From: a virus
Strand: one strand, 5' to 3'
IMG/VR virus record: IMGVR_UViG_3300010883_000006
Span: 1 to 64,000 of that record
Length of the DNA: 64,000 bases
Below, piece by piece: positions 1-64,000 of the stretch. Every line of letters begins with the position of its first letter. Within the stretch, counting starts at the first letter, position 1. The notes below the pieces were generated by a model. The model made no database searches, was not told where the DNA came from, and saw only the letters and a list, made by a program, of their open reading frames with translations. The position numbers were made by a program, and so were the translations under genes.

Positions 1-226
1 AATCTGATGGCACCCATAGATTTGTTCGGTAGTTGTACAATTTATTTTTTATCTTTTCCATCTTACCACCCTTATTCATTTCTTGCCACTTCTTGTAAAG
101 TGTTTGTGTCTCCACAGACATTTTTTTAAGCATATCTAGATTATCTATAAGGTTTTGTTTTTTCTCTTCAAAGTTAAAATACTCCTCAGCCTTTATAACA
201 TCAAATATTGTTGTTTGTTTATTCAT
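1..226 (-). CDS. Hypothetical protein, 3' end cut by window edge
   Basis: An open frame begins at ATG 226 (protein starts MNKQTTIFDVIKAEEYF) and runs off the left edge without a stop, giving about 75 visible residues. The visible part is charged and helical in character, with Lys/Glu-rich stretches (for example FEEKKQNLIDNLDMLKKM), which suggests a small soluble coiled-coil protein. It is the last visible member of the minus-strand series of small genes downstream of dnaJ; its start lies two bases from the stop of the next small membrane gene. I do not recognise a family. Coding is supported by the tight packing and by an uninterrupted frame, not by homology. Confidence 0.6.
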   Translation of the reverse strand, partial: MNKQTTIFDVIKAEEYFNFEEKKQNLIDNLDMLKKMSVETQTLYKKWQEMNKGGKMEKIKNKLYNYRTNLWVPSD

Positions 227-227
227 T

Positions 228-347
228 TTATTTTTTATCTATTACATTACCTTCGTCGTCAACTTGAGGTGAGTTAATAGCTTCCCAAACTAACCATATT
301 ACTAAACAAACATAAATTATTATACCAACTATTAACACACTATTCAT
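228..347 (-). CDS. Small single-pass membrane protein (39 aa)
   Basis: A 39-residue frame (MNSVLIVGIIIYVCLVIWLVWEA...) fills the space between its neighbours. Residues 3 to 23 form one clear hydrophobic membrane span, followed by a short acidic and polar tail (INSPQVDDEGNVIDKK). It is packed between the partial gene at the left edge and another small membrane gene. Phages often carry such tiny membrane proteins, but nothing here gives a function. Confidence is moderate because the gene is very short; the strong membrane segment and perfect packing favour it being real. Confidence 0.55.
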   Translation of the reverse strand: MNSVLIVGIIIYVCLVIWLVWEAINSPQVDDEGNVIDKK

Positions 348-356
348 ATTTTAAAT

Positions 357-521
357 TTAATTAAATAAATTTTTAATGTCAAATATTAAACTTATCACCC
401 CATATACCGCTAATGAGGTAAAAACGGTTATAACCCAAACATAACTATTCCCAAGTTTTTTTGGTGGTTCATCTTTATTAAACTCCATCGCGTTTTTGCT
501 TTTACAACCTTTACACCCCAT
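357..521 (-). CDS. Small membrane protein with N-terminal CxxC (54 aa)
   Basis: The protein starts MGCKGCKSKNAMEF. A longer frame is open to 548, but the ATG at 521 lies just beyond the dnaJ stop (TAA 523-525), so the shorter start is preferred. After a CKGC pair and a polar region (NKDEPPKKLGN) there is one membrane span (roughly residues 27-48, SYVWVITVFTSLAVYGVISLIF) and a short basic tail. The two cysteines could bind a metal or carry a modification; that is speculation. The gene probably lies in the dnaJ transcript. Family not recognised. Confidence 0.6.
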   Translation of the reverse strand: MGCKGCKSKNAMEFNKDEPPKKLGNSYVWVITVFTSLAVYGVISLIFDIKNLFN

Positions 522-522
522 A

Positions 523-1494
523 TTAGTTAAAATTTTCAGAATTAGCAAGTTGTTCTAACAACTTTTTTTCTTCTTGGTTTACGACTAGTGGATTTTTTGG
601 TTCGAAGTGAACATATAGGTCACCTATTTCACCACCTGGACCTTTAAACCCTTTTTGGTTTACCATTAAAGCATTTTTATAATTATGGTTAGCTGGTGTA
701 GTTATTTCTATGTCCCCATCAAAGTGTGGTACGTTTATTTTTTTACCTAAGATAAGTTCTATAAAATTAATATCTACATCATAAACTAAGTCCATATTCA
801 TTTTTTTAAACTTGTCATGTGGACTAACTTCTGCAACCACAATTAAATCTCCGGGTATACCACCAAAAATTTCATTACCTTTTCCTTTCATTTTCATAAA
901 CTGACTTGTTTCTATTCCTTTTGGGACAACGAACTTTATAGTTTCTTCTTTAACATTACCCCCATTCATAAAACCACTTGCCCCACAAGAATTACAAGCT
1001 TGTCTAGAAACGTGTTTAAATGGGCCCATACCCATAACTTGTTCTACTACACCGTTACCAGCACATGTTGGACAATTTATGTTGTTACTAGTTCGTCTTC
1101 TTATTTGTATGTTTTTTTCTAAACCAAAATAAGATTCTTCTAGGGATAAATTAACGGTAACTTTTAAATCACCACCTCGTCTACTCATTCTTTGTTGTTG
1201 AAATGGATTTTGTTCCCCTCTTTGACGACTGAAGAATTGTTGGAATATGTCAAATGGGTCTCCTCCTTGTCCACCCCTAAATAGGTCTTCTACACTGTTA
1301 CCCCCACTATCATATTGTGCTTTTTTATCTGGATTACTTAAAATGGAGTAAGCCTCAGAAATTTCTTTGAATCTCTCTTCCCCGTTTGGGTTTTTATCTG
1401 GGTGGTATTGTAAGGACAATTTACGATAAGCTTTTTTAACATCTGCTGATGTACTGTCTTTACTTACCCCCAATATTTCGTAATAATTTTTCAT
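523..1494 (-). CDS. dnaJ: DnaJ-type co-chaperone (Hsp40) with a reduced zinc-finger
   Basis: Residues 1-65 are a clear J domain with the catalytic HPD at 31-33 (YHPDKNPNGEERFKEISEAY). A Gly/Phe-rich linker follows (about 66-108), then the C-terminal substrate-binding region to residue 323. J-domain proteins stimulate the ATPase of Hsp70 (DnaK) and hand it clients. Canonical type I DnaJ has four CxxCxGxG motifs binding two zinc ions; here only two are present (Cys141/Cys144 and Cys167/Cys170), so at most one zinc site remains, and the protein is shorter than a typical 370-380 residue DnaJ. No dnaK is visible, so it presumably works with host DnaK, perhaps in virion assembly or replication. It is divergent from the plus-strand gene at 1550. 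Confidence 0.93.
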   Translation of the reverse strand: MKNYYEILGVSKDSTSADVKKAYRKLSLQYHPDKNPNGEERFKEISEAYSILSNPDKKAQYDSGGNSVEDLFRGGQGGDPFDIFQQFFSRQRGEQNPFQQQRMSRRGGDLKVTVNLSLEESYFGLEKNIQIRRRTSNNINCPTCAGNGVVEQVMGMGPFKHVSRQACNSCGASGFMNGGNVKEETIKFVVPKGIETSQFMKMKGKGNEIFGGIPGDLIVVAEVSPHDKFKKMNMDLVYDVDINFIELILGKKINVPHFDGDIEITTPANHNYKNALMVNQKGFKGPGGEIGDLYVHFEPKNPLVVNQEEKKLLEQLANSENFN

Positions 1495-1549
1495 GCGTTC
1501 AAATACTTATCATATTATAATTTTTAATAACCATAAAAAGAGAAAGGTT

Positions 1550-2125
1550 ATGTCTACTTCCACTAACTATAGGAATATTAATAGAAAATATAAACAAATT
1601 TTAAAAAAATCAAATGTTATATTCCCAATTAAATTAAATAGGAAAAAAGAATGCATTACTGAATTAGCTTTAGTATGTCAAGGTAGTTGTGAAGATAAGA
1701 CAATACAGAGAAGAGATGACTTGGGTAGGTTGGAGACCGTGTCTTCAGACAACCCCGAGTTTTCAATACTTGACATATGTGAGTTTGACGTGGAGGAAAA
1801 GGTCTACGACCACAAAAGAAAAAAGAGACGATACATACAAGATATTGTAGAGGAATATGTGCCTTCCCAAAATATAGTACAGATATTTAAGTTAAATAAT
1901 AAAATAGTAATACAAAATAATGACCAATATTTTTTATTCAGTTTAAAAAATATAAATGAAGCTTCTCGTCTTTTAGAAAGTTTAAAGGTTTATTTTAAAT
2001 CCATAAACAAATTTAATTGTTTATTTAGTAAAGATTTATCTACCATACACAGAAAAGACATATACAACATATTAGAAAAATATGGTTTTGATAGGAAGTT
2101 ATTATATAAACATTACACTTATTAG
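1550..2125 (+). CDS. Hypothetical protein (191 aa), plus strand
   Basis: One of only two plus-strand genes. The frame is open from 1493, but ATG 1550 (MSTSTNYRNINRKYKQ) is preceded by AGAAAGG and avoids overlap with the start of dnaJ on the other strand. The product is basic (Lys/Arg/Tyr/Ile-rich), with a KRKKRR cluster near the middle, and has no membrane span. The stop overlaps the stop of the convergent minus gene by four bases (2122-2125), a tight convergent arrangement. I recognise no domain. Its opposite orientation suggests independent expression from its own promoter in the 1495-1549 gap. Confidence 0.75.
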   Translation: MSTSTNYRNINRKYKQILKKSNVIFPIKLNRKKECITELALVCQGSCEDKTIQRRDDLGRLETVSSDNPEFSILDICEFDVEEKVYDHKRKKRRYIQDIVEEYVPSQNIVQIFKLNNKIVIQNNDQYFLFSLKNINEASRLLESLKVYFKSINKFNCLFSKDLSTIHRKDIYNILEKYGFDRKLLYKHYTY

Positions 2126-2379
2126 ACTTTTATAAATTTGAATTTAACATCTGAAATTTCGATGTTATAAGTTTCTGGTGTTTTACCTAACGTACCAGAC
2201 ACACCTGTGAGTAATTCAATCTCTCTATGTATTTTGTGGTGTAAATAAGTTTCTACCTTAACTTCTATAGATACTTTTTTTAAGTCGAATGGGAAATTTG
2301 AAAATTCATCAGAAATATTAGCAAAATGAGAAAGGTACTCTTCTAATTTATTCCCATCATCTTCTTGATTCTCTTCCAT
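2122..2379 (-). CDS. Hypothetical acidic protein (85 aa)
   Basis: The frame begins MEENQEDDGNKLEEYLSHF and ends in a beta-rich region (SIEVKVETYLHHKIHREIELL...YNIEISDVKFKFIKV). The N terminus is acidic, the C terminus alternates hydrophobic and polar residues as in a small sheet. It overlaps the upstream gene by 37 bases and the convergent plus-strand gene by four. No recognised family. Coding is supported by length, protein-like composition and packing. Confidence 0.65.
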   Translation of the reverse strand: MEENQEDDGNKLEEYLSHFANISDEFSNFPFDLKKVSIEVKVETYLHHKIHREIELLTGVSGTLGKTPETYNIEISDVKFKFIKV

Positions 2380-2531
2380 AGTGTAATTGGTGGTTGAGTG
2401 GTATTTTTAACACCACCCAACTCCCCTGACTTTATTTTATTTATGAAGTGGGTTTTATTCTTCTGAAGGGCCTTCTGGTCCTTCAAGATGTTCTTCTTCA
2501 ACCACCTTACTTCTTTCGGTTCTATTTCCAT
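2343..2531 (-). CDS. Hypothetical basic protein (62 aa) in a long overlap
   Basis: A basic, Lys-rich frame (MEIEPKEVRWLKKNILKDQ...LWKRIKKMMGIN). Its first 26 codons overlap the end of the 165-residue gene at 2455-2952 by 77 bases, which is long even for a phage, and its end overlaps the following gene by 37 bases. The C-terminal two thirds lie outside the first overlap and look protein-like. Either the overlap is genuine or a later start is used; no later in-frame ATG gives a sensible length. Function unknown. Confidence 0.5.
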   Translation of the reverse strand: MEIEPKEVRWLKKNILKDQKALQKNKTHFINKIKSGELGGVKNTTQPPITLWKRIKKMMGIN

Positions 2532-2952
2532 CTATTTTATTTTCAATATTTTTTAAACCACCTAACCCTAACTCTGTTTCTACATTAAATGAGATTTTTT
2601 TAAGTTCATCTAAACTAAAACTATTAAACATGTTTTCTAACTCCACCTTTTTTTGTGTTAGTAGACTTTTCTTTTCCTCTATCTCTTTATTAACCTTAAT
2701 CACTTCTTCTATCACCCCAACCATAAAGTCTACTGACCCTTCTGACATTGTAGAGAAAAAAGATATTAACCTATATCCTTTTGTGGTATTATCACCATTA
2801 ACTTTAAATGCTACTTTTTCCTGGTGAAGATTTAAAATATTTTCTACTTGCCAATTTATAGGCAATTTTAAGTCCACCACAAAGTACTGTTGATGTTGTC
2901 TGATACTGTGAAACAGTTCACCAAATCTTTTTATTTCATTAAATAACCCCAT
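2455..2952 (-). CDS. Hypothetical protein (165 aa) with central coiled coil
   Basis: The protein begins MGLFNEIKRFGELFHSIRQ. Residues 1-75 look globular (a beta-rich patch around YFVVDLKLPINWQV), residues about 80-115 are a predicted coiled coil (EVIKVNKEIEEKKSLLTQKKVELE), and the C terminus is very acidic and proline/glycine-rich (VEEEHLEGPEGPSEE). Its ATG overlaps the stop of the upstream small membrane gene as TAATG, so translation is probably coupled. I do not recognise a family. Confidence 0.7.
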   Translation of the reverse strand: MGLFNEIKRFGELFHSIRQHQQYFVVDLKLPINWQVENILNLHQEKVAFKVNGDNTTKGYRLISFFSTMSEGSVDFMVGVIEEVIKVNKEIEEKKSLLTQKKVELENMFNSFSLDELKKISFNVETELGLGGLKNIENKIDGNRTERSKVVEEEHLEGPEGPSEE

Positions 2953-3131
2953 TAAGTTAGTATGTATGTGAAAAAGTAAGAACAGGAAGCTATAAGTTCT
3001 ACCATTTTTATATCAGATAATACTAGTTTTTTTGGTGGGTTGGAGAATAGGTGTTGTAAAAATAAAATACCGTACCTTAAAATAGTAAAAATAGATAAGA
3101 AAAATAAAAATAATAATAACATATCTATCAT
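2952..3131 (-). CDS. Small membrane protein (59 aa)
   Basis: A 59-residue frame starting at ATG 3131 (MIDMLLLFLFFLSIFTILRYGILF). The N-terminal 26 residues are strongly hydrophobic with one arginine, a membrane span or signal anchor; a second, weaker hydrophobic patch lies near the C terminus (ELIASCSYFFTYILT). Its stop and the next gene's start share bases (TAATG), and its own start follows two bases after the histone-like gene's stop. This strict chaining supports coding although the gene is short. Function unknown. Confidence 0.6.
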   Translation of the reverse strand: MIDMLLLFLFFLSIFTILRYGILFLQHLFSNPPKKLVLSDIKMVELIASCSYFFTYILT

Positions 3132-3132
3132 C

Positions 3133-3306
3133 TTATTTTTTACCTTCTTCTAAAATTTCTTTTCTTATTGTTTGACATAACGTCTTTATGTCTTGAGCTG
3201 CTTTCCTTGCTCTAATCCCAGCACTTTTGTTACCAGTATCGAAAAATTTTGTAGTGTCTACGGACATTGCCTCTACTACTTCTTTAATTTGTTGTAATGT
3301 TTCCAT
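3133..3306 (-). CDS. Histone H1-like (Hc1-type) DNA-binding protein, 57 aa
   Basis: A 57-residue frame starting at ATG 3306 (METLQQIKEVVEAMSVDTTK). The pattern of an N-terminal helix, then FFDTGNKSAGIRARKAAQDIK, then LCQTIRKEILEEGKK matches what I remember of the small histone H1-like (Hc1) proteins of Bacteroidota and chlamydiae, in which an E/DKGNKxAGxRxRKxxQDLKxxAQxIR core recurs. Those proteins bind DNA and are thought to compact it. Here it could bind phage or host DNA. It lacks the long Lys/Ala-rich tail of chlamydial Hc1. It sits in a chain of small accessory genes. The assignment rests on motif memory, not on a search. Confidence 0.7.
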   Translation of the reverse strand: METLQQIKEVVEAMSVDTTKFFDTGNKSAGIRARKAAQDIKTLCQTIRKEILEEGKK

Positions 3307-3310
3307 CTTT

Positions 3311-3520
3311 TTATTTTTGTTTTGTTTTGTTTATTTGTTGAAATGACTCCCATAAGTTTATGGTGTTTATCACTTCATTTAATTCTTTCAATGTGGAAAT
3401 ACACATATCCAGCTTTTCTTTATGTGGTATAGTTAGATTGTGTAATGTATCCTCTAACTCTGCCTCTAAATTTAATTTATCTACCAGTAAGGTATTACTT
3501 ATTATCCCAATAATTTTCAT
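3311..3520 (-). CDS. Hypothetical protein (69 aa)
   Basis: The frame begins MKIIGIISNTLLVDKLNLEAELEDTLHNL and continues as an amphipathic helical protein (EKLDMCISTLKELNEVINTINLWESF) with a Lys-rich end. No membrane span, no cysteine motif. It sits four bases upstream of the histone-like gene, so the two are probably co-translated, but that gives no functional clue by itself. Family not recognised. Confidence 0.65.
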   Translation of the reverse strand: MKIIGIISNTLLVDKLNLEAELEDTLHNLTIPHKEKLDMCISTLKELNEVINTINLWESFQQINKTKQK

Positions 3521-3565
3521 TTAATAAACTTTTTATGGATAATATAAGCAGGAAAGGTAAAAAAG

Positions 3566-4033
3566 TCAACTTATAATGTTAGAATATAATAATTTATAAA
3601 TTTCTGTATATATGTCTAATTCTGATTTTGTTTTTCTTCTACCAAATTTAAATAGACTAGAGAAAAATATATCTACTTTTTTAATGTCGAAAGGAGAATC
3701 CTCCCTATAAAATGATTCTTCAAAAAAATGCCAAAAGTAATCATGGTGGTCTCCTAAGGCGTTAAACCTTATATTTTCTTTATTAAAATCTTCTATTACT
3801 TTATTCCAACACCAATTAAAATGATTTATCTTGTCTTCTTCTTCCTTAATTACATCGGCACCCAAATATGTATTATCTACTAAATAATACAAATAAGATA
3901 TAAAATCAAAAAATAGTTCAGAATTTTCTGTTTGGATATTGTTTGCTTTAAACCATAACCTAATATCCCTATCAGCTATTGGCTCTCCAATATATCGTAG
4001 GAACTCATAAGGGGTGTACTTTCTCTTTGCCAT
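3566..4033 (-). CDS. Hypothetical protein (155 aa)
   Basis: The protein begins MAKRKYTPYEFLRYIGEPIADRD and is rich in aromatic residues (many Phe, Tyr and Trp, for example HFNWCWNKVI and DYFWHFFEESFY), giving a compact, all-helical impression without a hydrophobic span long enough to cross a membrane. The length and clean ends support a real gene. Gaps of about 40 bases on both sides hold no other recognisable feature. I do not recognise a family. Confidence 0.75.
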   Translation of the reverse strand: MAKRKYTPYEFLRYIGEPIADRDIRLWFKANNIQTENSELFFDFISYLYYLVDNTYLGADVIKEEEDKINHFNWCWNKVIEDFNKENIRFNALGDHHDYFWHFFEESFYREDSPFDIKKVDIFFSSLFKFGRRKTKSELDIYTEIYKLLYSNIIS

Positions 4034-4070
4034 ATGGAAAGATTACTATAAGATTAACAATAATCAATAA

Positions 4071-5237
4071 TTATTGTGTCTTCTTACCATACCCCATTAA
4101 ATGTTTCATAAATGACATGTCTCTACCAACACTCTCATTTAGAGATGTGTTTTCATTTACCATAGAACATCCTAAAGCTTTTAAAGCTTTTTCCAATTCA
4201 CTTCCACCAAAATCACCAGGAATTCTTTCACATAAACCCTCATCATAAAGATTTTTATAAGCTTCCTTTACTTGTTTTTGTTCTTCTGGTGTAAGACCTT
4301 TACGACCTACTGGTTGTATTGCTGTAAAAAACGCACTCTCGTCTGTACCTACACCATCCATCGCGTCATGTATTTCTTTAGCGATTCTTTCAGCGTTTAT
4401 CCCTTGTACTTCATTTAGATTCATAGAATCATCACCACCACCACAATCACCTTCATGTACTTCACCACAACTTTCACAAACATCAGTTTCTTCAGAAACC
4501 TCTTTAGCTGCTTTTTTCATTGGTTCTTTTGTATCACCATCTTTATCTAAATCTAAGAAATCTGGTTTAGCCTTTTTATCTTCATCCATGTCTTCTTCAT
4601 ATGCTTCAGCTAATGAAGGTCTGTACCCTGGATTTGGGTGTTGTGTCCAATCGTTTGGTACAGCAAAGCCTTCTGGTCCTTTTAGTTTTTTATATTTTCT
4701 TTTCATTGTTTTTTGAATTCTTTCGCCAACTTTATTAGAAACTACATTACCTAGGTCACCCTCTTTGTTGCTTTGAGCATTACCTGTCTCTTGGGAACCA
4801 TCAAGATTTTTTTTAAATCTTTCACTAAATTCAGCTGATGGTTCAGTACCATATTCTAAATCTTCTAGTCCACCCCCTCTCCAATCGTCAATGTAGTCTT
4901 CTTGTTCAGTGTTATTTCTATACATAGGGGATTTGTAATCTGTTTTAGAGTTATTTTGGTTTGGAAACTCAGGATTACTATTATTTTTAATGTTTAAGTA
5001 ATCTTTAAGTTTAGTAGCCACAGCGTCCATAGCTGCTTTATTTTGAGCACCACCTGTTTTTAATACTTTATCTGTTACAGCTTTTCCTGGAAAGTTTTGA
5101 CTATCTTTTTTCATCTTTTCATTTAAACGAGACTTTAATTTAGACATTTTTTGTGCCTTCACAATCTTTGGTCTTGCAACTGACTCAAGAATCTTATCTA
5201 ATTCTCTAGAAGCTTTTTGTTTACTTAATTTTTTCAT
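4071..5237 (-). CDS. Probable virion-associated protein with annexin-like repeat
   Basis: 388 residues. The first 230 are low-complexity and basic, then acidic, typical of internal or scaffold-like phage proteins. At about 220-235 is a DLDKDGDTKEPMKK segment resembling an EF-hand calcium loop, and at about 247-260 a CESCGEVHEGDC cluster that could bind zinc. Residues about 272-357 look like a single annexin repeat: AMDGVGTDES, followed by EAYKNLYDEGLCE and a conserved helical end (SELEKALKAL). The spacing GVGT then 38 residues then Glu matches the annexin type II calcium-binding rule. The C terminus ends LNESVGRDMSFMKHLMGYGKK. The gene carries an ATATTTATA element 13 bases upstream. Function is inferred; membrane or calcium binding is possible. 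Confidence 0.7.
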   Translation of the reverse strand: MKKLSKQKASRELDKILESVARPKIVKAQKMSKLKSRLNEKMKKDSQNFPGKAVTDKVLKTGGAQNKAAMDAVATKLKDYLNIKNNSNPEFPNQNNSKTDYKSPMYRNNTEQEDYIDDWRGGGLEDLEYGTEPSAEFSERFKKNLDGSQETGNAQSNKEGDLGNVVSNKVGERIQKTMKRKYKKLKGPEGFAVPNDWTQHPNPGYRPSLAEAYEEDMDEDKKAKPDFLDLDKDGDTKEPMKKAAKEVSEETDVCESCGEVHEGDCGGGDDSMNLNEVQGINAERIAKEIHDAMDGVGTDESAFFTAIQPVGRKGLTPEEQKQVKEAYKNLYDEGLCERIPGDFGGSELEKALKALGCSMVNENTSLNESVGRDMSFMKHLMGYGKKTQ

Positions 5238-5250
5238 TTTTCTTTTTTTA

Positions 5251-5260
5251 TATAAATATA
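5251..5260 (-). promoter_or_regulatory. ATATTTATA element before the annexin-like gene
   Basis: Minus-strand TATATTTATATA 13 bases before ATG 5237, in the gap after the gene at 5267-6103. Confidence 0.5.
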
Positions 5261-5266
5261 CCTTAT

Positions 5267-6103
5267 TTACCCTTCGTACTTAGGTTTATTACCTTTCATA
5301 GTGTAAAGTTTACCTATCGGTAGGTTCATCTTTGCATTACCGACTAAATTAGTTATTGGGGACTTGTAGAAACCTTTTCTGATTATCTCCTCAATGTCTC
5401 TTTTACTGTATTTTTTTACCCTATCTTTAGCTTGTTTTCTTAGTTTTTTACCAGTTTCACTATCTTCTAATTCTTTTAGTATTATGTTTTTTAAATAGTT
5501 AACCGATTTACCAGTTTTTTTACATATGGTATTAATAGCCTCTTTTAATGTAGTGTCTTCGTAAAATTCTAAAGAATTAATGTCTCCTTGGTTACAATAT
5601 GGGAATTTTTTACATTTGTCTTTAACTTTAACAAAGGTAGAACCTGGCCCACCGTACTTAGGAAAGTTAGGGTCGTTAACGGCTCTCCAATTCTTTTTAT
5701 TCTTTGCCCAAATTGCTGGACCTTCAAATGAACCAGAAGACGATGCCCCTGTTACTTCATCCAACTCTTCTTCATCTTCTTGTTCTTGTTCTGAAAGTTT
5801 AGCAAATTCTTTAAGGTAATTTTTAGCCATATCTTCTATTGTTGAACTTTTTGTTTTAACTGCCTTTGTTTTCTTTGGTTTAAACTGACCTCCAAAAGGT
5901 GAACCGTATGCTCCAGATGAAGAAGCTCCAGTAACTTCTTCCACATCTTCTTCATCTTCCTTCATATCGGCAGATTGCATACCTTTATTAAAAGAATGCA
6001 AATCTTTCCCTTTTAAGCCTACAGATAAAGATTTAGCAACATCATCTAAACCATCTTTTGCTTGTTTTTTATATTTTTCTATTTGATTCGGTCCTGTATC
6101 CAT
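5267..6103 (-). CDS. Probable virion-associated protein with duplicated EVTGASSSG motif
   Basis: 278 residues, strongly charged. Two copies of EVTGASSSG (residues about 56-64 and 116-124), each after an acidic run, divide the protein into three parts, as in precursor proteins that are cut or bound at short motifs. The third part (125-278) has four cysteines (CKKFPYC and, further on, a lone Cys) and a helical, Lys-rich end (KLRKQAKDRVKKYSKRDIEE). Related GA(S/T)SSG motifs occur in the proteins at 7086-8000 and 62731-63558. It is one gene downstream of a small conserved-looking protein and upstream of the annexin-like one. A structural or core role is inference. Confidence 0.6.
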   Translation of the reverse strand: MDTGPNQIEKYKKQAKDGLDDVAKSLSVGLKGKDLHSFNKGMQSADMKEDEEDVEEVTGASSSGAYGSPFGGQFKPKKTKAVKTKSSTIEDMAKNYLKEFAKLSEQEQEDEEELDEVTGASSSGSFEGPAIWAKNKKNWRAVNDPNFPKYGGPGSTFVKVKDKCKKFPYCNQGDINSLEFYEDTTLKEAINTICKKTGKSVNYLKNIILKELEDSETGKKLRKQAKDRVKKYSKRDIEEIIRKGFYKSPITNLVGNAKMNLPIGKLYTMKGNKPKYEG

Positions 6104-6104
6104 T

Positions 6105-6362
6105 TTACGTTACTCTTTTTACTTGGTTCTCCCAGAAACTTCTTCTTAACCAAAAAGTTCTATATAGTTCTACTATAGCTTTGGTTGCGACATCGGCCAT
6201 CATTTCTCTATTTAATTTAGTTAGGTTACCACCTTTCTTTCTAAACTCTTTTTCAATGATGTCAACTACTTCTTTTTCAGCCTTAGTCTGTTTAAGAAAA
6301 GACTTCATCTCTTTTCTTATTAAAGTTTCTATTTGTTTTTTATCTGTAGCGGTTAAAGCCAT
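6105..6362 (-). CDS. Conserved-type small helical phage protein (85 aa)
   Basis: The frame begins MALTATDKKQIETLIRKEMKSFL and ends ELYRTFWLRRSFWENQVKRVT. The layout of a helical, charged N-terminal half and an aromatic C-terminal end resembles small proteins I associate with structural gene regions of marine T4-like phages, but I cannot name a family. It has an ATATTTATA element 16 bases upstream and sits one base from the next gene, so it may be the first gene of a short late operon with the two proteins downstream. Confidence 0.65.
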   Translation of the reverse strand: MALTATDKKQIETLIRKEMKSFLKQTKAEKEVVDIIEKEFRKKGGNLTKLNREMMADVATKAIVELYRTFWLRRSFWENQVKRVT

Positions 6363-6378
6363 AGGTTAAATCTTTTAC

Positions 6379-6388
6379 TATAAATATA
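6379..6388 (-). promoter_or_regulatory. ATATTTATA element before gene 6105-6362
   Basis: Minus-strand GTATATTTATAGTA 16 bases before ATG 6362, in a 41-base gap. Confidence 0.5.
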
Positions 6389-6403
6389 CGAAACACGTAG
6401 AAT

Positions 6404-6778
6404 CTACTGTATTTTATCTAATACAATAGCGGCTGTGGTAATTGTAGCAGCTCCTAAGAAAAAATGTATAACTGGTTTATTATACCATTTTGGCCTTAAC
6501 TCCTTTGTTAAGTCTATGTAAAGGTCTATTCTTTGGTTTAATAACTCTGTTTTATTAAGCATGAAACCCAGTTCTAAACTATCTAAAGTGTGTAGTCTCT
6601 CGTATTGTGTTAGTTTTTTTTCTAGTAGAGTAATTTCTAACTTTTGTAAACTGTTAGTTTGTTCATACACTTGGAATAGTGAGTCTATCTCCACCACTTC
6701 TTTTTCCGTAAATGTGGTTGTTTGTGAAAATGACCAAACTGGGACCAATAACATTAAAATTAATATTAACTTTTTCAT
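6404..6778 (-). CDS. Secreted or envelope protein with signal peptide and C-terminal span; spanin-like candidate
   Basis: 124 residues. The N terminus (MKKLILILMLLVPVWSFSQ) is a textbook signal peptide with cleavage likely near SFSQ, a sequence style common in Bacteroidota. Residues about 25-90 form a Leu/Glu-rich coiled coil (LQKLEITLLEKKLTQYERL), and a hydrophobic segment lies at 105-120 (VIHFFLGAATITTAAIVL). Signal, coiled coil and anchor near an amidase gene suggest a role in envelope disruption, as for spanins, but there is no lipobox and no direct family match. It overlaps the next gene upstream by four bases. Confidence 0.65.
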   Translation of the reverse strand: MKKLILILMLLVPVWSFSQTTTFTEKEVVEIDSLFQVYEQTNSLQKLEITLLEKKLTQYERLHTLDSLELGFMLNKTELLNQRIDLYIDLTKELRPKWYNKPVIHFFLGAATITTAAIVLDKIQ

Positions 6779-7089
6779 TTTTTCTTTAGTCTTTTTTTAA
6801 TAGCTAGTGTGGCTTTTCTCGGGTTCTTATTTTTAACCACTGGTTTTTTCTTTTTAAGTTCTTTTAACTCCCTATTAGTATCAGCGATTTTCTTTTTTGT
6901 AGATTTCTTTTTCTTTTTAATGTACTTTATCTTACCATCAACTTCTGAGGTTTTAGTTTCATTACTTTTAATATTCTTTTTAATCTTCTTAACCTTTCTA
7001 CTTGAGTTGGCGTTCATCATCCAAACCAACCCAACAAAAAAACCAATAGCTCCAACTATATACTTCCAAGATTCTTTAATAAATTTCAT
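6775..7089 (-). CDS. Small membrane protein with long basic coiled coil
   Basis: 104 residues. A single span lies at about residues 9-27 (YIVGAIGFFVGLVWMMNA), followed by an extremely Lys-rich helical tail (KVKKIKKNIKSNETK, then repeated KKKK runs). The layout is that of a type II inner-membrane protein with a coiled-coil outer domain, as in i-spanins. It overlaps both neighbours by four bases (ATGA type), so it is translationally coupled to the signal-peptide protein downstream. The pair could be a lysis unit; the same layout also fits a structural anchor. Confidence 0.6.
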   Translation of the reverse strand: MKFIKESWKYIVGAIGFFVGLVWMMNANSSRKVKKIKKNIKSNETKTSEVDGKIKYIKKKKKSTKKKIADTNRELKELKKKKPVVKNKNPRKATLAIKKRLKKK

Positions 7090-8000
7090 TTTAATAATTT
7101 TTTCATTCTAGTTATATATTCATTTATATTTTTAACTTTTAAAGGTGTTATATTACCTTGTTCACCCCTTAGTTGGCAATCAGATATAGTAGCGTATTTA
7201 CAATCTTTAGCTTTTGTACCACATTTTTTAAATTTACCATTCTTACATTTTTTACAGCAAGGAACGTTTTCCTTCTCCATTGGTTTTTCTATTTGACCTC
7301 TTTTAGTGTCATGTGTTACATCATCTACATCTTCATAATCTCCACCAGTAATGTCCACTTCCACTGGTAAGTCACCTATATCTTCTTGTCTTCCATCTTT
7401 AGTTAAAATACCACCTTGTGTCCATGCACTAGAAGAAATATATTGCCCAGAAGAACTAGTACTTGTCGCCCCACCTCCACCTGTACGAGAAGAAGCTTCT
7501 TGTTCAGTTATAGATTCTTTTATGTACTTATCCCACAGTTGAGACCCTTTTCTAACAAACTTATCTTTTATTCTTGTAGTGGACGGTATTGTTATGTCTG
7601 GAGTAAAAGGTATGTATTCTGTTAGATTAGTTCCTGCACAATTGGCATCTTCTAAAGCTATTATTAAAGAATTTTTAAGTTCAATAGTAGTGTCTGACGC
7701 AGTCATCTCTCCTATTTCGTCAATCTGGTCTAATAAACCATCAGTATCTAATAATTTATAAGCGTCCCATAATACACAGATTCTATTACTATCGATATAT
7801 TTTCTTATAACGACATCTATTTCTTTCATATCGTTTTCCGACACCCAACCAGTAATACCATCTAAATGGTCCGCTAATAATGATACGTCTTGTTGTAGTT
7901 TATTACGTCCAGTTTGTTCATTAATTGATGAACCGTAACTACCTTTATGAGATTCATGTAACCTTAAAATTCTATTTTTTTCTTCTTCGTTTGATTTCAT
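7086..8000 (-). CDS. Probable virion-associated protein with EExxRILxLHES N-terminal motif
   Basis: 304 residues. The N terminus (MKSNEEEKNRILRLHESHKG) carries an ExxRIL.LHE motif that I remember recurring at the start of unrelated proteins of uncultured marine or Bacteroidota phages. A helical region (residues about 30-150) is followed by a glycine and serine-rich linker with ATSTSSSGQY (about 176-190) and a cysteine-rich block (CCKKCKNGKFKKCGTKAKDC) that probably binds zinc. The C terminus is short and basic. The Ser/Gly motif links it to the proteins at 5267-6103 and 62731-63558. Role in the virion is inference. Confidence 0.6.
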   Translation of the reverse strand: MKSNEEEKNRILRLHESHKGSYGSSINEQTGRNKLQQDVSLLADHLDGITGWVSENDMKEIDVVIRKYIDSNRICVLWDAYKLLDTDGLLDQIDEIGEMTASDTTIELKNSLIIALEDANCAGTNLTEYIPFTPDITIPSTTRIKDKFVRKGSQLWDKYIKESITEQEASSRTGGGGATSTSSSGQYISSSAWTQGGILTKDGRQEDIGDLPVEVDITGGDYEDVDDVTHDTKRGQIEKPMEKENVPCCKKCKNGKFKKCGTKAKDCKYATISDCQLRGEQGNITPLKVKNINEYITRMKKLLK

Positions 8001-8008
8001 AATTAAAA

Positions 8009-8602
8009 TTATATTCCTTCTTCTTCTTCGGACTCCTCAGTGGTTTTTCTTTGTGATAAAATGTTTGCCCATTTTTTAGTGAATATTCCATAATATCTTT
8101 TTAACTTATCCAATAACTCAGTTAGTTCATCATCTATTTTTACCATATTTGCTCCACCTATGTAAACCCCGTTTACCTCACCTATCGTATAGAAAAATGA
8201 TAAATCAAATTTAACTAATTTACCAGACCATTCCACATTAGTTTTATATAGGTTTAAAGGACCGTAGTCCACCATATCTGAAACCTGTTCCACAAAGTCA
8301 TCCATAGTTTCTTGGAATGCTCCTTTTTCGTCATCAGTTAACTCTAGGTCCATGTCATCAATTCCGTGAGTAATAATTATACCCCCACTTACAGAATGCT
8401 CTTTTGTTTTTTCTTCCACTTCTTTACCCGTCTCTACCTCCACATCGGAATCTACTTGAGCTGTTTCATATTCTCCCTCTTCTTGTTCCACCATTAGATT
8501 ATTATGTTTTCTAGAAATTTCTAATAAATGTCGAATATTATCATAGGAATTATCATTATATTCTTGGTCTGTATGTCTTTTATTAAGTTTGGTCTTTTTC
8601 AT
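8009..8602 (-). CDS. Hypothetical protein (197 aa), acidic
   Basis: The protein begins MKKTKLNKRHTDQEYNDNSYDN with a helical segment IRHLLEISRKHNN that may be a distant variant of the ExxRIL motif in the next gene. Residues about 45-75 are strongly acidic; the middle (GGIIITHGIDDMDLEL... KFDLSFFYTIGEVNG) looks like a globular alpha/beta domain; the end is acidic again. It overlaps the amidase gene by 20 bases, so its translation may be coupled to lysis-gene expression, but no family is recognised. Confidence 0.6.
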   Translation of the reverse strand: MKKTKLNKRHTDQEYNDNSYDNIRHLLEISRKHNNLMVEQEEGEYETAQVDSDVEVETGKEVEEKTKEHSVSGGIIITHGIDDMDLELTDDEKGAFQETMDDFVEQVSDMVDYGPLNLYKTNVEWSGKLVKFDLSFFYTIGEVNGVYIGGANMVKIDDELTELLDKLKRYYGIFTKKWANILSQRKTTEESEEEEGI

Positions 8603-9203
8603 CTTTCTTTAATTGTTTTTTTAACTCCTCAAATTCAAATGCTGGGCTTAAATCAGTCCAGTGTTCGGTGTAGTTACTTCTAGAACAAACACCTTTAAAT
8701 CTTTTAATTCCTTCAACTTTAACATTATGTCCTACTAATACTTTTTCAATGTTTAACTCTTCACACAATTCACTTATGAGTTGACCTAACGATTCAAGTT
8801 GTTTATTTGTGTAGGTAGCCCAGAATTTTTTGTCTCTCCAATTCTTTTGGTATACTTTACCCTTATAAATATCCCCCACCCAGTTAGTGTACTGATTATT
8901 TAAAGGATTTAATTTTAGCCACCCCAGATTTTCCAACATAATCACCACACTCTGGTTATCGATTGTTTCGTCACCAAAAAACTCAGAGCTGTTGTTACTG
9001 GGAAAATTATTAATGATGTTACCATTTTTACTTAAAATATAGTGAGGTGATTTTTTATATTTACCCCCCATTCTTAGTTTTAATGATGTTAAATAATCTT
9101 GTAATCGCCTACTAGTGTGGCACAAGATAATCTGTGTCTTTTTCTGTTTTTCTTTATGATGAAATAACTTATATGTCTTTTTATTTTCTATCTGTTTTAT
9201 CAT
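8583..9203 (-). CDS. N-acetylmuramoyl-L-alanine amidase (endolysin, amidase_2 type)
   Basis: 206 residues. The amidase_2 pattern is visible: a first zinc His in IILCHTSRR (about 27-35), HYILSKNGNIINNFP (the substrate-side strand and loop), ENLGWL, a second His in VLVGHNVKVEG, and an SRSNYT...TDLSPAFEF end resembling the usual H/C-x-D-P-G-x-x-F end of the family. Such enzymes cut the amide between muramic acid and L-alanine in peptidoglycan and serve as phage endolysins or tail lysins. There is no signal peptide, so release would need a holin; small membrane proteins lie just downstream. The start overlaps the upstream membrane gene by 23 bases. Confidence 0.85.
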   Translation of the reverse strand: MIKQIENKKTYKLFHHKEKQKKTQIILCHTSRRLQDYLTSLKLRMGGKYKKSPHYILSKNGNIINNFPSNNSSEFFGDETIDNQSVVIMLENLGWLKLNPLNNQYTNWVGDIYKGKVYQKNWRDKKFWATYTNKQLESLGQLISELCEELNIEKVLVGHNVKVEGIKRFKGVCSRSNYTEHWTDLSPAFEFEELKKQLKKDEKDQT

Positions 9204-10497
9204 ACCTTAAAACTCTTTCTTTTTTTTCTGACTCTTCACCCTTCACTATTAATGTTTTAGTGGTGTCAGTTAATCTACTTAGTTCTTCAACTAATTCATC
9301 CCCATTTTTTAAATCATATCCTGGTACTTTTTTTTTGTCGACATAATCAATAGTATTAAGATAATTACCTATCTTAGTTAAGTCAACATCATTTTTAGAT
9401 TCTAAATAAAGTTCTTTTTCATAGTGCAGACCATCATTACCGTTTTGACCTATAATGTCCATCCTTTTGTTTGTGACCTCTTCTAGGTGTGTTGACACAC
9501 CCATTAGTGTTTTTGGGTAGGTTGAACTATCCATTGGTTCTTCTCTGATGACTTTTGCATAATCTTGCAAATCATTAAAGTGGTCCTTTTTCTGTTCTTC
9601 TAGAGTTTGTTCTTCTACTGGTACTGTAGGGTTAGGGTCTAAAGTTATTTTCTCTATGTGTTTATTTCTAGACACAAAATAATCCTCCTTTTCTGGTTTA
9701 TTTATTTTAGCGAATGCCATATTTGACGCAACTACCAGTGCTATAGCTAGTGGGTCAAATACAAATATAATAAGTAATAAGAACCAATTAACAACCTCGT
9801 TCATAGGTTTACCTGTTGTTTCTGCTAGATATTTAAGAGGACCTAATTCACTCTCTGCCTCATTAGATATCTCTTTGTCTAATAAAGCTAAATCAGTTCT
9901 ATTAATAGAATCCATTACAGATTCAATTTTAAGATTTAAACCGTCTCTATCTATAATTGTGGTTTTTAATTCTGCCTGTAATGCTCTTCTTGCTGAAGAA
10001 GATGATGTCGTAATAACTGTTTGAGAATTTTCATCCCAATACGACACTGATGTTGGACTTGATAATGATATTCGTAGGTCTGAAATTGACTTGTTTATTT
10101 GGGTCTTCTCAATCGTTAAATCTTCTTTTGTTTCTTGGAATCTAATTTGTTTTTGATTAAGTATTAAAAGTGACTTGTCAAGTAGTTCTGATTGATTTGC
10201 TGTTGATTGATACGCACCGGATAAGAACCCATAGATACCTCCGGAGGTAATTATCATTAAAACAAAACAGGCTATAGCCAAATACGACCTTAACCATTTA
10301 TTTATCGTATCCCAGTATTGATACAGGAGAGATGCAACAACAAGTTTAGCGAACTCTAAAGAACCTGCCATTATAATCACTTGTGTACTTGCACCCGCAA
10401 ATAATTTACTTAACCCGAAAACCGAATAAAAGGCTGCTGACCCAGATACTAGTAAAGCGGATAAAGCAATTAACGAAGGAAATAATATTTTTCTCAT
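9181..10497 (-). CDS. Multi-span membrane protein with long cytosolic or periplasmic coiled coil
   Basis: 438 residues. Three hydrophobic spans lie at about 5-30, 35-58 and 70-92 (ending SGGIYGFLSGAYQ), then about 140 residues of coiled coil (KQIRFQETKEDLTIEKTQI...), then a fourth span at about 240-265 (VNWFLLLIIFVFDPLAIALVVASNMAF). The C-terminal 170 residues are charged and soluble. The FDPLAIALVVASNMAFAK end of the last span looks like a motif I associate with membrane proteins of large T4-like phages. A role in lysis timing, superinfection exclusion or membrane anchoring is possible; none is demonstrated. An ATATTTATA element lies 12 bases upstream. Confidence 0.75.
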   Translation of the reverse strand: MRKILFPSLIALSALLVSGSAAFYSVFGLSKLFAGASTQVIIMAGSLEFAKLVVASLLYQYWDTINKWLRSYLAIACFVLMIITSGGIYGFLSGAYQSTANQSELLDKSLLILNQKQIRFQETKEDLTIEKTQINKSISDLRISLSSPTSVSYWDENSQTVITTSSSSARRALQAELKTTIIDRDGLNLKIESVMDSINRTDLALLDKEISNEAESELGPLKYLAETTGKPMNEVVNWFLLLIIFVFDPLAIALVVASNMAFAKINKPEKEDYFVSRNKHIEKITLDPNPTVPVEEQTLEEQKKDHFNDLQDYAKVIREEPMDSSTYPKTLMGVSTHLEEVTNKRMDIIGQNGNDGLHYEKELYLESKNDVDLTKIGNYLNTIDYVDKKKVPGYDLKNGDELVEELSRLTDTTKTLIVKGEESEKKERVLRYDKTDRK

Positions 10498-10509
10498 ACT
10501 TCTTTTTAT

Positions 10510-10519
10510 TATAAATATC
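10510..10519 (-). promoter_or_regulatory. ATATTTATA element before the membrane coiled-coil gene
   Basis: Minus-strand AGATATTTATAATA 12 bases before ATG 10497, directly after the stop of the sigma-factor gene. Confidence 0.5.
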
Positions 10520-10521
10520 TA

Positions 10522-11319
10522 CTATCCAATATAATCTAACAAGTCTCTACTTTCATTCCTTAATTTTCTTAAAGCTTTTTCTTTTATTTGTCTCACCCTT
10601 TCTTTAGTCAAACTAAAGTCTTTTCCTATCTCAGCCAAAGTTTTAGGTGTATCAAATAAACCAAAATAATCCTCAACTATCTTTTTTTCTCTATCGTCTA
10701 GTATCCCTAATATTTTTTTTAGTTCTAGTTTTAGTTGGTTTTTCCCGTCGAACATAGATTCTGGGTCTAAGGAGTCTTCGTTTTTTATTAGTTCCAACAA
10801 AGTGTCCCCTTCTTCATTAATAGGTTTGTCTAAGTTAACCATACTAGGTAATGTGGCTAATTTACCAGTTAATTCACTTCCATCTTGTTTAATTTGTTTT
10901 TTTGCTTTTTGTAAGTCTTGGACTACATTAGCAGGTAACCTAATAGTTCTAGAATGTTCGTTTAAACATTGTAGTATGGATTGTTTAATCCACCACACAG
11001 CGTACGATATAAATCTAAAACCTTTAGACCAATCAAAATGGTCAATTGCTTTAATCAACCCATAATTTCCTTCAGCTATTAAGTCAGGTAAGGGTATTCC
11101 TTGGTTTTGGTAGTCTTTGGCTACACTTATTACAAAACGTAGGTTTCCATCCACAAGTTCTTTACGGATAGTTTTATTTTGTTCAGGTGTTACCTTACCA
11201 CTTTGGATTATAGCCGATAGTTCTTTTTCCCTAGCGACCGTTAATATTTTTAATTTTCTAACATCCCTTAAGTAATGTTGTATTTCTTCTTGATTGATGT
11301 ATGGACCTTTTTTCTTCAT
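10522..11319 (-). CDS. RNA polymerase sigma factor, sigma-70 group (Bacteroidota RpoD-like)
   Basis: 265 residues with the order of a primary-type sigma factor: region 1.2 at about 10-45 (EEIQHYLRDVRKL), region 2 at 58-121 (NLRFVISVAKDYQNQ, LPDLIAEGNYGLIKA, FRFISYAVWWIKQSI), region 3 in part at 122-150 (RTIRLPANVV), and region 4 at 206-258 (REKKIVEDYFGLF, then TLAEIGKDFSLTKERVRQIKEKALRKL). It retains the region 2.4 and 4.2 helices that read the -10 and -35 elements. It is not similar in layout to the short T4 gp55. Region 3 is abbreviated. It would redirect host RNA polymerase to phage promoters, possibly the ATATTTATA elements; that link is inference. Confidence 0.93.
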   Translation of the reverse strand: MKKKGPYINQEEIQHYLRDVRKLKILTVAREKELSAIIQSGKVTPEQNKTIRKELVDGNLRFVISVAKDYQNQGIPLPDLIAEGNYGLIKAIDHFDWSKGFRFISYAVWWIKQSILQCLNEHSRTIRLPANVVQDLQKAKKQIKQDGSELTGKLATLPSMVNLDKPINEEGDTLLELIKNEDSLDPESMFDGKNQLKLELKKILGILDDREKKIVEDYFGLFDTPKTLAEIGKDFSLTKERVRQIKEKALRKLRNESRDLLDYIG

Positions 11320-11419
11320 GACTTTTTATTTTTAATTTATACAAATACTATACCGTGACACCATAACTGACATTTTGTCATTATGTTACAAAAATACTAA
11401 TTTTTGGTGGATTAAAGGG

Positions 11420-11938
11420 CTATTTTGACATATTTTTTAAAAAGTTCTTTTCGTCAGTGGTTAGAGACAAAATTCCTTCTTCATTAATTTTATCTAGTAC
11501 GTCGTCTAGTTTAAAATCATCTACTTTTTCTTCTTTTCTAACAGCTTCTATGAACTGTTCAGCAAAACCCTCCATCAATTCATTTATACGTGGTATCTTA
11601 TTATTTGTTTTACTTTTTGAGTTTTTTCCTGGCATAAAATGGAAAAGATGGTTACTTAATTCACTATCTAACCTATACCCCATATTTTTAGGTTTGTTAA
11701 TTAAAAAATACGATTCAAAAACATTACTTAGGTCATCATCAAAAAATTGATTTATTTCTTCTAGTGGTGCACGACTTTCAAAATAACAAATAATTAGGTT
11801 ATCATGGTGAATATACCTTAAATGGTCACTATCCATAACTAAAGATATCACTTCAGTTACTTCTTGAAGAACTGTTTCTATTTCTTTAAAGTCCCCCATT
11901 AAAAATAATAGGTATTTTTTCATACGTGGTTTATTCAT
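11420..11938 (-). CDS. Hypothetical protein (172 aa) with C-terminal LDKINEEGxxSLTxxEKxFL motif
   Basis: The frame is open to 12013, but the first sensible start is ATG 11938 (MNKPRMKKYLLFLMGDFKEI), which keeps the divergent intergenic region free; the longer frame would include AT-rich promoter-like DNA. The N-terminal half looks alpha/beta with DHLRYIHHDNLIICYFES. The last 30 residues (LDDVLDKINEEGILSLTTDEKNFLKNMSK, given here in pieces: DKINEEG, SLTTDEKNFL) resemble a short C-terminal module frequent in Bacteroidota proteins. Function unknown. It faces away from the plus-strand gene at 12013. Confidence 0.7.
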   Translation of the reverse strand: MNKPRMKKYLLFLMGDFKEIETVLQEVTEVISLVMDSDHLRYIHHDNLIICYFESRAPLEEINQFFDDDLSNVFESYFLINKPKNMGYRLDSELSNHLFHFMPGKNSKSKTNNKIPRINELMEGFAEQFIEAVRKEEKVDDFKLDDVLDKINEEGILSLTTDEKNFLKNMSK

Positions 11939-11967
11939 CTTATATATTTTATTATTAAATGTAACTA

Positions 11968-11981
11968 TATTTATATAAATA
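11968..11981. promoter_or_regulatory. 14-bp perfect palindrome in a divergent intergenic region
   Basis: The 14 bases TATTTATATAAATA equal their own reverse complement. They lie between the divergent starts at 11938 (minus) and 12013 (plus). The palindrome contains the ATATTTATA element on the plus strand, and eight of its nine bases on the minus strand, so it could drive or control both genes. Operator or bidirectional promoter is inference. Confidence 0.45.
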
Positions 11982-11985
11982 AACA

Positions 11986-11995
11986 AATATTTATA
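11986..11995 (+). promoter_or_regulatory. AATATTTATA promoter-like element before plus-strand gene 12013
   Basis: AATATTTATAATA on the plus strand, 17 bases before ATG 12013. It is the same element that precedes several minus-strand genes, here in the opposite genomic orientation, matching the gene it precedes. Confidence 0.5.
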
Positions 11996-12012
11996 ATAAA
12001 AACCTTTTACCA

Positions 12013-12405
12013 ATGAAAAATAAAAAAATAGTTAAATTAAGTGAGTCAGATTTATATCGTATCATAAATAAGGTGGTAAATGAAGACCAAATGGAGTACT
12101 GGTCCACTCAAGATGATGAAGGAAATAATGTAGATAAGCTTCCAGTAGATGATGTCTCTTTTGACTTATCAGATTCTGACTATGAGGATATTGCGGATTA
12201 TCAAGGTCCAAAAAGAAGGTTTAGAGGGTCAATCTATTATGACGGTATGGTTCCGGAAAGTGATGACGTTGAATACGATAGAGCTGTGGCTCAAAAAATA
12301 CTAGACTACGAAAGAAAGAAGTTAAAAAATATGGAAACATTCACTGGTGGTGTTGGTTTTAAAACGGGAAGTCTGTCTGACCCTTACGACAACATGGAAT
12401 TTTAA
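12013..12405 (+). CDS. Probable virion or core-targeted protein with LxESDLxRIIxxVxxE N terminus
   Basis: 130 residues on the plus strand. The N terminus MKNKKIVKLSESDLYRIINK is followed by VVNED; the pattern (K/R)L(S/T)ESDLxRIIxxVxxE is one I remember at the start of many otherwise unrelated small proteins of marine and Bacteroidota phages. The rest is acidic and low in hydrophobics (DEGNNVDKLPVDDVSFDLSD..., IADYQGPKRRF). By analogy with the capsid-targeting peptides of T4 internal proteins, the N terminus could direct the protein into the prohead; this is a hypothesis. The stop overlaps the stop of the convergent gp46-like gene. Confidence 0.65.
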   Translation: MKNKKIVKLSESDLYRIINKVVNEDQMEYWSTQDDEGNNVDKLPVDDVSFDLSDSDYEDIADYQGPKRRFRGSIYYDGMVPESDDVEYDRAVAQKILDYERKKLKNMETFTGGVGFKTGSLSDPYDNMEF

Positions 12406-14708
12406 ATAAGTTTAGATATATTATTTTCTTTTTTAACCGTAATACTCTGGTCACACCATTCTTTTATTAACGGGTTGTGTGAAATAACAAATATCCTTTC
12501 AAAGTAATCTTTTATTTTAATAAAGAACCTACCCATTAGTTCTAAATTTTCATCACTAACTTTACCAAAGGCCTCATCAAAACAAACCACATTAGGTTGT
12601 GGTAATGCACATACTTTGGCTAGTACCGCTCTTAAAGCAAGAGAAACAACTGTTTTTTCATAACCACTACCTGAAGACATCAACTTTTCTACACTTGTTT
12701 CATTGTCTATCATCCAAAACTCTAATTCATTTCTATCATTAATTCTAAGATTAAGGGTAAATTCCGCACTATCAGAGAGTAGTCTATTTAACTCACTGTT
12801 TAAGTAGGGTATAGTATTACGCAATACAAGTTTAGATATTCCATTCTTACCAAAAGCAATCATATAAGATTTAAATATTTTATCTACTTCTTCTTCTTTT
12901 TTTATTTCTAAAACACGAGACCCATTCTCTTCTATTTTTTTATAATTTTGTTCAACATTAAAAGTGTTTTTTTGTATGGTATAACTATTGTTACTTTTAT
13001 TTGCTGTCTCTGTTTCTATTTTAGTTTTTAAACTTAGTAAACTTTCTTCGATAGTTTTATTTTCCAGTAATTTATTTTTATTATCTTTCCAATCATTTAT
13101 CTTTTGTTTCTTTATGTTGATGTCTAATTTTAATTGTTCTACTTCCAGATTATTTTTAGTTTTTCTTAATTTATTTCTTTCAAATAAATCCCAATTAGAT
13201 TTTACACTTTCTAATTCTTTTATTTCTAAACCTATAACTACAATTTCTTTATCTAATTCACTTAAACTGTTTTTATTTTGATTTAGTTTACTTAGATTTT
13301 CTTCTATTTTACTTGTATTGTCTATGTCGTCCAATTTTCTTTTACATGTGGGACACGACTCACTTTCTTCTAAAGTTTTAATTAAAGTATTCAAGGTCAT
13401 CAAACTATTCTCATTAACTTTATAAGTTACTTGTTTATTTTGTAACTTGTTTTTTACTTCTTGATATGTTTTTTCGTTAAATTCGTCAGTTGGTGGTGTT
13501 AAATTAATTTCTTTACCTTTTTGTTCAGTACTAATGTGTTTAACCTCTAAGTCCTTTATTTCATTCTCTAACGACTCAGGGTTTAATATTATTAACTCTG
13601 GATTTATAGGGTGTCTCCTAGTAAGTAATAAATCTTTATCTTTATTTAAATCTGTAAGTTTTTTGCCTATCAGTTGGGATATCTCGGTTTTTTCTTTAAT
13701 GTCTTCCTCTAGCTCTTTGTTGGTTTTATTTAGTTCTTTTACTTCTTCTTCTAATGTTACCACATCATAAACATTGGATATTAGTCTTTTAGACCAAGCT
13801 GAGTACATTTCTTTACATGTCGCTTCTTTTTTCTTTAAATGTTCTAGACCGATAAACCTAGTTAGCACCTCCCCTCTTTGTGTTGGTTTCGCATCAATCA
13901 GTGATTCTAAATTGTTGGATGTGGACAATATTGTCAGTAGAAAGTCGTCCATTGTCCCAATAGATTTTTTTATAAACTCCTCTGTCTCTCTACGTTGTTC
14001 ACCTTGTAAATTTTGTAAGGTACCGTCTGATAGTCTTTTACTGAAGTTTAAATCAGTCCTTACAGACCACTCTTGTTTTTTTGTTAATTTCCTTACAATT
14101 CCACGTTCTATTATGTAATCCTCACCATCAATTTCTACCTCACCCAAAACTAAAACCCTATTTTTATCAGTAAATTTATTAAATACGTCAATAGCTTTAT
14201 GGGATTTTGTTGTGGCGTTAAAAAATAAAAACAGTAGTAGGTCAACAGTCACTGTTGTTTTGCCCCCGAAATTAGACGGTTGTGAATCTATCCCTGTAAT
14301 CCCATTATACTTGGTGAAGTCTATTTTATTGTTTTCCCCAAAAGAAAGGAAATTGTGGAATTCTACCCATTTAATTTTCCATTTTTTATTTCTACCTAAA
14401 TCGGCAGATTCTATCTTTTCTTCTACTTTATTATCTAAACGAATAATTTTGTCCCAATCAACAGACACACCTTGTTCTTCTAGAAATTCCTTTATTAGTG
14501 TTCTCTGGTATGCGGCATCTAAAATATTGTCAGTTGTAACACTAATGTCGTTTTTACTGTCAAATCCCTTTATCTTAGTGACTAGGTTTACTCTTTCGGA
14601 ATTATACTTTTTTCTAAAGTAGTTTCTTACCCTTTTAAGTTTTTCTTGGGTAAAATTTTCCGGACTATCCTCCCAAGTTACTTTTATATGTGGATTATTA
14701 TATTTCAT
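12402..14708 (-). CDS. Recombination endonuclease subunit gp46-like (Rad50/SbcC ATPase)
   Basis: 768 residues. The split ABC ATPase is visible: N lobe with GIDSQPSNFGGKTTVT (about 139-154) as Walker A, long coiled coils, a central zinc hook CPTCKRK (about 450-456), coiled coil back, then the C lobe with SSGSGYEKTVVSLALR (signature) and NVVCFDEAFGKV (Walker B). Together with gp47 (16584-17366) it forms the Mre11-Rad50-type complex that resects DNA ends for phage recombination-dependent replication. About 110 residues precede the ATPase core, which is unusual; start MKYNNPHIKVTWED has no overlap problem, so the extension appears real. The gp47 partner lies three genes upstream rather than adjacent. 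Confidence 0.92.
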   Translation of the reverse strand: MKYNNPHIKVTWEDSPENFTQEKLKRVRNYFRKKYNSERVNLVTKIKGFDSKNDISVTTDNILDAAYQRTLIKEFLEEQGVSVDWDKIIRLDNKVEEKIESADLGRNKKWKIKWVEFHNFLSFGENNKIDFTKYNGITGIDSQPSNFGGKTTVTVDLLLFLFFNATTKSHKAIDVFNKFTDKNRVLVLGEVEIDGEDYIIERGIVRKLTKKQEWSVRTDLNFSKRLSDGTLQNLQGEQRRETEEFIKKSIGTMDDFLLTILSTSNNLESLIDAKPTQRGEVLTRFIGLEHLKKKEATCKEMYSAWSKRLISNVYDVVTLEEEVKELNKTNKELEEDIKEKTEISQLIGKKLTDLNKDKDLLLTRRHPINPELIILNPESLENEIKDLEVKHISTEQKGKEINLTPPTDEFNEKTYQEVKNKLQNKQVTYKVNENSLMTLNTLIKTLEESESCPTCKRKLDDIDNTSKIEENLSKLNQNKNSLSELDKEIVVIGLEIKELESVKSNWDLFERNKLRKTKNNLEVEQLKLDINIKKQKINDWKDNKNKLLENKTIEESLLSLKTKIETETANKSNNSYTIQKNTFNVEQNYKKIEENGSRVLEIKKEEEVDKIFKSYMIAFGKNGISKLVLRNTIPYLNSELNRLLSDSAEFTLNLRINDRNELEFWMIDNETSVEKLMSSGSGYEKTVVSLALRAVLAKVCALPQPNVVCFDEAFGKVSDENLELMGRFFIKIKDYFERIFVISHNPLIKEWCDQSITVKKENNISKLI

Positions 14709-15651
14709 CTATTCTTTTTGCTTTGTCATCAATAACTAAATCAAATCCGGGTTTTTTATCACCAACTTGTAGTTCGGTAAATAAACATCCCCATCTTTTT
14801 AAAGAATCATACGTTAATTTTCTTATATATTCCATTCTGTGTGGATTATTAGGTTGTGATGAACCTCTAGAAGTCCAATAAACCACATTCCAACCATCTT
14901 TATGTAACTTATTAATTTTTTTTATGTTCTTATATGAAGGCATAGCCTTTTCATATATTCTTATATTATTTTTATAAAAACATATAGTTTCATCTACATC
15001 TACAAGTGCCGTCTTAACTGTCTGAGAAAATTTATTGTGTTCTTCTAATTCTTTCTTTTTATTTTTCATCTTCCTATATAAGTTCTTTAAGAAAGATTGT
15101 CTATGGTAAACAGTGTGACCTTCACTTAGAATAGCTCTTGTATGGTCAGCAGTCCCATACCCTTTATTCTCATTCCACTTATATTCTGGATGTTTTTTAG
15201 AAAGTTTAATCATGTGTTCATCCCTTTCAGTTTTTGCTAAAATAGAAGCTGCCGCTATTGAGTATATTTTGGAGTCACCTTTTACAACACATGTATGTTG
15301 GACATTTTTATATTTTTTAAAAACGTTTCCATCCATTAGTATCACATCAAAATTAGTTTTTAACTTTTTTAAACACCTGTGTACAGCTAGCATTGTAGCT
15401 TTTTGTACATTTATTTTATCGATTACCTTAGGGCTTACCGAACTAACTGTCCAAGCTATAGCATTTTTCTTAATTATTTCTCTAGCTATTTTTCTTTGGT
15501 TTGGTGTTAGTTTTTTACTGTCCCTTATTAGTTTATGGGAAAATCCGGGTTTTAGTATTACGGCTGCGGCAAATAAGGGTCCCGCCCATGGACCTCTTCC
15601 TGCTTCATCACACCCAACCTCTACCTTATCTTTATGTAAGAAGGTCTTCAT
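14698..15651 (-). CDS. RNase HII fused to a C-terminal HAD-like phosphatase domain
   Basis: About 317 residues from ATG 15651; the frame is open to an earlier ATG at 15678. The N-terminal 200 residues are RNase HII: EVGCDEAGRGPWAGPLFAA (catalytic Asp-Glu), DSKKLT, ILMDGN, VVKGDSK, SIAAASILAKTERD, and GYGTADH. This enzyme removes ribonucleotides from DNA hybrids. After a Lys/Glu-rich linker the last 105 residues carry HAD-type motifs: TALVDVDETIC (DxDxT), YWTSRGSSQ (motif II) and DLVIDDKAKR (motif IV), as in small polynucleotide or sugar phosphatases. One uninterrupted frame joins both, so it is a fusion or a gene with an internal start near MKNKKKELEEH. It overlaps gp46 by 11 bases. Confidence 0.88.
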   Translation of the reverse strand: MKTFLHKDKVEVGCDEAGRGPWAGPLFAAAVILKPGFSHKLIRDSKKLTPNQRKIAREIIKKNAIAWTVSSVSPKVIDKINVQKATMLAVHRCLKKLKTNFDVILMDGNVFKKYKNVQHTCVVKGDSKIYSIAAASILAKTERDEHMIKLSKKHPEYKWNENKGYGTADHTRAILSEGHTVYHRQSFLKNLYRKMKNKKKELEEHNKFSQTVKTALVDVDETICFYKNNIRIYEKAMPSYKNIKKINKLHKDGWNVVYWTSRGSSQPNNPHRMEYIRKLTYDSLKRWGCLFTELQVGDKKPGFDLVIDDKAKRIDEI

Positions 15652-15961
15652 CTTCTTTTTTTGGTTTATTTTCTTCATACCATTCTACAATTGCGTTAAT
15701 AGCCCACACTCCACCACTAGCTAACATACCATCAAAAAATATATTTGTGTAAGGTATGGTAATAAGTTTTAGTGTGGGTGAAAAAAATGTCAGGGAAAAG
15801 AAAAATCCTACCCATGTTGAGGTGCACATCATACATTGTATTAGGTCCCCAAAAAACTTTGAGTGTTTTATTATCCAATTTCTCAAATTATTAAATATGC
15901 TACCAAATACTAATATTTGTGACATTCCGTAAGCTGCTACAATCCAAATTATAATTTCCAT
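15632..15961 (-). CDS. Small membrane protein with CxxC-S-x-WVG motif
   Basis: 109 residues. Hydrophobic segments lie at about 3-22 (IIIWIVAAYGMSQILVFGSIF), 47-66 (TWVGFFFSLTFFSP) and near residue 80-92. The segment CMMCTSTWVGFFFSL resembles the CxxCxSxWVG pattern of a family of small membrane proteins (DUF1360-like), which I recall from phages and Bacilli, but I am not certain. The acidic tail (KPKKEDEDLL) overlaps the start of the RNase HII gene by 20 bases from its preferred start. Function unknown. Confidence 0.55.
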   Translation of the reverse strand: MEIIIWIVAAYGMSQILVFGSIFNNLRNWIIKHSKFFGDLIQCMMCTSTWVGFFFSLTFFSPTLKLITIPYTNIFFDGMLASGGVWAINAIVEWYEENKPKKEDEDLLT

Positions 15962-15964
15962 TTT

Positions 15965-16612
15965 TTATTCATTATCGTAAATGTCATCTAATCTAGATGA
16001 CCTTAGATGAGTAGTGGTGGGACTGCTGAATCTCCTAAAGTGCGTCACCACCTCCTCATATTCTTTTATTTTATTTTTTAACTCTACTATTTCTTTTTTA
16101 AATGAAGAACTGTCTTCATTATGGGTTTCCAGATTTTCTACTGTTGTATTAAGGATTTCAACGGTTTGATTTAGTCTTTGATTTTCTATCTTTAACTCAT
16201 TAGCCTGTTGTGAGTATTCTTCAATCTGTGTATTATCCGTTATAATCTTTTCTACTTCAATTATTTTTTCTACTGGTACCTCTACCCTTTTTTCTACTAT
16301 CTTTTCTACTTCTACTATTCTTTCAACTTCTACTATTCTTTCAACTTCTTTTTCAACTTCTTTAATCACTTCTTTTTCTATTATCTCTTTTCCTGCACTA
16401 ACTGGTGTTACCCCCCACTTTTCAATGGCGAACCCACCCTTAAGGCAACCTAATAAAAATTCATCACAATCTTCTATTTCATTTAAGTTACAGAATTGTT
16501 CTACTTCATTTTTTAAATCTTTAGATAATTCTAAACCAAAAAATTCTCTTTTTTTAGTGTTATATGAAAGGTCCTTAGGTACCTTAGTTGTTTGTGATTT
16601 TTTCTTTTGCAT
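15965..16612 (-). CDS. Coiled-coil protein with VE(K/R)IVE tandem repeats
   Basis: About 215 residues from ATG 16612 (MQKKKSQTTKVPKDLSY); the two codons before it begin with TTG, so the ATG is preferred. Residues 20-65 look globular (FFGLELSKDLKNEVEQFC). Residues about 75-125 consist of repeated EVERIVEVEKIVEKRVEV-type units encoded by a tandem repeat, then a predicted heptad coiled coil to residue 190, then a short polar end with repeated Ser/Thr. The gene lies between recombination proteins, so it may assist DNA metabolism, but it has no recognised domain. It overlaps the gp47 gene by 29 bases. Confidence 0.6.
   Translation of the reverse strand: MQKKKSQTTKVPKDLSYNTKKREFFGLELSKDLKNEVEQFCNLNEIEDCDEFLLGCLKGGFAIEKWGVTPVSAGKEIIEKEVIKEVEKEVERIVEVERIVEVEKIVEKRVEVPVEKIIEVEKIITDNTQIEEYSQQANELKIENQRLNQTVEILNTTVENLETHNEDSSSFKKEIVELKNKIKEYEEVVTHFRRFSSPTTTHLRSSRLDDIYDNE
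16255..16380. repeat. Short tandem repeat encoding VExIVE units
   Basis: The 18-base unit acttctactattctttca occurs twice in direct succession, flanked by shortened and diverged copies. It lies in frame inside the coiled-coil gene and encodes the VERIVE and VEKIVE units. It is a coding repeat, not an array. Confidence 0.6.
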
Positions 16613-17366
16613 TTTCAATATCTATTATATCTTCTATTTTAAAATTAACATATGGTGACGAATTTTCAATGTCTTCGAAAGAATATTTATTATTTTTAAT
16701 ATCATATACACCAAATCCGTGATTTTTTATAGTCTCACCAAAATTTTGTTGTATTAATGACCCAACCATATAAGCTTTTTTACCATTAGGGATGTCAATA
16801 ATTTGTCGTTTATGTATGTCACCAGCTAATACTATGTCACACCCTTCGAATTCATTTACACTGTAACCATCTTCAAAAGCAAATCCCATGTCAGTAGAAG
16901 TTCCTTGTATTGGTCCATGGAATAGACCTATATGGTGAGTATCACCATCATTAGTGAACGTTGGTTTTTTATTATGTTCTAATAAAGAATATATACACCA
17001 AGTAACGTTATCGTCTTTTAATGTACCTCTATCCTTTAGGTAAACAATGTCATCATTTTTCATAGCTGCTAAGATTGGACTTATACTATCCATCCTATCT
17101 AGATTATTTTCCAAAAAATCATGATTGCCAATTAGTACCATAGTTTTACTTATTTTACTACACTCATTAAGAACCCACCTTACCATTTCTATTAGTTCTG
17201 GTGTTATTTGGTTTTTGGAGTGCACTAGGTCCCCAGTGAAAACTATTCTATCTGGTTTAATCTCTTCCCACCTTTTAAAACATTTGGTTAAAATATCTCT
17301 GTAGTGGTCATGTCCTTTATACAATTTTAAATGTAAATCAGAAAAATGTAATATTGTATTAATCAT
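16584..17366 (-). CDS. Recombination endonuclease subunit gp47-like (Mre11/SbcD nuclease)
   Basis: 260 residues with the metallophosphoesterase motifs of Mre11/SbcD in order: SDLHL (9-13), FTGDLVHSK (43-51), IGNHD (79-83), LFHG (148-151) and AGDIHKRQ (181-188). It provides the nuclease of the gp46/gp47 complex that processes double-strand ends for recombination and replication. It is shorter than bacterial SbcD (about 400), as in T4 gp47-type proteins without a C-terminal cap extension, and the motifs are intact. The gene ends inside the repeat-coil gene's start and begins eight bases inside the end of the RecB-like nuclease gene, so all three are probably one operon. Confidence 0.93.
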   Translation of the reverse strand: MINTILHFSDLHLKLYKGHDHYRDILTKCFKRWEEIKPDRIVFTGDLVHSKNQITPELIEMVRWVLNECSKISKTMVLIGNHDFLENNLDRMDSISPILAAMKNDDIVYLKDRGTLKDDNVTWCIYSLLEHNKKPTFTNDGDTHHIGLFHGPIQGTSTDMGFAFEDGYSVNEFEGCDIVLAGDIHKRQIIDIPNGKKAYMVGSLIQQNFGETIKNHGFGVYDIKNNKYSFEDIENSSPYVNFKIEDIIDIENAKEKITNN

Positions 17367-18147
17367 CTTTTTTAAATTCTTCTATCATCAACTCTACTTC
17401 TTCCCTATAGTCTCTACATTTAATTGGTTCATAGTCATCATTTTTTTCATTAAACCACACAATGTAGGAATCACCTAATTTGATGTTGGTGTTTTTTTCT
17501 ATTAAAAACCTATATAAAGATAATTGTAATGAGTAAGTGTTAAATTCACACACATCTAAATGTGATAGAGGACCTTTAAATTTTTGCCACCTATTACTAC
17601 GTTTAATCTCTTTATTTGTTTTCCAATCCCAAATCTGTAATTCGTTAGTTTTATTATTCCAGAATAACTGGTCGACCATACCACAAATACCCAGGTCCTC
17701 ATCGCCAACAATAATCTCTGATTTCATTGGGATTAGTTTACCGTAGGACTCCTCATAGAATTTATTGAATAGTGACACTAACTTATCAAAATCTTTTTCT
17801 AATGTTTCTTCTTGTTTAAAACCATTACCTTCTAGTATTCTAATCGCTCTATCTTTTGGGTATGGGTATATTTTATTGTTTAGGTAGTTCTCCGCGTACT
17901 CATGAAATAGGGTTCCTTTTTCACAAGCATAGTCAGATTTATCTTTCCATTCTTTTAGAATTTCTTCCTGGGTTATCTTTCTTTCTTTAGCCTTTTTTTT
18001 AGACCAGAATTCACTATCAAATTCTTGTTTAAATTTACCTATAATTTGTGTTGCGGAAACCATTCTGGTACCACCAATATAGTAGGTGTGTGGTTCATCA
18101 TAATATTTTATGTTATTAAAAACACTTAGTTCTACACTTATATCCAT
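17359..18147 (-). CDS. PD-(D/E)xK exonuclease, RecB/Cas4-like
   Basis: 262 residues. The RecB-family nuclease pattern is readable: KGTLFHEYAENYL (about 78-90, first motif His82), GICGMVDQLFW (Asp159), LQIWDWKT (Asp174 and Lys176 as the D-x-K core), and YSLQLSLYRFLIE (QxxxY motif at 208-212). The order fits a Cas4/AddB C-terminal-type nuclease, possibly with an iron-sulfur-free core as no matching cysteines are evident. Such enzymes degrade or trim DNA ends. It lies beside gp47 and the primase, which fits a role in recombination or host DNA degradation. A CRISPR-associated role is unlikely, as there is no CRISPR locus here. Confidence 0.85.
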   Translation of the reverse strand: MDISVELSVFNNIKYYDEPHTYYIGGTRMVSATQIIGKFKQEFDSEFWSKKKAKERKITQEEILKEWKDKSDYACEKGTLFHEYAENYLNNKIYPYPKDRAIRILEGNGFKQEETLEKDFDKLVSLFNKFYEESYGKLIPMKSEIIVGDEDLGICGMVDQLFWNNKTNELQIWDWKTNKEIKRSNRWQKFKGPLSHLDVCEFNTYSLQLSLYRFLIEKNTNIKLGDSYIVWFNEKNDDYEPIKCRDYREEVELMIEEFKKDD

Positions 18148-18152
18148 CTTAA

Positions 18153-19076
18153 TTATTTTTCTAATGATACTATAGTATCTTTATTTATGTTACCACCTAA
18201 ATCAGCCACATCTTTATTTTTAGGCATTTTAACTATTTTAATTCTCCCCCTTAATTTACCCCCATTTAACTTATCAAATAATTTAACACCGTCATTCCAT
18301 GCGTCACCATCTAAACATATTATAACATTATCTTTAGATTTTTCATATAATGTCTCCCATAGTTTATCGGAAATAACTTTGCCCAAAATAGGGATTGCGT
18401 TATCTAAAAAAAACATATCAAAAACCCCTTCAACCAAATAAATTTCTTTTTCCCAATCAATATTAGGTTCATTAAAAATTATTGTGTCTTTTTGTACTTC
18501 GGGGTTCTTATACTTAAGTTTAGTATTAACGAAACTTCTAGCAACAAAATAATTTATTTTACCATTATAGTCATATGATGGTACAATTATTCTAAATTTA
18601 TGTTCACCTGTCCCACTATAACCTATTTTATATTTTTTTATCATATCTAAAGTTATGTTTCTTTTCTTAAGATAATTAAAAGCTTGTTTAACTATAAGGT
18701 CGTTTGTGTTGGCCTCAGTAAGGTAAGTAAAATCTTCAGGTAACTTTAATTTTTGTTTTGTTTTGTAAGTTGGTTCTGGTGGGTCTTCTGGGTATGATAG
18801 TTCAAATAGTTGTTGTTGATTTTTATTTCCATGTTTACTTATCAGTTTCCATATACTCCCTTTAGTGTAATTTGTTTCCGAACAAGCCCAACACTTAAAA
18901 ACACCCATATAGTAATTTATTTCTAAATTCCCTTTATCGTCTCCCTTCTCTAAGCCTTTAATATCATAAGAGCACACAGGACAATCAAAAGAAATCTGCC
19001 CTTTACTAGGGTAGTGGTTCTTATGTTCTCCAAATATGGATTCTAAAACTTCTATTGTAAGGTCAAAATCATTCAC
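18153..19076 (-). CDS. DNA primase (DnaG-type zinc-binding and Toprim domains)
   Basis: 307 residues. The N terminus has a zinc ribbon with CPVC (32-35) and CWAC (62-65). A central part (about 95-200: GYSGTGEHKFRIIVPSYD) matches the primase N-fold, and a Toprim domain follows with EIYLVEGVFDMFF (about 212-225) and NVIICLDGDAWNDG (about 248-262) holding the catalytic Glu and Asp-x-Asp. It would lay RNA primers for lagging-strand synthesis, with the gp41-like helicase encoded 38 kb away. It lies five bases from the RecB-like nuclease gene. It resembles DnaG-type primases rather than T4 gp61 in layout; it is shorter than DnaG, lacking a helicase-binding C-terminal domain of full size. Confidence 0.88.
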   Translation of the reverse strand: MNDFDLTIEVLESIFGEHKNHYPSKGQISFDCPVCSYDIKGLEKGDDKGNLEINYYMGVFKCWACSETNYTKGSIWKLISKHGNKNQQQLFELSYPEDPPEPTYKTKQKLKLPEDFTYLTEANTNDLIVKQAFNYLKKRNITLDMIKKYKIGYSGTGEHKFRIIVPSYDYNGKINYFVARSFVNTKLKYKNPEVQKDTIIFNEPNIDWEKEIYLVEGVFDMFFLDNAIPILGKVISDKLWETLYEKSKDNVIICLDGDAWNDGVKLFDKLNGGKLRGRIKIVKMPKNKDVADLGGNINKDTIVSLEK

Positions 19077-19110
19077 AACTAATTATAAATGAAATTTTTT
19101 GTAATGTAAA

Positions 19111-19704
19111 CTACCCCCAAATACCTTCTTTCCGCATATAACCTTTTACACAAGTATAAGCGTCTGCCATATCATAACATTCTTTCTTTAGGGTGTCGTT
19201 TCGTGTATATAACCACTGGATTTGTGGTTCCTGGGGTTTTACTTGTTCCCAAACAAGTTGTTTCTTATCACAACCCTTTGGGTACCCGCCAAATAAAACT
19301 TTTTTACCATTTTTATTTTCAGTGTACAAATTAGGGTAAGCAAATTTCCTAGAGTCGTAAGTAGAAATAAAATTGGGCACTACTTCTAAAATATCATAAA
19401 CAGCTTTTACAATCATGGAGTTATACCTTAAAAGTGTACCTACCGTATAGACATTGTTTGAGTTTAGTAGTGGTTCTTCTATGATTACTTTAAGTATACC
19501 AAAGTCTTTAACCTCTTTTAATTTTTCTGTAAAAGCATCAGTTTTTTTTAATAGTAACTCTATCTTATCTTCTGGTTGTGGTTTTATTTTAGGTGAAAAG
19601 TGGGTTAACTCTAACAAATCCTCGCTTTGCCAGTCAAATAATGCCCACCCAATCGTTTTAGTTGATACGTCTAGTCCTAGTACTTTGGGTTTTGTAAAAT
19701 CCAT
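19111..19704 (-). CDS. RuvC-like Holliday-junction resolvase
   Basis: 197 residues from ATG 19704; the open frame extends upstream to 19764, but that part overlaps the end of a structural gene, so the inner start is preferred. RuvC/RNase H-fold motifs are visible: KVLGLDVSTKTIGWALF (first Asp), KVIIEEPLL (Glu), and DMADAYTCVKG (Asp in the last helix). These nucleases resolve branched DNA before packaging. The enzyme is close to the primase and recombination genes and directly downstream of the tail-gene block. The assignment to RuvC rather than another RNase H-fold family is likely but not certain. Confidence 0.8.
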   Translation of the reverse strand: MDFTKPKVLGLDVSTKTIGWALFDWQSEDLLELTHFSPKIKPQPEDKIELLLKKTDAFTEKLKEVKDFGILKVIIEEPLLNSNNVYTVGTLLRYNSMIVKAVYDILEVVPNFISTYDSRKFAYPNLYTENKNGKKVLFGGYPKGCDKKQLVWEQVKPQEPQIQWLYTRNDTLKKECYDMADAYTCVKGYMRKEGIWG

Positions 19705-19711
19705 TAAGTTT

Positions 19712-20818
19712 TTAAAATCTAAATTTGAGATTGAAGTATGCTGGGTTATTATAGTATTTTTCAATCGGTTTATCTGGTTTTGCTATGGCAACCATGTGAC
19801 CTAATGAATCATACAAGCCAATTTCAGTAATGTAAACAGGTTTGCTAACACTTTGTAGGTCGTAATTCCCAGCTGCTGTCACTGTCGGATTTAAATCTGC
19901 TGCTGTCGTATTAGAGGTTATATAAAATTCTCCAGGGTCTGCTTGACATAAAACATCTAGAACCCATTGTTTTTCAAAACTATAAAATGTTAAGTCACTA
20001 CCTGTTGACCAATACACTTGAGTGGCTCCACTAACATGACTATTACCAAATGTCCCACCACTTAATGTAGTTGCTCCAGACCATGCTATCATATCTTTAA
20101 CTACATTGTGTGTTATAACAATAAATCCTTTATCTAAATAACAAATACCAATAGGTTGGTCCATCCCACTACCCGTGTCAGTTGCTGCTGCAACTTTTTT
20201 AGTGCTATCAAAAGAAAATTCTGTTGTAGCATCTGGATACCCTACTGGTGGTGTTGACGTAGTGTAACCATCCGACCAAGAACCTCCATTAGCTGGGGCA
20301 TTTATTTGGTCAGAAAACAAAAATGAAACGTTAGTACTAGGAGTTTCCACATTAGGGGTTAACCCTAAACTTAAAGCTGATGTATGTCCAAAAACTTCAG
20401 CTTCTGGACTTGGGTCACTAGATGAGTTATATGATTGAAAATAAGAACTATAACACGTTAGTGTGGTTACTCCACTTACTATCGGTAGGTCTAGTTTAAT
20501 TGTTCTACCATCTATTAATTCACCATATGTGTTTTTAGGGATAGCTATCACAACTACCTGGTCCGCGTCATCTATATTTTGTATAGCGTTATTACCCCAA
20601 TCAATGTCCCAACCAGTAACCTCGAAATTTGCTGTTGGCAAACCAAAAGAAGAATATAGGTTAGAGAATGGTCTTCCATTATTAGGATTTCTTTGTGCTA
20701 CAGTCATTCTTAAACTTGACCCATTAATTTGATTGTACCCATTAAAATTAGGATTCAACGTACCGAATGGTTTTAGTTCTGAATATACGTTTTTTGATGT
20801 TACTGATTTAAATTCCAT
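19712..20818 (-). CDS. Virion structural protein (368 aa) with ITEIGLYD C-terminal module
   Basis: A Ser/Thr/Gly/Asn-rich beta-type protein with no membrane span. It begins MEFKSVTSKNVYSELKPFG. The C-terminal 45 residues (KPVYITEIGLYDSLGHMVAI, then KPDKPIEKYY, then FNLKFRF) resemble the end of the protein at 26475-28931 (ITEIGLFDQDRDLMAIAK, then FVIKIDY). Such C-terminal modules occur in phage tail-fibre-type proteins. As the last gene of the tail block it may be a fibre or adhesin tip. The overlap with the RuvC-like start is avoided if that gene starts at 19704. Confidence 0.7.
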   Translation of the reverse strand: MEFKSVTSKNVYSELKPFGTLNPNFNGYNQINGSSLRMTVAQRNPNNGRPFSNLYSSFGLPTANFEVTGWDIDWGNNAIQNIDDADQVVVIAIPKNTYGELIDGRTIKLDLPIVSGVTTLTCYSSYFQSYNSSSDPSPEAEVFGHTSALSLGLTPNVETPSTNVSFLFSDQINAPANGGSWSDGYTTSTPPVGYPDATTEFSFDSTKKVAAATDTGSGMDQPIGICYLDKGFIVITHNVVKDMIAWSGATTLSGGTFGNSHVSGATQVYWSTGSDLTFYSFEKQWVLDVLCQADPGEFYITSNTTAADLNPTVTAAGNYDLQSVSKPVYITEIGLYDSLGHMVAIAKPDKPIEKYYNNPAYFNLKFRF

Positions 20819-20844
20819 GTTATTGTTTTTAATATATTTTTTTA

Positions 20845-21333
20845 TTAGTATCCTCCACTTCCACCACCTAATGAAGCATTTACGTTTCTAGCACTAGTTA
20901 CTGTTGTGGATGGTGGTGTAATAGTTCTTGCTCCACCTGCACTGGTTAAAGAACTACCGTCTGGACTTATTTTTAGGTAAGCCACACCAGGGAAAAAGAA
21001 TCTTCTATTTACCCTTGCATCTGTTATTTCCCCATTGTTATCTCTCTGGTAATTTATCGCGTCTGGACTATAACATAACATTATTTTACCTCCTGATGAG
21101 GTATCGTAAGTCGGGTTAGTCACAGAAATAAATTTAGAAAAAGCCATATTTGTATTAGATTCACCTGGAGTATTATCATTAGTAGGTACTGTTCTTGCAG
21201 TATTACTTACAGATATATCGTTAAATACTATGCCTCTTTGATATTTTATTTTACCGTTTGGTACTGTACTAAAAAAGTTATCTGGGAAGTTACTCCTCAT
21301 GTCTGTTAAAGCTTGTGATGTGTTATTTGCCAT
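20845..21333 (-). CDS. Virion structural protein, probable (162 aa)
   Basis: A beta-rich, Thr/Ser/Asn/Gly-rich protein beginning MANNTSQALTDMRSNFPDN and ending in a low-complexity tail (ASLGGGSGGY). It has no cysteine-rich motif and no membrane span. The segment VAYLKISPDGSSL and the Gly-rich end suggest a small fibre or decoration protein. Placement between two tail-region genes, with six bases to the upstream gene, is the main evidence. I do not recognise a family. Confidence 0.65.
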   Translation of the reverse strand: MANNTSQALTDMRSNFPDNFFSTVPNGKIKYQRGIVFNDISVSNTARTVPTNDNTPGESNTNMAFSKFISVTNPTYDTSSGGKIMLCYSPDAINYQRDNNGEITDARVNRRFFFPGVAYLKISPDGSSLTSAGGARTITPPSTTVTSARNVNASLGGGSGGY

Positions 21334-21339
21334 AATATT

Positions 21340-23016
21340 TTAATTTAATGTTGTTGTTCTAAATATTGACGAACCACTAGGTGTAGCGTCGTCTACTGGA
21401 TTTATGGTGTACGCCCCACCCATCATTGTGTAATCACCACCAAAAAATCTTGGTGTGGTTTTGTTTTCGGCATACATCCTATATCTTGCTGGTGTTGTTG
21501 GTGTGGCTGCGTCATATTGTACATTCTCTAATAATGCTGGTACACTAAATATAAAGTTAACGTTTAGTGTTGCTGATTTACATGATGGGTCACCTGTGTT
21601 ATCCACTAAGAAAGACATAGGTATTTTGTATGTGGTATCAGTCAATGAACTACCACTTTTTGTTATAAATTTACCAACCGTATTATCTTCTTTTAATGCA
21701 CTAAAGAACTCTATCGTTTCACTAACTAATCTAGTTACCATAGTGTATGGTTCATAGTTTGTGTTAGGTTGTACTTTTTCAAACCCTTTATCGTACCCTC
21801 TAGTACTGTTAGTTACTTGGTATTCTGCTGTACCAGCAGCAAAAGATAAGAACGTTTCTAAAGCAAAACTAGATTCCGTTATTGTAGACCCAACTCTATT
21901 GGAATTTGGGTTGGCTCTAAAGTTATCACTTTTATTTAATGTACTTAATTGGTTGGTTTGTAATATATAATATGCATTAGTGTTGATATTATTGTTTAGA
22001 TTTATTTTAGCGGCTGGTATAATAGAGTTTAAATTAGTTTTTTCTAGTTGCTTATTAAATGATGGATTTTCTACTAAATATTGTGAATATAGACCACCAA
22101 AAGTATTATTAAAACCATAACTAGGGTAATACTGAACATTAGGGTCCACTACATTTGATACGTTGTAACCATATTCATACCTACCAAAACCAAACCCAAA
22201 GTTAGAAGCTCCCATGTAAGACCTTCCTTGTGTATCGGTATAGGTATTATTTATAAAGGTAAATGGAGAGGCAACTTGTTTTTTCTTTCTAACCCCTCTT
22301 TCAGCTCCAGTTTTACCGACTACTGGTTGGTTTTTTGAATCTATCCAGGCTGCTCCGGATAGTTTTTCAAACATATTTTTATCTTTCTGTGCTACAAACC
22401 TTAAAGAAATATTAGCTGGGGAATATCTACCACCAGTCTTAACCATTACTTGGTCAAATATGTTTGTTATTAAACTTCTTCCTTGGTTTTCTAAATCCGC
22501 ATATAGACCTGGCATGTTTTTTGAGTAGGACTGGTTGGATGTATTTTTTATTTGATTGAAGTAACTGGTTTGGGTTGCAGCTGAGAAGTTACCAAATTTA
22601 TGGTGACCTGCCTGAGATTGTGCCATTCCAACAGTTAAAGCTAAGTAATCATGTAAGTACACATTAACCGATGCACGACTACTCCAGTCATAATCACCTG
22701 TCTTGTTTTTAAACCCAATAACGGTAGTTTTTTCTCTAGGTATAGAATTTAACGAACTGTTATCTTCTATATAGACTATTTTATCTTTTATTTCGTACCC
22801 ATCATTAACTTCAAATATACAATTTAAATGTGAACCAGTAACATCTGGAACATAGCCTGAAGGTAATCTGACCGAATTTCTATAATCTGCGTCTGGGTCA
22901 CCCAAAGCGAATTTTATTATGGCATCAGATATACTCCCCTCTAAAAGGTACTTTCTACCATAGGAGGTCATATGTAAATCTAAAGCCGTTGTTGTAGCAC
23001 TACTTATATATCCCAT
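21340..23016 (-). CDS. Tail-region structural protein with TxxGRKxLxxG...GDxDxDYR N-terminal domain
   Basis: 558 residues. The N terminus (ALDLHMTSYGRKYLLEGSIS, then FALGDPDADYR) matches a domain repeated at the start of two neighbouring proteins (23085-26462 and 26475-28931). The rest is beta-rich and Asn/Thr/Gly-rich. Residues about 440-500 carry NVNFIFSVPALLENVQYDA, and the C terminus contains RFFGGDYTMMGGAYTI. The shared N-terminal domain probably docks the three proteins to the baseplate or to each other, with the divergent remainder acting as receptor-binding or structural parts. This role is inference; no enzyme motif is seen. Confidence 0.75.
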   Translation of the reverse strand: MGYISSATTTALDLHMTSYGRKYLLEGSISDAIIKFALGDPDADYRNSVRLPSGYVPDVTGSHLNCIFEVNDGYEIKDKIVYIEDNSSLNSIPREKTTVIGFKNKTGDYDWSSRASVNVYLHDYLALTVGMAQSQAGHHKFGNFSAATQTSYFNQIKNTSNQSYSKNMPGLYADLENQGRSLITNIFDQVMVKTGGRYSPANISLRFVAQKDKNMFEKLSGAAWIDSKNQPVVGKTGAERGVRKKKQVASPFTFINNTYTDTQGRSYMGASNFGFGFGRYEYGYNVSNVVDPNVQYYPSYGFNNTFGGLYSQYLVENPSFNKQLEKTNLNSIIPAAKINLNNNINTNAYYILQTNQLSTLNKSDNFRANPNSNRVGSTITESSFALETFLSFAAGTAEYQVTNSTRGYDKGFEKVQPNTNYEPYTMVTRLVSETIEFFSALKEDNTVGKFITKSGSSLTDTTYKIPMSFLVDNTGDPSCKSATLNVNFIFSVPALLENVQYDAATPTTPARYRMYAENKTTPRFFGGDYTMMGGAYTINPVDDATPSGSSIFRTTTLN

Positions 23017-23084
23017 TTTACTTTCTTTTTATATTATATAATTATTTTAAATTCCAATTCCTGAATGTAAACTATAATTAATTA

Positions 23085-26000
23085 TTATGTTAACATTTTT
23101 AACTGCCAACCATACATATTATCCCCACTAATTCTTATTCTCTTATTTACCATCATTACTTGGTTATTAATGTGAACACCAAGTGTTACACAATACTCTT
23201 CCTTATTGTGACTCCAATTCGTAGGGGTAGAGTCTCTATAAGAGTTTAAAAACACAAAAGGGTAAGCTCCCCTAGCTGAGTATCGTTGATTTAGTGAAGC
23301 CCATTCTAGTTGAGGGCAAGGTCTAGTCATAGGGTTTCCCTTGCTGTCATAAGAGGAAACACCGTCGTCTACTTTCCAGTAGAATACACCTTGATTTTCT
23401 TTAATTAAACTTCCATTAACAGTAGAAATACTATTAAATTCAACATCATAGTCTATTCTTTGTTCCCCATTTTCCATATATGCAAACTGGTGTAAGGTCG
23501 CTTCAAAATTAACTTGTTGTTGTATATTTAAATTAGTCCTTAATGATTCACCACTAACTGGTGCTCCTTGTCTTTTCGCTACTGGAGACTCATGTGGTGT
23601 TGTTCTTAATCCAGGTTGTCCAGCAGAAGGTGTGGGACCACATATACTTTCTCCGGCACCAGGGTCACCAACACAACAAGATGGACTATAGGTCCCATCT
23701 GGACATGGACAACCCCCAGTACTTACACAACAAATAGGGTCAAAAGTTCCATCTGCACAAGGACACCCATCATCATCAATTACCACCACTGGTCCTTTAT
23801 TATTTCTAAATACAGCTGGTAAACATTGACATTCAGTACATCCAGTGGTTGTAGTTATAATCTTAAACGAACCACCTTTTACAAACTCAGTTAAATCAGC
23901 ATCAAATGTTCCTCCAGAAAATATATCCCCTGAATTACAACATAAATTACAATTACTACAACCAACCGCTGAACCATCATGTGCCGTACATCCTACTGCA
24001 AGACTAACCCCCCAATTATAGTTAGTTAAACCAGGTAACCCAGTTGCAACTGAAGAAGGACCATCATTAATATATGAAGGTGGAGTAAAACTACCAGGAT
24101 ATAAAGATTGTCCCCCAGCCCAGGCTGGTGCACTTACTGGTGAAAAAGGTACAAGAGGTCTTGAATATATAAGTGGGTTTACTGTACTATATGGGTTAGA
24201 TTTAGTAATTGCTGAGAATGTACCTCCATTGGTCTGTACCGTTGGGTTATCTATTAAATCTCCCACTGCCACAGTTGTTCCCATCACCGCACCATACGCA
24301 TGTAAAGCAAAGTCAGCTCTTGCATTACTAATATTTTTTACTACAGGGTATAAAAACCCAGCAAAACTATTGTAAAATGGAAGGGTCCTCATAAATAAAT
24401 CTTGTGAGTATTTGTAATCCATTGTTGGTTGTGGGTGTCCACCAGCTGACCAGTCGTTTTGATGTACTCCAGTAACTATCTCACAATTAGTGGGGTAATT
24501 ATCAGCAACACTTCCGTCACAACCATATGGACCATGATAACCATCATTTCCACCACACCCAGGACCGTTCATAGGGTCTGGACAAGTAGATGGGTCAGTT
24601 ACGTACACACCTTTTGAGTGATAACCTCTTCGTTTTTGTCTGTTTAGTGACATAGTACCCGGACTAACTTGGTCAAAATCATGTAGTGAATAATCACCCA
24701 CCCCATTACCGTTATAAACGTTTTTAAAGTCTAGTGGGAATACTCCACCCCAACTATTTTCATTACAGGTCATCGGACTAGTTTCATCAAATATACTTAC
24801 AACCATCACATTTTTATCACCTCCTTTATATTTTCTACAAGGTCCTAATAGATTATAGTATCTAATAGATGTTTGCCCAGTAACTGAAGTTACCACACCA
24901 TCTGCTTCAGCAAATGTTTCCACATCTTGTAGATTTTGTAAACTATATGTGTGTCCTGTTTCGTAGGGTACAAAATTATCAAATGGACTACATTCCATAC
25001 AACCAAATTGACTTCCTGTGTTTTCTAATGAATCGTCATCTTTACCAAAAGAACCACCTTCTAATCTAGTTCCACCAGTTACGGTTGTACCCAATGGACC
25101 TCCTGTCCCACCACTTAGTTGATAGTTGAACGGTCCTGAGTTTTCTCTTGTATTACAACAGTTTAATTTACATCCACTACCCACATCACTTTCCCAACTT
25201 ATTGTTGCCGTATTGTTTGGTATATTAACATTTTCCATGTAACTTGTGCCTGTTAAAGAAAGATAAGAGATTGTATTATCAACATATAAACTTAAGTTAG
25301 CCAGTAAATTAGTGTGGTAATGCCACCAACCATATTTGTCAACATATGGTGAACTAGTCCATGTGTTAGCTCCTGTACCCCAACCTGGTTGGTCTATTCT
25401 CCATACGGTAGTGGTACTGTTAGCTGAAAATATAAGTTTTGGTATTGACCCTATTTCTGTAATTTCTGTGTCGCAGGGTGTTGATACTTGGTCACTTCTT
25501 GGTGATTCTACCCCAGTTTCTATTCCTGTTGTTGAAAAATAACAATTTGTAGAATTATTTTTTGTACATCCGGTGACATAGAATTCTGCCCTTCTACCTT
25601 GGGCCGTACTTCCACCCTCACTTCCAATAGCTCCGGGTGGTAGGTCTTGAAATCCAGCCCAATTTCCTGTACTTTGGGAGTTGTCACAATGTAAATATAG
25701 TCCGGTTATTCCAGCAACAGGAGTAATTCCACTAGCGTCTTTTAATCCACCAAAAGCACCTGATAAAGCAAAACCACCTAAACTATTTCCTTGACCATTA
25801 TAATCAACCACATCTAACTCTCCATGCCAAGGATAATAAGCGGTATTAAGCCATCTTTCACCAAACACAGGAATATGAAATAATTTACCAGTATAAGAAC
25901 CATCAGGAGCGGAAGCGGTAATTGTTGAAGCGGTTAAAGTACTAAACCAACTTTGTAAACCTACTTTGGCAGCTTGTGCATCTTCTAAAAAGACTGATGT

Positions 26001-26462
26001 AGTGTCATAGAAAGCATAAATGTTAGTACAATTTGTTAAACCACTAGTTGTAGCCGTCACTGGAAAACAATTTTTAATTTTTCTTCCTCTAGAACCCCTA
26101 ACATCCGGCATGTCATACCAACAATCCCCAGATAATGGAGTACAATTAGGGCCATTACATGAACTACAAGGATTATTAGACCCTAATTCGTCAAACCACT
26201 GTGGACCTCCATTTTGATTGGATGTACTTTCAGTACTACCGTACGGATTAGGGTACCATCCACCAGGTCCTGGACCTTGTGGTGAAATCCCATCTACCCA
26301 CACTGAACTTGTTCGTCTATAATCATAGTCAGAATCGTCAGCGGAAAACTGAACAATTAAATCTGCGAGACCAAGAGCATTTTCTCTTAGCATTAATTCT
26401 TTTCCTTTATCAGTGAGAAAAAGTTCTAGTGTATTAAGTTTATTTAGTTTTAAAAACCCCAT
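23085..26462 (-). CDS. Large tail-region protein with shared vWA-like segment and Cys-rich end
   Basis: 1125 residues. Residues 1-50 (LELFLTDKGKELMLRENALG, then DDSDYDYRR) are the shared N-terminal domain. Residues about 145-770 contain a segment similar to part of the 3099-residue giant: FYDTTSVFLEDAQAAKVGLQ, HIPVFGERWLNTAYYPWHG, NVMVVSIFDETSP and FAGFLYPVVKNISNARADFA. The first and third pieces suggest a von Willebrand A-like fold, but the metal-site residues are not canonical. Near 890-935 two tandem Cys-rich units (GCPCADGTFDPICC and GCPCPDGTYSPSCC) probably form disulfides. The C terminus (about 950-1125) is beta-rich. It is probably a fibre or adhesin. Confidence 0.75.
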   Translation of the reverse strand: MGFLKLNKLNTLELFLTDKGKELMLRENALGLADLIVQFSADDSDYDYRRTSSVWVDGISPQGPGPGGWYPNPYGSTESTSNQNGGPQWFDELGSNNPCSSCNGPNCTPLSGDCWYDMPDVRGSRGRKIKNCFPVTATTSGLTNCTNIYAFYDTTSVFLEDAQAAKVGLQSWFSTLTASTITASAPDGSYTGKLFHIPVFGERWLNTAYYPWHGELDVVDYNGQGNSLGGFALSGAFGGLKDASGITPVAGITGLYLHCDNSQSTGNWAGFQDLPPGAIGSEGGSTAQGRRAEFYVTGCTKNNSTNCYFSTTGIETGVESPRSDQVSTPCDTEITEIGSIPKLIFSANSTTTVWRIDQPGWGTGANTWTSSPYVDKYGWWHYHTNLLANLSLYVDNTISYLSLTGTSYMENVNIPNNTATISWESDVGSGCKLNCCNTRENSGPFNYQLSGGTGGPLGTTVTGGTRLEGGSFGKDDDSLENTGSQFGCMECSPFDNFVPYETGHTYSLQNLQDVETFAEADGVVTSVTGQTSIRYYNLLGPCRKYKGGDKNVMVVSIFDETSPMTCNENSWGGVFPLDFKNVYNGNGVGDYSLHDFDQVSPGTMSLNRQKRRGYHSKGVYVTDPSTCPDPMNGPGCGGNDGYHGPYGCDGSVADNYPTNCEIVTGVHQNDWSAGGHPQPTMDYKYSQDLFMRTLPFYNSFAGFLYPVVKNISNARADFALHAYGAVMGTTVAVGDLIDNPTVQTNGGTFSAITKSNPYSTVNPLIYSRPLVPFSPVSAPAWAGGQSLYPGSFTPPSYINDGPSSVATGLPGLTNYNWGVSLAVGCTAHDGSAVGCSNCNLCCNSGDIFSGGTFDADLTEFVKGGSFKIITTTTGCTECQCLPAVFRNNKGPVVVIDDDGCPCADGTFDPICCVSTGGCPCPDGTYSPSCCVGDPGAGESICGPTPSAGQPGLRTTPHESPVAKRQGAPVSGESLRTNLNIQQQVNFEATLHQFAYMENGEQRIDYDVEFNSISTVNGSLIKENQGVFYWKVDDGVSSYDSKGNPMTRPCPQLEWASLNQRYSARGAYPFVFLNSYRDSTPTNWSHNKEEYCVTLGVHINNQVMMVNKRIRISGDNMYGWQLKMLT

Positions 26463-26474
26463 ATAGTTAACTTA

Positions 26475-28931
26475 TTAATAATCAATTTTAATCACGAATT
26501 GTTGAGCTCCTGTTCGTTTTTGTGGACTTTTTAATTTTGCTATAGCCATTAAATCTCTATCCTGGTCAAATAAACCTATTTCGGTTATCCTTACTTTGTC
26601 CGTTAAAGACCATGTCGGATTGGTTGATGTGGTAAACTGATTACTACTAATCCCTATATTATAACGCATTTCATATATTGTTGCCATAATGTCACTTTCT
26701 AAATTACCATAGAAGAAGTATTCGTCACCGAATTGTAGTACTCCAGGTTCTTGGTTATTATTTAAAGGAACATTAATATAATCATGTAAAGTGTAAGTGG
26801 TTGCCCCACTATACACATCATGATTTATATAGAAACTACAATTACTATTAATTAATTCACCCGCTGTTATAGGTGCCCCACTTGTATGGTTAGAAATTTG
26901 ACTTGTTATGTCATTCTCAACCCAACTACCTGGTGAAGGAGCTACCCCGTAAGCAGTTTTTTGCATCACAACTTTTAATTTATCTACTTGTACACCGGTA
27001 CCAGAATAAACACAAGATGCGTTATCATAAGGTCGTATATAAGGAAATTCTGGCCCAAAACCAAAAGTAACATCTCTTGCTCCAGATGATGTATCACCAA
27101 TAATGGTATTGTAATAGTTACAATGCATTCCTGATGTGAAACCAGAACTACTCTCTAACCTATAAGTAAAGTGTAACATTTCAGCGTCAGGTAAACCATT
27201 AAATAAACCAATTTCACTAACACTACCAGCACAATTAGTTGCTGCTGGTATTAATTCTAATTTTGGCATTGGCATAGTATAATTCCTATTAGACTTATAT
27301 GACATAGCAGCAACTAATTCTTGGTCGTCTATTGTTATAATTTGTAAGTCTGGCCATACCTTACCAACTCTATTAGGTACTGATGTTCTACCACTAGTAC
27401 TTGCTAGGTTATCATCCCATAGGTTGTAATATCTTATACCTGGTTCATTCATATCCGTGTTTGGTGTTGACGCTATAAATTGACATTGTGAAATACTATC
27501 TTCGTAACCTGGAGGACTCACATAGAATGTTTGTCCTATAGTACATTCATCACCTCTACCTGTACCATCGCCACTACCAGAATTACCACCTTTTTTCTTA
27601 TGCCACATTAAAGTAGGCATATGGATTTTAAAGTTTCTCATTTCACCAATCCCATTAAGTAATGTAAAGTTTGATTCTAAAGCAAATTTTTCACCGTAGA
27701 AATTAGAGATTGTTTGGTTGGTGTAGTGCATAATACCAATACATCTTTGTTCCGATGGTAATACTGTTCTTATTTTACCAAACGAATCTCTCATGTATGT
27801 ACCTGACATTTCTGGGTCATAACCAAGAACGTTGTTGGAGCCATAGTAGTCTGGCTTAGTATTACTATCAGTTTGTCCGTTATCACTATTATAACCTAAA
27901 TATTCTTTAGTGCTACAGTACCCAGTAGAACCATACCCATTAACATCTTCGTAGGTAGTGTTATTTACACCAGCAACCGTACCAGAATTAATACTACTAC
28001 CATCCCATTGTGTCCAGTTAATATTCATATTCCACACATTAACATCTTTAACTGACACATCACAATTATTATCGAAAGATAATGAACCTGGTGACCAGTA
28101 TGGTATAGGTGTATCCGCTCCGTAGAAATTTAACATTCCACCTGCTGGATAAACCACAACATGTGCACATCCTGTATTAGCACTAATTGCGTCACTAAAC
28201 ATTGAGTTTAAGTGGTACCAATTAAAATTAGGCAAATCTCTATCTACTGTTATGTTAACTGCTGAAGCAGTACTTCCAGATGTCACACCAGAAACCACAT
28301 TATAGAAAAGATATGGGGCAGAGTACCCTAAAGGTATGTCTAACCCGCCAGGATTACAACCAGGATTTAAGGAATTACCAACAAAAGGGTTTTGGTATTG
28401 TACCATTATTAAATCACCTACTTGTGGGTTATAATTAATACTATTACAACTTCCACTATATAATATCATTTGGGAACCTCCGGTCATTCCTGTTATTGGG
28501 AAACACCAGTTACTTGACTGGACATATGAACCATTAGTTATTGCTGAAAACCCTACACTAGTGTTACCACTAAAGAACCCTCTACTTCTAGCTCTATTAT
28601 ATACAGCGTTTTCGGTATGTGCAGGGGTTAAAATACCGTAAGTAGAACCCGTATTTGTTTCTAAGATAGGAACGGGATATTTTATATTCATTTTATTAAG
28701 TTCACAAGAAGAGTTAGAAATGTTCTGTGCGTTCCATTTTGGTTCTGTTATAAAGATACCTGGTGTTTGATTTAAGACATCTGTATAACAATCATAACAC
28801 ATTTCACTATCCCCTAGTTGGAATAGTGAAAGGGTTAAGTGACCTTGTGATAATTTTTTTCTACCTGCGTCCGTTAGTCTAACCCCTATTAGACCTGAAC
28901 TTCCGTTTTTTAATATATAACCTGTTCCCAT
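26475..28931 (-). CDS. Large tail-region structural protein (818 aa)
   Basis: The N terminus (LIGVRLTDAGRKKLSQGHL, then FQLGDSEMCYD) is the third copy of the shared docking domain. The body is Ser/Thr/Asn/Gly-rich with many Cys, typical of an extracellular fibre-like protein. Near residues 580-620 VSEIGLFNGLPDAEM and at the C terminus ITEIGLFDQDRDLMAIAK show two related modules. It ends FVIKIDY, like the end of the protein at 19712-20818. The gene has an ATATTTATA element 13 bases upstream. A receptor-binding role is inference. Confidence 0.72.
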   Translation of the reverse strand: MGTGYILKNGSSGLIGVRLTDAGRKKLSQGHLTLSLFQLGDSEMCYDCYTDVLNQTPGIFITEPKWNAQNISNSSCELNKMNIKYPVPILETNTGSTYGILTPAHTENAVYNRARSRGFFSGNTSVGFSAITNGSYVQSSNWCFPITGMTGGSQMILYSGSCNSINYNPQVGDLIMVQYQNPFVGNSLNPGCNPGGLDIPLGYSAPYLFYNVVSGVTSGSTASAVNITVDRDLPNFNWYHLNSMFSDAISANTGCAHVVVYPAGGMLNFYGADTPIPYWSPGSLSFDNNCDVSVKDVNVWNMNINWTQWDGSSINSGTVAGVNNTTYEDVNGYGSTGYCSTKEYLGYNSDNGQTDSNTKPDYYGSNNVLGYDPEMSGTYMRDSFGKIRTVLPSEQRCIGIMHYTNQTISNFYGEKFALESNFTLLNGIGEMRNFKIHMPTLMWHKKKGGNSGSGDGTGRGDECTIGQTFYVSPPGYEDSISQCQFIASTPNTDMNEPGIRYYNLWDDNLASTSGRTSVPNRVGKVWPDLQIITIDDQELVAAMSYKSNRNYTMPMPKLELIPAATNCAGSVSEIGLFNGLPDAEMLHFTYRLESSSGFTSGMHCNYYNTIIGDTSSGARDVTFGFGPEFPYIRPYDNASCVYSGTGVQVDKLKVVMQKTAYGVAPSPGSWVENDITSQISNHTSGAPITAGELINSNCSFYINHDVYSGATTYTLHDYINVPLNNNQEPGVLQFGDEYFFYGNLESDIMATIYEMRYNIGISSNQFTTSTNPTWSLTDKVRITEIGLFDQDRDLMAIAKLKSPQKRTGAQQFVIKIDY

Positions 28932-28944
28932 TTTATTTTTATTT

Positions 28945-28954
28945 TATAAATATT
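28945..28954 (-). promoter_or_regulatory. ATATTTATA element before gene 26475-28931
   Basis: Minus-strand TAATATTTATAAAA 13 bases before ATG 28931, inside the tail gene block. Confidence 0.5.
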
Positions 28955-28969
28955 ATAATTCTCCTTTTA

Positions 28970-31900
28970 TTAGTATGTAGAAGGAGAATTGTTATTGTTG
29001 TTTATGTTATTTCTCCTATTATCACTTGGTTTAAATGCCCCTGATTCATCATAGAACACAGATGCTGGCATTTCAAATGGATAACGTGAAGTAATGTTTA
29101 TTTTTGTTAAAGTCTTACCATTTAATAATTTGTAATCTCTAATTGATTTTATTTCGTACTCATATTTTCCTGGTTTGGGTACTGACGCCATTAAGTCCAC
29201 AGTTTGTATACCAAAAATATTTTTAGATAATGTCCCAATATCTTGTGATACAGTATTCCCAGAAAGGTCTATTACATCTAAAATTAACTTTTCATTAAAT
29301 TGGGGATTAGATAGGTATTCCACACTAACTCTTGGGTCTTTTCTATTAGCCACACCTCTCAATGAAATGTCTGTAACGTAGAATAAAGTTAATATGTCGT
29401 TTTCTTGTATTCCATCTGGTTCTGTCAATGTTAAAAATTGTACCGTCCTACCAGATACCCTAACAAAATCTGAACCATCCAATAGTGGTGAACCATTTAA
29501 TGCCATTCCTATAGCTCCTCTAGGGTTCAGTTTAGTTTGGTAGAAATAGTAATATAAGTTAGTATAGAAGCTATTTGGTTCTCCTATATTGTTAGTTGAA
29601 CCTGTGGGTATAGGTGACGGAATGGAGTAATTTTCCACATAATAAGATTGTGGTGTAGAACCTGGAACATAATAAATGTTCATAATGTCAAATTCCTCAA
29701 GTACATCAGGTGGAAAAGTAATTATTTGTGTTCCATTAAAGTAATAATCACCATCGGTCCATTGACTGTCTGAAGCTGGAAATAGAGTAAGCCCATTTAA
29801 AGTTAGTTGTATACTTCCAGCGGTTGGGTATTCTAGAACTATCGTATAAGGTGAACCTGAAACTAGTAGTGGGACTTCGGTTATTCCGGTTGTACTTCCT
29901 GAGGCGACTTGCACTTGTTGTGAATATAACCTCATATTACCAATGTCATCTGTATAGGTAAAATTACTAGTAGAGACATTAGGTAATGGTGGTGTAACAG
30001 GTGCCACAAAATAGAAATCAGTTTTTTTATCGTATATTCCGTATTGTGTTGATGGTCCACTATTTAAATCTAAACTGTCGTACCATGTCTGGTGGGTCAT
30101 CGCGGTAAATGGTTGGTACGTATCACATGAAGTTGTTAATATATTTTCTAATTTATCACTATACAAAAAACTAGGTTTTATCAAAAACTGATAATTACTC
30201 CCTATACCTAAAAAATTCGTATCTACACAATCACTAGCAGTTATTTTTTTACCTATAATTCTTCTACCATCATAAGAATCACTTATTTGTGTAGGTCTAT
30301 CAAATACCCTAGTTAATAAAGGTGTGGTAGAAAACTCATTTTCTGTTGCGTCATAGGGGTAGATACTGTACTTTGGGTACATGTTACCGTTAATCATATC
30401 AACAGTATTAGTTGTCCACTCAAAATTAAAATTAATACAACTAGTTAGTCCAGTTATCTGAACATCATTTAAAACATCGTAGTCTTTTGTTTTTACTTTT
30501 TCACCGTCAATATCGTTAAAAATTTTGGTTCCTCCGGTTAGTTTTATTTCTGGAAATTCAGTAGTTTGCATTTCTACTTTAATCGTTGGTCTTATTCTAG
30601 GCACTTCTGGTTTACCTACTTCTGCCTGATTAAATGAATTACCGTAATCCACACCGGTGGTATTTGTCATTTCTAACCCTACGGTATTTGGATTGTATAA
30701 ATCAAAAGTTTGAGATGTGTTTGGTCCCACATCTTCTAATCTAGATGTTACTGTTGTTTGAGTACCTGTAAGAGTTATATGGTAGAAATTAGTATTATCT
30801 TGTGAAATCTCCATATACCCAATTCTTTGGGCTCCCAAAAACTTTTGTAGTTCTTGTGGGTTAGAATAATTTTCCGCAGAAAGATTATTACCGACCCATG
30901 TGGTTTTATCTAATAAAGAAAAATTAATTTCATATGCTGGATTATAACCTACCACACTACCTAATGGGTGAGTAGAAGAACCAGTACCAAACGCATCTGT
31001 AATTTGTATTTTAAATTCTTCCCCTAGTGAACCATGCCTTTCTATCCTTACCCTTACACTTCCTTGTCCATTATAGTTACCTGTAGCAAATGGACTTTTA
31101 GTTTCATCATTTTTTAAAATTCTAGTACTTAAAAACCCACTTGGTGTGCTAGGACATGAGGAGTATTGTGGACATTCAGCAATAGGATTAGTGTTACCTG
31201 TAAAAGCGTAAGCTGACCCACTCATTCCATTATACCTTATTTCTGTCCCATTACCTGAACCGCTTGAATTAAATACAAATGATAAATCATATGATGTACC
31301 TGCTTTACCAAATAAACCATCACTATCACGCATAGCCGCTAACACAAAACCTATAGTGTCATCATCAGCCTCTGTGGAATTAATTGTAACCTCGTGCACA
31401 TAATTTGTATATTCACATAAACTCACCATACCAACAGGGTAGGCATTATTAAGTTGACTAGATAACCTTCCATTGGTTGCATTTAAAAAAGCTGAACTCA
31501 TTACACTAGTACCTGAACTACTTGTGGTTAATCCAGTAATTGTTGGGTACAGGGTGGGACTGCTAAGTGACCCACTTGTAAATGTATTAGCTGACAAATA
31601 ATGTGAAGCAACTGGATTACTTCTTCCTTCGTGTGTTGATGCGTCAAATGTTACCCATTTGAATTGACTGTTTGATACCATATCATATCCAACAAATTTG
31701 TTAATTAAAGGGTTCCAATAAAATTTACCAATTTCTTTAAGGTCTGTTGGTAAGGTGGAGACTGTAGCCGTAGGCCCTATATTCACACCTTCTTGTGTAG
31801 TTGCAGCAGAAACTCCCATATACCAGTTATACGTTGAGTCTGTTAATCTATTTTCTGTAGCCCCGGTATATAACCAAGCGTAGGGGTTATTCACATCTAT

Positions 31901-32629
31901 AGTACCATTTTTCAATAACCCGCTAGGGTAGGTAACGGTAGTACTACTAATTGCACCTGGACCTCTACCATTTACGAATGTAAGAAATCCCTTTGAGTGT
32001 GGTTGGTAAAATTCGTAATTATTGTTAATATATGAACCTGACAACCCAGTATATGAGGTAGCTATTTTACCATCTAGACAACCGCCTACACCTTCAATGG
32101 GTGTACTTACATACTTTACAGAATTACCATCATAAGCGGATAAAGTATAAAACCCTTGTGGTAAATCATCAAACACATAACTTTCATCACCTGACTTATT
32201 CCCAACATAAGTTTCAAATATATCACCATCCTTATATAATTTATAATAGAAAGGCCACTGAGTGTGGGTAAATCCAGATACTGTTATTTGACAAAATTTA
32301 TTAATATTATTAGTACAAGCACTAACTGTTGTTGACGCGGTAAAGGACACCGTTGGAGTTGCGGGTACCAGTATTACCGATGTAGACGCTGATAGTTTAG
32401 TGTCGGTTACTGTTCCACTATAAGGAGTACTCTCTAGATTAGTTAAAGTTAGTCCAGTAGTGGTATATGACCCTGCTGGGTTACCACCATTCCATACCAC
32501 AGTATAGGGTGGTGTTCCTCCAGTTACAGTGACATTAAATATACTTCCATTATCTAGTCCTTGGGTAGTTGGTGTAACTTCAAAAGACCTTATAAAGGGA
32601 GTTCCTGGTATGTAAGTACTTGTTGACAT
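28970..32629 (-). CDS. Very large tail-region protein with Ig/SprB-like N-terminal repeats (1219 aa)
   Basis: Residues about 15-90 hold an Ig-like or SprB-type unit (VTVTGGTPPYTVVWNGGNP ... SGTVTDTKL), the GGTPPYT pattern being common in Bacteroidota surface proteins. A second beta unit (VSFTASTTVSACTNN ... LPQGFYTLSAYDGN) follows to about 180. The middle carries long beta-rich stretches, and the C-terminal 350 residues include repeated pieces such as GSIQLTLNGLTLFPASDSQW and GAIGMALNGSPLLDG, which look like two copies of a strand-rich unit with DILTLFYV and DIMNIYYV. It ends in a low-complexity Asn tail. A fibre or adhesin role is inferred from position and composition. Confidence 0.72.
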   Translation of the reverse strand: MSTSTYIPGTPFIRSFEVTPTTQGLDNGSIFNVTVTGGTPPYTVVWNGGNPAGSYTTTGLTLTNLESTPYSGTVTDTKLSASTSVILVPATPTVSFTASTTVSACTNNINKFCQITVSGFTHTQWPFYYKLYKDGDIFETYVGNKSGDESYVFDDLPQGFYTLSAYDGNSVKYVSTPIEGVGGCLDGKIATSYTGLSGSYINNNYEFYQPHSKGFLTFVNGRGPGAISSTTVTYPSGLLKNGTIDVNNPYAWLYTGATENRLTDSTYNWYMGVSAATTQEGVNIGPTATVSTLPTDLKEIGKFYWNPLINKFVGYDMVSNSQFKWVTFDASTHEGRSNPVASHYLSANTFTSGSLSSPTLYPTITGLTTSSSGTSVMSSAFLNATNGRLSSQLNNAYPVGMVSLCEYTNYVHEVTINSTEADDDTIGFVLAAMRDSDGLFGKAGTSYDLSFVFNSSGSGNGTEIRYNGMSGSAYAFTGNTNPIAECPQYSSCPSTPSGFLSTRILKNDETKSPFATGNYNGQGSVRVRIERHGSLGEEFKIQITDAFGTGSSTHPLGSVVGYNPAYEINFSLLDKTTWVGNNLSAENYSNPQELQKFLGAQRIGYMEISQDNTNFYHITLTGTQTTVTSRLEDVGPNTSQTFDLYNPNTVGLEMTNTTGVDYGNSFNQAEVGKPEVPRIRPTIKVEMQTTEFPEIKLTGGTKIFNDIDGEKVKTKDYDVLNDVQITGLTSCINFNFEWTTNTVDMINGNMYPKYSIYPYDATENEFSTTPLLTRVFDRPTQISDSYDGRRIIGKKITASDCVDTNFLGIGSNYQFLIKPSFLYSDKLENILTTSCDTYQPFTAMTHQTWYDSLDLNSGPSTQYGIYDKKTDFYFVAPVTPPLPNVSTSNFTYTDDIGNMRLYSQQVQVASGSTTGITEVPLLVSGSPYTIVLEYPTAGSIQLTLNGLTLFPASDSQWTDGDYYFNGTQIITFPPDVLEEFDIMNIYYVPGSTPQSYYVENYSIPSPIPTGSTNNIGEPNSFYTNLYYYFYQTKLNPRGAIGMALNGSPLLDGSDFVRVSGRTVQFLTLTEPDGIQENDILTLFYVTDISLRGVANRKDPRVSVEYLSNPQFNEKLILDVIDLSGNTVSQDIGTLSKNIFGIQTVDLMASVPKPGKYEYEIKSIRDYKLLNGKTLTKINITSRYPFEMPASVFYDESGAFKPSDNRRNNINNNNNSPSTY

Positions 32630-32632
32630 TTA

Positions 32633-35600
32633 TTATATCTTTTTAGGTTGTTTATAGTCTTTACCTAAGACCACACCTCTTGGTTTATTGGTTGCTCCCC
32701 CGTATGTTAGTACTTGGTTACCCAATTTATTTAAAAGGTCCCTTTTATTTACTTCAGGTTCTGCACAACCATATATGTCGTCACCATACCCTCCTCTAGG
32801 GGAATACGCACAACACCATGTGTAACACCCTTCCATAGAATTTGGATTTATTTCGATGTAATCATTATTACCACATTGACAATATTTTTTCCTTAAAGGT
32901 GAATCAATAGGTGTCGAGATGTTATAACTACTAGATTTAATATCCGCTACTTTACCGTCAATGATAAGAGAATTATCTTTAAAGTATATTGTTTTATCTT
33001 CATCTGTTTTACAAGATTGTTTTACCACTTCGAATGTACTTCCGTTGAAGGCTTCTCTTGGGTTAGGGGTAACACTATACGTTGTAATTTCTTCAGTAAT
33101 GGTAGGTGTATAGGCCTTATACACTACCTGGGTTCTACCATTTCCTTTTGTCCTTATTCTATTTTGTAATAGTATTGTGTTTTTAGGGTTAGAAAATGGG
33201 TCATTTATTTGGTTGTCATTTGAGATAGGTAAATTCCAATAAAGTGAATTACAATTACGTCCACCACAATCTATAGTCACCATATCATCAGACTGTAAAT
33301 AATAGTCGGTTATTCTAGGTACACTATTAACCTTATCAAAGTTTTCAATAGCTTTTACCCAGTGGTTAGTAGGTTTATTAGTTTTAACTAACATTAATGG
33401 ACCAACATAATCTTTACTAGGTAGGTCTAAGAAAGTTAACCTATTAAAACTACGTACATTTATTGGGTTTTGAGAATACTTTACTTGAGTGGTTTTAGGT
33501 CTATGGACTATTGATAGTGTTCCTTGTTCTTGTAAACTCATCATAGTACTACCGCTTGAGTATATGTTTTTTCTACTTTTTTCTACTGAGTTCCACACCA
33601 TTTGTTGTGTACTTGTTACTCCGGTAGAGGGGTAGTGTGTTATTCTGTACCATGGTTTGTACACAACTTCTTTATTAGTATATTTGTCTTCACCTAGAGA
33701 TAAATCTACCCTACTACTATATCCACTATTAATATTTTTAGTTGTAGAATGGAATTCATTCTCAAATTTTAACCTTACCACATCCCCTTTATTTAGGTTT
33801 ACAACATCACTATCTAAATAGACCTCAAATTTTCTAGTAAACACACTGGTAGTACCACTACAATTATAATAATTAGTTAGGTTGTCTGTAGGTAAAACAT
33901 CTAAAGTTAAATGTTCGTCTGCACTTGGGTGGGTTAATTCATTAAGTCCAACAGTAAATTCAGTCATGGTAACCGCAGATGTGGTACCAGAAATAGTTTT
34001 TTCTAAATAAACCCTAGCTTTAAAGTTTTGTATTCCTTCACCAGGATTGTAACCAAACGTTGGGTTGGTTTGTTTTCTATATTTTTTAGTATTTGTATAT
34101 TTTTCTGCAACTTGACCTTCAGAGTACTGTAGGTCTTGTCCTTCACCTTGTGGACCACCTTGATATATGATTGCGGAATTTATTAATTCTTTGTATTGCA
34201 AATCATTAGTTGGGAATGTTCCTTGAGTTAAATCCCTATACACATTTAAGTAGTTACAATACCCATTATCTTCATAATTAAAGTATAAGCACGCTTTATA
34301 TTGGAATCTGTACCCAGTTGTTTCTGGTACTTCATAATATAAGTAATCCTTTGGTCCTCTCGGTAGGTTAATTGGACCACCCTTGTGATTTAAAACTGGT
34401 GGTAATATCATAGGTCTTACCCCATTATAGTCTGAACCTATAAATTTAACAAGGGGACCGGAAACTAATTCTTCTAAACCATCAGTACCCATTACTTCAA
34501 TAGGTGGCATTAAAGTATCACCAGAGTAATGTCTGTAGTTTGGAACTACGGTTGTTCCCGTAAAGGCAGAGAATGCAAAATGTAAATCAAAAACTAAATC
34601 TGAAGATAAACAATTACCTCTACTATCCGTATACCCACTAAGGTTGGTATACTCGGTATACACATCCGTAGTTAACGAACCTAACTTAACTACCCTACCT
34701 GTTAGTGAGGTTGTGGCGTCCTTATATCTTGTTCTAAATGACGACCAAGAACTATACGTTGACCCAAAAATTTCTTTGTTAGGGGAATCTATAGGTGACC
34801 AACCATTTTTTTGTTTAGTTCTAGGTGTCTTTCTTATCTCAAACCTATTAAAAGTACCATTTTCATTATACACTACTTTAGTATCACCAAAAATATTAGG
34901 ACCTACTGACCTAGTAATCCAATCACTCAATCCACCATACGTATCTTTAACCGTTTTTGTTGTAGTGTTTATATTTTGACTATAATCTATATTTCCAGTA
35001 ATACCACCATTTCCACCATATTTTATTGTTGTTTCTACATTACCAATTTGTTTAGTTCTTAAATTTCTTTCGAAGGAGTTTCTTTGGGTGTCGTCTAAAA
35101 ATTGTAATACCATTTTACCACTACCTAGTTTATCACTAATTTCTTGTAACCATTTTAATTGGGTTACTTCATTACCATCATTATCGTTAAATGTACCATA
35201 ACCAATATTAAATGTATTTTTACCATCTGGCATTGACATTACTGGTGTATTATATTCTATTTGATTATTAGTGTTAAAGTTAGGGTAATTTTCTACAATA
35301 TAGACTTGTGATTGACTTATCTCATAATTTCTAGGTTGCAAATTTTGTCCTGGAGCCGTTTCTTCTAGTATGTTCTCAACTGTTAATTTAACTGTCCCAC
35401 CCATTGATTGTAAATTAGACATACTTACACTTTCCGGTATTGTTGTGGTAGATTCTGGTAAACTACGAGCACTAGGATTATACGGACAAGGTTGTGTAGT
35501 TGGCACTACTGGAGTAGATGGAAATGATGGTGGGGACCAAGATGGAACATTAGGGATTATTTCAAACCCTAGTGGTGTGGACCCGTTACAATCTAATTGT

Positions 35601-38600
35601 AATTCAATATTAAAAACATAATTCTCACCACCCCTAAAACCAGTAGAATTACTACTAATATCACTACCAGTATTATTGGTGAGAATTTTAGTTATAGAAT
35701 TATAACTATTTTTAAAAGCAAGTGCACCTCCATTTCCAGAAGGTGGAGCTAGTTCCCAATACCCATCGTCATCCGTATTGTTTAGCCCAGACATTGTTCC
35801 GGGCGTATCCCATTCTATACCACCTTTAGTTAAATAAGTACTAGAACCATTAGTACCACCAAATAATTTTTCTAATTTAAAAGGCCCTGCATCATTACTT
35901 GCCGCCATTTTTCGTGGTATTTGTATTGTAATTTGATTAACATTATCTGTCCAACCAACCAAACCGGCTATTTCCCCAGCACTAGGTGTACTACCTGGTG
36001 TCCCATAACTACCCGGTGTTATTTGTGTACCGTAAAGACTATTAGGTATGTGTAACAACAGCTTATTCGATACCGCTATACCTGTATTAGCGTGAGAACC
36101 TTGTACATAATAAACCTCTACCGATGTATTATCATCTATACTTGCCATTTCAAATGTAGCAGTTTCAACGTAGTCATTGGTTGAGGTACCACCTTTCACA
36201 TATGCGTGAGCATGTAACCTAAAATAATCAGTGAAACAACATATTGACATGACAGCTTTCCAACATTTGGAGAGGGATTCACCATGATAAGCATTACTAT
36301 TATTAAGACTTAAACCGTAATCCGGATTACTTCCAGTCATTTCAAAATTCCGTACCGCGTCTGGAATGTCACCCCAACCTATTTCAGTCATATCCAAATC
36401 AAGTACCACTTCACTATTTGAACTACAGTTACATCCAACTGGGTTATCTGGAACAACTGGAACAACTGGATTACACGGGTCTTCTGGGTCATTAGTTATT
36501 AACCTTAATTCTTCGTTTCTTCTAGGATTTGCTTGTCTAATAGATAGTAAATTTGCTACTGTTTCCGTACATGGCGTCCAACAACCATCCGTTGGTGTTG
36601 AGGCTTGCACGTAGTTCACACAAAAGTCATCATAACTAAAGATTTGTTGACCACAGTTATATGGGGGTGTGGTTGTGGATTGTGCTTGAAGTATCCATTG
36701 TACTCCTGCCGCAAAACCAGCAGTACCATCAGGACAACAAACAACATCACCTACTTCATATTCAAATTCTACATTTTCATCAATTGCGTCACATGCACAT
36801 GGGTGACTTGCTGGGTTAGTACCACCAAGACACGGAGAATATGTAGAATCAAAGCAATCTTGTCCACCAACATTAAATATACCATCTTTAAATGTTATAG
36901 GGTCAACAGTTATTGTTGTTCCGGTACCTCCAGGATTTTCAGGTATTTCAACTTCATTAAAATCATTACAATCATCGGCTTGTCTAAAATTATTTCCACC
37001 TAAAAATGGAATTCCTCCAGTACCACCAATCTTTTCCCAATATGTAATAGTTCCACCTTGTTGTGGGAAGTTTGTTAAGGTAGGTCCCTGTTGAGTCATT
37101 CTGTAACAATCTCTTCCATCCCATACAACCTCATCTCCAAGTGAATAGTAAGTATTAGCATTCCATTCTTCTCCTTCACAACCAAATGAACATGTTGGCA
37201 TACAGACTGTACATCCGGTAACTGAACCAGTAGCACCAGTACCTAAGAAGACATTTAAATCAGTAAGGAATTGTCCTTCACTAAAAAATGATGTATCATT
37301 TCCAGCCAATGGACCAGTATTACCTCCAGCGTTGGTGTATGTCGCTTGGTTGTTTACAATAGGCACACCATTTTGAGTTACGTTAATAAACGAACATGGA
37401 CTGGCAGGGTTGCCAGTAGAAACCCTAGTTCCTGATGGGCCTAAATTATGTTGCCATCCCCAACCTAAATTTTCTAAACCTGAATCCAAGCCACTACAAT
37501 TCATTTCCAATGTCCCTAACTCTATACTTGTCGTAGCGGTAAGAACGTTTGGTCCTAAATCAGGAGCTAAACCAGCATCCGACACATAAACTTTATAAGT
37601 TGTATCAGCAGTGTAAAAACACATAGGTGGATTCTGACACCTTAATTGACTGGCATTACTAGTTATACCAGTATAATTTATTTTAAGATTTTCTATAGCG
37701 GTGTTAAAGTTGTCAGTATGAACGGTACCAGTTGCTGGGTCACCATTTGTATCACAACTATATTCAAAAATACCGGAAGATTCATCTATTACTATTTCGG
37801 GGGTTCCTGGTCCCCAAGTAGCTCCACTTATAAAACAAGTAGTTGCTGTGTACCCTGTAACCGTTGATGTTATTGTTGATGTTACGGTAATTGCACTGGT
37901 TGCAGCGTCCGGATACATTGATTTGTACGCTGTAAGACCCGAATATGGGTTATATTTTGTCATGGCAGACATACTTCCACCTAATGAGTCTATTGTTGGG
38001 TTTATCTTTAAATTTTCTATATTTACAGTATTTCTTTCCATAGCTCCGTACACATGGAGTGGGAAGTTTGTTCTAGCTGCATTACTATCTCTAACAATAG
38101 GATACACAAACCCCCTGAATGAGTCGTAGTTGGTTTGAACGTGTCTAAATGTGTAGAAATCAGCGGAGTAGGGTATTGTTGGTTGTATTACATTTCCACC
38201 AGCACCATTAAGTTGACCACCCTGTGGGTATACGTTCCCTCCTGTAGATGGGAATCCACCACCTAATCCATCACCACTACCCCCAGCATTGTTTCCCGCA
38301 CCTGCATTCGGGAAGTTAATATTCCATGGGTTACCAAAAGTATTTGGGTATCCCGCAATCTCCATTGAGTATGGTGGACACCCTTGGTTTGTAATTTGTA
38401 AACTAATATTATTTCCATTGTTGCCAGACCTACCAGAATTCCAGTCTTGAACATCACCGGTTGGTGTGTTAGCAATAAAACCAAGTGCAGCATTAGCGAT
38501 ACCTCTACATGGACCTGGTCCACTTGGACCTATTAAATTTAACCCCCCATGGTATTGGAATTCTGTTTCATCTTGTAACATAACCACCAAAACATCCTTA

Positions 38601-41600
38601 CTTCCACCAGTCCAACCTACTTGTCCACCAGTAGAACCGTATGATTGTTGGTAGTCAGTTATATTGTTTATCACCATTGGTTCTCCGTACGGTGCTGAAT
38701 TTGGATTCGGTAGTTCACTGAATCCAGTCCATGTAGCATCTTTATTCCAAGCAATCCCATCATTTGTATTATTCCATACTCTACATGGCATTTGTCCTGT
38801 CCAAGGATATTGAGCGGCACATAACCACCTTTCTCCGTTATTAACAATATGGTATAGATTACCTGTCCAATTGTCGAAACCTGCAACCCATGATTGCAGG
38901 GTAGCCTTTGCGTTATTTGCAACAGTAATACCCATAGAGGTACTATCATAATAAACAAATATGTCGGTATCAGCACCAACAGTTGTTGTTCTTTCCACCT
39001 GCATATCTAAACAAGTATCCAATGAAAACTGATGTGGGTCTGGACCATTTACGTAATTCCACATATCTATTCCATTGTCACAAGGACCTTGGACTATTAT
39101 GGTTTTAGGGTTATCTATAAATGGTAAATTTGGGTCTGTAGGTGTGTCATCATGAACATACCAAGTTAAAGTATTATTAGGGTCACCTACATCTTGTGTA
39201 ATTCCACTTAATATAGTCACTACATCTTCTATCCATGCGTCAGTACTAGGTATGTCAGTTAAAGTAGTACTAGAATAATAAATCCCACCATTTGGACTTC
39301 CCTCATACACTGTACCACCTAAAGTTAACCTATTAGACCAAGTTGCTCCACTAAACACAACACCATTACATTGTAAAAACCCATCAACTATTTGTTGGTT
39401 AAAGTTTGGTCCTGTACATTCTATAAATGAACCAAAACATTCTAAGTCGTCACATAAAGGCCCATGTTTATACGAGTATTTGTATCTATGAAATTCTGAA
39501 TTTTCATATCTTGTACCTCCTTGCCATATAGTAGTTGCTGGTATAAATTGTTCTACCAGTCTCATCCAATAATCACCAATTCCCTCAGCATAGTCAATCA
39601 TTTTTTGGTAGGTGTACTTATTACTAGGTATCCCACAAGCTACATCACTTTCAAGATAATCCAAATAAACTTTTAGTAGTGTTGGGTAACCACCAGCATG
39701 TCCATCATCTATTGTTTGTCTATTTTTTACATTAATTAATATTTTCCAAAATTGGTCCGCAAATTCTACAAATGGCATTTTAGAAGCATCTATCTGAATT
39801 TGTGTCCAGTCTGGCCCCCCTATATTTGGGTATGGGGCACTTAAAGCATCTTTACCAAAAGGACATCCAAATTTATTAGATAAGTTCCACACATCCCAGG
39901 TTAGACCTTGTCCAACATTTAAAAATAAATCAACATTTTTTACATTAAGAACTAATCTTTCATCATCGGTAAAATAACGAGTCCCTCTATCTCTAAAACT
40001 ATAAAGTCTTTTACTTTTTTCATTTTCCTTATATACCCAAGATTTTTTATTGTCTTTTGTTCTAGTTATATCAAACCCTAAATTTGTATCAGGAAACTTC
40101 CTATATAGATTTAAATAAGGTTCACCGTATGTGAACTTATTTAATTTTGTTTTAACACTAGGGGTATTACCAGTAAAAACAGAACTTTCAATATCCACCA
40201 TTTCTTTTCCTCGGTGTTCAACAGTTTCTTCAAACCATCCAGCTCCTGCTTGGAAGAACCCGTCTTTATTAAATGTCGGAGCTAACGGATACCCTTCTGA
40301 GTTAACTGGGAATTGTGCTCTAGTAGCTGTAGTATCTACACTAACTAATTCTGTTCCAAAAGTATAACCTGTAACAATAACTGGTGGGAAGGTAGGTGTT
40401 GAGGCTGAAAATAATTGGTCTTTAACAACTATTTCTTCGTAGTAAGTACCTCCAGATATAACTGCTATCCTTTGGTTAAACTTATTCATGTCTATTTTTT
40501 GTCCCGCAACATACACGTGTTCATTAAACTCAATTAGTGCTTCAGGGGCACCCACAAACCTCATTAAAAATTCTATTGCTTTTCTAGTACCTTTAGATTT
40601 AAAAAGGTAAGCAGTGTTAACTAATAACCTCCTATAAAGTTCACTATTTAATGCTGTAGGAGTTGGGGATTGTGCTTTACCAGAATATTCAGATTTACCT
40701 CTTTTTAAGACTGACTCTAAAAACCCTTCTGTTTCAATAGCTGAAGGTGTTTTCCAACCTAATGTATGTGCAAAGTTTTTTAATAGTTCATTAGGAACAT
40801 TGTTAGTAGAATCATACGTTACATTGGTCATGTAAGCTAATCCTTCAATATATGTTTTAATACTATCAAAACTTCTACCATATATTTTCAATATTTGGTC
40901 CACCTTTTCATCTTCAGTGTCAAATTCTTTAAAAGCAGCAGTTGTTAAAAATCTAGAAACTAAGTTTGTTTTATACGCATCAAAATTATCAGCTATTTCC
41001 AATAATTTACCTAAATAAACATTAAATGAAGCTCCTGTAATGACTAAATTCCAATTATTACTGGATGGCCAAGTAAGTGAAGTTGTATTTTGCACAAATT
41101 TCCCACTGTCGGTCTGTGTTGGTATGTCAAAATTAGCTGTATATATCGGGGTTGTGTCTCTTTCTATAATAAACTTTTCAACATCTTCTAAGTTATCGAA
41201 TATTTCTTCAGTTTCTTTTGTATTAGGTTTTATAAAGAAGTTTTCTGTTGTTGTGGTTTGACCAGTAAATGGATTTCCGTACACTTCAACTGATAACGTA
41301 TCTGTTACAGTGTTACCAGTAGTTGGTGACATGAAGGTTATTGGGTACTCTTCTTCTCGTATAAAAAGTGAATATTTGTTATAAAATTGTGTAAAATTTC
41401 TAACAGGGTTTAATTCTTTATCTGTATATATTTTACCTACCTTTGTAAAATCAATTCCAAAAGGGTTATGAACATTTAATAACTCTAAATTAAGAGTAGT
41501 TTCATTTTCTATAGCATCAAAAACTATATTTGTGGCAGTATTACCAGTTAAAAAATTTTTTCTTAGTTTGGTAAATACTAGTGCAGCTGGGAAGTTCTTA

Positions 41601-41932
41601 ATTACGTTTTGTACTGCTACCCTTAGTCTGTCTCGTAAAGACCCATATAAAACAAAATTACTAACCTTACTTCTATCGTAATTTATAAACACCTCCAAAC
41701 TATTAGAGGATACTTTTCTAGCCTCTTCTGTTGAGGTAAAATTAAGTGTAGATAAGGTTATAGGTTCTGAAAAGTTACCTAAAGAAAATTCCCTACTGTC
41801 TTTAGCCCTAACTCCGGAATTTATGCCAAAATTACCTAGTGTAAATTGTGAGGAGCCATCAGTAAACTGTCTACCTACTAAGTTATCTCCAAAGGTATCA
41901 CTACCTTTTCCTATGTTGTTACCGTTAGCCAT
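32633..41932 (-). CDS. Giant baseplate/tail protein (3099 aa)
   Basis: One open frame of 9.3 kb. The N-terminal 850 residues look like an assembly-type region (LEVFINYDRSKVSNFVLYGS, then a helical-beta core, then LVEQFIPATTIWQGGTRYEN). Residues about 985-1340 are the segment shared with the protein at 23085-26462 (FVYYDSTSMGITVANNAKAT, then VYGAMERNTVNIENLKINPT). Residues about 1600-1860 are cysteine-rich (VVCCPDGTAGFAAG). The C-terminal 1200 residues are beta-rich, with a final Cys cluster (KKYCQCGNNDYIEINP ... WCCAYSPRGG). A single chain of this size in the baseplate block suggests a scaffold linking wedges to fibres. No enzyme motif is seen. Same-strand smaller frames inside it are shadows. 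Confidence 0.75.
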   Translation of the reverse strand: MANGNNIGKGSDTFGDNLVGRQFTDGSSQFTLGNFGINSGVRAKDSREFSLGNFSEPITLSTLNFTSTEEARKVSSNSLEVFINYDRSKVSNFVLYGSLRDRLRVAVQNVIKNFPAALVFTKLRKNFLTGNTATNIVFDAIENETTLNLELLNVHNPFGIDFTKVGKIYTDKELNPVRNFTQFYNKYSLFIREEEYPITFMSPTTGNTVTDTLSVEVYGNPFTGQTTTTENFFIKPNTKETEEIFDNLEDVEKFIIERDTTPIYTANFDIPTQTDSGKFVQNTTSLTWPSSNNWNLVITGASFNVYLGKLLEIADNFDAYKTNLVSRFLTTAAFKEFDTEDEKVDQILKIYGRSFDSIKTYIEGLAYMTNVTYDSTNNVPNELLKNFAHTLGWKTPSAIETEGFLESVLKRGKSEYSGKAQSPTPTALNSELYRRLLVNTAYLFKSKGTRKAIEFLMRFVGAPEALIEFNEHVYVAGQKIDMNKFNQRIAVISGGTYYEEIVVKDQLFSASTPTFPPVIVTGYTFGTELVSVDTTATRAQFPVNSEGYPLAPTFNKDGFFQAGAGWFEETVEHRGKEMVDIESSVFTGNTPSVKTKLNKFTYGEPYLNLYRKFPDTNLGFDITRTKDNKKSWVYKENEKSKRLYSFRDRGTRYFTDDERLVLNVKNVDLFLNVGQGLTWDVWNLSNKFGCPFGKDALSAPYPNIGGPDWTQIQIDASKMPFVEFADQFWKILINVKNRQTIDDGHAGGYPTLLKVYLDYLESDVACGIPSNKYTYQKMIDYAEGIGDYWMRLVEQFIPATTIWQGGTRYENSEFHRYKYSYKHGPLCDDLECFGSFIECTGPNFNQQIVDGFLQCNGVVFSGATWSNRLTLGGTVYEGSPNGGIYYSSTTLTDIPSTDAWIEDVVTILSGITQDVGDPNNTLTWYVHDDTPTDPNLPFIDNPKTIIVQGPCDNGIDMWNYVNGPDPHQFSLDTCLDMQVERTTTVGADTDIFVYYDSTSMGITVANNAKATLQSWVAGFDNWTGNLYHIVNNGERWLCAAQYPWTGQMPCRVWNNTNDGIAWNKDATWTGFSELPNPNSAPYGEPMVINNITDYQQSYGSTGGQVGWTGGSKDVLVVMLQDETEFQYHGGLNLIGPSGPGPCRGIANAALGFIANTPTGDVQDWNSGRSGNNGNNISLQITNQGCPPYSMEIAGYPNTFGNPWNINFPNAGAGNNAGGSGDGLGGGFPSTGGNVYPQGGQLNGAGGNVIQPTIPYSADFYTFRHVQTNYDSFRGFVYPIVRDSNAARTNFPLHVYGAMERNTVNIENLKINPTIDSLGGSMSAMTKYNPYSGLTAYKSMYPDAATSAITVTSTITSTVTGYTATTCFISGATWGPGTPEIVIDESSGIFEYSCDTNGDPATGTVHTDNFNTAIENLKINYTGITSNASQLRCQNPPMCFYTADTTYKVYVSDAGLAPDLGPNVLTATTSIELGTLEMNCSGLDSGLENLGWGWQHNLGPSGTRVSTGNPASPCSFINVTQNGVPIVNNQATYTNAGGNTGPLAGNDTSFFSEGQFLTDLNVFLGTGATGSVTGCTVCMPTCSFGCEGEEWNANTYYSLGDEVVWDGRDCYRMTQQGPTLTNFPQQGGTITYWEKIGGTGGIPFLGGNNFRQADDCNDFNEVEIPENPGGTGTTITVDPITFKDGIFNVGGQDCFDSTYSPCLGGTNPASHPCACDAIDENVEFEYEVGDVVCCPDGTAGFAAGVQWILQAQSTTTPPYNCGQQIFSYDDFCVNYVQASTPTDGCWTPCTETVANLLSIRQANPRRNEELRLITNDPEDPCNPVVPVVPDNPVGCNCSSNSEVVLDLDMTEIGWGDIPDAVRNFEMTGSNPDYGLSLNNSNAYHGESLSKCWKAVMSICCFTDYFRLHAHAYVKGGTSTNDYVETATFEMASIDDNTSVEVYYVQGSHANTGIAVSNKLLLHIPNSLYGTQITPGSYGTPGSTPSAGEIAGLVGWTDNVNQITIQIPRKMAASNDAGPFKLEKLFGGTNGSSTYLTKGGIEWDTPGTMSGLNNTDDDGYWELAPPSGNGGALAFKNSYNSITKILTNNTGSDISSNSTGFRGGENYVFNIELQLDCNGSTPLGFEIIPNVPSWSPPSFPSTPVVPTTQPCPYNPSARSLPESTTTIPESVSMSNLQSMGGTVKLTVENILEETAPGQNLQPRNYEISQSQVYIVENYPNFNTNNQIEYNTPVMSMPDGKNTFNIGYGTFNDNDGNEVTQLKWLQEISDKLGSGKMVLQFLDDTQRNSFERNLRTKQIGNVETTIKYGGNGGITGNIDYSQNINTTTKTVKDTYGGLSDWITRSVGPNIFGDTKVVYNENGTFNRFEIRKTPRTKQKNGWSPIDSPNKEIFGSTYSSWSSFRTRYKDATTSLTGRVVKLGSLTTDVYTEYTNLSGYTDSRGNCLSSDLVFDLHFAFSAFTGTTVVPNYRHYSGDTLMPPIEVMGTDGLEELVSGPLVKFIGSDYNGVRPMILPPVLNHKGGPINLPRGPKDYLYYEVPETTGYRFQYKACLYFNYEDNGYCNYLNVYRDLTQGTFPTNDLQYKELINSAIIYQGGPQGEGQDLQYSEGQVAEKYTNTKKYRKQTNPTFGYNPGEGIQNFKARVYLEKTISGTTSAVTMTEFTVGLNELTHPSADEHLTLDVLPTDNLTNYYNCSGTTSVFTRKFEVYLDSDVVNLNKGDVVRLKFENEFHSTTKNINSGYSSRVDLSLGEDKYTNKEVVYKPWYRITHYPSTGVTSTQQMVWNSVEKSRKNIYSSGSTMMSLQEQGTLSIVHRPKTTQVKYSQNPINVRSFNRLTFLDLPSKDYVGPLMLVKTNKPTNHWVKAIENFDKVNSVPRITDYYLQSDDMVTIDCGGRNCNSLYWNLPISNDNQINDPFSNPKNTILLQNRIRTKGNGRTQVVYKAYTPTITEEITTYSVTPNPREAFNGSTFEVVKQSCKTDEDKTIYFKDNSLIIDGKVADIKSSSYNISTPIDSPLRKKYCQCGNNDYIEINPNSMEGCYTWCCAYSPRGGYGDDIYGCAEPEVNKRDLLNKLGNQVLTYGGATNKPRGVVLGKDYKQPKKI

Positions 41933-41935
41933 ATA

Positions 41936-42841
41936 TTAAGCAATATTATTGAAAGCTTTTGTAAAGTCTATATTATCTCCTCTGTCTTGTCTTACCTCAT
42001 ATAGTGGTTGTCCAAACTGGTCTCTTGTTTCAAATAGATTATATTGTTTATAAATATTATCATTACCATCGTAAACGGTATAAATCCCATCTGACAATGA
42101 TTTAGTTTGATTACCGTACAACGCTATACCTAAACTATCAACATCATAGTCAACCATTTCTATTTCTACACTTAAAGGATTAAAAAAAGTATTACTTATT
42201 ATTACATTTTGTGCTGGTTGACCAATATATGGTAAAGCAGTAGGTTTGTTACTTGGTGCTGATGTTGGTGTTAGGGTAACGAATAATAAATTACTTCCCC
42301 CATTGATATACCTATATCTAATAGCTTTTTGGTTACTATTAGTTAAATTTTGTGTTATTGGTTCACAGAAAAATGATGAAGTGACAATTCTGTAAAAATT
42401 AGGGATTTTAGACCCATCAGAATTTAAATACTCAACCCTAAACCCAACTAACCCATTATTCACAAATTTATTTCTCTGTGATGCAGGTACGTTATTTATA
42501 TCAAAAACTAAACCTTTAACATTTGGTAGTGATGATAACACCCCACAATCAGTAATGGAAGTTCTAACCTCTAAAGGTTTTACATATAAAGTATATATTC
42601 CTTTCTCACTAAATTCATTTGCTGGTAACTTTAGATTGTATAACCCACCTAAAAGTTCTATACCATCACCACCATCAGTATTACTATTGTGGTAATAAGG
42701 TGTTAGTATGCTTGCCGCATCTAATTTTTTTACTGTAGCTCCCTCTACTGAGTCTCTAGCGGGAGTATAGACCATTACTACATCAACATCTTCTGGAGAT
42801 ACATCCGCGGGTCTTTTTATTCCATATGTTCCTAAAGCCAT
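41936..42841 (-). CDS. Virion structural protein (301 aa)
   Basis: A compact beta-rich protein (MALGTYGIKRPADVSPEDVD, then VMVYTPARDSVEGATVKKLD) with no membrane span and few cysteines. Its regular ends (four bases to the giant gene, ten to the Cys-rich gene upstream) place it in the tail operon. The first 60 residues look like a folded domain, with a YTPARDS segment. I associate similar small proteins with the tail blocks of T4-like phages, without being able to name a family. Confidence 0.65.
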   Translation of the reverse strand: MALGTYGIKRPADVSPEDVDVVMVYTPARDSVEGATVKKLDAASILTPYYHNSNTDGGDGIELLGGLYNLKLPANEFSEKGIYTLYVKPLEVRTSITDCGVLSSLPNVKGLVFDINNVPASQRNKFVNNGLVGFRVEYLNSDGSKIPNFYRIVTSSFFCEPITQNLTNSNQKAIRYRYINGGSNLLFVTLTPTSAPSNKPTALPYIGQPAQNVIISNTFFNPLSVEIEMVDYDVDSLGIALYGNQTKSLSDGIYTVYDGNDNIYKQYNLFETRDQFGQPLYEVRQDRGDNIDFTKAFNNIA

Positions 42842-42851
42842 ATTTTATTTA

Positions 42852-45137
42852 TTATCCTTCTTTTTTTATGTTATAATAACCGTAACCGTAATTTTCTAAA
42901 CCACCTATCGTTTTAACTTCACCTAATCTTTGGTTTGGTGAAAGGACGGATTGCTTACCTCTTTCAATAAATACATCCGATTGTATTTCTGTTGGTTGAC
43001 AAACGTTGATTAATACCTCTTCTTTAGTTAATGGTTCCATACATAACTCAATTGGGCTACCATCTAAAAAATTTGTACCTATTAGTGGGTAGTCAGTTAT
43101 ATATTCACAAGACCCATCATCTATAATTGCGGTTGGGTCGTAGTTAATAGCGTTAGGGTCTGTACAACCATTAGTTGGGTATAGACAACTTCCATCATCA
43201 GAGGTAGCAAATGGGTTATAGTTTAAAGCCATTGGGTCTGTGCATCCTGGACCTGTACCTAGGATATCGTAATCACATACTATCGCACTTGGTACCACTG
43301 GGTCCCCTAAAATAAATGGTGCCCCAGAATCCGTAAATAAGTAGTTACTAGCTAATGGGTCAATACATCCAAAGTCATAAGTACACTGACTTTGGTCATG
43401 CACAGTAACTAAATTAGCTAAATTAAAATTATTTGCGGGGAATCCTGGGTACAATGGGGAAGGCCAAGTACCACCCGCTAATTGTCCACCATCATCCATA
43501 CAACCACTAGTAACATTTAAAGAACAACTTCCATCATCAACTAGTGTTATGTTTGCAACTGGAAAACCTCCAGTACAGTTACCACCATTAACCGAGTTAC
43601 CCCCGTACCCACCTACATCATAAACATCATTAGGGTCAGTACTACACACAGCGTAATTGGTTGGGTCACAACAAAAATAATTGTTATTGCCATTTATAAT
43701 GGCAGCTGGGTCTGTGCATCCATATACCGTCCACTCACAACAAGTTGTATCACCGAAAGAACCAACTGCTGGTTCTACACCTGCACAATCTTGAGTATTT
43801 ATAGGACTAAAATTATTTGCAAAAACATTAGCTATCTGACTTGAGTCCATACACCCAGCATTATTACACACACAAGGTGCGTTTGTAAGGTTCCCTGGTG
43901 AACCAAACACAGGACTAGTTTCGTCACCACCCTCATAAATTTTAGATATGCTACACATAGAACCCTGTAAATTGTTAGTATCAGTAAATGTACCATTTGT
44001 TAAACCACACGCATTAAATATTGCCGTTGTACAACCAGGATTAGTAGAGGTTTGTGGACACGCTCCTGGACTGGAACAAGGTATGGGAGGAATGTTATTA
44101 TCTATAACCATATTTCCTGTAGTAGGGTCAAGCACATACGTATATTGATAACACCTCATACAATCAATATCTGGTTCCCAGTTTGCATTTGCTCCAATAT
44201 CAAATAAACCACCACTACTTACAGACCAAGTACCCTGATTTTGGTTGGGTGTTGGGTTAGTAACAGGGTTGTAGGCTAAATCATTTGGTAGTATATTATT
44301 GGTTGCTGGTTGGTTTAGATAGTTGTCAGACCCAATAAAGTTACCAGCACAATCTAGTGAGGCTCCGGCATTAAAACTTCCAAATTGGGGGTCTGGACAT
44401 CCAAAACTTAGGTAACTACAACAAGCATCATAACCATTTTGACCTCTTGCCGCTGTTAAAGGTCCTTTTCTTCTCCAATAAGGTAACTTAGAAGTAGGAT
44501 GGGTCCTACTATCACTAGTTGTACTGTTTTGAGTATAAGGTATTCCATTCCAAGTACTGGTCCATCCATCAGCGTACACTAATTTAGGACCACTATTTTG
44601 TAATTGTCCACCACTATCTCCAGCTTGTGGTGGTTCACAATCAAAGTTTGCATTTCTATCAAAATTACTCATTTCTTGGTCACCCCCATACCCTAAAGGT
44701 AAACTAGTTAGATAATCACCGTTTGTTTGTATACAATTTACTAAACATGCACCATTAGGTGAACCACCTAAATAGGAATTAGGGTTAGTACATCCCACTT
44801 TCACTTCAAACGCACAATAATGCCATAAGTCTCCCCAACCTCCCCAAATAGAACTACATGCACGAGTATCAGAATAAAAATTACCAGAGGTGTGTTCTTG
44901 ATTACACTGTAAGTCTATAGGACATCCTTTACAAGTACCTTTTAACCCAAATACTGTTTGGAAAGTTCGGTAGTACTCCGACTCTGCCCACGCACCAACA
45001 TTTCCAACTCTACTCATCATGTCACAACACCACGCACCACCATTACTACATGAAGTAAAATCATCAGTCTTACTATTACTCATGCAATCACGGTTATTAA
45101 AACCACAACAACTACCTGCTTCATTCCAATATGCCAT
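42852..45137 (-). CDS. Cys-rich repeat protein with GCTDPxAxNYxPxAxxDDGSC units
   Basis: 761 residues, extremely Cys-, Asn- and Gly-rich. From about residue 110 to 680 a unit of the form GC(T/M/I/P)DP... recurs about nine times, the best copies being GCTDPMALNYNPFATSDDGS and GCTDPNAINYDPTAIIDDGS, each followed by C and an aromatic residue. This unit is a familiar element of secreted and gliding-related proteins of Bacteroidota. The last 80 residues (about 681-761: PLIGTNFLDGSPIEL ... PTEIQSDVFIERGKQSVLSP) are different and probably the attachment domain. It may be a calcium- or disulfide-stabilised fibre. Acquisition from a host is plausible but unproven. Confidence 0.78.
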   Translation of the reverse strand: MAYWNEAGSCCGFNNRDCMSNSKTDDFTSCSNGGAWCCDMMSRVGNVGAWAESEYYRTFQTVFGLKGTCKGCPIDLQCNQEHTSGNFYSDTRACSSIWGGWGDLWHYCAFEVKVGCTNPNSYLGGSPNGACLVNCIQTNGDYLTSLPLGYGGDQEMSNFDRNANFDCEPPQAGDSGGQLQNSGPKLVYADGWTSTWNGIPYTQNSTTSDSRTHPTSKLPYWRRKGPLTAARGQNGYDACCSYLSFGCPDPQFGSFNAGASLDCAGNFIGSDNYLNQPATNNILPNDLAYNPVTNPTPNQNQGTWSVSSGGLFDIGANANWEPDIDCMRCYQYTYVLDPTTGNMVIDNNIPPIPCSSPGACPQTSTNPGCTTAIFNACGLTNGTFTDTNNLQGSMCSISKIYEGGDETSPVFGSPGNLTNAPCVCNNAGCMDSSQIANVFANNFSPINTQDCAGVEPAVGSFGDTTCCEWTVYGCTDPAAIINGNNNYFCCDPTNYAVCSTDPNDVYDVGGYGGNSVNGGNCTGGFPVANITLVDDGSCSLNVTSGCMDDGGQLAGGTWPSPLYPGFPANNFNLANLVTVHDQSQCTYDFGCIDPLASNYLFTDSGAPFILGDPVVPSAIVCDYDILGTGPGCTDPMALNYNPFATSDDGSCLYPTNGCTDPNAINYDPTAIIDDGSCEYITDYPLIGTNFLDGSPIELCMEPLTKEEVLINVCQPTEIQSDVFIERGKQSVLSPNQRLGEVKTIGGLENYGYGYYNIKKEG

Positions 45138-45161
45138 TTTGTTTTATTTTAAAGTATTTGT

Positions 45162-46802
45162 TTATAGTTCTTTCCATACCGTTACGTATCCGTTATACTC
45201 TGTTCCTGTTTTTATTTTCCAATCTTGTGGGTTAAATCCTGGTGGTGTCGCTAAACACAAACCATAAGGTTCATTTAAGTCATTTATATAGTTTAGTTGT
45301 ATTTCTCCAGAATAGTACCTTAAATCTATATTATTTGAATTTTCATATGTTTTATTTAATGTACCGTAAGTACTTTTTCCATCATAACGATAAAGTGCGT
45401 TTTGGTACGAAACCACGTCCGTAGTTGAGTATCCCACTCTTGCTGAATACATAGAATAATTATAGTTTTTGTTATTTGTCTCACCTAACCTCAAGTACAA
45501 CCCACCACAATAAGCTTGACATTCTGCCTCAGTACAAAACGATGGACTACTCTGGTTACTGGTAACGTAAGTTTCTGGTTCTGTACCTACTGGAACCATA
45601 TATGTTTGTAAATTTGTAAGATTTCCTGAATTAGCCGGGTAATTACCCTCACCACTATCCAAATAGTCTTGTATTGTCCTACAGTCTACCCCCTGATGAC
45701 ATATGTAGTACTCTAGTTGTGGGTTTTCGTCACTGTTACAACCACTCGGTGAATTATTGGATGGTACGTCAGTACAACATTCATAATCTACATTATCAGC
45801 ATTTAAACCAAAACTCATTGATTCGAAATAAGTAGAACCTCCACCATAATCAATATAATTTATATAGTTAATCGTATATGCGGTATATTGGTCATTGACC
45901 TCAGTTACTGTCCCAATAGAATTATCTGGTAAAGATATCTGACTACCAATAGGTGGTAAGTAATTAACACCATATTGAGCAAATAACTGCAATTGACTTG
46001 ATTCACTATATCCTGTAACTGGGAATGGTGTGTCAACATACCTTAACGATAAGTGGTCATACACATCTGGGTTACTATCTCCACTAAAAATGTAGTCTTG
46101 TTGGATATAGTCACAACCTATGGGGTCACCCATATTTGGGGGTGCGAATGTTATGGAACCAAATACGTTAGGTATTATTGGATTTTCATAATAAGGTGTT
46201 TTAATTACCTTTTTCATCCTAGTAGTTCCCCAAGGATTTGTTTGACTTAAAGTTACGGTGTTACCTGTTATGTTTGTAGTTAAGTAATTATGGCACACAT
46301 TTGTTTGTGATGAATTAAGGTAGTCTGGTGGTGAACCATCACCCCAATCAAGTTTGTAGTCTGAAAAAGTTAGGAATCTTTTTAATTCTATTTCTGAAGT
46401 ATTAAAAACACATATGGTTTGATTGTACCCAGTATAAACAAAATTATTTATTACGTCTCTTTGCATAATTAAACCATCCCATGGTGTATAAACACCTATA
46501 TCGTTAAAATCTTGTGTAAGTAAGATTGGTAACGTATACCCGGTTAAACATGGTGGTGGTGGTGGTAGCTCATTAAAAGGTGTTAAGGTACTACTCCATT
46601 TTTTACACCAAAAATCTTCTTTAATTGGTGCTTTCCAATAGTTACAAAAACCAGCATTATTAAAATAACAATTAGTACAATTTTGTGTTAAAGGGGCACC
46701 TCCTTGGTTTTGGTGGACATACCCATTAGGTAATGTAGGAGGTATAATTTCTTTACCTCCAGGGTAGAATTTTCTTCTTATTTTAAAATTATATTTTTCC
46801 AT
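45162..46802 (-). CDS. Tail-region protein with N-terminal four-Cys motif and PKD-like domain (546 aa)
   Basis: Residues 41-68 hold NCTNCYFNNAGFCNYWKAPI followed by KEDFWCKKW: four cysteines (42, 45, 53, 66) with a C-x2-C-x7-C-x12-C spacing, resembling HiPIP-type or zinc-binding motifs. Residues about 149-172 (LDWGDGSPPDYLNS ... CHNY) are PKD-like. The C-terminal half is beta-rich, with CTEAECQAYCGGLYL. It abuts its upstream neighbour by one shared base (46802). A structural protein with a bound metal is possible; a redox role is not demonstrated. Confidence 0.72.
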   Translation of the reverse strand: MEKYNFKIRRKFYPGGKEIIPPTLPNGYVHQNQGGAPLTQNCTNCYFNNAGFCNYWKAPIKEDFWCKKWSSTLTPFNELPPPPPCLTGYTLPILLTQDFNDIGVYTPWDGLIMQRDVINNFVYTGYNQTICVFNTSEIELKRFLTFSDYKLDWGDGSPPDYLNSSQTNVCHNYLTTNITGNTVTLSQTNPWGTTRMKKVIKTPYYENPIIPNVFGSITFAPPNMGDPIGCDYIQQDYIFSGDSNPDVYDHLSLRYVDTPFPVTGYSESSQLQLFAQYGVNYLPPIGSQISLPDNSIGTVTEVNDQYTAYTINYINYIDYGGGSTYFESMSFGLNADNVDYECCTDVPSNNSPSGCNSDENPQLEYYICHQGVDCRTIQDYLDSGEGNYPANSGNLTNLQTYMVPVGTEPETYVTSNQSSPSFCTEAECQAYCGGLYLRLGETNNKNYNYSMYSARVGYSTTDVVSYQNALYRYDGKSTYGTLNKTYENSNNIDLRYYSGEIQLNYINDLNEPYGLCLATPPGFNPQDWKIKTGTEYNGYVTVWKEL

Positions 46803-47788
46803 TATATATTATTATATTCATAGAACATTATTTCATTAGTCTCGTCCAATCCAACTCTAACACCTGAGTTATAATCATATACCTTATATGTGTAATTAAT
46901 TTTTTCTAACTCTACTCTATAGTATAATCTTTTCTCTCTATCAAAATTATATTCGTTAGGTAGTGTGGGTGGTGGTGTATTAATCATTCTATGTACCTTA
47001 CCCGTTCTACCATTGTAAAATTTACAAGACATAAAAAAAGTATTAATATTTAAAAATGTATTTTCTTTTAACCAATAAATGAAATAACCATCATTGTTGT
47101 CTAACATATCTAAATTAAATTTAGGTATTTGTATGAATTTTTCCCCATTTGGCCTACAATTATATATCCCATCCAATACCCCATCACAATTTAAATCAAA
47201 CGTAGGTCTACTTATTTTAACCCCATTTATAGGGTTAAGAATTATAGACAAATATAGTTTTTGGGTGTCCCTATTAACGGTATCATAAAAATCTAATTTA
47301 AAAAAACTTTTAACAAAATCTTTATTACTTTTATATAGTTCTGCTGGTGTATAATCCATAAAATCATAACCGTAATTAGTGTCGTCATATACTGGGGTTG
47401 TAATAGGCCAGTTTTCTGGTATACATGGTGCTACATCAGACATTCCACTTCCAGTTGGGGATGGCACTCCAATCCCTGTTGGGTAATTTAATATGTTGTT
47501 ACTCCAAATTACATTGTTAGGGTCTGTTTTATCCGCAAATACAAAATTATAGAATATGTTTGGGCTTGGGTCGTCGCATCCAACAAGATTATCGTCACCC
47601 AAACAATCACCATGACGATATTGTGTAGCCTCAAAATCTTTTGTTATATTAACTAGTTGAGCTACTTTTTCGTGCTCATATTCGTTAATTAGGTCTCCCC
47701 TTCCAGTCTCATCAAAACTAGTTTGGATAGGCACAATTATATTCCTATCTTTATCACTTATCTTTAGTCTTATCTTATTCACAGCCAT
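46802..47788 (-). CDS. Baseplate-region structural protein (328 aa)
   Basis: A soluble, mixed alpha/beta protein (MAVNKIRLKISDKDRNIIVP ... VRVGLDETNEIMFYEYNNI) with several aromatic residues and a cysteine pair near DLVGCDDPSPNIF. Ends overlap both neighbours (one base at 46802, 14 bases at 47775). It follows the 559-residue protein in the T4-like gene order (gp25, gp6, large, medium, medium), so it may be a wedge or peripheral baseplate component. No family is recognised by motif. Confidence 0.65.
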   Translation of the reverse strand: MAVNKIRLKISDKDRNIIVPIQTSFDETGRGDLINEYEHEKVAQLVNITKDFEATQYRHGDCLGDDNLVGCDDPSPNIFYNFVFADKTDPNNVIWSNNILNYPTGIGVPSPTGSGMSDVAPCIPENWPITTPVYDDTNYGYDFMDYTPAELYKSNKDFVKSFFKLDFYDTVNRDTQKLYLSIILNPINGVKISRPTFDLNCDGVLDGIYNCRPNGEKFIQIPKFNLDMLDNNDGYFIYWLKENTFLNINTFFMSCKFYNGRTGKVHRMINTPPPTLPNEYNFDREKRLYYRVELEKINYTYKVYDYNSGVRVGLDETNEIMFYEYNNI

Positions 47789-49454
47789 CTACCACCATAT
47801 TTTCTATTGTCGAGTCTGAACTCGTTATAGCACTTAAAGGAATTCCGTCAGCTAGTACTTGTCTTTGTAGGACAAAAGTAATGTCTTTTTTAGGGTAGTG
47901 TGCGTTATTTAAAAACGGATAGTCTACCCCAACACCACCCTCTATAAAACCAATTTCATATAAATCCCTCCATTTCCAAGTTTTTTCGTCTGTAAAATAT
48001 GTAGAGTAATCCGGTACATCAACTACTTTATCTGGGTCTCCACTTTCTATGTAATTAGAAAATGACCTTATCTCCACTTCGTAATGTGGGGTGTACTGGA
48101 AACCTAAAGAATTTGAATTAAAAACCAGTGGGTTAAAATTCATGTGATGACGAATTTCACTAATCGTTCTTTCTTTTAATTCACTTTTATTGTACTCAGT
48201 AAAATTACCTCTTAATTTGTCTCCTGGTTTTAGTGGTATTCCACTTGTTAAATTATTTCCGAATAGTTGACTTATAGGCCCTGAAGGTTGTGGGTCTGTA
48301 ACAGTGTTTGTAGATAGTGAAGAATCAACAAAATCATATGGGAAATTCCAATCCCACCCATATTTTGGTGGGTAATCAAAATAACCTTTATTATTCCTTA
48401 AAAATACAGTTACATATAGTTTTGATAGAGGTCTTTGTAAGTAATCTTTGTATTGATTTACTTTAACATCTTTAGTGAAAGTGTAGACATATTGTGAGTA
48501 CGCATTTTTAGTTGAGGTTCTTTCAATGTAGTCTGGTGTGTTAGGTGCCTCTTCTAATTGTGAAACTTCATTAAAAACCCCTTCAGCAAACCCGCATTTG
48601 GTCATAACGTTATCATCTATTCTTGTAATAATTTCATTTTGTACCACAAAGTAAGTAGATATTGCATCTATATTATTTAACGCAGTTTGTCTTCTCAACG
48701 TACCTAAACTTCCTTCTGTAATTGGGTTTAGTACCGTCGCTGGAACAACTATACTAACCACATTTTTATCTGACCCCCTTGTACCATCACCTAAACTATA
48801 AACTGGAAACACCACACTATTATTAGGAAAATTATATATTGGATTTTTGATGTTTACTTGGATATACTCTCCTTTACTTATTCCGTGGTCTACAGGACAA
48901 TGAAGTTCTATTAAGTCTCTTCCGTTTACGTTTGTATTTTTAATAACAAAAGGGATTCCGTCGGAGGCCATAAAATTCATAGATATCCCACCATTTTCTG
49001 GTTGGAAGTACATCGGTTGGTTTTCTACACATTTTGATGGGTAACTTATATACACACCCCAATTAGTGGTGTGGGCAACACTTTCATCAACATCGTTTCT
49101 AATAAAATCAAATTCTTTTATCTGTGGGTACCCTACCCACCCTGTGACTGGACTAGCTGGTTCTCCGTTGGCACCTCTTAAATAAAATAAATCAAAAAAT
49201 AATGTTGAAGCGTTTGGGGGAGCAGTTCCAAAATAAGGGTTGTCTAATAGGGGTTCTATTTTACCATACACCCGATAAACATCTGAATCTTGCCTTTCTT
49301 TATTAAACCTTACTGCAATATCTAAAGGTACTGACCTATCACCCTCAATCAATGGTACCTGTGTAGATTCTAAAGTAATTTGTAAGGTATTATCATTATC
49401 TGAATTACCTTTAAATTGTTTACTACCTGGTATGATTTTTATGTTATTACTCAT
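47775..49454 (-). CDS. Baseplate-region structural protein (559 aa)
   Basis: The frame starts MSNNIKIIPGSKQFKGNSDN and continues as a beta-rich soluble protein with a gp8/gp10-like position. Notable pieces are GEYIQVNIKNPIYNFPN and VVSIVVPATVLNPITEGSLG. No membrane span, few cysteines. It overlaps the large upstream gene by eight bases and the downstream gene by 14. In T4 the gene after gp7 is gp8, a wedge protein, so this is a positional candidate for that role; sequence similarity to gp8 is not evident to me. Confidence 0.65.
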   Translation of the reverse strand: MSNNIKIIPGSKQFKGNSDNDNTLQITLESTQVPLIEGDRSVPLDIAVRFNKERQDSDVYRVYGKIEPLLDNPYFGTAPPNASTLFFDLFYLRGANGEPASPVTGWVGYPQIKEFDFIRNDVDESVAHTTNWGVYISYPSKCVENQPMYFQPENGGISMNFMASDGIPFVIKNTNVNGRDLIELHCPVDHGISKGEYIQVNIKNPIYNFPNNSVVFPVYSLGDGTRGSDKNVVSIVVPATVLNPITEGSLGTLRRQTALNNIDAISTYFVVQNEIITRIDDNVMTKCGFAEGVFNEVSQLEEAPNTPDYIERTSTKNAYSQYVYTFTKDVKVNQYKDYLQRPLSKLYVTVFLRNNKGYFDYPPKYGWDWNFPYDFVDSSLSTNTVTDPQPSGPISQLFGNNLTSGIPLKPGDKLRGNFTEYNKSELKERTISEIRHHMNFNPLVFNSNSLGFQYTPHYEVEIRSFSNYIESGDPDKVVDVPDYSTYFTDEKTWKWRDLYEIGFIEGGVGVDYPFLNNAHYPKKDITFVLQRQVLADGIPLSAITSSDSTIENMVVDGCE

Positions 49455-52400
49455 TACTTGCAGTTATATATTTGTTTAGGAAGATGTCATACGCTGTAGC
49501 CCCTTGTCTTAGACCAAAATAAAAGTACTGATGAGTACCTAATTTTATAATAGCAGTTGGATTTGGTGCTAAAACTGTTCCACTGTTATCTACAGTGTTA
49601 AGACCATTAGAGAAAACGTAACTCCCACTTGGTGTTTGAGGTACGGCTGTACTCCAATATACTGGTGCGGAAAGTGGGGATTGTAAACCATTATTTAATG
49701 GTCCTTGTGTTATAGTCCCTTGTTGATTACCTGTGGTTAGAATAGTTGGGAAAGGTCCTCCAGCGGACCAATCACTACTCCATGCACCATAAGGTAATGC
49801 CCCTTGTTTAACCCAAGGGTAATAAGCTTTGATTTGGGTTTGGTCAATACCTAAGTTACCACCTTGTAGACAATTTATCAGTTCCCCATCATTAACCACC
49901 AAATTTAGTGGTGTAGATACTGGGGTTACTAAACCAGAAAAAGTGGGTAGGCTGCTGTTGTACCTAGGGCTAGTAGGTGAAGGGAGATAAGGTTCTACAC
50001 CTAGTTGGTTGTTAGTTGCGATTACCACACTCATGTCACCATCTAATAACCTTGCTGGTCTTGCTCTAAAATACCCCATATTTGCTACATCAGGTGAACC
50101 CCACCTTCTGTTACCAGCATTAAATACCCAAGCTTTAGATGGGTCCCCATCCGCACCAAAAAACTTATTAATACCAGACCAAATAAAATTAGTGAAATTT
50201 TGTATTACTATTTTTTGTTCTATTAACCCACCCAAAACATATTCAGCTTTTTGATAACTGGAAGGTCGTAATTTATTTACAAAATAACAATCCTCTAACT
50301 TTTCATTACATAATTGGTTTGTACATTCATCTAGTGGGCCTAATTCAGTTATTGTTGTTGGGAAATTTATTCCTTGGTGGTCTCCAGATGATGCTCCATC
50401 ACCTGGTACTGATGGATTAGTAAGTTGAAATCCGGTACCTTCGGCAAATGGAGTACTTCTATAATAGAAAAACACATTACCTGACGGTGTTCCATCTTCT
50501 TCCAGTTCCACATGTCTATGGGTAGTTAAATCACAATAATCATCATTAGCACCACTAGGGTCCTTAACTCTTTGAAATTTAAAATGGTACAGGTTTCCGT
50601 TTATCCAGGAATTACTAAATTTCATATTAAATACTCCCTGGCACATACCATTATATATATTTTTCAGTACTCTCCATTGATTTAGAGTTACAAACATTTT
50701 CCATAGGTTGTCTATTATCAAACCAAATTCTACCGTTGCTAGTACACCGGCGGCTATATTAAGAGCAATAGTACCACCCCAAGGTACCCATGTAAACACA
50801 CCAATAGCAGCTATAGAAACGTAAAAAATAATCCAAACACCGTTTCTAAATTGTAATTTATAACAACCACGTGGCATATCATTATTTTTACCCCGCCAAT
50901 AATATGCGTTATCATTAAAACCACCCATAGAACAAAGTGGTACAGTGTCCGGGGAATCACTAGTATCCTCAGTTATTTTATTATCATCACCAGTAAATAA
51001 AGTTATTATGGGTATTTTAAATTCGAATTGGTCTTCTTCACAAGTACAAGGTTCACAATCTGGATACCTAATTAATTTTAACATTATTTTAAAGTTATTA
51101 ATTAACACATAAAATAATGGTGAATAAAAGAATATTATCATAATCGTTAAGGCAATAGCTGTAGCTAACCATGCTGCTAAGAATGATGCTCCCATGGCCG
51201 CAGCAATAACAGCATCCCATAACACCGGAACAATTGCAAATGCAGAAACAGACCAGGTAGAAGCGTTTGCACCTTGTAGACCCATATTGTACGCGTTCAT
51301 TAACATAGATAACGCATTAAACGCAACCAAAATACATGTTAACATTAAACTAATTTGGGTTATGATTAATTGTGCCTGAGTTATTCCAAATAAAAATGAC
51401 CCACCCCTAAAAACATCATTGGCTGGGTATTCTTTAGTAACGTCAGTACATCTATTTTCTGTAGGTGGATTAATCCCTTTAATTCCGATAAATCTCCATC
51501 TATTGTTTGCTCTTTTATTAGTCCCTGTAGAAGATACTGATGCGGTTTTTCTATAATTGTCAATAAAAGACGAAACTGTATATACTCTGTTTGGCCTAAA
51601 CTCATAAAAATAGTCCTCGGCATTAAATGCTGGTGTACTGTAATGGGGATTTGGTCCTGCCATTGGGTAGTCTTTGTAACTTGTACTAAAGGAATATGAG
51701 TTATTAAAATCAGGAGCTGTTGTGTACTCTCTTAAGTTTGGGACTAGGAAACTACCGTTTCTAATAGTAGAACCTTTATTGTCAAAACCAATTCTAAATC
51801 TATATTTTGCTCTTGTAGGTATCCCAAAGTTTGGGTTATCTGAAATAACTTGTACTCCGTATTCATTTGTAACTAAAAAGTCTAGGTTCATTGGTAGTTG
51901 TGTTACCCAAGCACCATTACCGTCTATAACTTTTCCACCGTTTTTTAGAGAAAATTTTTCTAGTTTCGGTGAGCAACCATCATCTTCAATTTCTATAGTT
52001 TCTCTAATTGTCTCGATTAAACCTGTACCTGTGGTTAAATTACATAGATTACCCATGTATTTACCAGGTAAACACTGACCATCGATATAGTTAGAGTCAT
52101 CATCTGTTATTATAGAACCCATAAATGTAGAGGATGGAACAATCTCTACCGCAGAGTCACGTAAATCAAAATCTACACGTGTGATTCCAACATTACATAA
52201 ATCATCATCACCCCAAAATGGTACCACCTCTAACGTTTTATTTTGTAAAATAATTTGTGGTAATGAATCTAAATTTTCTGAAGATTTAAATTCTAAAGCA
52301 CTAACAAATTCTTCTATTGGTTTTCCTTGATTGATAAAATCGTAAGGATGCATAGAGTAACAACCGATATCACTAACGTCCACTGAAGAGTGAATTGTTT

Positions 52401-52887
52401 GATTCCCTAATGGTACCCCCCAAATCATAAAATCACCACTTTCATTAGTTTTAGTGGTATATTTATAATACTTTTTATATACTTCTAGTAGGGTTGGGTT
52501 GTTTAATACTTCGTGAGGTAGTGGAAAGGTTCCCGTTGGTGTGTGGTTACAACTTTGTTTATCCTTAGGTAAAAGATTATATTTGTAACCTTCATCATCT
52601 TTATCTGTAACTTCTTTATAAGGGTAAAAGTCTCTAATGACTTCATCTTGTTCATCTTCTTCCGTTAAGGGTATAAAGATAGATACTTTTGCATTTGGCA
52701 CACCAAAACCTCCGTTTGCAAGTACTCTACCCACAACAACACCGTAGTCACCACACATTCGTGAGTACACGTCATCTTGTGTCATTTTTAAACTCAATAC
52801 CTCTAATAAGTCAAAATCTTGCTCTAACTTTAAGTGGATATTTTGTTCTTTTCCCGGCTGTGTTCTTATTCTTATAGATTTTGGCAT
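49447..52887 (-). CDS. Large baseplate-region protein with internal membrane-spanning segments (1146 aa), gp7 position
   Basis: The gene directly follows gp6, the place of gp7 in T4. Residues 1-30 are charged (MPKSIRIRTQPGKEQNIHLK); residues about 50-165 look like a carboxypeptidase-regulatory (Ig-like) domain (GRVLANGGFGVPNAKVSIFI). Unusually, residues about 496-604 contain several strong hydrophobic spans (QISLMLTCILVAFNALSMLM, VPVLWDAVIAAAMGASFLAA, IALTIMIIFFYSPLFYVLIN), and another pair lies at 676-732. CEPCTCEEDQ follows the first cluster. Such spans are expected in membrane-penetrating or DNA-ejection proteins, not in wedge proteins. An ATATTTATA element and a good ribosome-binding site (AGGAG) precede the start. 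Confidence 0.75.
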   Translation of the reverse strand: MPKSIRIRTQPGKEQNIHLKLEQDFDLLEVLSLKMTQDDVYSRMCGDYGVVVGRVLANGGFGVPNAKVSIFIPLTEEDEQDEVIRDFYPYKEVTDKDDEGYKYNLLPKDKQSCNHTPTGTFPLPHEVLNNPTLLEVYKKYYKYTTKTNESGDFMIWGVPLGNQTIHSSVDVSDIGCYSMHPYDFINQGKPIEEFVSALEFKSSENLDSLPQIILQNKTLEVVPFWGDDDLCNVGITRVDFDLRDSAVEIVPSSTFMGSIITDDDSNYIDGQCLPGKYMGNLCNLTTGTGLIETIRETIEIEDDGCSPKLEKFSLKNGGKVIDGNGAWVTQLPMNLDFLVTNEYGVQVISDNPNFGIPTRAKYRFRIGFDNKGSTIRNGSFLVPNLREYTTAPDFNNSYSFSTSYKDYPMAGPNPHYSTPAFNAEDYFYEFRPNRVYTVSSFIDNYRKTASVSSTGTNKRANNRWRFIGIKGINPPTENRCTDVTKEYPANDVFRGGSFLFGITQAQLIITQISLMLTCILVAFNALSMLMNAYNMGLQGANASTWSVSAFAIVPVLWDAVIAAAMGASFLAAWLATAIALTIMIIFFYSPLFYVLINNFKIMLKLIRYPDCEPCTCEEDQFEFKIPIITLFTGDDNKITEDTSDSPDTVPLCSMGGFNDNAYYWRGKNNDMPRGCYKLQFRNGVWIIFYVSIAAIGVFTWVPWGGTIALNIAAGVLATVEFGLIIDNLWKMFVTLNQWRVLKNIYNGMCQGVFNMKFSNSWINGNLYHFKFQRVKDPSGANDDYCDLTTHRHVELEEDGTPSGNVFFYYRSTPFAEGTGFQLTNPSVPGDGASSGDHQGINFPTTITELGPLDECTNQLCNEKLEDCYFVNKLRPSSYQKAEYVLGGLIEQKIVIQNFTNFIWSGINKFFGADGDPSKAWVFNAGNRRWGSPDVANMGYFRARPARLLDGDMSVVIATNNQLGVEPYLPSPTSPRYNSSLPTFSGLVTPVSTPLNLVVNDGELINCLQGGNLGIDQTQIKAYYPWVKQGALPYGAWSSDWSAGGPFPTILTTGNQQGTITQGPLNNGLQSPLSAPVYWSTAVPQTPSGSYVFSNGLNTVDNSGTVLAPNPTAIIKLGTHQYFYFGLRQGATAYDIFLNKYITASNE

Positions 52888-52903
52888 TTCTCTCCTTTTA
52901 AAT

Positions 52904-52914
52904 TATAAATATTT
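52904..52914 (-). promoter_or_regulatory. ATATTTATA element before the gp7-position gene
   Basis: Minus-strand AAATATTTATAA 16 bases before ATG 52887; the same element occurs before several other genes. It is followed by an AGGAG ribosome-binding sequence. Confidence 0.5.
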
Positions 52915-52963
52915 AGGGTATTAAAACCAAAAATATCCAAAAAGTAATTTATGTAAATAAAAA

Positions 52964-54802
52964 TTAGGATATAGAAGTATGAGCATTACTCTTTATTCTT
53001 ATACTAACATCTTTTTCAGGGAACTGCACTTGAAAACTTTGGTTTGGTTGTGCAAATATTACCCCGTCAATTAGTTCTACCTGTCTAGTATCTGGATTAC
53101 TATACCTTTGTGATACTTGATTGTCTGAATATTGTCCACCTACTTTATTAACCACCCTTAAGTCTATAAGGTTTATTACCCCTTGTTGTGTAGAAATAAG
53201 TTTAGACAATTGACCTACATAACAGTTTTGACCCATTTCTTTTTTATTAGGTGAGAAAAATTCATCTACTTGTGATACTATATTTGTAACTATCTCTCCT
53301 TGATTGAAACTGGGGTCAGCCAATATGTCAACCTCTAAAGCTAAATCAACTACTTCTGCAGATTTTATAGTTATGTAATCATTCATCATCCTATAATCGG
53401 AGATATACTCAGCGATATTTGACATAAGAGAAGTGCTGACCTTAGAACTTAACTTACCAGAATCGGAATATGACAATAAATTAATTAATATTTTATTTTC
53501 TTCTTCTACAATACCAACTTTAGCTGGTGCACCAAAAACACCAGGCATAGTATCTATGATAGCTTTATAATCTGAAACTGTAACAGCTCTTTGTTGTGAC
53601 GCAAAATTAAAACTAACATAGTTTCTTATTTCTTCGACTGTTGGTTGGTTTGCACCACCTACGGCAGCAGTAATATTATTAACTTTTAAAGAATTTTTAA
53701 CTTGTTGGTTTATCCCATCAACTGGACCAGTAACAATAAATTCAAGTTGGCCTAATGAGGTTATCGAGTTAGGCCCTACGTTTGTTGCTGTACCACCACC
53801 TATCCTATATTGGATAAATAAAGTACTATTAGATTTTGCTGTCCTACCCAATGATAAATTATTTAAATATTTATTTAAATCCATAGCTAGACCTTGACTG
53901 GCAAAATCATCTAAGGAGTCTTGTCCAGATGAGGTTCCACCACCTAATGTTAAATGAAAGAAACCTTCTGGTGTGTATTCTGTGGTAAATCTATTATCAA
54001 CTTGTTTCCACTTACCCACTTTTAAACCTGGTGAATCACTATTTTTAGTTGGGTCTAGAGTAAACACTTTATCTTGTGCTAATGCATCTACTTCATACCA
54101 TTGACTTGGTGAATTTATAAATTCTGTAGATTTGGGTAGTGCTTGAATGTTGGTTCCGTCTTTCTCTATTACAGCTGTAACACCCAATATGTTTTTTTCA
54201 GGTAAGAACACTTTTAAAAAAGGTCTTACATCAGTATCTGTTAATACCCTTTTAAAAACTTTAGTTATACCATTTATAACAACTTCTCTCTTTGTCATAG
54301 TATAACTAACTATATTATTATTAGAATCGAAATTTGGTACCTTAGTACGGTTTGGGAAACCTGTTGCGTCAAATGGTGATGAAAAATCAACATCGTATCT
54401 GGTTTCAAAAACTTGTCCAGCCCCTTTAACTTGGGAGTTTCTTCTTAATAAACCAAGATAATTAAAGTTTTCTTTATCACCTAAAACTGGAACTACAATA
54501 GAAAAATCCGCAACAGACACTGATGGTCTATTTCCTGGTATTTTTAAACCATAAGTTCTTGCTATGTTATAAAGAGACGACCTTTGGTTTGCAAATTGTA
54601 GTACGGTTTCTTGTAAACTCCTATCAATGTGATAGTGTAGGTTATCTGCTACCGCAGCGTTTAAATCTAAAAAAACTGAGAATATAGAAGCGTCGTTTGT
54701 ATTTTTTATTAAGTCTGGATACTGTTGTTGGGTGTACCTTAATAATTCATTTCTAATACCAACAAAGTCTCTTTCTGTGTAGGATATTTTATTGTTAGCC
54801 AT
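52964..54802 (-). CDS. Baseplate wedge protein gp6 family
   Basis: 612 residues. The N terminus follows the gp6-type pattern: ISYTERDFVGIRNELLRYTQ and QQYPDLIKNTNDASIFSVFL, then DNLHYHIDRSLQETVLQFAN, a conserved segment for folding and dimerisation of the wedge. The C-terminal part (SKVSTSLMSNIAEYISDYRM, then FSPNKKEMGQNCYVG) matches the gp6/gpJ-type end. gp6 forms the inner ring of the baseplate with gp25 and gp7. The gp25 gene lies two bases upstream, exactly as in T4-like phages. The assignment is firm at the family level. Confidence 0.9.
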   Translation of the reverse strand: MANNKISYTERDFVGIRNELLRYTQQQYPDLIKNTNDASIFSVFLDLNAAVADNLHYHIDRSLQETVLQFANQRSSLYNIARTYGLKIPGNRPSVSVADFSIVVPVLGDKENFNYLGLLRRNSQVKGAGQVFETRYDVDFSSPFDATGFPNRTKVPNFDSNNNIVSYTMTKREVVINGITKVFKRVLTDTDVRPFLKVFLPEKNILGVTAVIEKDGTNIQALPKSTEFINSPSQWYEVDALAQDKVFTLDPTKNSDSPGLKVGKWKQVDNRFTTEYTPEGFFHLTLGGGTSSGQDSLDDFASQGLAMDLNKYLNNLSLGRTAKSNSTLFIQYRIGGGTATNVGPNSITSLGQLEFIVTGPVDGINQQVKNSLKVNNITAAVGGANQPTVEEIRNYVSFNFASQQRAVTVSDYKAIIDTMPGVFGAPAKVGIVEEENKILINLLSYSDSGKLSSKVSTSLMSNIAEYISDYRMMNDYITIKSAEVVDLALEVDILADPSFNQGEIVTNIVSQVDEFFSPNKKEMGQNCYVGQLSKLISTQQGVINLIDLRVVNKVGGQYSDNQVSQRYSNPDTRQVELIDGVIFAQPNQSFQVQFPEKDVSIRIKSNAHTSIS

Positions 54803-54803
54803 A

Positions 54804-55262
54804 TTATATGTTTATTATTACGAAATCTCTAGTTTCGAAAGCTGAGTTAGTTATAGTATAATCTAATTTTACTACCGCAGTATGTTCTTTAGTTCCTTGA
54901 CCTGCTATCCTATAAACTCTAGGGTCGTTATCAGCAACTAACGTACCTGGAGTTTCTTCTGTTTCCATAGCACCAGAAATATCTATATTGGTTATCTTTA
55001 AGTTTGGTATGTATTTAGCTACTTGTTCCCTTATTTCTGAATCTATAGCGTTAAATGTTGGTGAGTCTAGTGGTTCAAAAATAAATTCATATAACCTTGT
55101 ACCAAAATCAGGTAAAAAATATCTACTACCTTTTCTAGTTAACAATAAATGTATTAAATCTGATTTAATTTCATCTTCTGGGGTTTCAGTTAATTCTAAA
55201 AAATACCCTAGTCTACTCTTTCTAAAAGGAAAATCAATTCCATATGTTCCGTTTTCTGGCAT
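54804..55262 (-). CDS. Baseplate wedge protein gp25 family
   Basis: 152 residues with the gp25/W-family pattern: GIDFPFRKSRLGYFLEL, LLLTRKGSRYFLPDFGTRLY, EFIFEP, then IREQVAKYIPNLKITNIDIS. gp25 is a conserved baseplate subunit that helps start sheath assembly; the family includes type VI secretion TssE. It is followed by gp6 with two bases between. An ATATTTATA element lies 13 bases upstream, so it may be the first gene of the baseplate operon. Confidence 0.93.
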   Translation of the reverse strand: MPENGTYGIDFPFRKSRLGYFLELTETPEDEIKSDLIHLLLTRKGSRYFLPDFGTRLYEFIFEPLDSPTFNAIDSEIREQVAKYIPNLKITNIDISGAMETEETPGTLVADNDPRVYRIAGQGTKEHTAVVKLDYTITNSAFETRDFVIINI

Positions 55263-55275
55263 AACAAGTTTTATA

Positions 55276-55285
55276 TATAAATATT
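55276..55285 (-). promoter_or_regulatory. ATATTTATA element before gp25
   Basis: Minus-strand TAATATTTATATA 13 bases before ATG 55262, at the head of the baseplate gene block. Confidence 0.5.
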
Positions 55286-55318
55286 AGATACTTCGAATCT
55301 AGTATACATATAAGTATT

Positions 55319-55540
55319 TTAAATGGAAATTTTAAGTAGGGAAGGGTTATATGAACATTCTTTGTAGTTTAAACCATAATTTATAATGATTTGAGTTATT
55401 ATTTCTTTTACTTCACTTTTTTGGGTTCTAGTTATTATTTCTAATTCTTTTCTTTGTAGTTTAATGTTTTCATATAGAAATTCATCCACAATATTGTGGA
55501 TATCATCTATTTTATAACCATATAAATCTAGTTTAGTCAT
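55319..55540 (-). CDS. Small hypothetical protein (73 aa)
   Basis: The frame begins MTKLDLYGYKIDDIHNIVDE and is a charged, helical protein (FLYENIKLQRKELEIITRTQ). Its start overlaps the end of the DUF5522-like gene by four bases (ATGA type), so it is part of the small-gene cluster upstream of the baseplate genes. No recognised family; coding support comes from the overlap and protein-like composition. Confidence 0.6.
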   Translation of the reverse strand: MTKLDLYGYKIDDIHNIVDEFLYENIKLQRKELEIITRTQKSEVKEIITQIIINYGLNYKECSYNPSLLKISI

Positions 55541-55743
55541 TTTAAAAATTTATTACCTTTTGTGTGTTGTGGGTGGTATGGACAGTGTTTACATCCGTTA
55601 CCACAACAATAACTTCTTTTTTTGTGGTAATGCTCTGTCATAACCATTTTTCCATTTTCCCAATAGAAGTCTTTCCCATCTAGTTTTGGTTTTATAAATT
55701 CTTTATAATGTAATTCACTAATCCAATCATCTCTTCTAATCAT
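55537..55743 (-). CDS. DUF5522-like Cys-rich protein
   Basis: 68 residues. The segment DGKDFYWENGKMVMTEHYH followed by KKRSYCCGNGCKHCPYHP fits the small DUF5522 family, which I recall as (Y/F)xWEx(G)xMVxTExYHxxRGYCCGxGCRHCP and as common in Bacteroidota. The CCGNGCKHCP motif has four cysteines and probably binds a metal. Function is unknown for the family. Neighbours overlap by four and eight bases, giving a tight operon with a zinc-ribbon protein. It is one of the stronger taxonomic hints in the window. Confidence 0.75.
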   Translation of the reverse strand: MIRRDDWISELHYKEFIKPKLDGKDFYWENGKMVMTEHYHKKRSYCCGNGCKHCPYHPQHTKGNKFLK

Positions 55744-55924
55744 TTTTTACTTCCTTTACTTCTTCTTTTTGCCCACAATGAGGACACATTATTGAGTTGG
55801 GTATTATTTGTTCTTTTTCTATGGCATCATTAGAAAATAAATGGTAGTCAGCAATTGACCACCATTTATTACATTTACCACAATTAAAGTGGTATAAAAC
55901 TTCTTTACTAATCCTGTGTTTCAC
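55736..55924 (-). CDS. Zinc-ribbon protein (62 aa)
   Basis: Two cysteine pairs, CGKC (residues about 15-18) and CPHCG (about 47-51), make a small treble-clef or zinc-ribbon fold, with WWSIADYHLF between them. Such zinc ribbons occur in small phage regulators and RNA polymerase-binding proteins, but nothing specific is visible. It overlaps the reductase gene by 17 bases and the DUF5522-like gene by eight, so the genes are translationally linked. Confidence 0.65.
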   Translation of the reverse strand: MKHRISKEVLYHFNCGKCNKWWSIADYHLFSNDAIEKEQIIPNSIMCPHCGQKEEVKEVKND

Positions 55925-57839
55925 CTATTTCTACTTTTTTACTTTCACCATTATCATCTGACTTTATTTGTGTTAGGTCCACATCTATCTCACAACTACC
56001 ACCCGCACAAGCTAATTCACCTGATAGGTTAGTGTTGTCGTCAAGTTCCACAACTCTAGTTAAATCTACATCCTTAAGTGATTCCAACATAACATTATAT
56101 TTTTCTTCATCTATGTCTTCAAATGGTGCTTGAATGTATGTCCCTCCATTGTATGGTAGTACGGATAACCCATTATAATGTTTTCTATTTTCCCACATCC
56201 ATTCTCCAGCTGGGTCCCATTCGTGGTCCCTTAATGAAATTGTCGCTGAAACATTATGTGAGTTTGAACCTTTTCTATGCCCTGCTTTTACCCATTCTAT
56301 AGCTATTTTTTTAACTCTTTCTAGTAGTTGGAATGGTGATTCTGTTCTTAGAATAGAACCTGAAGGTGCTTTTTGTGGAATACTAATAACTGCTGTATCG
56401 TGAGGTCTAAAATATTCATCTTCAACTAGTTCTGGGTGATTAATCTTTAAGTAAGTGTAAATTGCCTCATTTTTACCAACTCTAAGTCTTCTAACATAAT
56501 AATCATTATGCCATGCATGAATACCTGAAGAAGTCCCTAACGTTAATGAAGTTGTTCCTGCAGGTTTAACCGTGGTACATCTAGCTGACTGATTTATATC
56601 AATTATTTTAGATACCCTTGTATTTTCTCTTTTGACTAGACTTGCCGCTTTTGATGTGTCGTAGTTTAATACTTTACCAGAACCTATTCCTGTCATCGAA
56701 ACCCCTATTAAAGCATCTTTTTCTGTTGTTTCTTGCCAAATTTCCCTTAAATAATGAAATGAGGTGTACCCCGCTTGTAGAGTACCTATAAACGCCGCTA
56801 CTTTAACTCTTTCATTTAAATCCTCTTGTGATTCAATATTAGAAACGTTTACTTCACATAAGTTACAAAATTGGTTAGGTCTTAATGCAATTTCACAACA
56901 TGGATTAGTTCCCCAATCTTTATCATTGTTTAAATATATACCAGGTTCACCTGCTCCTGATAGCTCAACACGTTTCCATAAATCTAAAAAGAATTCTTTA
57001 GTTATTTTGTGTCTCATTAAACATGCAGAATTATTTGCTCTACCTCTTTGTGGGTTCAATTCCCACCAGTTTCCTGATTTACACGAAATCATTTGGTCGT
57101 CATCAGCTGAAAATAAACTAATAAGAGCTGCTCTACGAATACCACCGGCCAAAACGGCATCTGCGATATAACAAACAATATCGTGAACTTCTAGAGTACT
57201 TAACTGTTCACCATTTTCTTTTGCTTCTAATATACCTTCAATCTTAACTAAACATTCTTTTAATGGTTGTGGTCCTGGAGCTTTACCACCTGATGTTACA
57301 AGTCTTGCACCTTTAGCTCTAATGTCTGAATAGTCAAACACGATTCTACTTCCACCACCGTTCATATAAGACTTCATTAAAACCTTAATTGCATCTGCCC
57401 ATCCTTCAATAGAATCTCCTATTAGAAATCTCTTTTTTCTTTTTTGGTATGGTTTTTGAATTACAGGTAGTTTTTCTACATGGTGTTTTTGTACCGAATA
57501 CCCAACCCCTGTACCACCTAGTAATAAGAACATTGTTTCTGAAAATGAATCTACGTGTTCAATTGGTAGGTATGCACAGTTATAAATTCTATTTGGTGAT
57601 ATCTCAATCGGTTTACCACCGAATTGCATTGACCTCATAGACGGTAAAACTTTTTTATCATACACCAAAGAATATTTTTCTTCTATTTCGTCTTTTAACA
57701 TTGGGTACTTTTTGATATGCATATTTTTGTTTCTAGTGACCAATTCCTCCCAGGTCTCTCTTCTATTTAATTCTGGTATATACTTAGCGTACTTCATATA
57801 CACTGTTATGTCCGATAATATTTTATTTGATACTTCCAT
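55908..57839 (-). CDS. nrdJ: Adenosylcobalamin-dependent (class II, monomeric) ribonucleotide reductase
   Basis: 643 residues. The class II monomer pattern is readable: NCAYLPIEHVDSFSETMFLL (Cys88), GGTGVGYSVQ, TNPCCEIALRP (radical-site Cys314 with Glu316, where the family usually has NPCGE), then QFCNLCEVNV (Cys325), SGIHAWHNDYYVRR and CTTVKPAGTTSLTLG. The C-terminal CAGGSC (about 611-616) is the redox-active pair that reduces the active site. It makes deoxyribonucleotides from ribonucleotides without oxygen or a separate radical subunit, using cobalamin. The gene lies between small zinc proteins and the helicase. The host must supply B12. No intein is present. Confidence 0.92.
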   Translation of the reverse strand: MEVSNKILSDITVYMKYAKYIPELNRRETWEELVTRNKNMHIKKYPMLKDEIEEKYSLVYDKKVLPSMRSMQFGGKPIEISPNRIYNCAYLPIEHVDSFSETMFLLLGGTGVGYSVQKHHVEKLPVIQKPYQKRKKRFLIGDSIEGWADAIKVLMKSYMNGGGSRIVFDYSDIRAKGARLVTSGGKAPGPQPLKECLVKIEGILEAKENGEQLSTLEVHDIVCYIADAVLAGGIRRAALISLFSADDDQMISCKSGNWWELNPQRGRANNSACLMRHKITKEFFLDLWKRVELSGAGEPGIYLNNDKDWGTNPCCEIALRPNQFCNLCEVNVSNIESQEDLNERVKVAAFIGTLQAGYTSFHYLREIWQETTEKDALIGVSMTGIGSGKVLNYDTSKAASLVKRENTRVSKIIDINQSARCTTVKPAGTTSLTLGTSSGIHAWHNDYYVRRLRVGKNEAIYTYLKINHPELVEDEYFRPHDTAVISIPQKAPSGSILRTESPFQLLERVKKIAIEWVKAGHRKGSNSHNVSATISLRDHEWDPAGEWMWENRKHYNGLSVLPYNGGTYIQAPFEDIDEEKYNVMLESLKDVDLTRVVELDDNTNLSGELACAGGSCEIDVDLTQIKSDDNGESKKVEIGETQD

Positions 57840-57854
57840 ATTTAGCTTTTTATT

Positions 57855-59225
57855 TTATTGGTTTATGTTTTGACTTCTTCTTTCTAGAGCTTGCCTTACT
57901 CTATCTCTATTTCTTTCTTCTCTACTATGTTCTAAATCTAGTAATGTCTGTGATTGTTCAGTATCAATTACTAATGTCTCATTATCGAATTTACAATTTT
58001 CGAAAACAACACCGTCTTTACCTACTCTAGATTTAACCATAGCTATTGTTGCCAAACCTAAATCTTTTTGTTGTAATGTTTTGGCTATAGACACTATTAC
58101 GTGACCAACTTGGGCTTTCTTAATAGACCCTCCCATCATGTCTGTAGTTACAACTTCTGAACTTATAGAACTTCTATTACCTTGTGCTGCAGTCCAACCA
58201 ACTAAATCAAACTCATTACACATTGTTTCAAATTGTCTCATTACAAGACCTTCACCTTTCCATTCGTCGGAAAACCCCCTATCTGGTACTACACAATCAA
58301 TATAATCTAATAAAATCATATCAAACTTGTTTCCTTCAGCTTGTAATTTTCTAATCTTATTTTTTATAACGTTGATGGTTATCCGGTCAGATGGTAGTTT
58401 TTCTAATATTAGTTTACCTCTATCTCTATAAGGTATTATTTTTTCTAACACTTCATCTCTTCTTTCTACTTGTTCTCTTTGGGGTATTCCAGTCCAACAA
58501 GTAATATGTTTTCTTTGTATAACCTTTGGGTTGTCTTCAAAGAAAATTTGTAACACATTAAACCCTAGATTATATGCTGTGTTAGCCAACTTAGTTAGGA
58601 TTGTAGTCTTACCTACACCTGTAGGTGCTAAGAACACACCAATTTCACCTTTAGCTAATCCACCATCTAGTAAATTATCAATCCCGTTAATCCCTGTTGG
58701 TATTGGGTTCCTGTAGTCTTCTTCTAAGGCTTCCGCTATATCATCGAAAACGTCCAAACAACTATCAGTGTTTTCACCAACTCGTATAGCTTCCCTAATA
58801 TACTCTTCACACTTATCATAAGACTCAAAATCACCCTGTTCTAAAATCTTATTAACTTTACCTATAGCTTTTTTTAATTCTTGTTGCTTACAAAATTTTA
58901 ATCCTTTTTCTTGTACCCATAAATAATCTTCTAAACTCGCGTTTTGAACCTCAGTAATCATATCAAAAATGGTCTTTTTTGCCATTTCACTATCCACCTC
59001 TATTTTAGTTAATTGTGTTAGTGTTTCGAATGTTGGGGTTGTCTGATATTTTTCATGGTACTCTTTTGTCATTTGAGCAATTAATTTAAAATACTGGTTA
59101 TCAAAGTACTTTGCATCAATCACATCAATGATGTTTTGACAATATTTTTTGTCTGTTATAATTTGGTTAAGGAGTTTAATTTGGAAATTATACCCCAGAT
59201 AACCGAAGTTACTACTACTATTCAT
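57855..59225 (-). CDS. Replicative DNA helicase, gp41/DnaB-like
   Basis: 456 residues. An N-terminal helical domain (FGYLGYNFQIKLLNQIITDK) is followed by a RecA-fold: APTGVGKT at 200-207 (Walker A), QIFFEDNP, FDMILLDYIDC at 301-311 (Walker B), AAQGNRSS (sensor-like Gln loop) and MGGSIKKAQVGHVIVSI. It unwinds DNA at the phage fork with the primase at 18153-19076. The order helicase, hypothetical, RNase H, UvsX, gp32 is a T4-like replication block. An ATATTTATA element lies 21 bases upstream. Confidence 0.92.
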   Translation of the reverse strand: MNSSSNFGYLGYNFQIKLLNQIITDKKYCQNIIDVIDAKYFDNQYFKLIAQMTKEYHEKYQTTPTFETLTQLTKIEVDSEMAKKTIFDMITEVQNASLEDYLWVQEKGLKFCKQQELKKAIGKVNKILEQGDFESYDKCEEYIREAIRVGENTDSCLDVFDDIAEALEEDYRNPIPTGINGIDNLLDGGLAKGEIGVFLAPTGVGKTTILTKLANTAYNLGFNVLQIFFEDNPKVIQRKHITCWTGIPQREQVERRDEVLEKIIPYRDRGKLILEKLPSDRITINVIKNKIRKLQAEGNKFDMILLDYIDCVVPDRGFSDEWKGEGLVMRQFETMCNEFDLVGWTAAQGNRSSISSEVVTTDMMGGSIKKAQVGHVIVSIAKTLQQKDLGLATIAMVKSRVGKDGVVFENCKFDNETLVIDTEQSQTLLDLEHSREERNRDRVRQALERRSQNINQ

Positions 59226-59246
59226 TTTTATAATTTTTTAGGCTAT

Positions 59247-59256
59247 TATAAATATC
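59247..59256 (-). promoter_or_regulatory. ATATTTATA element before the helicase gene
   Basis: Minus-strand GATATTTATAATA 21 bases before ATG 59225, a slightly longer gap than the other copies. Confidence 0.45.
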
Positions 59257-59258
59257 TT

Positions 59259-59735
59259 TTAGAGTTCTAAATTCAGATATTCTTTAACTAGTTTTTTTCT
59301 TGACAACGTGTCAGTTAGCTCACTTAAAAAATGTGGAACTAGCGGTCTTATGTCTACTGTGTATCTTATCCTTCCAGGATAAACATTAGAAGGAATAATT
59401 TTATGTATCAAAGTATCTGTGTTTTGTTTAACATACAAATGAAACACTTCATCATCACTCTTTTCTAGGTCTTGGTCTGACAAATTTACTTTACCAGAGT
59501 ACTGATTATATTTGTCGTACATGTAATTAATAGCTTTGTTTTTTAAATTTTCTTCTAATTCTGTGGCAATATCTGAAATAGTATAGTATAGGTCTAGAGA
59601 CTTTGATGCTTTAGGATTAAAGTTCCTCACATTAAAGTATCTTTGACACACTATATTATTATCTAACATCAGTAAAAATTCACATTTAACTACTGATTTC
59701 TTGTCTTCAAATTTCCAATTAGCTTTTTCTTTCAT
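59259..59735 (-). CDS. Conserved-looking hypothetical protein in the replication block (158 aa)
   Basis: The frame starts MKEKANWKFEDKKSVVKCEF and contains LLMLDNNIVCQRYFNVRNFN, then a helical region and a beta-rich end (RIRYTVDIRPLVPHFLSELT). It overlaps the start of the exonuclease gene by 17 bases, and lies between helicase and exonuclease. Its place suggests a replication accessory role, but it lacks an enzyme motif. I do not name a family. Confidence 0.65.
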   Translation of the reverse strand: MKEKANWKFEDKKSVVKCEFLLMLDNNIVCQRYFNVRNFNPKASKSLDLYYTISDIATELEENLKNKAINYMYDKYNQYSGKVNLSDQDLEKSDDEVFHLYVKQNTDTLIHKIIPSNVYPGRIRYTVDIRPLVPHFLSELTDTLSRKKLVKEYLNLEL

Positions 59736-60726
59736 AATTTTTTATTTCTTTTTTTGTTAGTCTTATAAATGGTTTGTAAAATTCTGTCCACCCATCATCT
59801 TTCTTAGGAAGTACGTTAAATATACCATCTTCTGACATCATTGTCACTATATTTTCGTAATTTCTTCCTTCTGGGTCAAGATTTTCATCAATTAATGATA
59901 AAATATCTTCTTTTGCTTCTTTATTCAAAAAAACTTCAGTTAAGTCTACTAGTTTTTCGTTGATTTCAAAAAAGGTATCTCCTTTTCTACCGTCAGCACA
60001 AATACCTTCAACTAAGTTACTCAAACCTTTATTTTTTATTTTTTCTTCTTTAACTAGAACGTTAGCTTTATTTATAACATCCGTTAAAGTAATTGTTTTT
60101 TCTTCTATTTCTGGAAAATAAGTTTTTATTGTTTTTTCACCTAAAAACTTAACCCCTTTAATGTTATCACTTTTGTCCCCAAGTAAAACCTTTAATAATG
60201 TAACGTTTGTAGTTGGTATTGTCAATTTTGCAATAGTTACTTTATCATCTAACTCTATTTTAGAACCATCATTAATAAAAAGTACTTGTGTGTGACTTGA
60301 AACTAACTGACTCAAATCTTTGTCATTAGTTAAAATTAATTTGTTTTCTTTGGGGGTGTTTTTACAATAGTACGCTATACAATCGTCTGCTTCACAATTA
60401 TCAAATTCAGCTTGTCTTACAAATACTTCTTCTAGATATTGTGTGATTCTATTTTTTTGTCTAAATAGGTCTGTTCTTTGGTCGTCTGTTAACCTTTTTC
60501 TTCTATTGATTTTATAGTTTTCGTATATTTCTTGTCTATAAGAGGCATTGTTTTTACCATCCCAGAAAACCACTACTTTATCGTAATCTTTTTCTATTAG
60601 GTACTTTCTTATTGTATTTAAAAAGTGATATATAGCTCCAAAATGTTTACCATTATGGAAATAATCCTTTACGCCGTGAAAGCCTGTTTGAAGTAAGCTA
60701 TTACCATCAATCAATAAAGTGTTCAA
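59719..60726 (-). CDS. 5'-3' exonuclease / RNase H (FEN family, T4 Rnh-like)
   Basis: 335 residues. FEN-type motifs: MNTLLIDGNSLLQTGFHG (first Asp), KVVVFWDGKNNASYRQEIYE (second), EADDCIAYYC (third, the acidic cluster), LILTNDKDLSQLV (fourth), and LLGDKSDNIKGVKFLGEKT, the helix-hairpin-helix. It removes RNA primers and 5' flaps on the lagging strand. It is encoded next to UvsX and gp32, as expected for a T4-type replisome. The C-terminal 90 residues are charged and probably hold partner contacts. Confidence 0.9.
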   Translation of the reverse strand: MNTLLIDGNSLLQTGFHGVKDYFHNGKHFGAIYHFLNTIRKYLIEKDYDKVVVFWDGKNNASYRQEIYENYKINRRKRLTDDQRTDLFRQKNRITQYLEEVFVRQAEFDNCEADDCIAYYCKNTPKENKLILTNDKDLSQLVSSHTQVLFINDGSKIELDDKVTIAKLTIPTTNVTLLKVLLGDKSDNIKGVKFLGEKTIKTYFPEIEEKTITLTDVINKANVLVKEEKIKNKGLSNLVEGICADGRKGDTFFEINEKLVDLTEVFLNKEAKEDILSLIDENLDPEGRNYENIVTMMSEDGIFNVLPKKDDGWTEFYKPFIRLTKKEIKNYERKS

Positions 60727-60751
60727 TTTTTTTGTGTTTAAAGGTTAATAA

Positions 60752-61747
60752 CTAAAACAATTCTCCTGCGTCTTCTACTGATAAATTATAATCACCTTCT
60801 GACCCAATAATATTTTTCCAATATTCCGAGTTTTCAGACTTATATTTTTCAATAGATTTTTTTTCTTCTGCACTATCTTTTCCTTTTAAAAATCCGTGTG
60901 GTGTTACTAAGATTTTTCCGTCTTCGTAACCTAAACCATTCACATGATTTTTCATAATAGATATTTTGGTTCTACTAGCAAATTTAACTTTTCTTTTATC
61001 TTTGGTTGCCGTTATTTTGGATATCCCAGCATTTTTTTGGTTACCGTATAAAAACACAATAGTAGAATTTAACCATAATGACTCACCTCCTTTAGCTTTG
61101 ATTTTTGGTTGACTAAATGGATTGTCTGGTAACTCTACCCATGGTTGATTTACCGTAACTAGAGTATTTAAGAATTTACAACTTTGTTTTCTTGACCCAG
61201 TTATTCTTTGGTTGATACCCATACCTATTTTATCTGCCAAAGTACTAGCATTGTGTTGTTTACCACCTTTACCATCAAAAGTCATTTTACAAGGAACAGA
61301 CCCTACAGAATCCCATAAAAACAATAAATCGTAATCTAATTCTCCTTTTTCTTGAGCGTCAAGTAATTCATTAATATAGTCTGTAATTTGTTCTATATAA
61401 TTAAAGTCGTTATTAAATAAGAAAAATCCATCCCATTCTCCTTCTTCATTTAATTCACATTCAAAACCCATTAGTTTTGCGTGGTCAAAATCCCATTTTT
61501 GTTCAGTTATTAAAAAAACTGGTAATATTTCTTTTCTTTGGGCGTCCACAGCTGTCTTAACTAAAGCTGTTGTTTTACCAGTATCACTATGTCCTAAAAA
61601 CATATTAATATGTCCCATAGCTGGGCCTGGTAAACCTGTAGCGTCTAAGAAAGCTTCACCTAAATCTAGAAACCTATCTTTTTTAAATGCTGCTTTCTTA
61701 GAAAACTTTGACTTTATATCTTTAAAATTTTTCTTTTTTATAGCCAT
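60752..61747 (-). CDS. uvsX: Recombinase UvsX (RecA-like)
   Basis: 331 residues. A RecA-fold ATPase with GHSDTGKT at 52-59 (Walker A), LLFLWDSVGS at 141-150 (Walker B) and TLVTVNQPWVELP near 210-220 followed by the DNA-binding loop region (KIKAKGGESLWLNSTIV). It coats single-stranded DNA made by gp46/gp47 and catalyses strand exchange, feeding recombination-dependent replication. It lies 13 bases from the ssDNA-binding gene. The N-terminal 25 residues are Lys-rich, and the C terminus is acidic, both common in this group. Confidence 0.93.
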   Translation of the reverse strand: MAIKKKNFKDIKSKFSKKAAFKKDRFLDLGEAFLDATGLPGPAMGHINMFLGHSDTGKTTALVKTAVDAQRKEILPVFLITEQKWDFDHAKLMGFECELNEEGEWDGFFLFNNDFNYIEQITDYINELLDAQEKGELDYDLLFLWDSVGSVPCKMTFDGKGGKQHNASTLADKIGMGINQRITGSRKQSCKFLNTLVTVNQPWVELPDNPFSQPKIKAKGGESLWLNSTIVFLYGNQKNAGISKITATKDKRKVKFASRTKISIMKNHVNGLGYEDGKILVTPHGFLKGKDSAEEKKSIEKYKSENSEYWKNIIGSEGDYNLSVEDAGELF

Positions 61748-61760
61748 TGGTTATTTTATA

Positions 61761-62627
61761 TTAAAATGGTAAATCTTCGTCTGTTGGTGTGTTAGCTTGT
61801 GGGTCAACAGTTGTTGAAGTTGTTGTTTGTGTCATTTGTATTGTTTCAACTGTACTATCACCAAACTGATACTTTTTAAGGTCGTTGTTCCATCTTGGTG
61901 TCTCACCTTTTGATACAGCATCAAGATATTCTACCGGTTTTTGTGAATAAACGTCAGTCCAACCTTCTGCATTGTCTGTCCATTCTTTTAACTTTTCTGT
62001 CTCTGTAGATAATGCACTTTGGTCATCTGCCATCACCATAGAAATTACTGTGTAGTTTCCTTTTCCGTTTGGTAGTGGTACTGATTTTAACATAAGGGTT
62101 AAATCTCTTCCTTCAGTAACATTAGTTATGTCACCTCTTTTTTGAAAGATAGGGATTATTTTATCTAAAGTTCCGTCACCTTTCCAGTTATGTTTAAATC
62201 TCCAAAACTTAACACCATCCTCTTCTTTATCCCTATCAATTAGTTTAACGATATAAAACTTTTTCGAACGGTATTGTCTAGCTAGTTCTTTGTCTTTATC
62301 GTTACCAGTTAACCTTAGAGCATCTTCAACTTCATTAAGTGGGCTTCTTTCTCCTGTTGGAGAACCATCACCATTTTTACCTGGGTCCATTAACTTTACC
62401 CATTTACCGTCTACTTGTACTTCGTGGAAAAACACTTCTTTAAATGGAGAACTACCATCACTTGTAGGTAGAATCCTTATTGTTCTTTCACCCTCTTTTT
62501 CACCTTTAGGTAAGAAAGTAGCAAAATATTTTTTTAATCTTTCCTCATTACTGATAAAAGGTTTGTCTGACGTACCATTTGATGTTTGTGTTTTTTCGTA
62601 CTGTTTTAAGATTGCTTCTAAACTCAT
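61761..62627 (-). CDS. Single-stranded DNA-binding protein, gp32-like
   Basis: 288 residues with the gp32 layout: a basic and polar N terminus (MSLEAILKQYEKTQTSNGTS), a beta-rich OB-fold core (NEERLKKYFATFLPKGEKEG, then KEVFFHEVQVDGKWVKLMDP, and KFYIVKLIDRDKEEDGVKFW), and an acidic C-terminal tail (PQANTPTDEDLPF) that binds partners. The T4 zinc-finger cysteines are absent, as in many other T4-like relatives, so it probably folds without zinc. It protects single strands at the fork and works with UvsX. A terminator (62671-62707) separates it from the gene before it, so it has its own promoter region at 62628-62670. Confidence 0.87.
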   Translation of the reverse strand: MSLEAILKQYEKTQTSNGTSDKPFISNEERLKKYFATFLPKGEKEGERTIRILPTSDGSSPFKEVFFHEVQVDGKWVKLMDPGKNGDGSPTGERSPLNEVEDALRLTGNDKDKELARQYRSKKFYIVKLIDRDKEEDGVKFWRFKHNWKGDGTLDKIIPIFQKRGDITNVTEGRDLTLMLKSVPLPNGKGNYTVISMVMADDQSALSTETEKLKEWTDNAEGWTDVYSQKPVEYLDAVSKGETPRWNNDLKKYQFGDSTVETIQMTQTTTSTTVDPQANTPTDEDLPF

Positions 62628-62670
62628 AATATTTTTTTTTTATTTTATAATTAATTTACATTAAAATATA

Positions 62671-62707
62671 AAACGAAAAAACGGGTAAGTCAATTGATTA
62701 CCCGTTT
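62671..62707 (-). terminator. Rho-independent terminator upstream of gp32
   Basis: A perfect 10-bp inverted repeat, AAACGGGTAA and TTACCCGTTT, with a nine-base loop (arms 62679-62688 and 62698-62707). Reading the minus strand, the stem is followed by TTTTTTCG, so it ends transcripts from the gene at 62731-63558 before gp32. Confidence 0.88.
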
Positions 62708-62730
62708 AATTTATATTATTTATATTTTAA

Positions 62731-63558
62731 TTAAGATTTGTTCCCTAGTACACTGAATTTTTCGTCTTCAAGTTCCTCTTCATCGTCATCATCATCAGCT
62801 AACCAACTATTCTTTATGTCGGCATCATTGTAATCACTAACATCGTCACTAGTTAAAACATATTCGTGTTTTTCTGGTTGTTTTTCTAACTCTTCACCTT
62901 TCTCATCCCAGAATTGTGATGGTGTTTGAGTAAATGGTCCACTATCTAAATACCTTAATTCTAATTTTTCTTGTGGGGTTTCTGGTTTTAACTCTTCAAA
63001 TTTATTTTCTAAACTATTCATCTGAGTAACTATTTTATCCATCCCACCTAGTTGAGTTTCTAGTGCGTCTAACTTACCAATTAAATCTTCAATTCTTTTA
63101 CTCTGAGAAGTTATCTCTTTTGATACCGTGTCAGCTTTTTCACCTGTTTCTTTAGTCATTGTAACAATATCAGTAACATCCAATTTCTCAACATCCGATT
63201 CTTCAGTGTCCACATCTAAATCTAACTCATCATCACCTAAATCTAACTCATCATCACTACTTTCTAATTCATCATCACCACTTTCTAATTCATCATCACC
63301 TAAATCTAACTCATCATCAGTACCTTCATCATCCAACTCTAGTTCAGCGTCGTCTGTTGTCTCCTCTTCTTGTTCTTCCATGTCTCTCTGAAACCTATTA
63401 AATTTTTCTAATCTGTCTGATTTTCCTTGTGTTTGAACAAATCCTGAAGAAGTAGCACCAAGTCCACCAACCGCATGTTGTTCTTCTAATGAATCTACAT
63501 ATCCATTAATATTAGCATAACGCTCTAACTCTTCTTGTATTAATTTGTTAACTCCCAT
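62731..63558 (-). CDS. Acidic repeat protein with GATSSG motif, possible scaffold or virion core protein
   Basis: 275 residues. It begins MGVNKLIQEELERYANINGY, then GGLGATSSGFVQTQGK at about 31-46, a possible processing or docking motif shared in type with two proteins near 5.3-8.0 kb. Residues about 68-120 are very acidic with tandem DDELDLG/DDELESG units; a coiled coil follows (about 140-190: ETGEKADTVSKEI, LDALETQLGGMDKI). The last 80 residues are polar with an acidic run (DDDDDEEELEDE). The acidic, helical, motif-bearing layout resembles phage scaffold or core proteins, but no protease or capsid gene is visible nearby in the window. A terminator follows. Confidence 0.65.
   Translation of the reverse strand: MGVNKLIQEELERYANINGYVDSLEEQHAVGGLGATSSGFVQTQGKSDRLEKFNRFQRDMEEQEEETTDDAELELDDEGTDDELDLGDDELESGDDELESSDDELDLGDDELDLDVDTEESDVEKLDVTDIVTMTKETGEKADTVSKEITSQSKRIEDLIGKLDALETQLGGMDKIVTQMNSLENKFEELKPETPQEKLELRYLDSGPFTQTPSQFWDEKGEELEKQPEKHEYVLTSDDVSDYNDADIKNSWLADDDDDEEELEDEKFSVLGNKS
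63214..63320. repeat. 21-bp tandem repeat encoding DDELxxG units
   Basis: About five 21-base units (ctaaatctaactcatcatca and variants with ctttctaattcatcatcac) in frame within the acidic protein gene. They encode seven-residue DDELDLG or DDELESG units. This is a coding minisatellite, without spacers, so not a CRISPR array. Confidence 0.75.
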
Positions 63559-63559
63559 C

Positions 63560-63766
63560 TTAATCCATTAATAGTGTTCTACCATCTTCAGTAATCATTT
63601 TTTTATTAACTCTTTCTATTAACCCGTCTTTTGTTTTAATAGTATAACATTCACCTGTTTTTAAATCACAAACTTCTTCATACCCTTCAGCTGACTCAGT
63701 TTTTGTTATTTTAGTTTTTGTTTGATTACCTAGGTACTTGTCTAATTTACCGTTTAAATTTTCCAT
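63560..63766 (-). CDS. Small protein with CDLKTGECYTIKxKDGLIER motif (68 aa)
   Basis: The frame starts MENLNGKLDKYLGNQTKTK and contains VCDLKTGECYTIKTKDGLIE, an ordered two-cysteine element with a beta-hairpin look, followed by RVNKKMITEDGRTLLMD. I have the impression of similar small proteins in head gene regions of T4-like phages from the sea, but cannot name a family. It lies one base from the acidic protein gene, and an ATATTTATA element is 12 bases upstream, so it probably heads a two-gene late operon ending at the terminator. Confidence 0.6.
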   Translation of the reverse strand: MENLNGKLDKYLGNQTKTKITKTESAEGYEEVCDLKTGECYTIKTKDGLIERVNKKMITEDGRTLLMD

Positions 63767-63778
63767 AGTCTTTTTTAT

Positions 63779-63788
63779 TATAAATATC
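63779..63788 (-). promoter_or_regulatory. ATATTTATA element before gene 63560-63766
   Basis: Minus-strand GATATTTATAATA 12 bases before ATG 63766, in the 50-base gap after the partial gene at the right edge. Confidence 0.5.
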
Positions 63789-63816
63789 TTATAGTATAAG
63801 AAAGTTAACTATATTT

Positions 63817-64000
63817 CTAGTTACTATCAACATATTCCCCAACACCATCAAAATTATCCGTCCCACCATATGGACTAGGAACACTTGCTGGTTTTATTGC
63901 AGATAGAAACAAAGATGGTCTTAAGCTAACAAAACCGTCTCCTGGTTGAAAATCATCAAAGTTATTAGGGTCATACACAAGTGGAGCCACTAAAGGTTTT
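63817..64000 (-). CDS. C-terminal fragment of a protein cut by the right window edge
   Basis: An open minus-strand frame with no start in the window ends at TAG 63817-63819. The last 60 residues read LVAPLVYDPNNFDDFQPGDG, then FVSLRPSLFLSAIKPASVPS, then a short acidic tail (GVGEYVDSN). The composition is that of a soluble structural-type protein. I cannot identify it from this fragment; the neighbouring gene order hints at head or core proteins to the right of the window. Confidence 0.6.
   Translation of the reverse strand, partial: KPLVAPLVYDPNNFDDFQPGDGFVSLRPSLFLSAIKPASVPSPYGGTDNFDGVGEYVDSN

Follow-up and report, generated by a model that had tools for sequence, protein, structure and literature searches.

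Annexins have been seen as a eukaryotic protein family with a scattering of members in bacteria, and they normally bind membranes through several Ca2+ sites. In the eukaryotic proteins (PF00191), such as annexin A5 and A6, the repeat occurs four or eight times. A survey of bacterial annexins, whose single-domain forms include that of Cytophaga hutchinsonii, recorded none in viruses (Kodavali et al. 2014, PMC3894181), and the literature searched, whose coverage was incomplete, yielded no later account of annexins in phages. Annexin domains are also present on toxins of phage-tail-like injection systems (PVC/eCIS), where they have been proposed to aid in breaching the target membrane (Zhang et al. 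2012, PMC3482391). In bacteriophage T4, internal proteins carry a short N-terminal capsid-targeting sequence that directs them into the prohead and is cleaved off by gp21, and some of these proteins are injected (PMC9958956).

P0001, the phage protein described here, resembles eukaryotic annexins in its repeat fold, its GxGTD AB loop and its acidic DE-turn ligand, but it has one repeat rather than four or eight, with a four-residue insert between helices B and C, and this repeat is embedded in a phage protein. The single-domain form is common to P0001 and some bacterial annexins; unlike the latter, the P0001 repeat is a phage cassette accompanied by a phage core and tail. The PVC/eCIS toxins likewise carry a single annexin, as an accessory on the cargo of a phage-tail-like injection machine. 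In contrast to these toxins, P0001 belongs to a phage and has no toxin domain, and no match to eCIS_core (PF13699) was found in it.

The window, a stretch of 64,000 nucleotides, comprises bases 1-64000 of a 106,991-base IMG/VR virus record. This record is a fragment of a T4-like myovirus, as marked by its genes for baseplate wedge proteins, SbcC/SbcD-like nucleases, a UvsX-like recombinase, a DnaB-like helicase and a sigma factor. P0001, 388 residues long, belongs to a modular protein family whose syntenic members occur in related phages, and it is encoded on the minus strand at 4071..5237, including the stop codon. Its gene lies outside any head cluster in the record, with an amidase-like ORF on one side and small membrane ORFs on the other, and no membrane segment was found in P0001 itself. 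The adjoining gene (5267-6103, minus strand) contains repeated EVTGASSSG, and the related phage G010 keeps EATTASSSGQYSGPQVWAKD in the same gene order. Elsewhere in the window, an ORF of 3099 residues (32633-41932, minus strand) lies within a structural-looking region.

Residues 279-360 of P0001 (4158..4403, minus strand) almost certainly form a genuine single five-helix annexin repeat. PF00191 matched residues 286-355 of the full-length protein at E = 3.8e-5 and 24.1 bits, which is 0.9 bits under the curated cut-off of 25 bits, while the excised domain scored 29.1 bits and exceeded it. Annexin VI and other annexins were retrieved by phmmer from PDB sequences at E-values down to 3.6e-13, a value that sums several repeats. 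Based on an alignment with 19 phage relatives, AlphaFold2 modelled residues 271-362 with a pLDDT of 88.1 and a pTM of 0.79, placing helices at 282-293, 300-307, 317-331, 335-342 and 345-354. All 50 matches listed by Foldseek against the PDB were annexins, some of them crystallisation fusions, with a probability of 1.00; annexin V superposed on the model with a TM-score of about 0.72 and an rmsd of 1.4 Å. A Foldseek search of the viral library gave nothing beyond weak matches. When a profile was built from 16 phage repeats, P0001 being left out, it reached solved annexins in the PDB at E = 3.4e-69.

Since the relatives had been gathered by a pattern containing the GxGTD loop, the searches were repeated without that loop. 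The P0001 residues past GVGTDE, used alone, matched an annexin at 4.8e-6, and a motif-free profile of the 16 phage repeats retrieved annexins down to 6.5e-22, all 60 of the 60 best-scoring PDB sequences listed being annexins. The homology is therefore no artefact of motif selection. A chance or convergent likeness without homology could appeal to the 0.9-bit shortfall of the full-length Pfam score, but the domain score, the profile, the fold and the motif-free searches all oppose it; this reading is already refuted, and we give it a negligible probability. An earlier note, made from the letters of the sequence, had read a single annexin repeat in a phage protein, had found the helix order fitting and had proposed Pfam and structure checks; the domain score, the predicted five-helix bundle and the annexin matches bear it out. 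P0001 has only this one repeat and no other was found in the 107-kb record, so that a eukaryotic-type core of four or eight repeats is not present. The nearest sequences by BLAST were repeats of bacterial array proteins, with 36-43% identity.

Helices A and B of the repeat are joined by MDGVGTD (residues 293-299), in agreement with the type II loop pattern [MG]-x-G-x-G-T, and the AB loop GVGTDE (residues 295-300; 4338..4355, minus strand) corresponds to the backbone-ligand half of a type II Ca2+ site. Alignment of 20 phage repeats and alignment with annexin VI identify D342, which closes helix D (4212..4214, minus strand), as the residue homologous to the acidic DE-turn ligand of annexins. This column is acidic (D or E) in all 20 aligned phage repeats, and it played no part in selecting them. 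The earlier note had judged the type II motif intact and had named as ligand a Glu 38 residues after GVGT. That residue, E337 (4227..4229, minus strand), is indeed there and alone satisfies the literal spacing rule of 38-40 residues, but the alignment and the AlphaFold2 model place it within helix D as a non-homologous residue, and no more than 11 of the 20 repeats have an acidic residue in its column. D342 lies 43 residues past T298, a spacing explained by four extra residues (GRKG) that separate helix B from helix C; the commonest loop-to-ligand spacing among the 20 phage repeats is 39. With D342 as its acidic ligand, the type II site of P0001 is intact by sequence and constitutes a putative Ca2+-binding site.

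The wider family was sampled with the nearby sigma factor as query, which returned 51 related loci, about 24 of them with a P0001 homologue in the same place. Its members share a conserved core (residues 31-207 of P0001; 4617..5147, minus strand), 62.6% identical in L240, the closest relative. At the other end, the family alignment delimits LNE and the C-terminal tail SVGRDMSFMKHLMGYGKKTQ (residues 366-388; 4074..4142, minus strand), in which [LIV]xE and LM.Y...TQ are conserved in 24 of 24 members. The contents of the intervening region (residues about 210-363; 4149..4610, minus strand) differ from phage to phage. In G010 (297,623 bases, with conserved neighbour genes) and L274 the region is missing, and the core joins the tail directly. 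The slot is filled in L240 by a PG_binding_1 domain (5.5e-8), and in P0001 by a DxDxDG motif, a Cys motif and the annexin repeat. The repeat stands ahead of the core in L286, behind a Gly-rich membrane-like segment, and other members have EF-hand, dockerin or zinc-ribbon modules N-terminal to the core. In this modular protein of large T4-like phages the annexin repeat is a cassette that can be exchanged, and it is accessory, since the family protein of most relatives lacks it. Separate gains of the repeat by P0001 and L286 are not claimed; the tree, over 70 columns, does not resolve the question, and the AU test retains a single origin (p = 0.54).

The conserved core gave no usable AlphaFold model (pLDDT 52.5) and no PHROG match. 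The DxDxDG motif of the slot, DLDKDGDTKEPM (residues 229-240; 4518..4553, minus strand), is calcium-loop-like and is shared with phrog_24078. It lacks the position-12 Glu, the last acidic ligand, and P0001 thus has no complete 12-residue EF loop; no EF-hand family was among its domain matches, and 7 of 24 relatives gave such matches. The zinc-knuckle-like Cys motif, CESCGEVHEGDC (residues 254-265; 4443..4478, minus strand), recurs in a protein of L001 encoded beside a prohead protease gene. An IMG/VR search with the whole of P0001 returned one locus, with which the Cys motif is the only common feature. In L001, an acidic protein (4652-5773) lies between the prohead protease and capsid-like genes, and its VCEQCGGVHEGVC corresponds to VCESCGEVHEGDC of P0001.

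The pattern A-M-x-G-x-G-T-D-[DE] matched 116 stretches in IMG/VR, and inspection of the frames by eye identified 37 of these as loci with an annexin-like repeat, which were then aligned. PF00191 was detected at E <= 0.1 in 19 of 20 aligned repeats, P0001 included, the best value being 4.2e-9. More than one repeat was present in several records (two each in G004, G006 and G010, three in G065). Predicted relatives of the P0001 repeat are carried by dozens of other phages and are widespread in IMG/VR; a phage-metagenome search had been proposed in the earlier note. This wide spread, together with the exchangeable nature of the cassette, is the main point of our analysis and was missed in that note. 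No annexin homologue reached significance in 50,697 annotated phage records queried with P0001 and three phage annexin domains; Synechococcus phages in this set match P0001 through the DxDxDG motif only.

Short TM-anchored annexin ORFs are present in other phages. One locus (L317; G065:26500-30000) contains three near-tandem annexin ORFs, each with an N-terminal membrane-like segment, and a fourth ORF built alike without annexin. Short single-annexin-repeat proteins also occur in Bacteroidota genomes (L123, L131, L151, L189, L211 and L231), several with an N-terminal membrane segment; they resemble the phage proteins of L050, L013 and L047, and their genes may be prophage genes. Among the matches listed, proteins in which the annexin repeat occurs two to eight times (L127, L134, L136, L140, L169, L223 and others) came from bacteria of the Myxococcota, Chloroflexota, Deinococcota and other groups, and some of these proteins have an eCIS_core domain. 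The bacterial range found here exceeds the seventeen species listed in 2014.

A score matrix made from the family C-tails only was used to scan the 2338 proteins (528,344 residues) of the loci. Outside the family it scored highest on nine stand-alone phage annexin proteins, in each case at the N-terminus, as in EELNRIKNLMGYDRSKT compared with the family tail EEFNRMKNLMGYNKKT. The next matches, separated from these by a clear gap, lay within a small downstream gene and, in an unrelated enzyme-like protein from the same phage, at the N-terminus. When the N-terminal 28 residues of annexin proteins were compared with those of their neighbours, a score of >= 32 was reached in 12 of 373 pairs and in none of 1475 internal windows, in a test that takes in related proteins. 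The N-terminal tag of the annexin protein recurs on unrelated neighbours in five loci (L009, L058, L010, L036 and L107), and in L009 MKRIVRLTESDLARIVRRVI.E is present on three genes. On contig G000 (L237/L238), ORFs at 81193-81999, 82056-82709 and 83436-84095 have at the N-terminus peptides resembling MLNEEIKRIKSLM and MRELIKKIL.E.FLSE, of which the second is shared by two of the ORFs. By eye, these ORFs read as deoxyribose-phosphate aldolase, superoxide dismutase and kinase; they are possibly virion cargo enzymes.

T4 internal head proteins (Mullaney and Black 1996, cited in PMC9958956) offer a parallel, with a short terminal peptide on otherwise unrelated proteins. In P0001 a [LIV]xE site, a candidate for cleavage, lies beside the peptide, and a gp21-type protease occurs in related phages. 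Of 27 records that are related or bear annexin, 10 gave a match to the protease (PF03420), the near relative G010 and two family members, G024 and G025, being among them; none was found in the 107-kb record of the window, a fragment without head genes. The [LIV]xE site, invariant in the family against a background of 15%, amounts to one inherited column. Compared with the T4 proteins, the P0001 tag differs in being C-terminal, the tags of other phage annexin proteins being N-terminal, and packaging and cleavage are putative. No N-terminal targeting peptide of about 10 residues was found in P0001, where the shared peptide is C-terminal. We infer that the terminal tags may be packaging signals.

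Membrane-like segments occur in 15 of 32 phage annexin proteins and in 37 of 264 neighbours (Fisher p = 4e-5, an optimistic value because many of the compared annexin proteins are relatives). PG_binding_1 lies on the same chain as annexin in L087 and L316. Candidate PG_binding domains in L040, L028, L014 and L022 scored below threshold, and peptidoglycan binding is therefore claimed for L087, L316 and L240 only. With a peptidoglycan-binding domain in the same slot or chain and an excess of membrane-like segments, the recurrent partners of phage annexin repeats suggest a connection with the cell envelope. Annexin is found together with eCIS_core in the bacterial proteins L223 and L136.

The idea that P0001 is a virion protein making membrane contact, raised in the earlier note, is plausible and gains indirect support from the shared tags, the prohead protease in relatives, the exchange with a peptidoglycan-binding domain and the enrichment of membrane segments. 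The best single account, which we put forward tentatively and at somewhat less than an even chance, is that of a virion-packaged, ejected protein with an exchangeable envelope-docking module. The terminal peptide would package P0001 into the virion, from which the protein would be delivered to the cell along with the DNA. The cassette, which is annexin in P0001, a peptidoglycan-binding domain in L240 and missing in others, would then dock it to the host envelope; the annexin cassette would do so on acidic phospholipid in the presence of Ca2+. Several observations weaken this account. The P0001 tag lies at the C-terminus and the capsid-targeting sequences of T4 at the N-terminus, no prohead protease was found in the fragment that contains the window, and P0001 lacks a membrane segment. 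With only one repeat there is one Ca2+ site where annexins normally use several, the core could not be folded by prediction, and in most relatives the family protein works without annexin.

Alternatively, the annexin fold could serve as a protein-protein interaction module for a virion or scaffold partner, with bound Ca2+ only stabilising the fold and no membrane contact. A single repeat that is exchangeable or missing in relatives would suit such a role, as would the other small interaction modules (EF-hand, dockerin, zinc ribbon) on the same protein in relatives. Against it stand the Ca2+ ligand column, acidic in every phage repeat though unused in selection, the peptidoglycan-binding domain in the same slot of L240 and the membrane segments in which other phage annexin proteins are enriched, and we consider it rather unlikely. 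Another possibility is that P0001 is a prohead structural or scaffold protein, kept or cleaved in the capsid, whose annexin and DxDxDG motif sense or store Ca2+ for capsid stability. The CxxCGxVHEGxC motif common to the L001 protein between protease and capsid genes, the conserved [LIV]xE ahead of the tail (24/24), and the DxDxDG motif with the EF-hand and dockerin loops of relatives point in this direction. However, the peptidoglycan-binding cassette of L240 would make little sense in a capsid that has no contact with the cell wall, the P0001 gene lies outside a head cluster here, and the core is unlike known scaffold families and has no PHROG, which makes a capsid role distinctly unlikely.

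An intracellular, non-virion protein acting on the host inner membrane, in lysis timing, superinfection exclusion or membrane remodelling, appears more improbable still. The flanking amidase-like and small membrane ORFs, and the short TM-anchored annexin ORFs known in other phages here, would fit it; yet tags common to unrelated proteins suit sorting better than a cytoplasmic role, and for a protein that lacks a signal peptide, binding to peptidoglycan suggests that it arrives from outside. We retain, at the strength given above, the packaged and ejected protein with an envelope-docking cassette. In a broader and more doubtful form, large T4-like phages would package annexin-module proteins by terminal tags, swap these modules with peptidoglycan-binding ones, and, once the proteins are ejected, use them for docking or passage at the host membrane. 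Annexin repeats might then recur as an accessory in contractile injection machines, both phage tails and eCIS.

The existence of a sizeable phage annexin population alters the known distribution of annexins and offers a carrier for their patchy bacterial occurrence. Additionally, what a single repeat is capable of can conveniently be studied in this small phage protein, which has only the one. Protein-membrane contacts during phage entry are poorly known, and if the tagged proteins are ejected, Ca2+-dependent lipid binding would have a testable role in this process.
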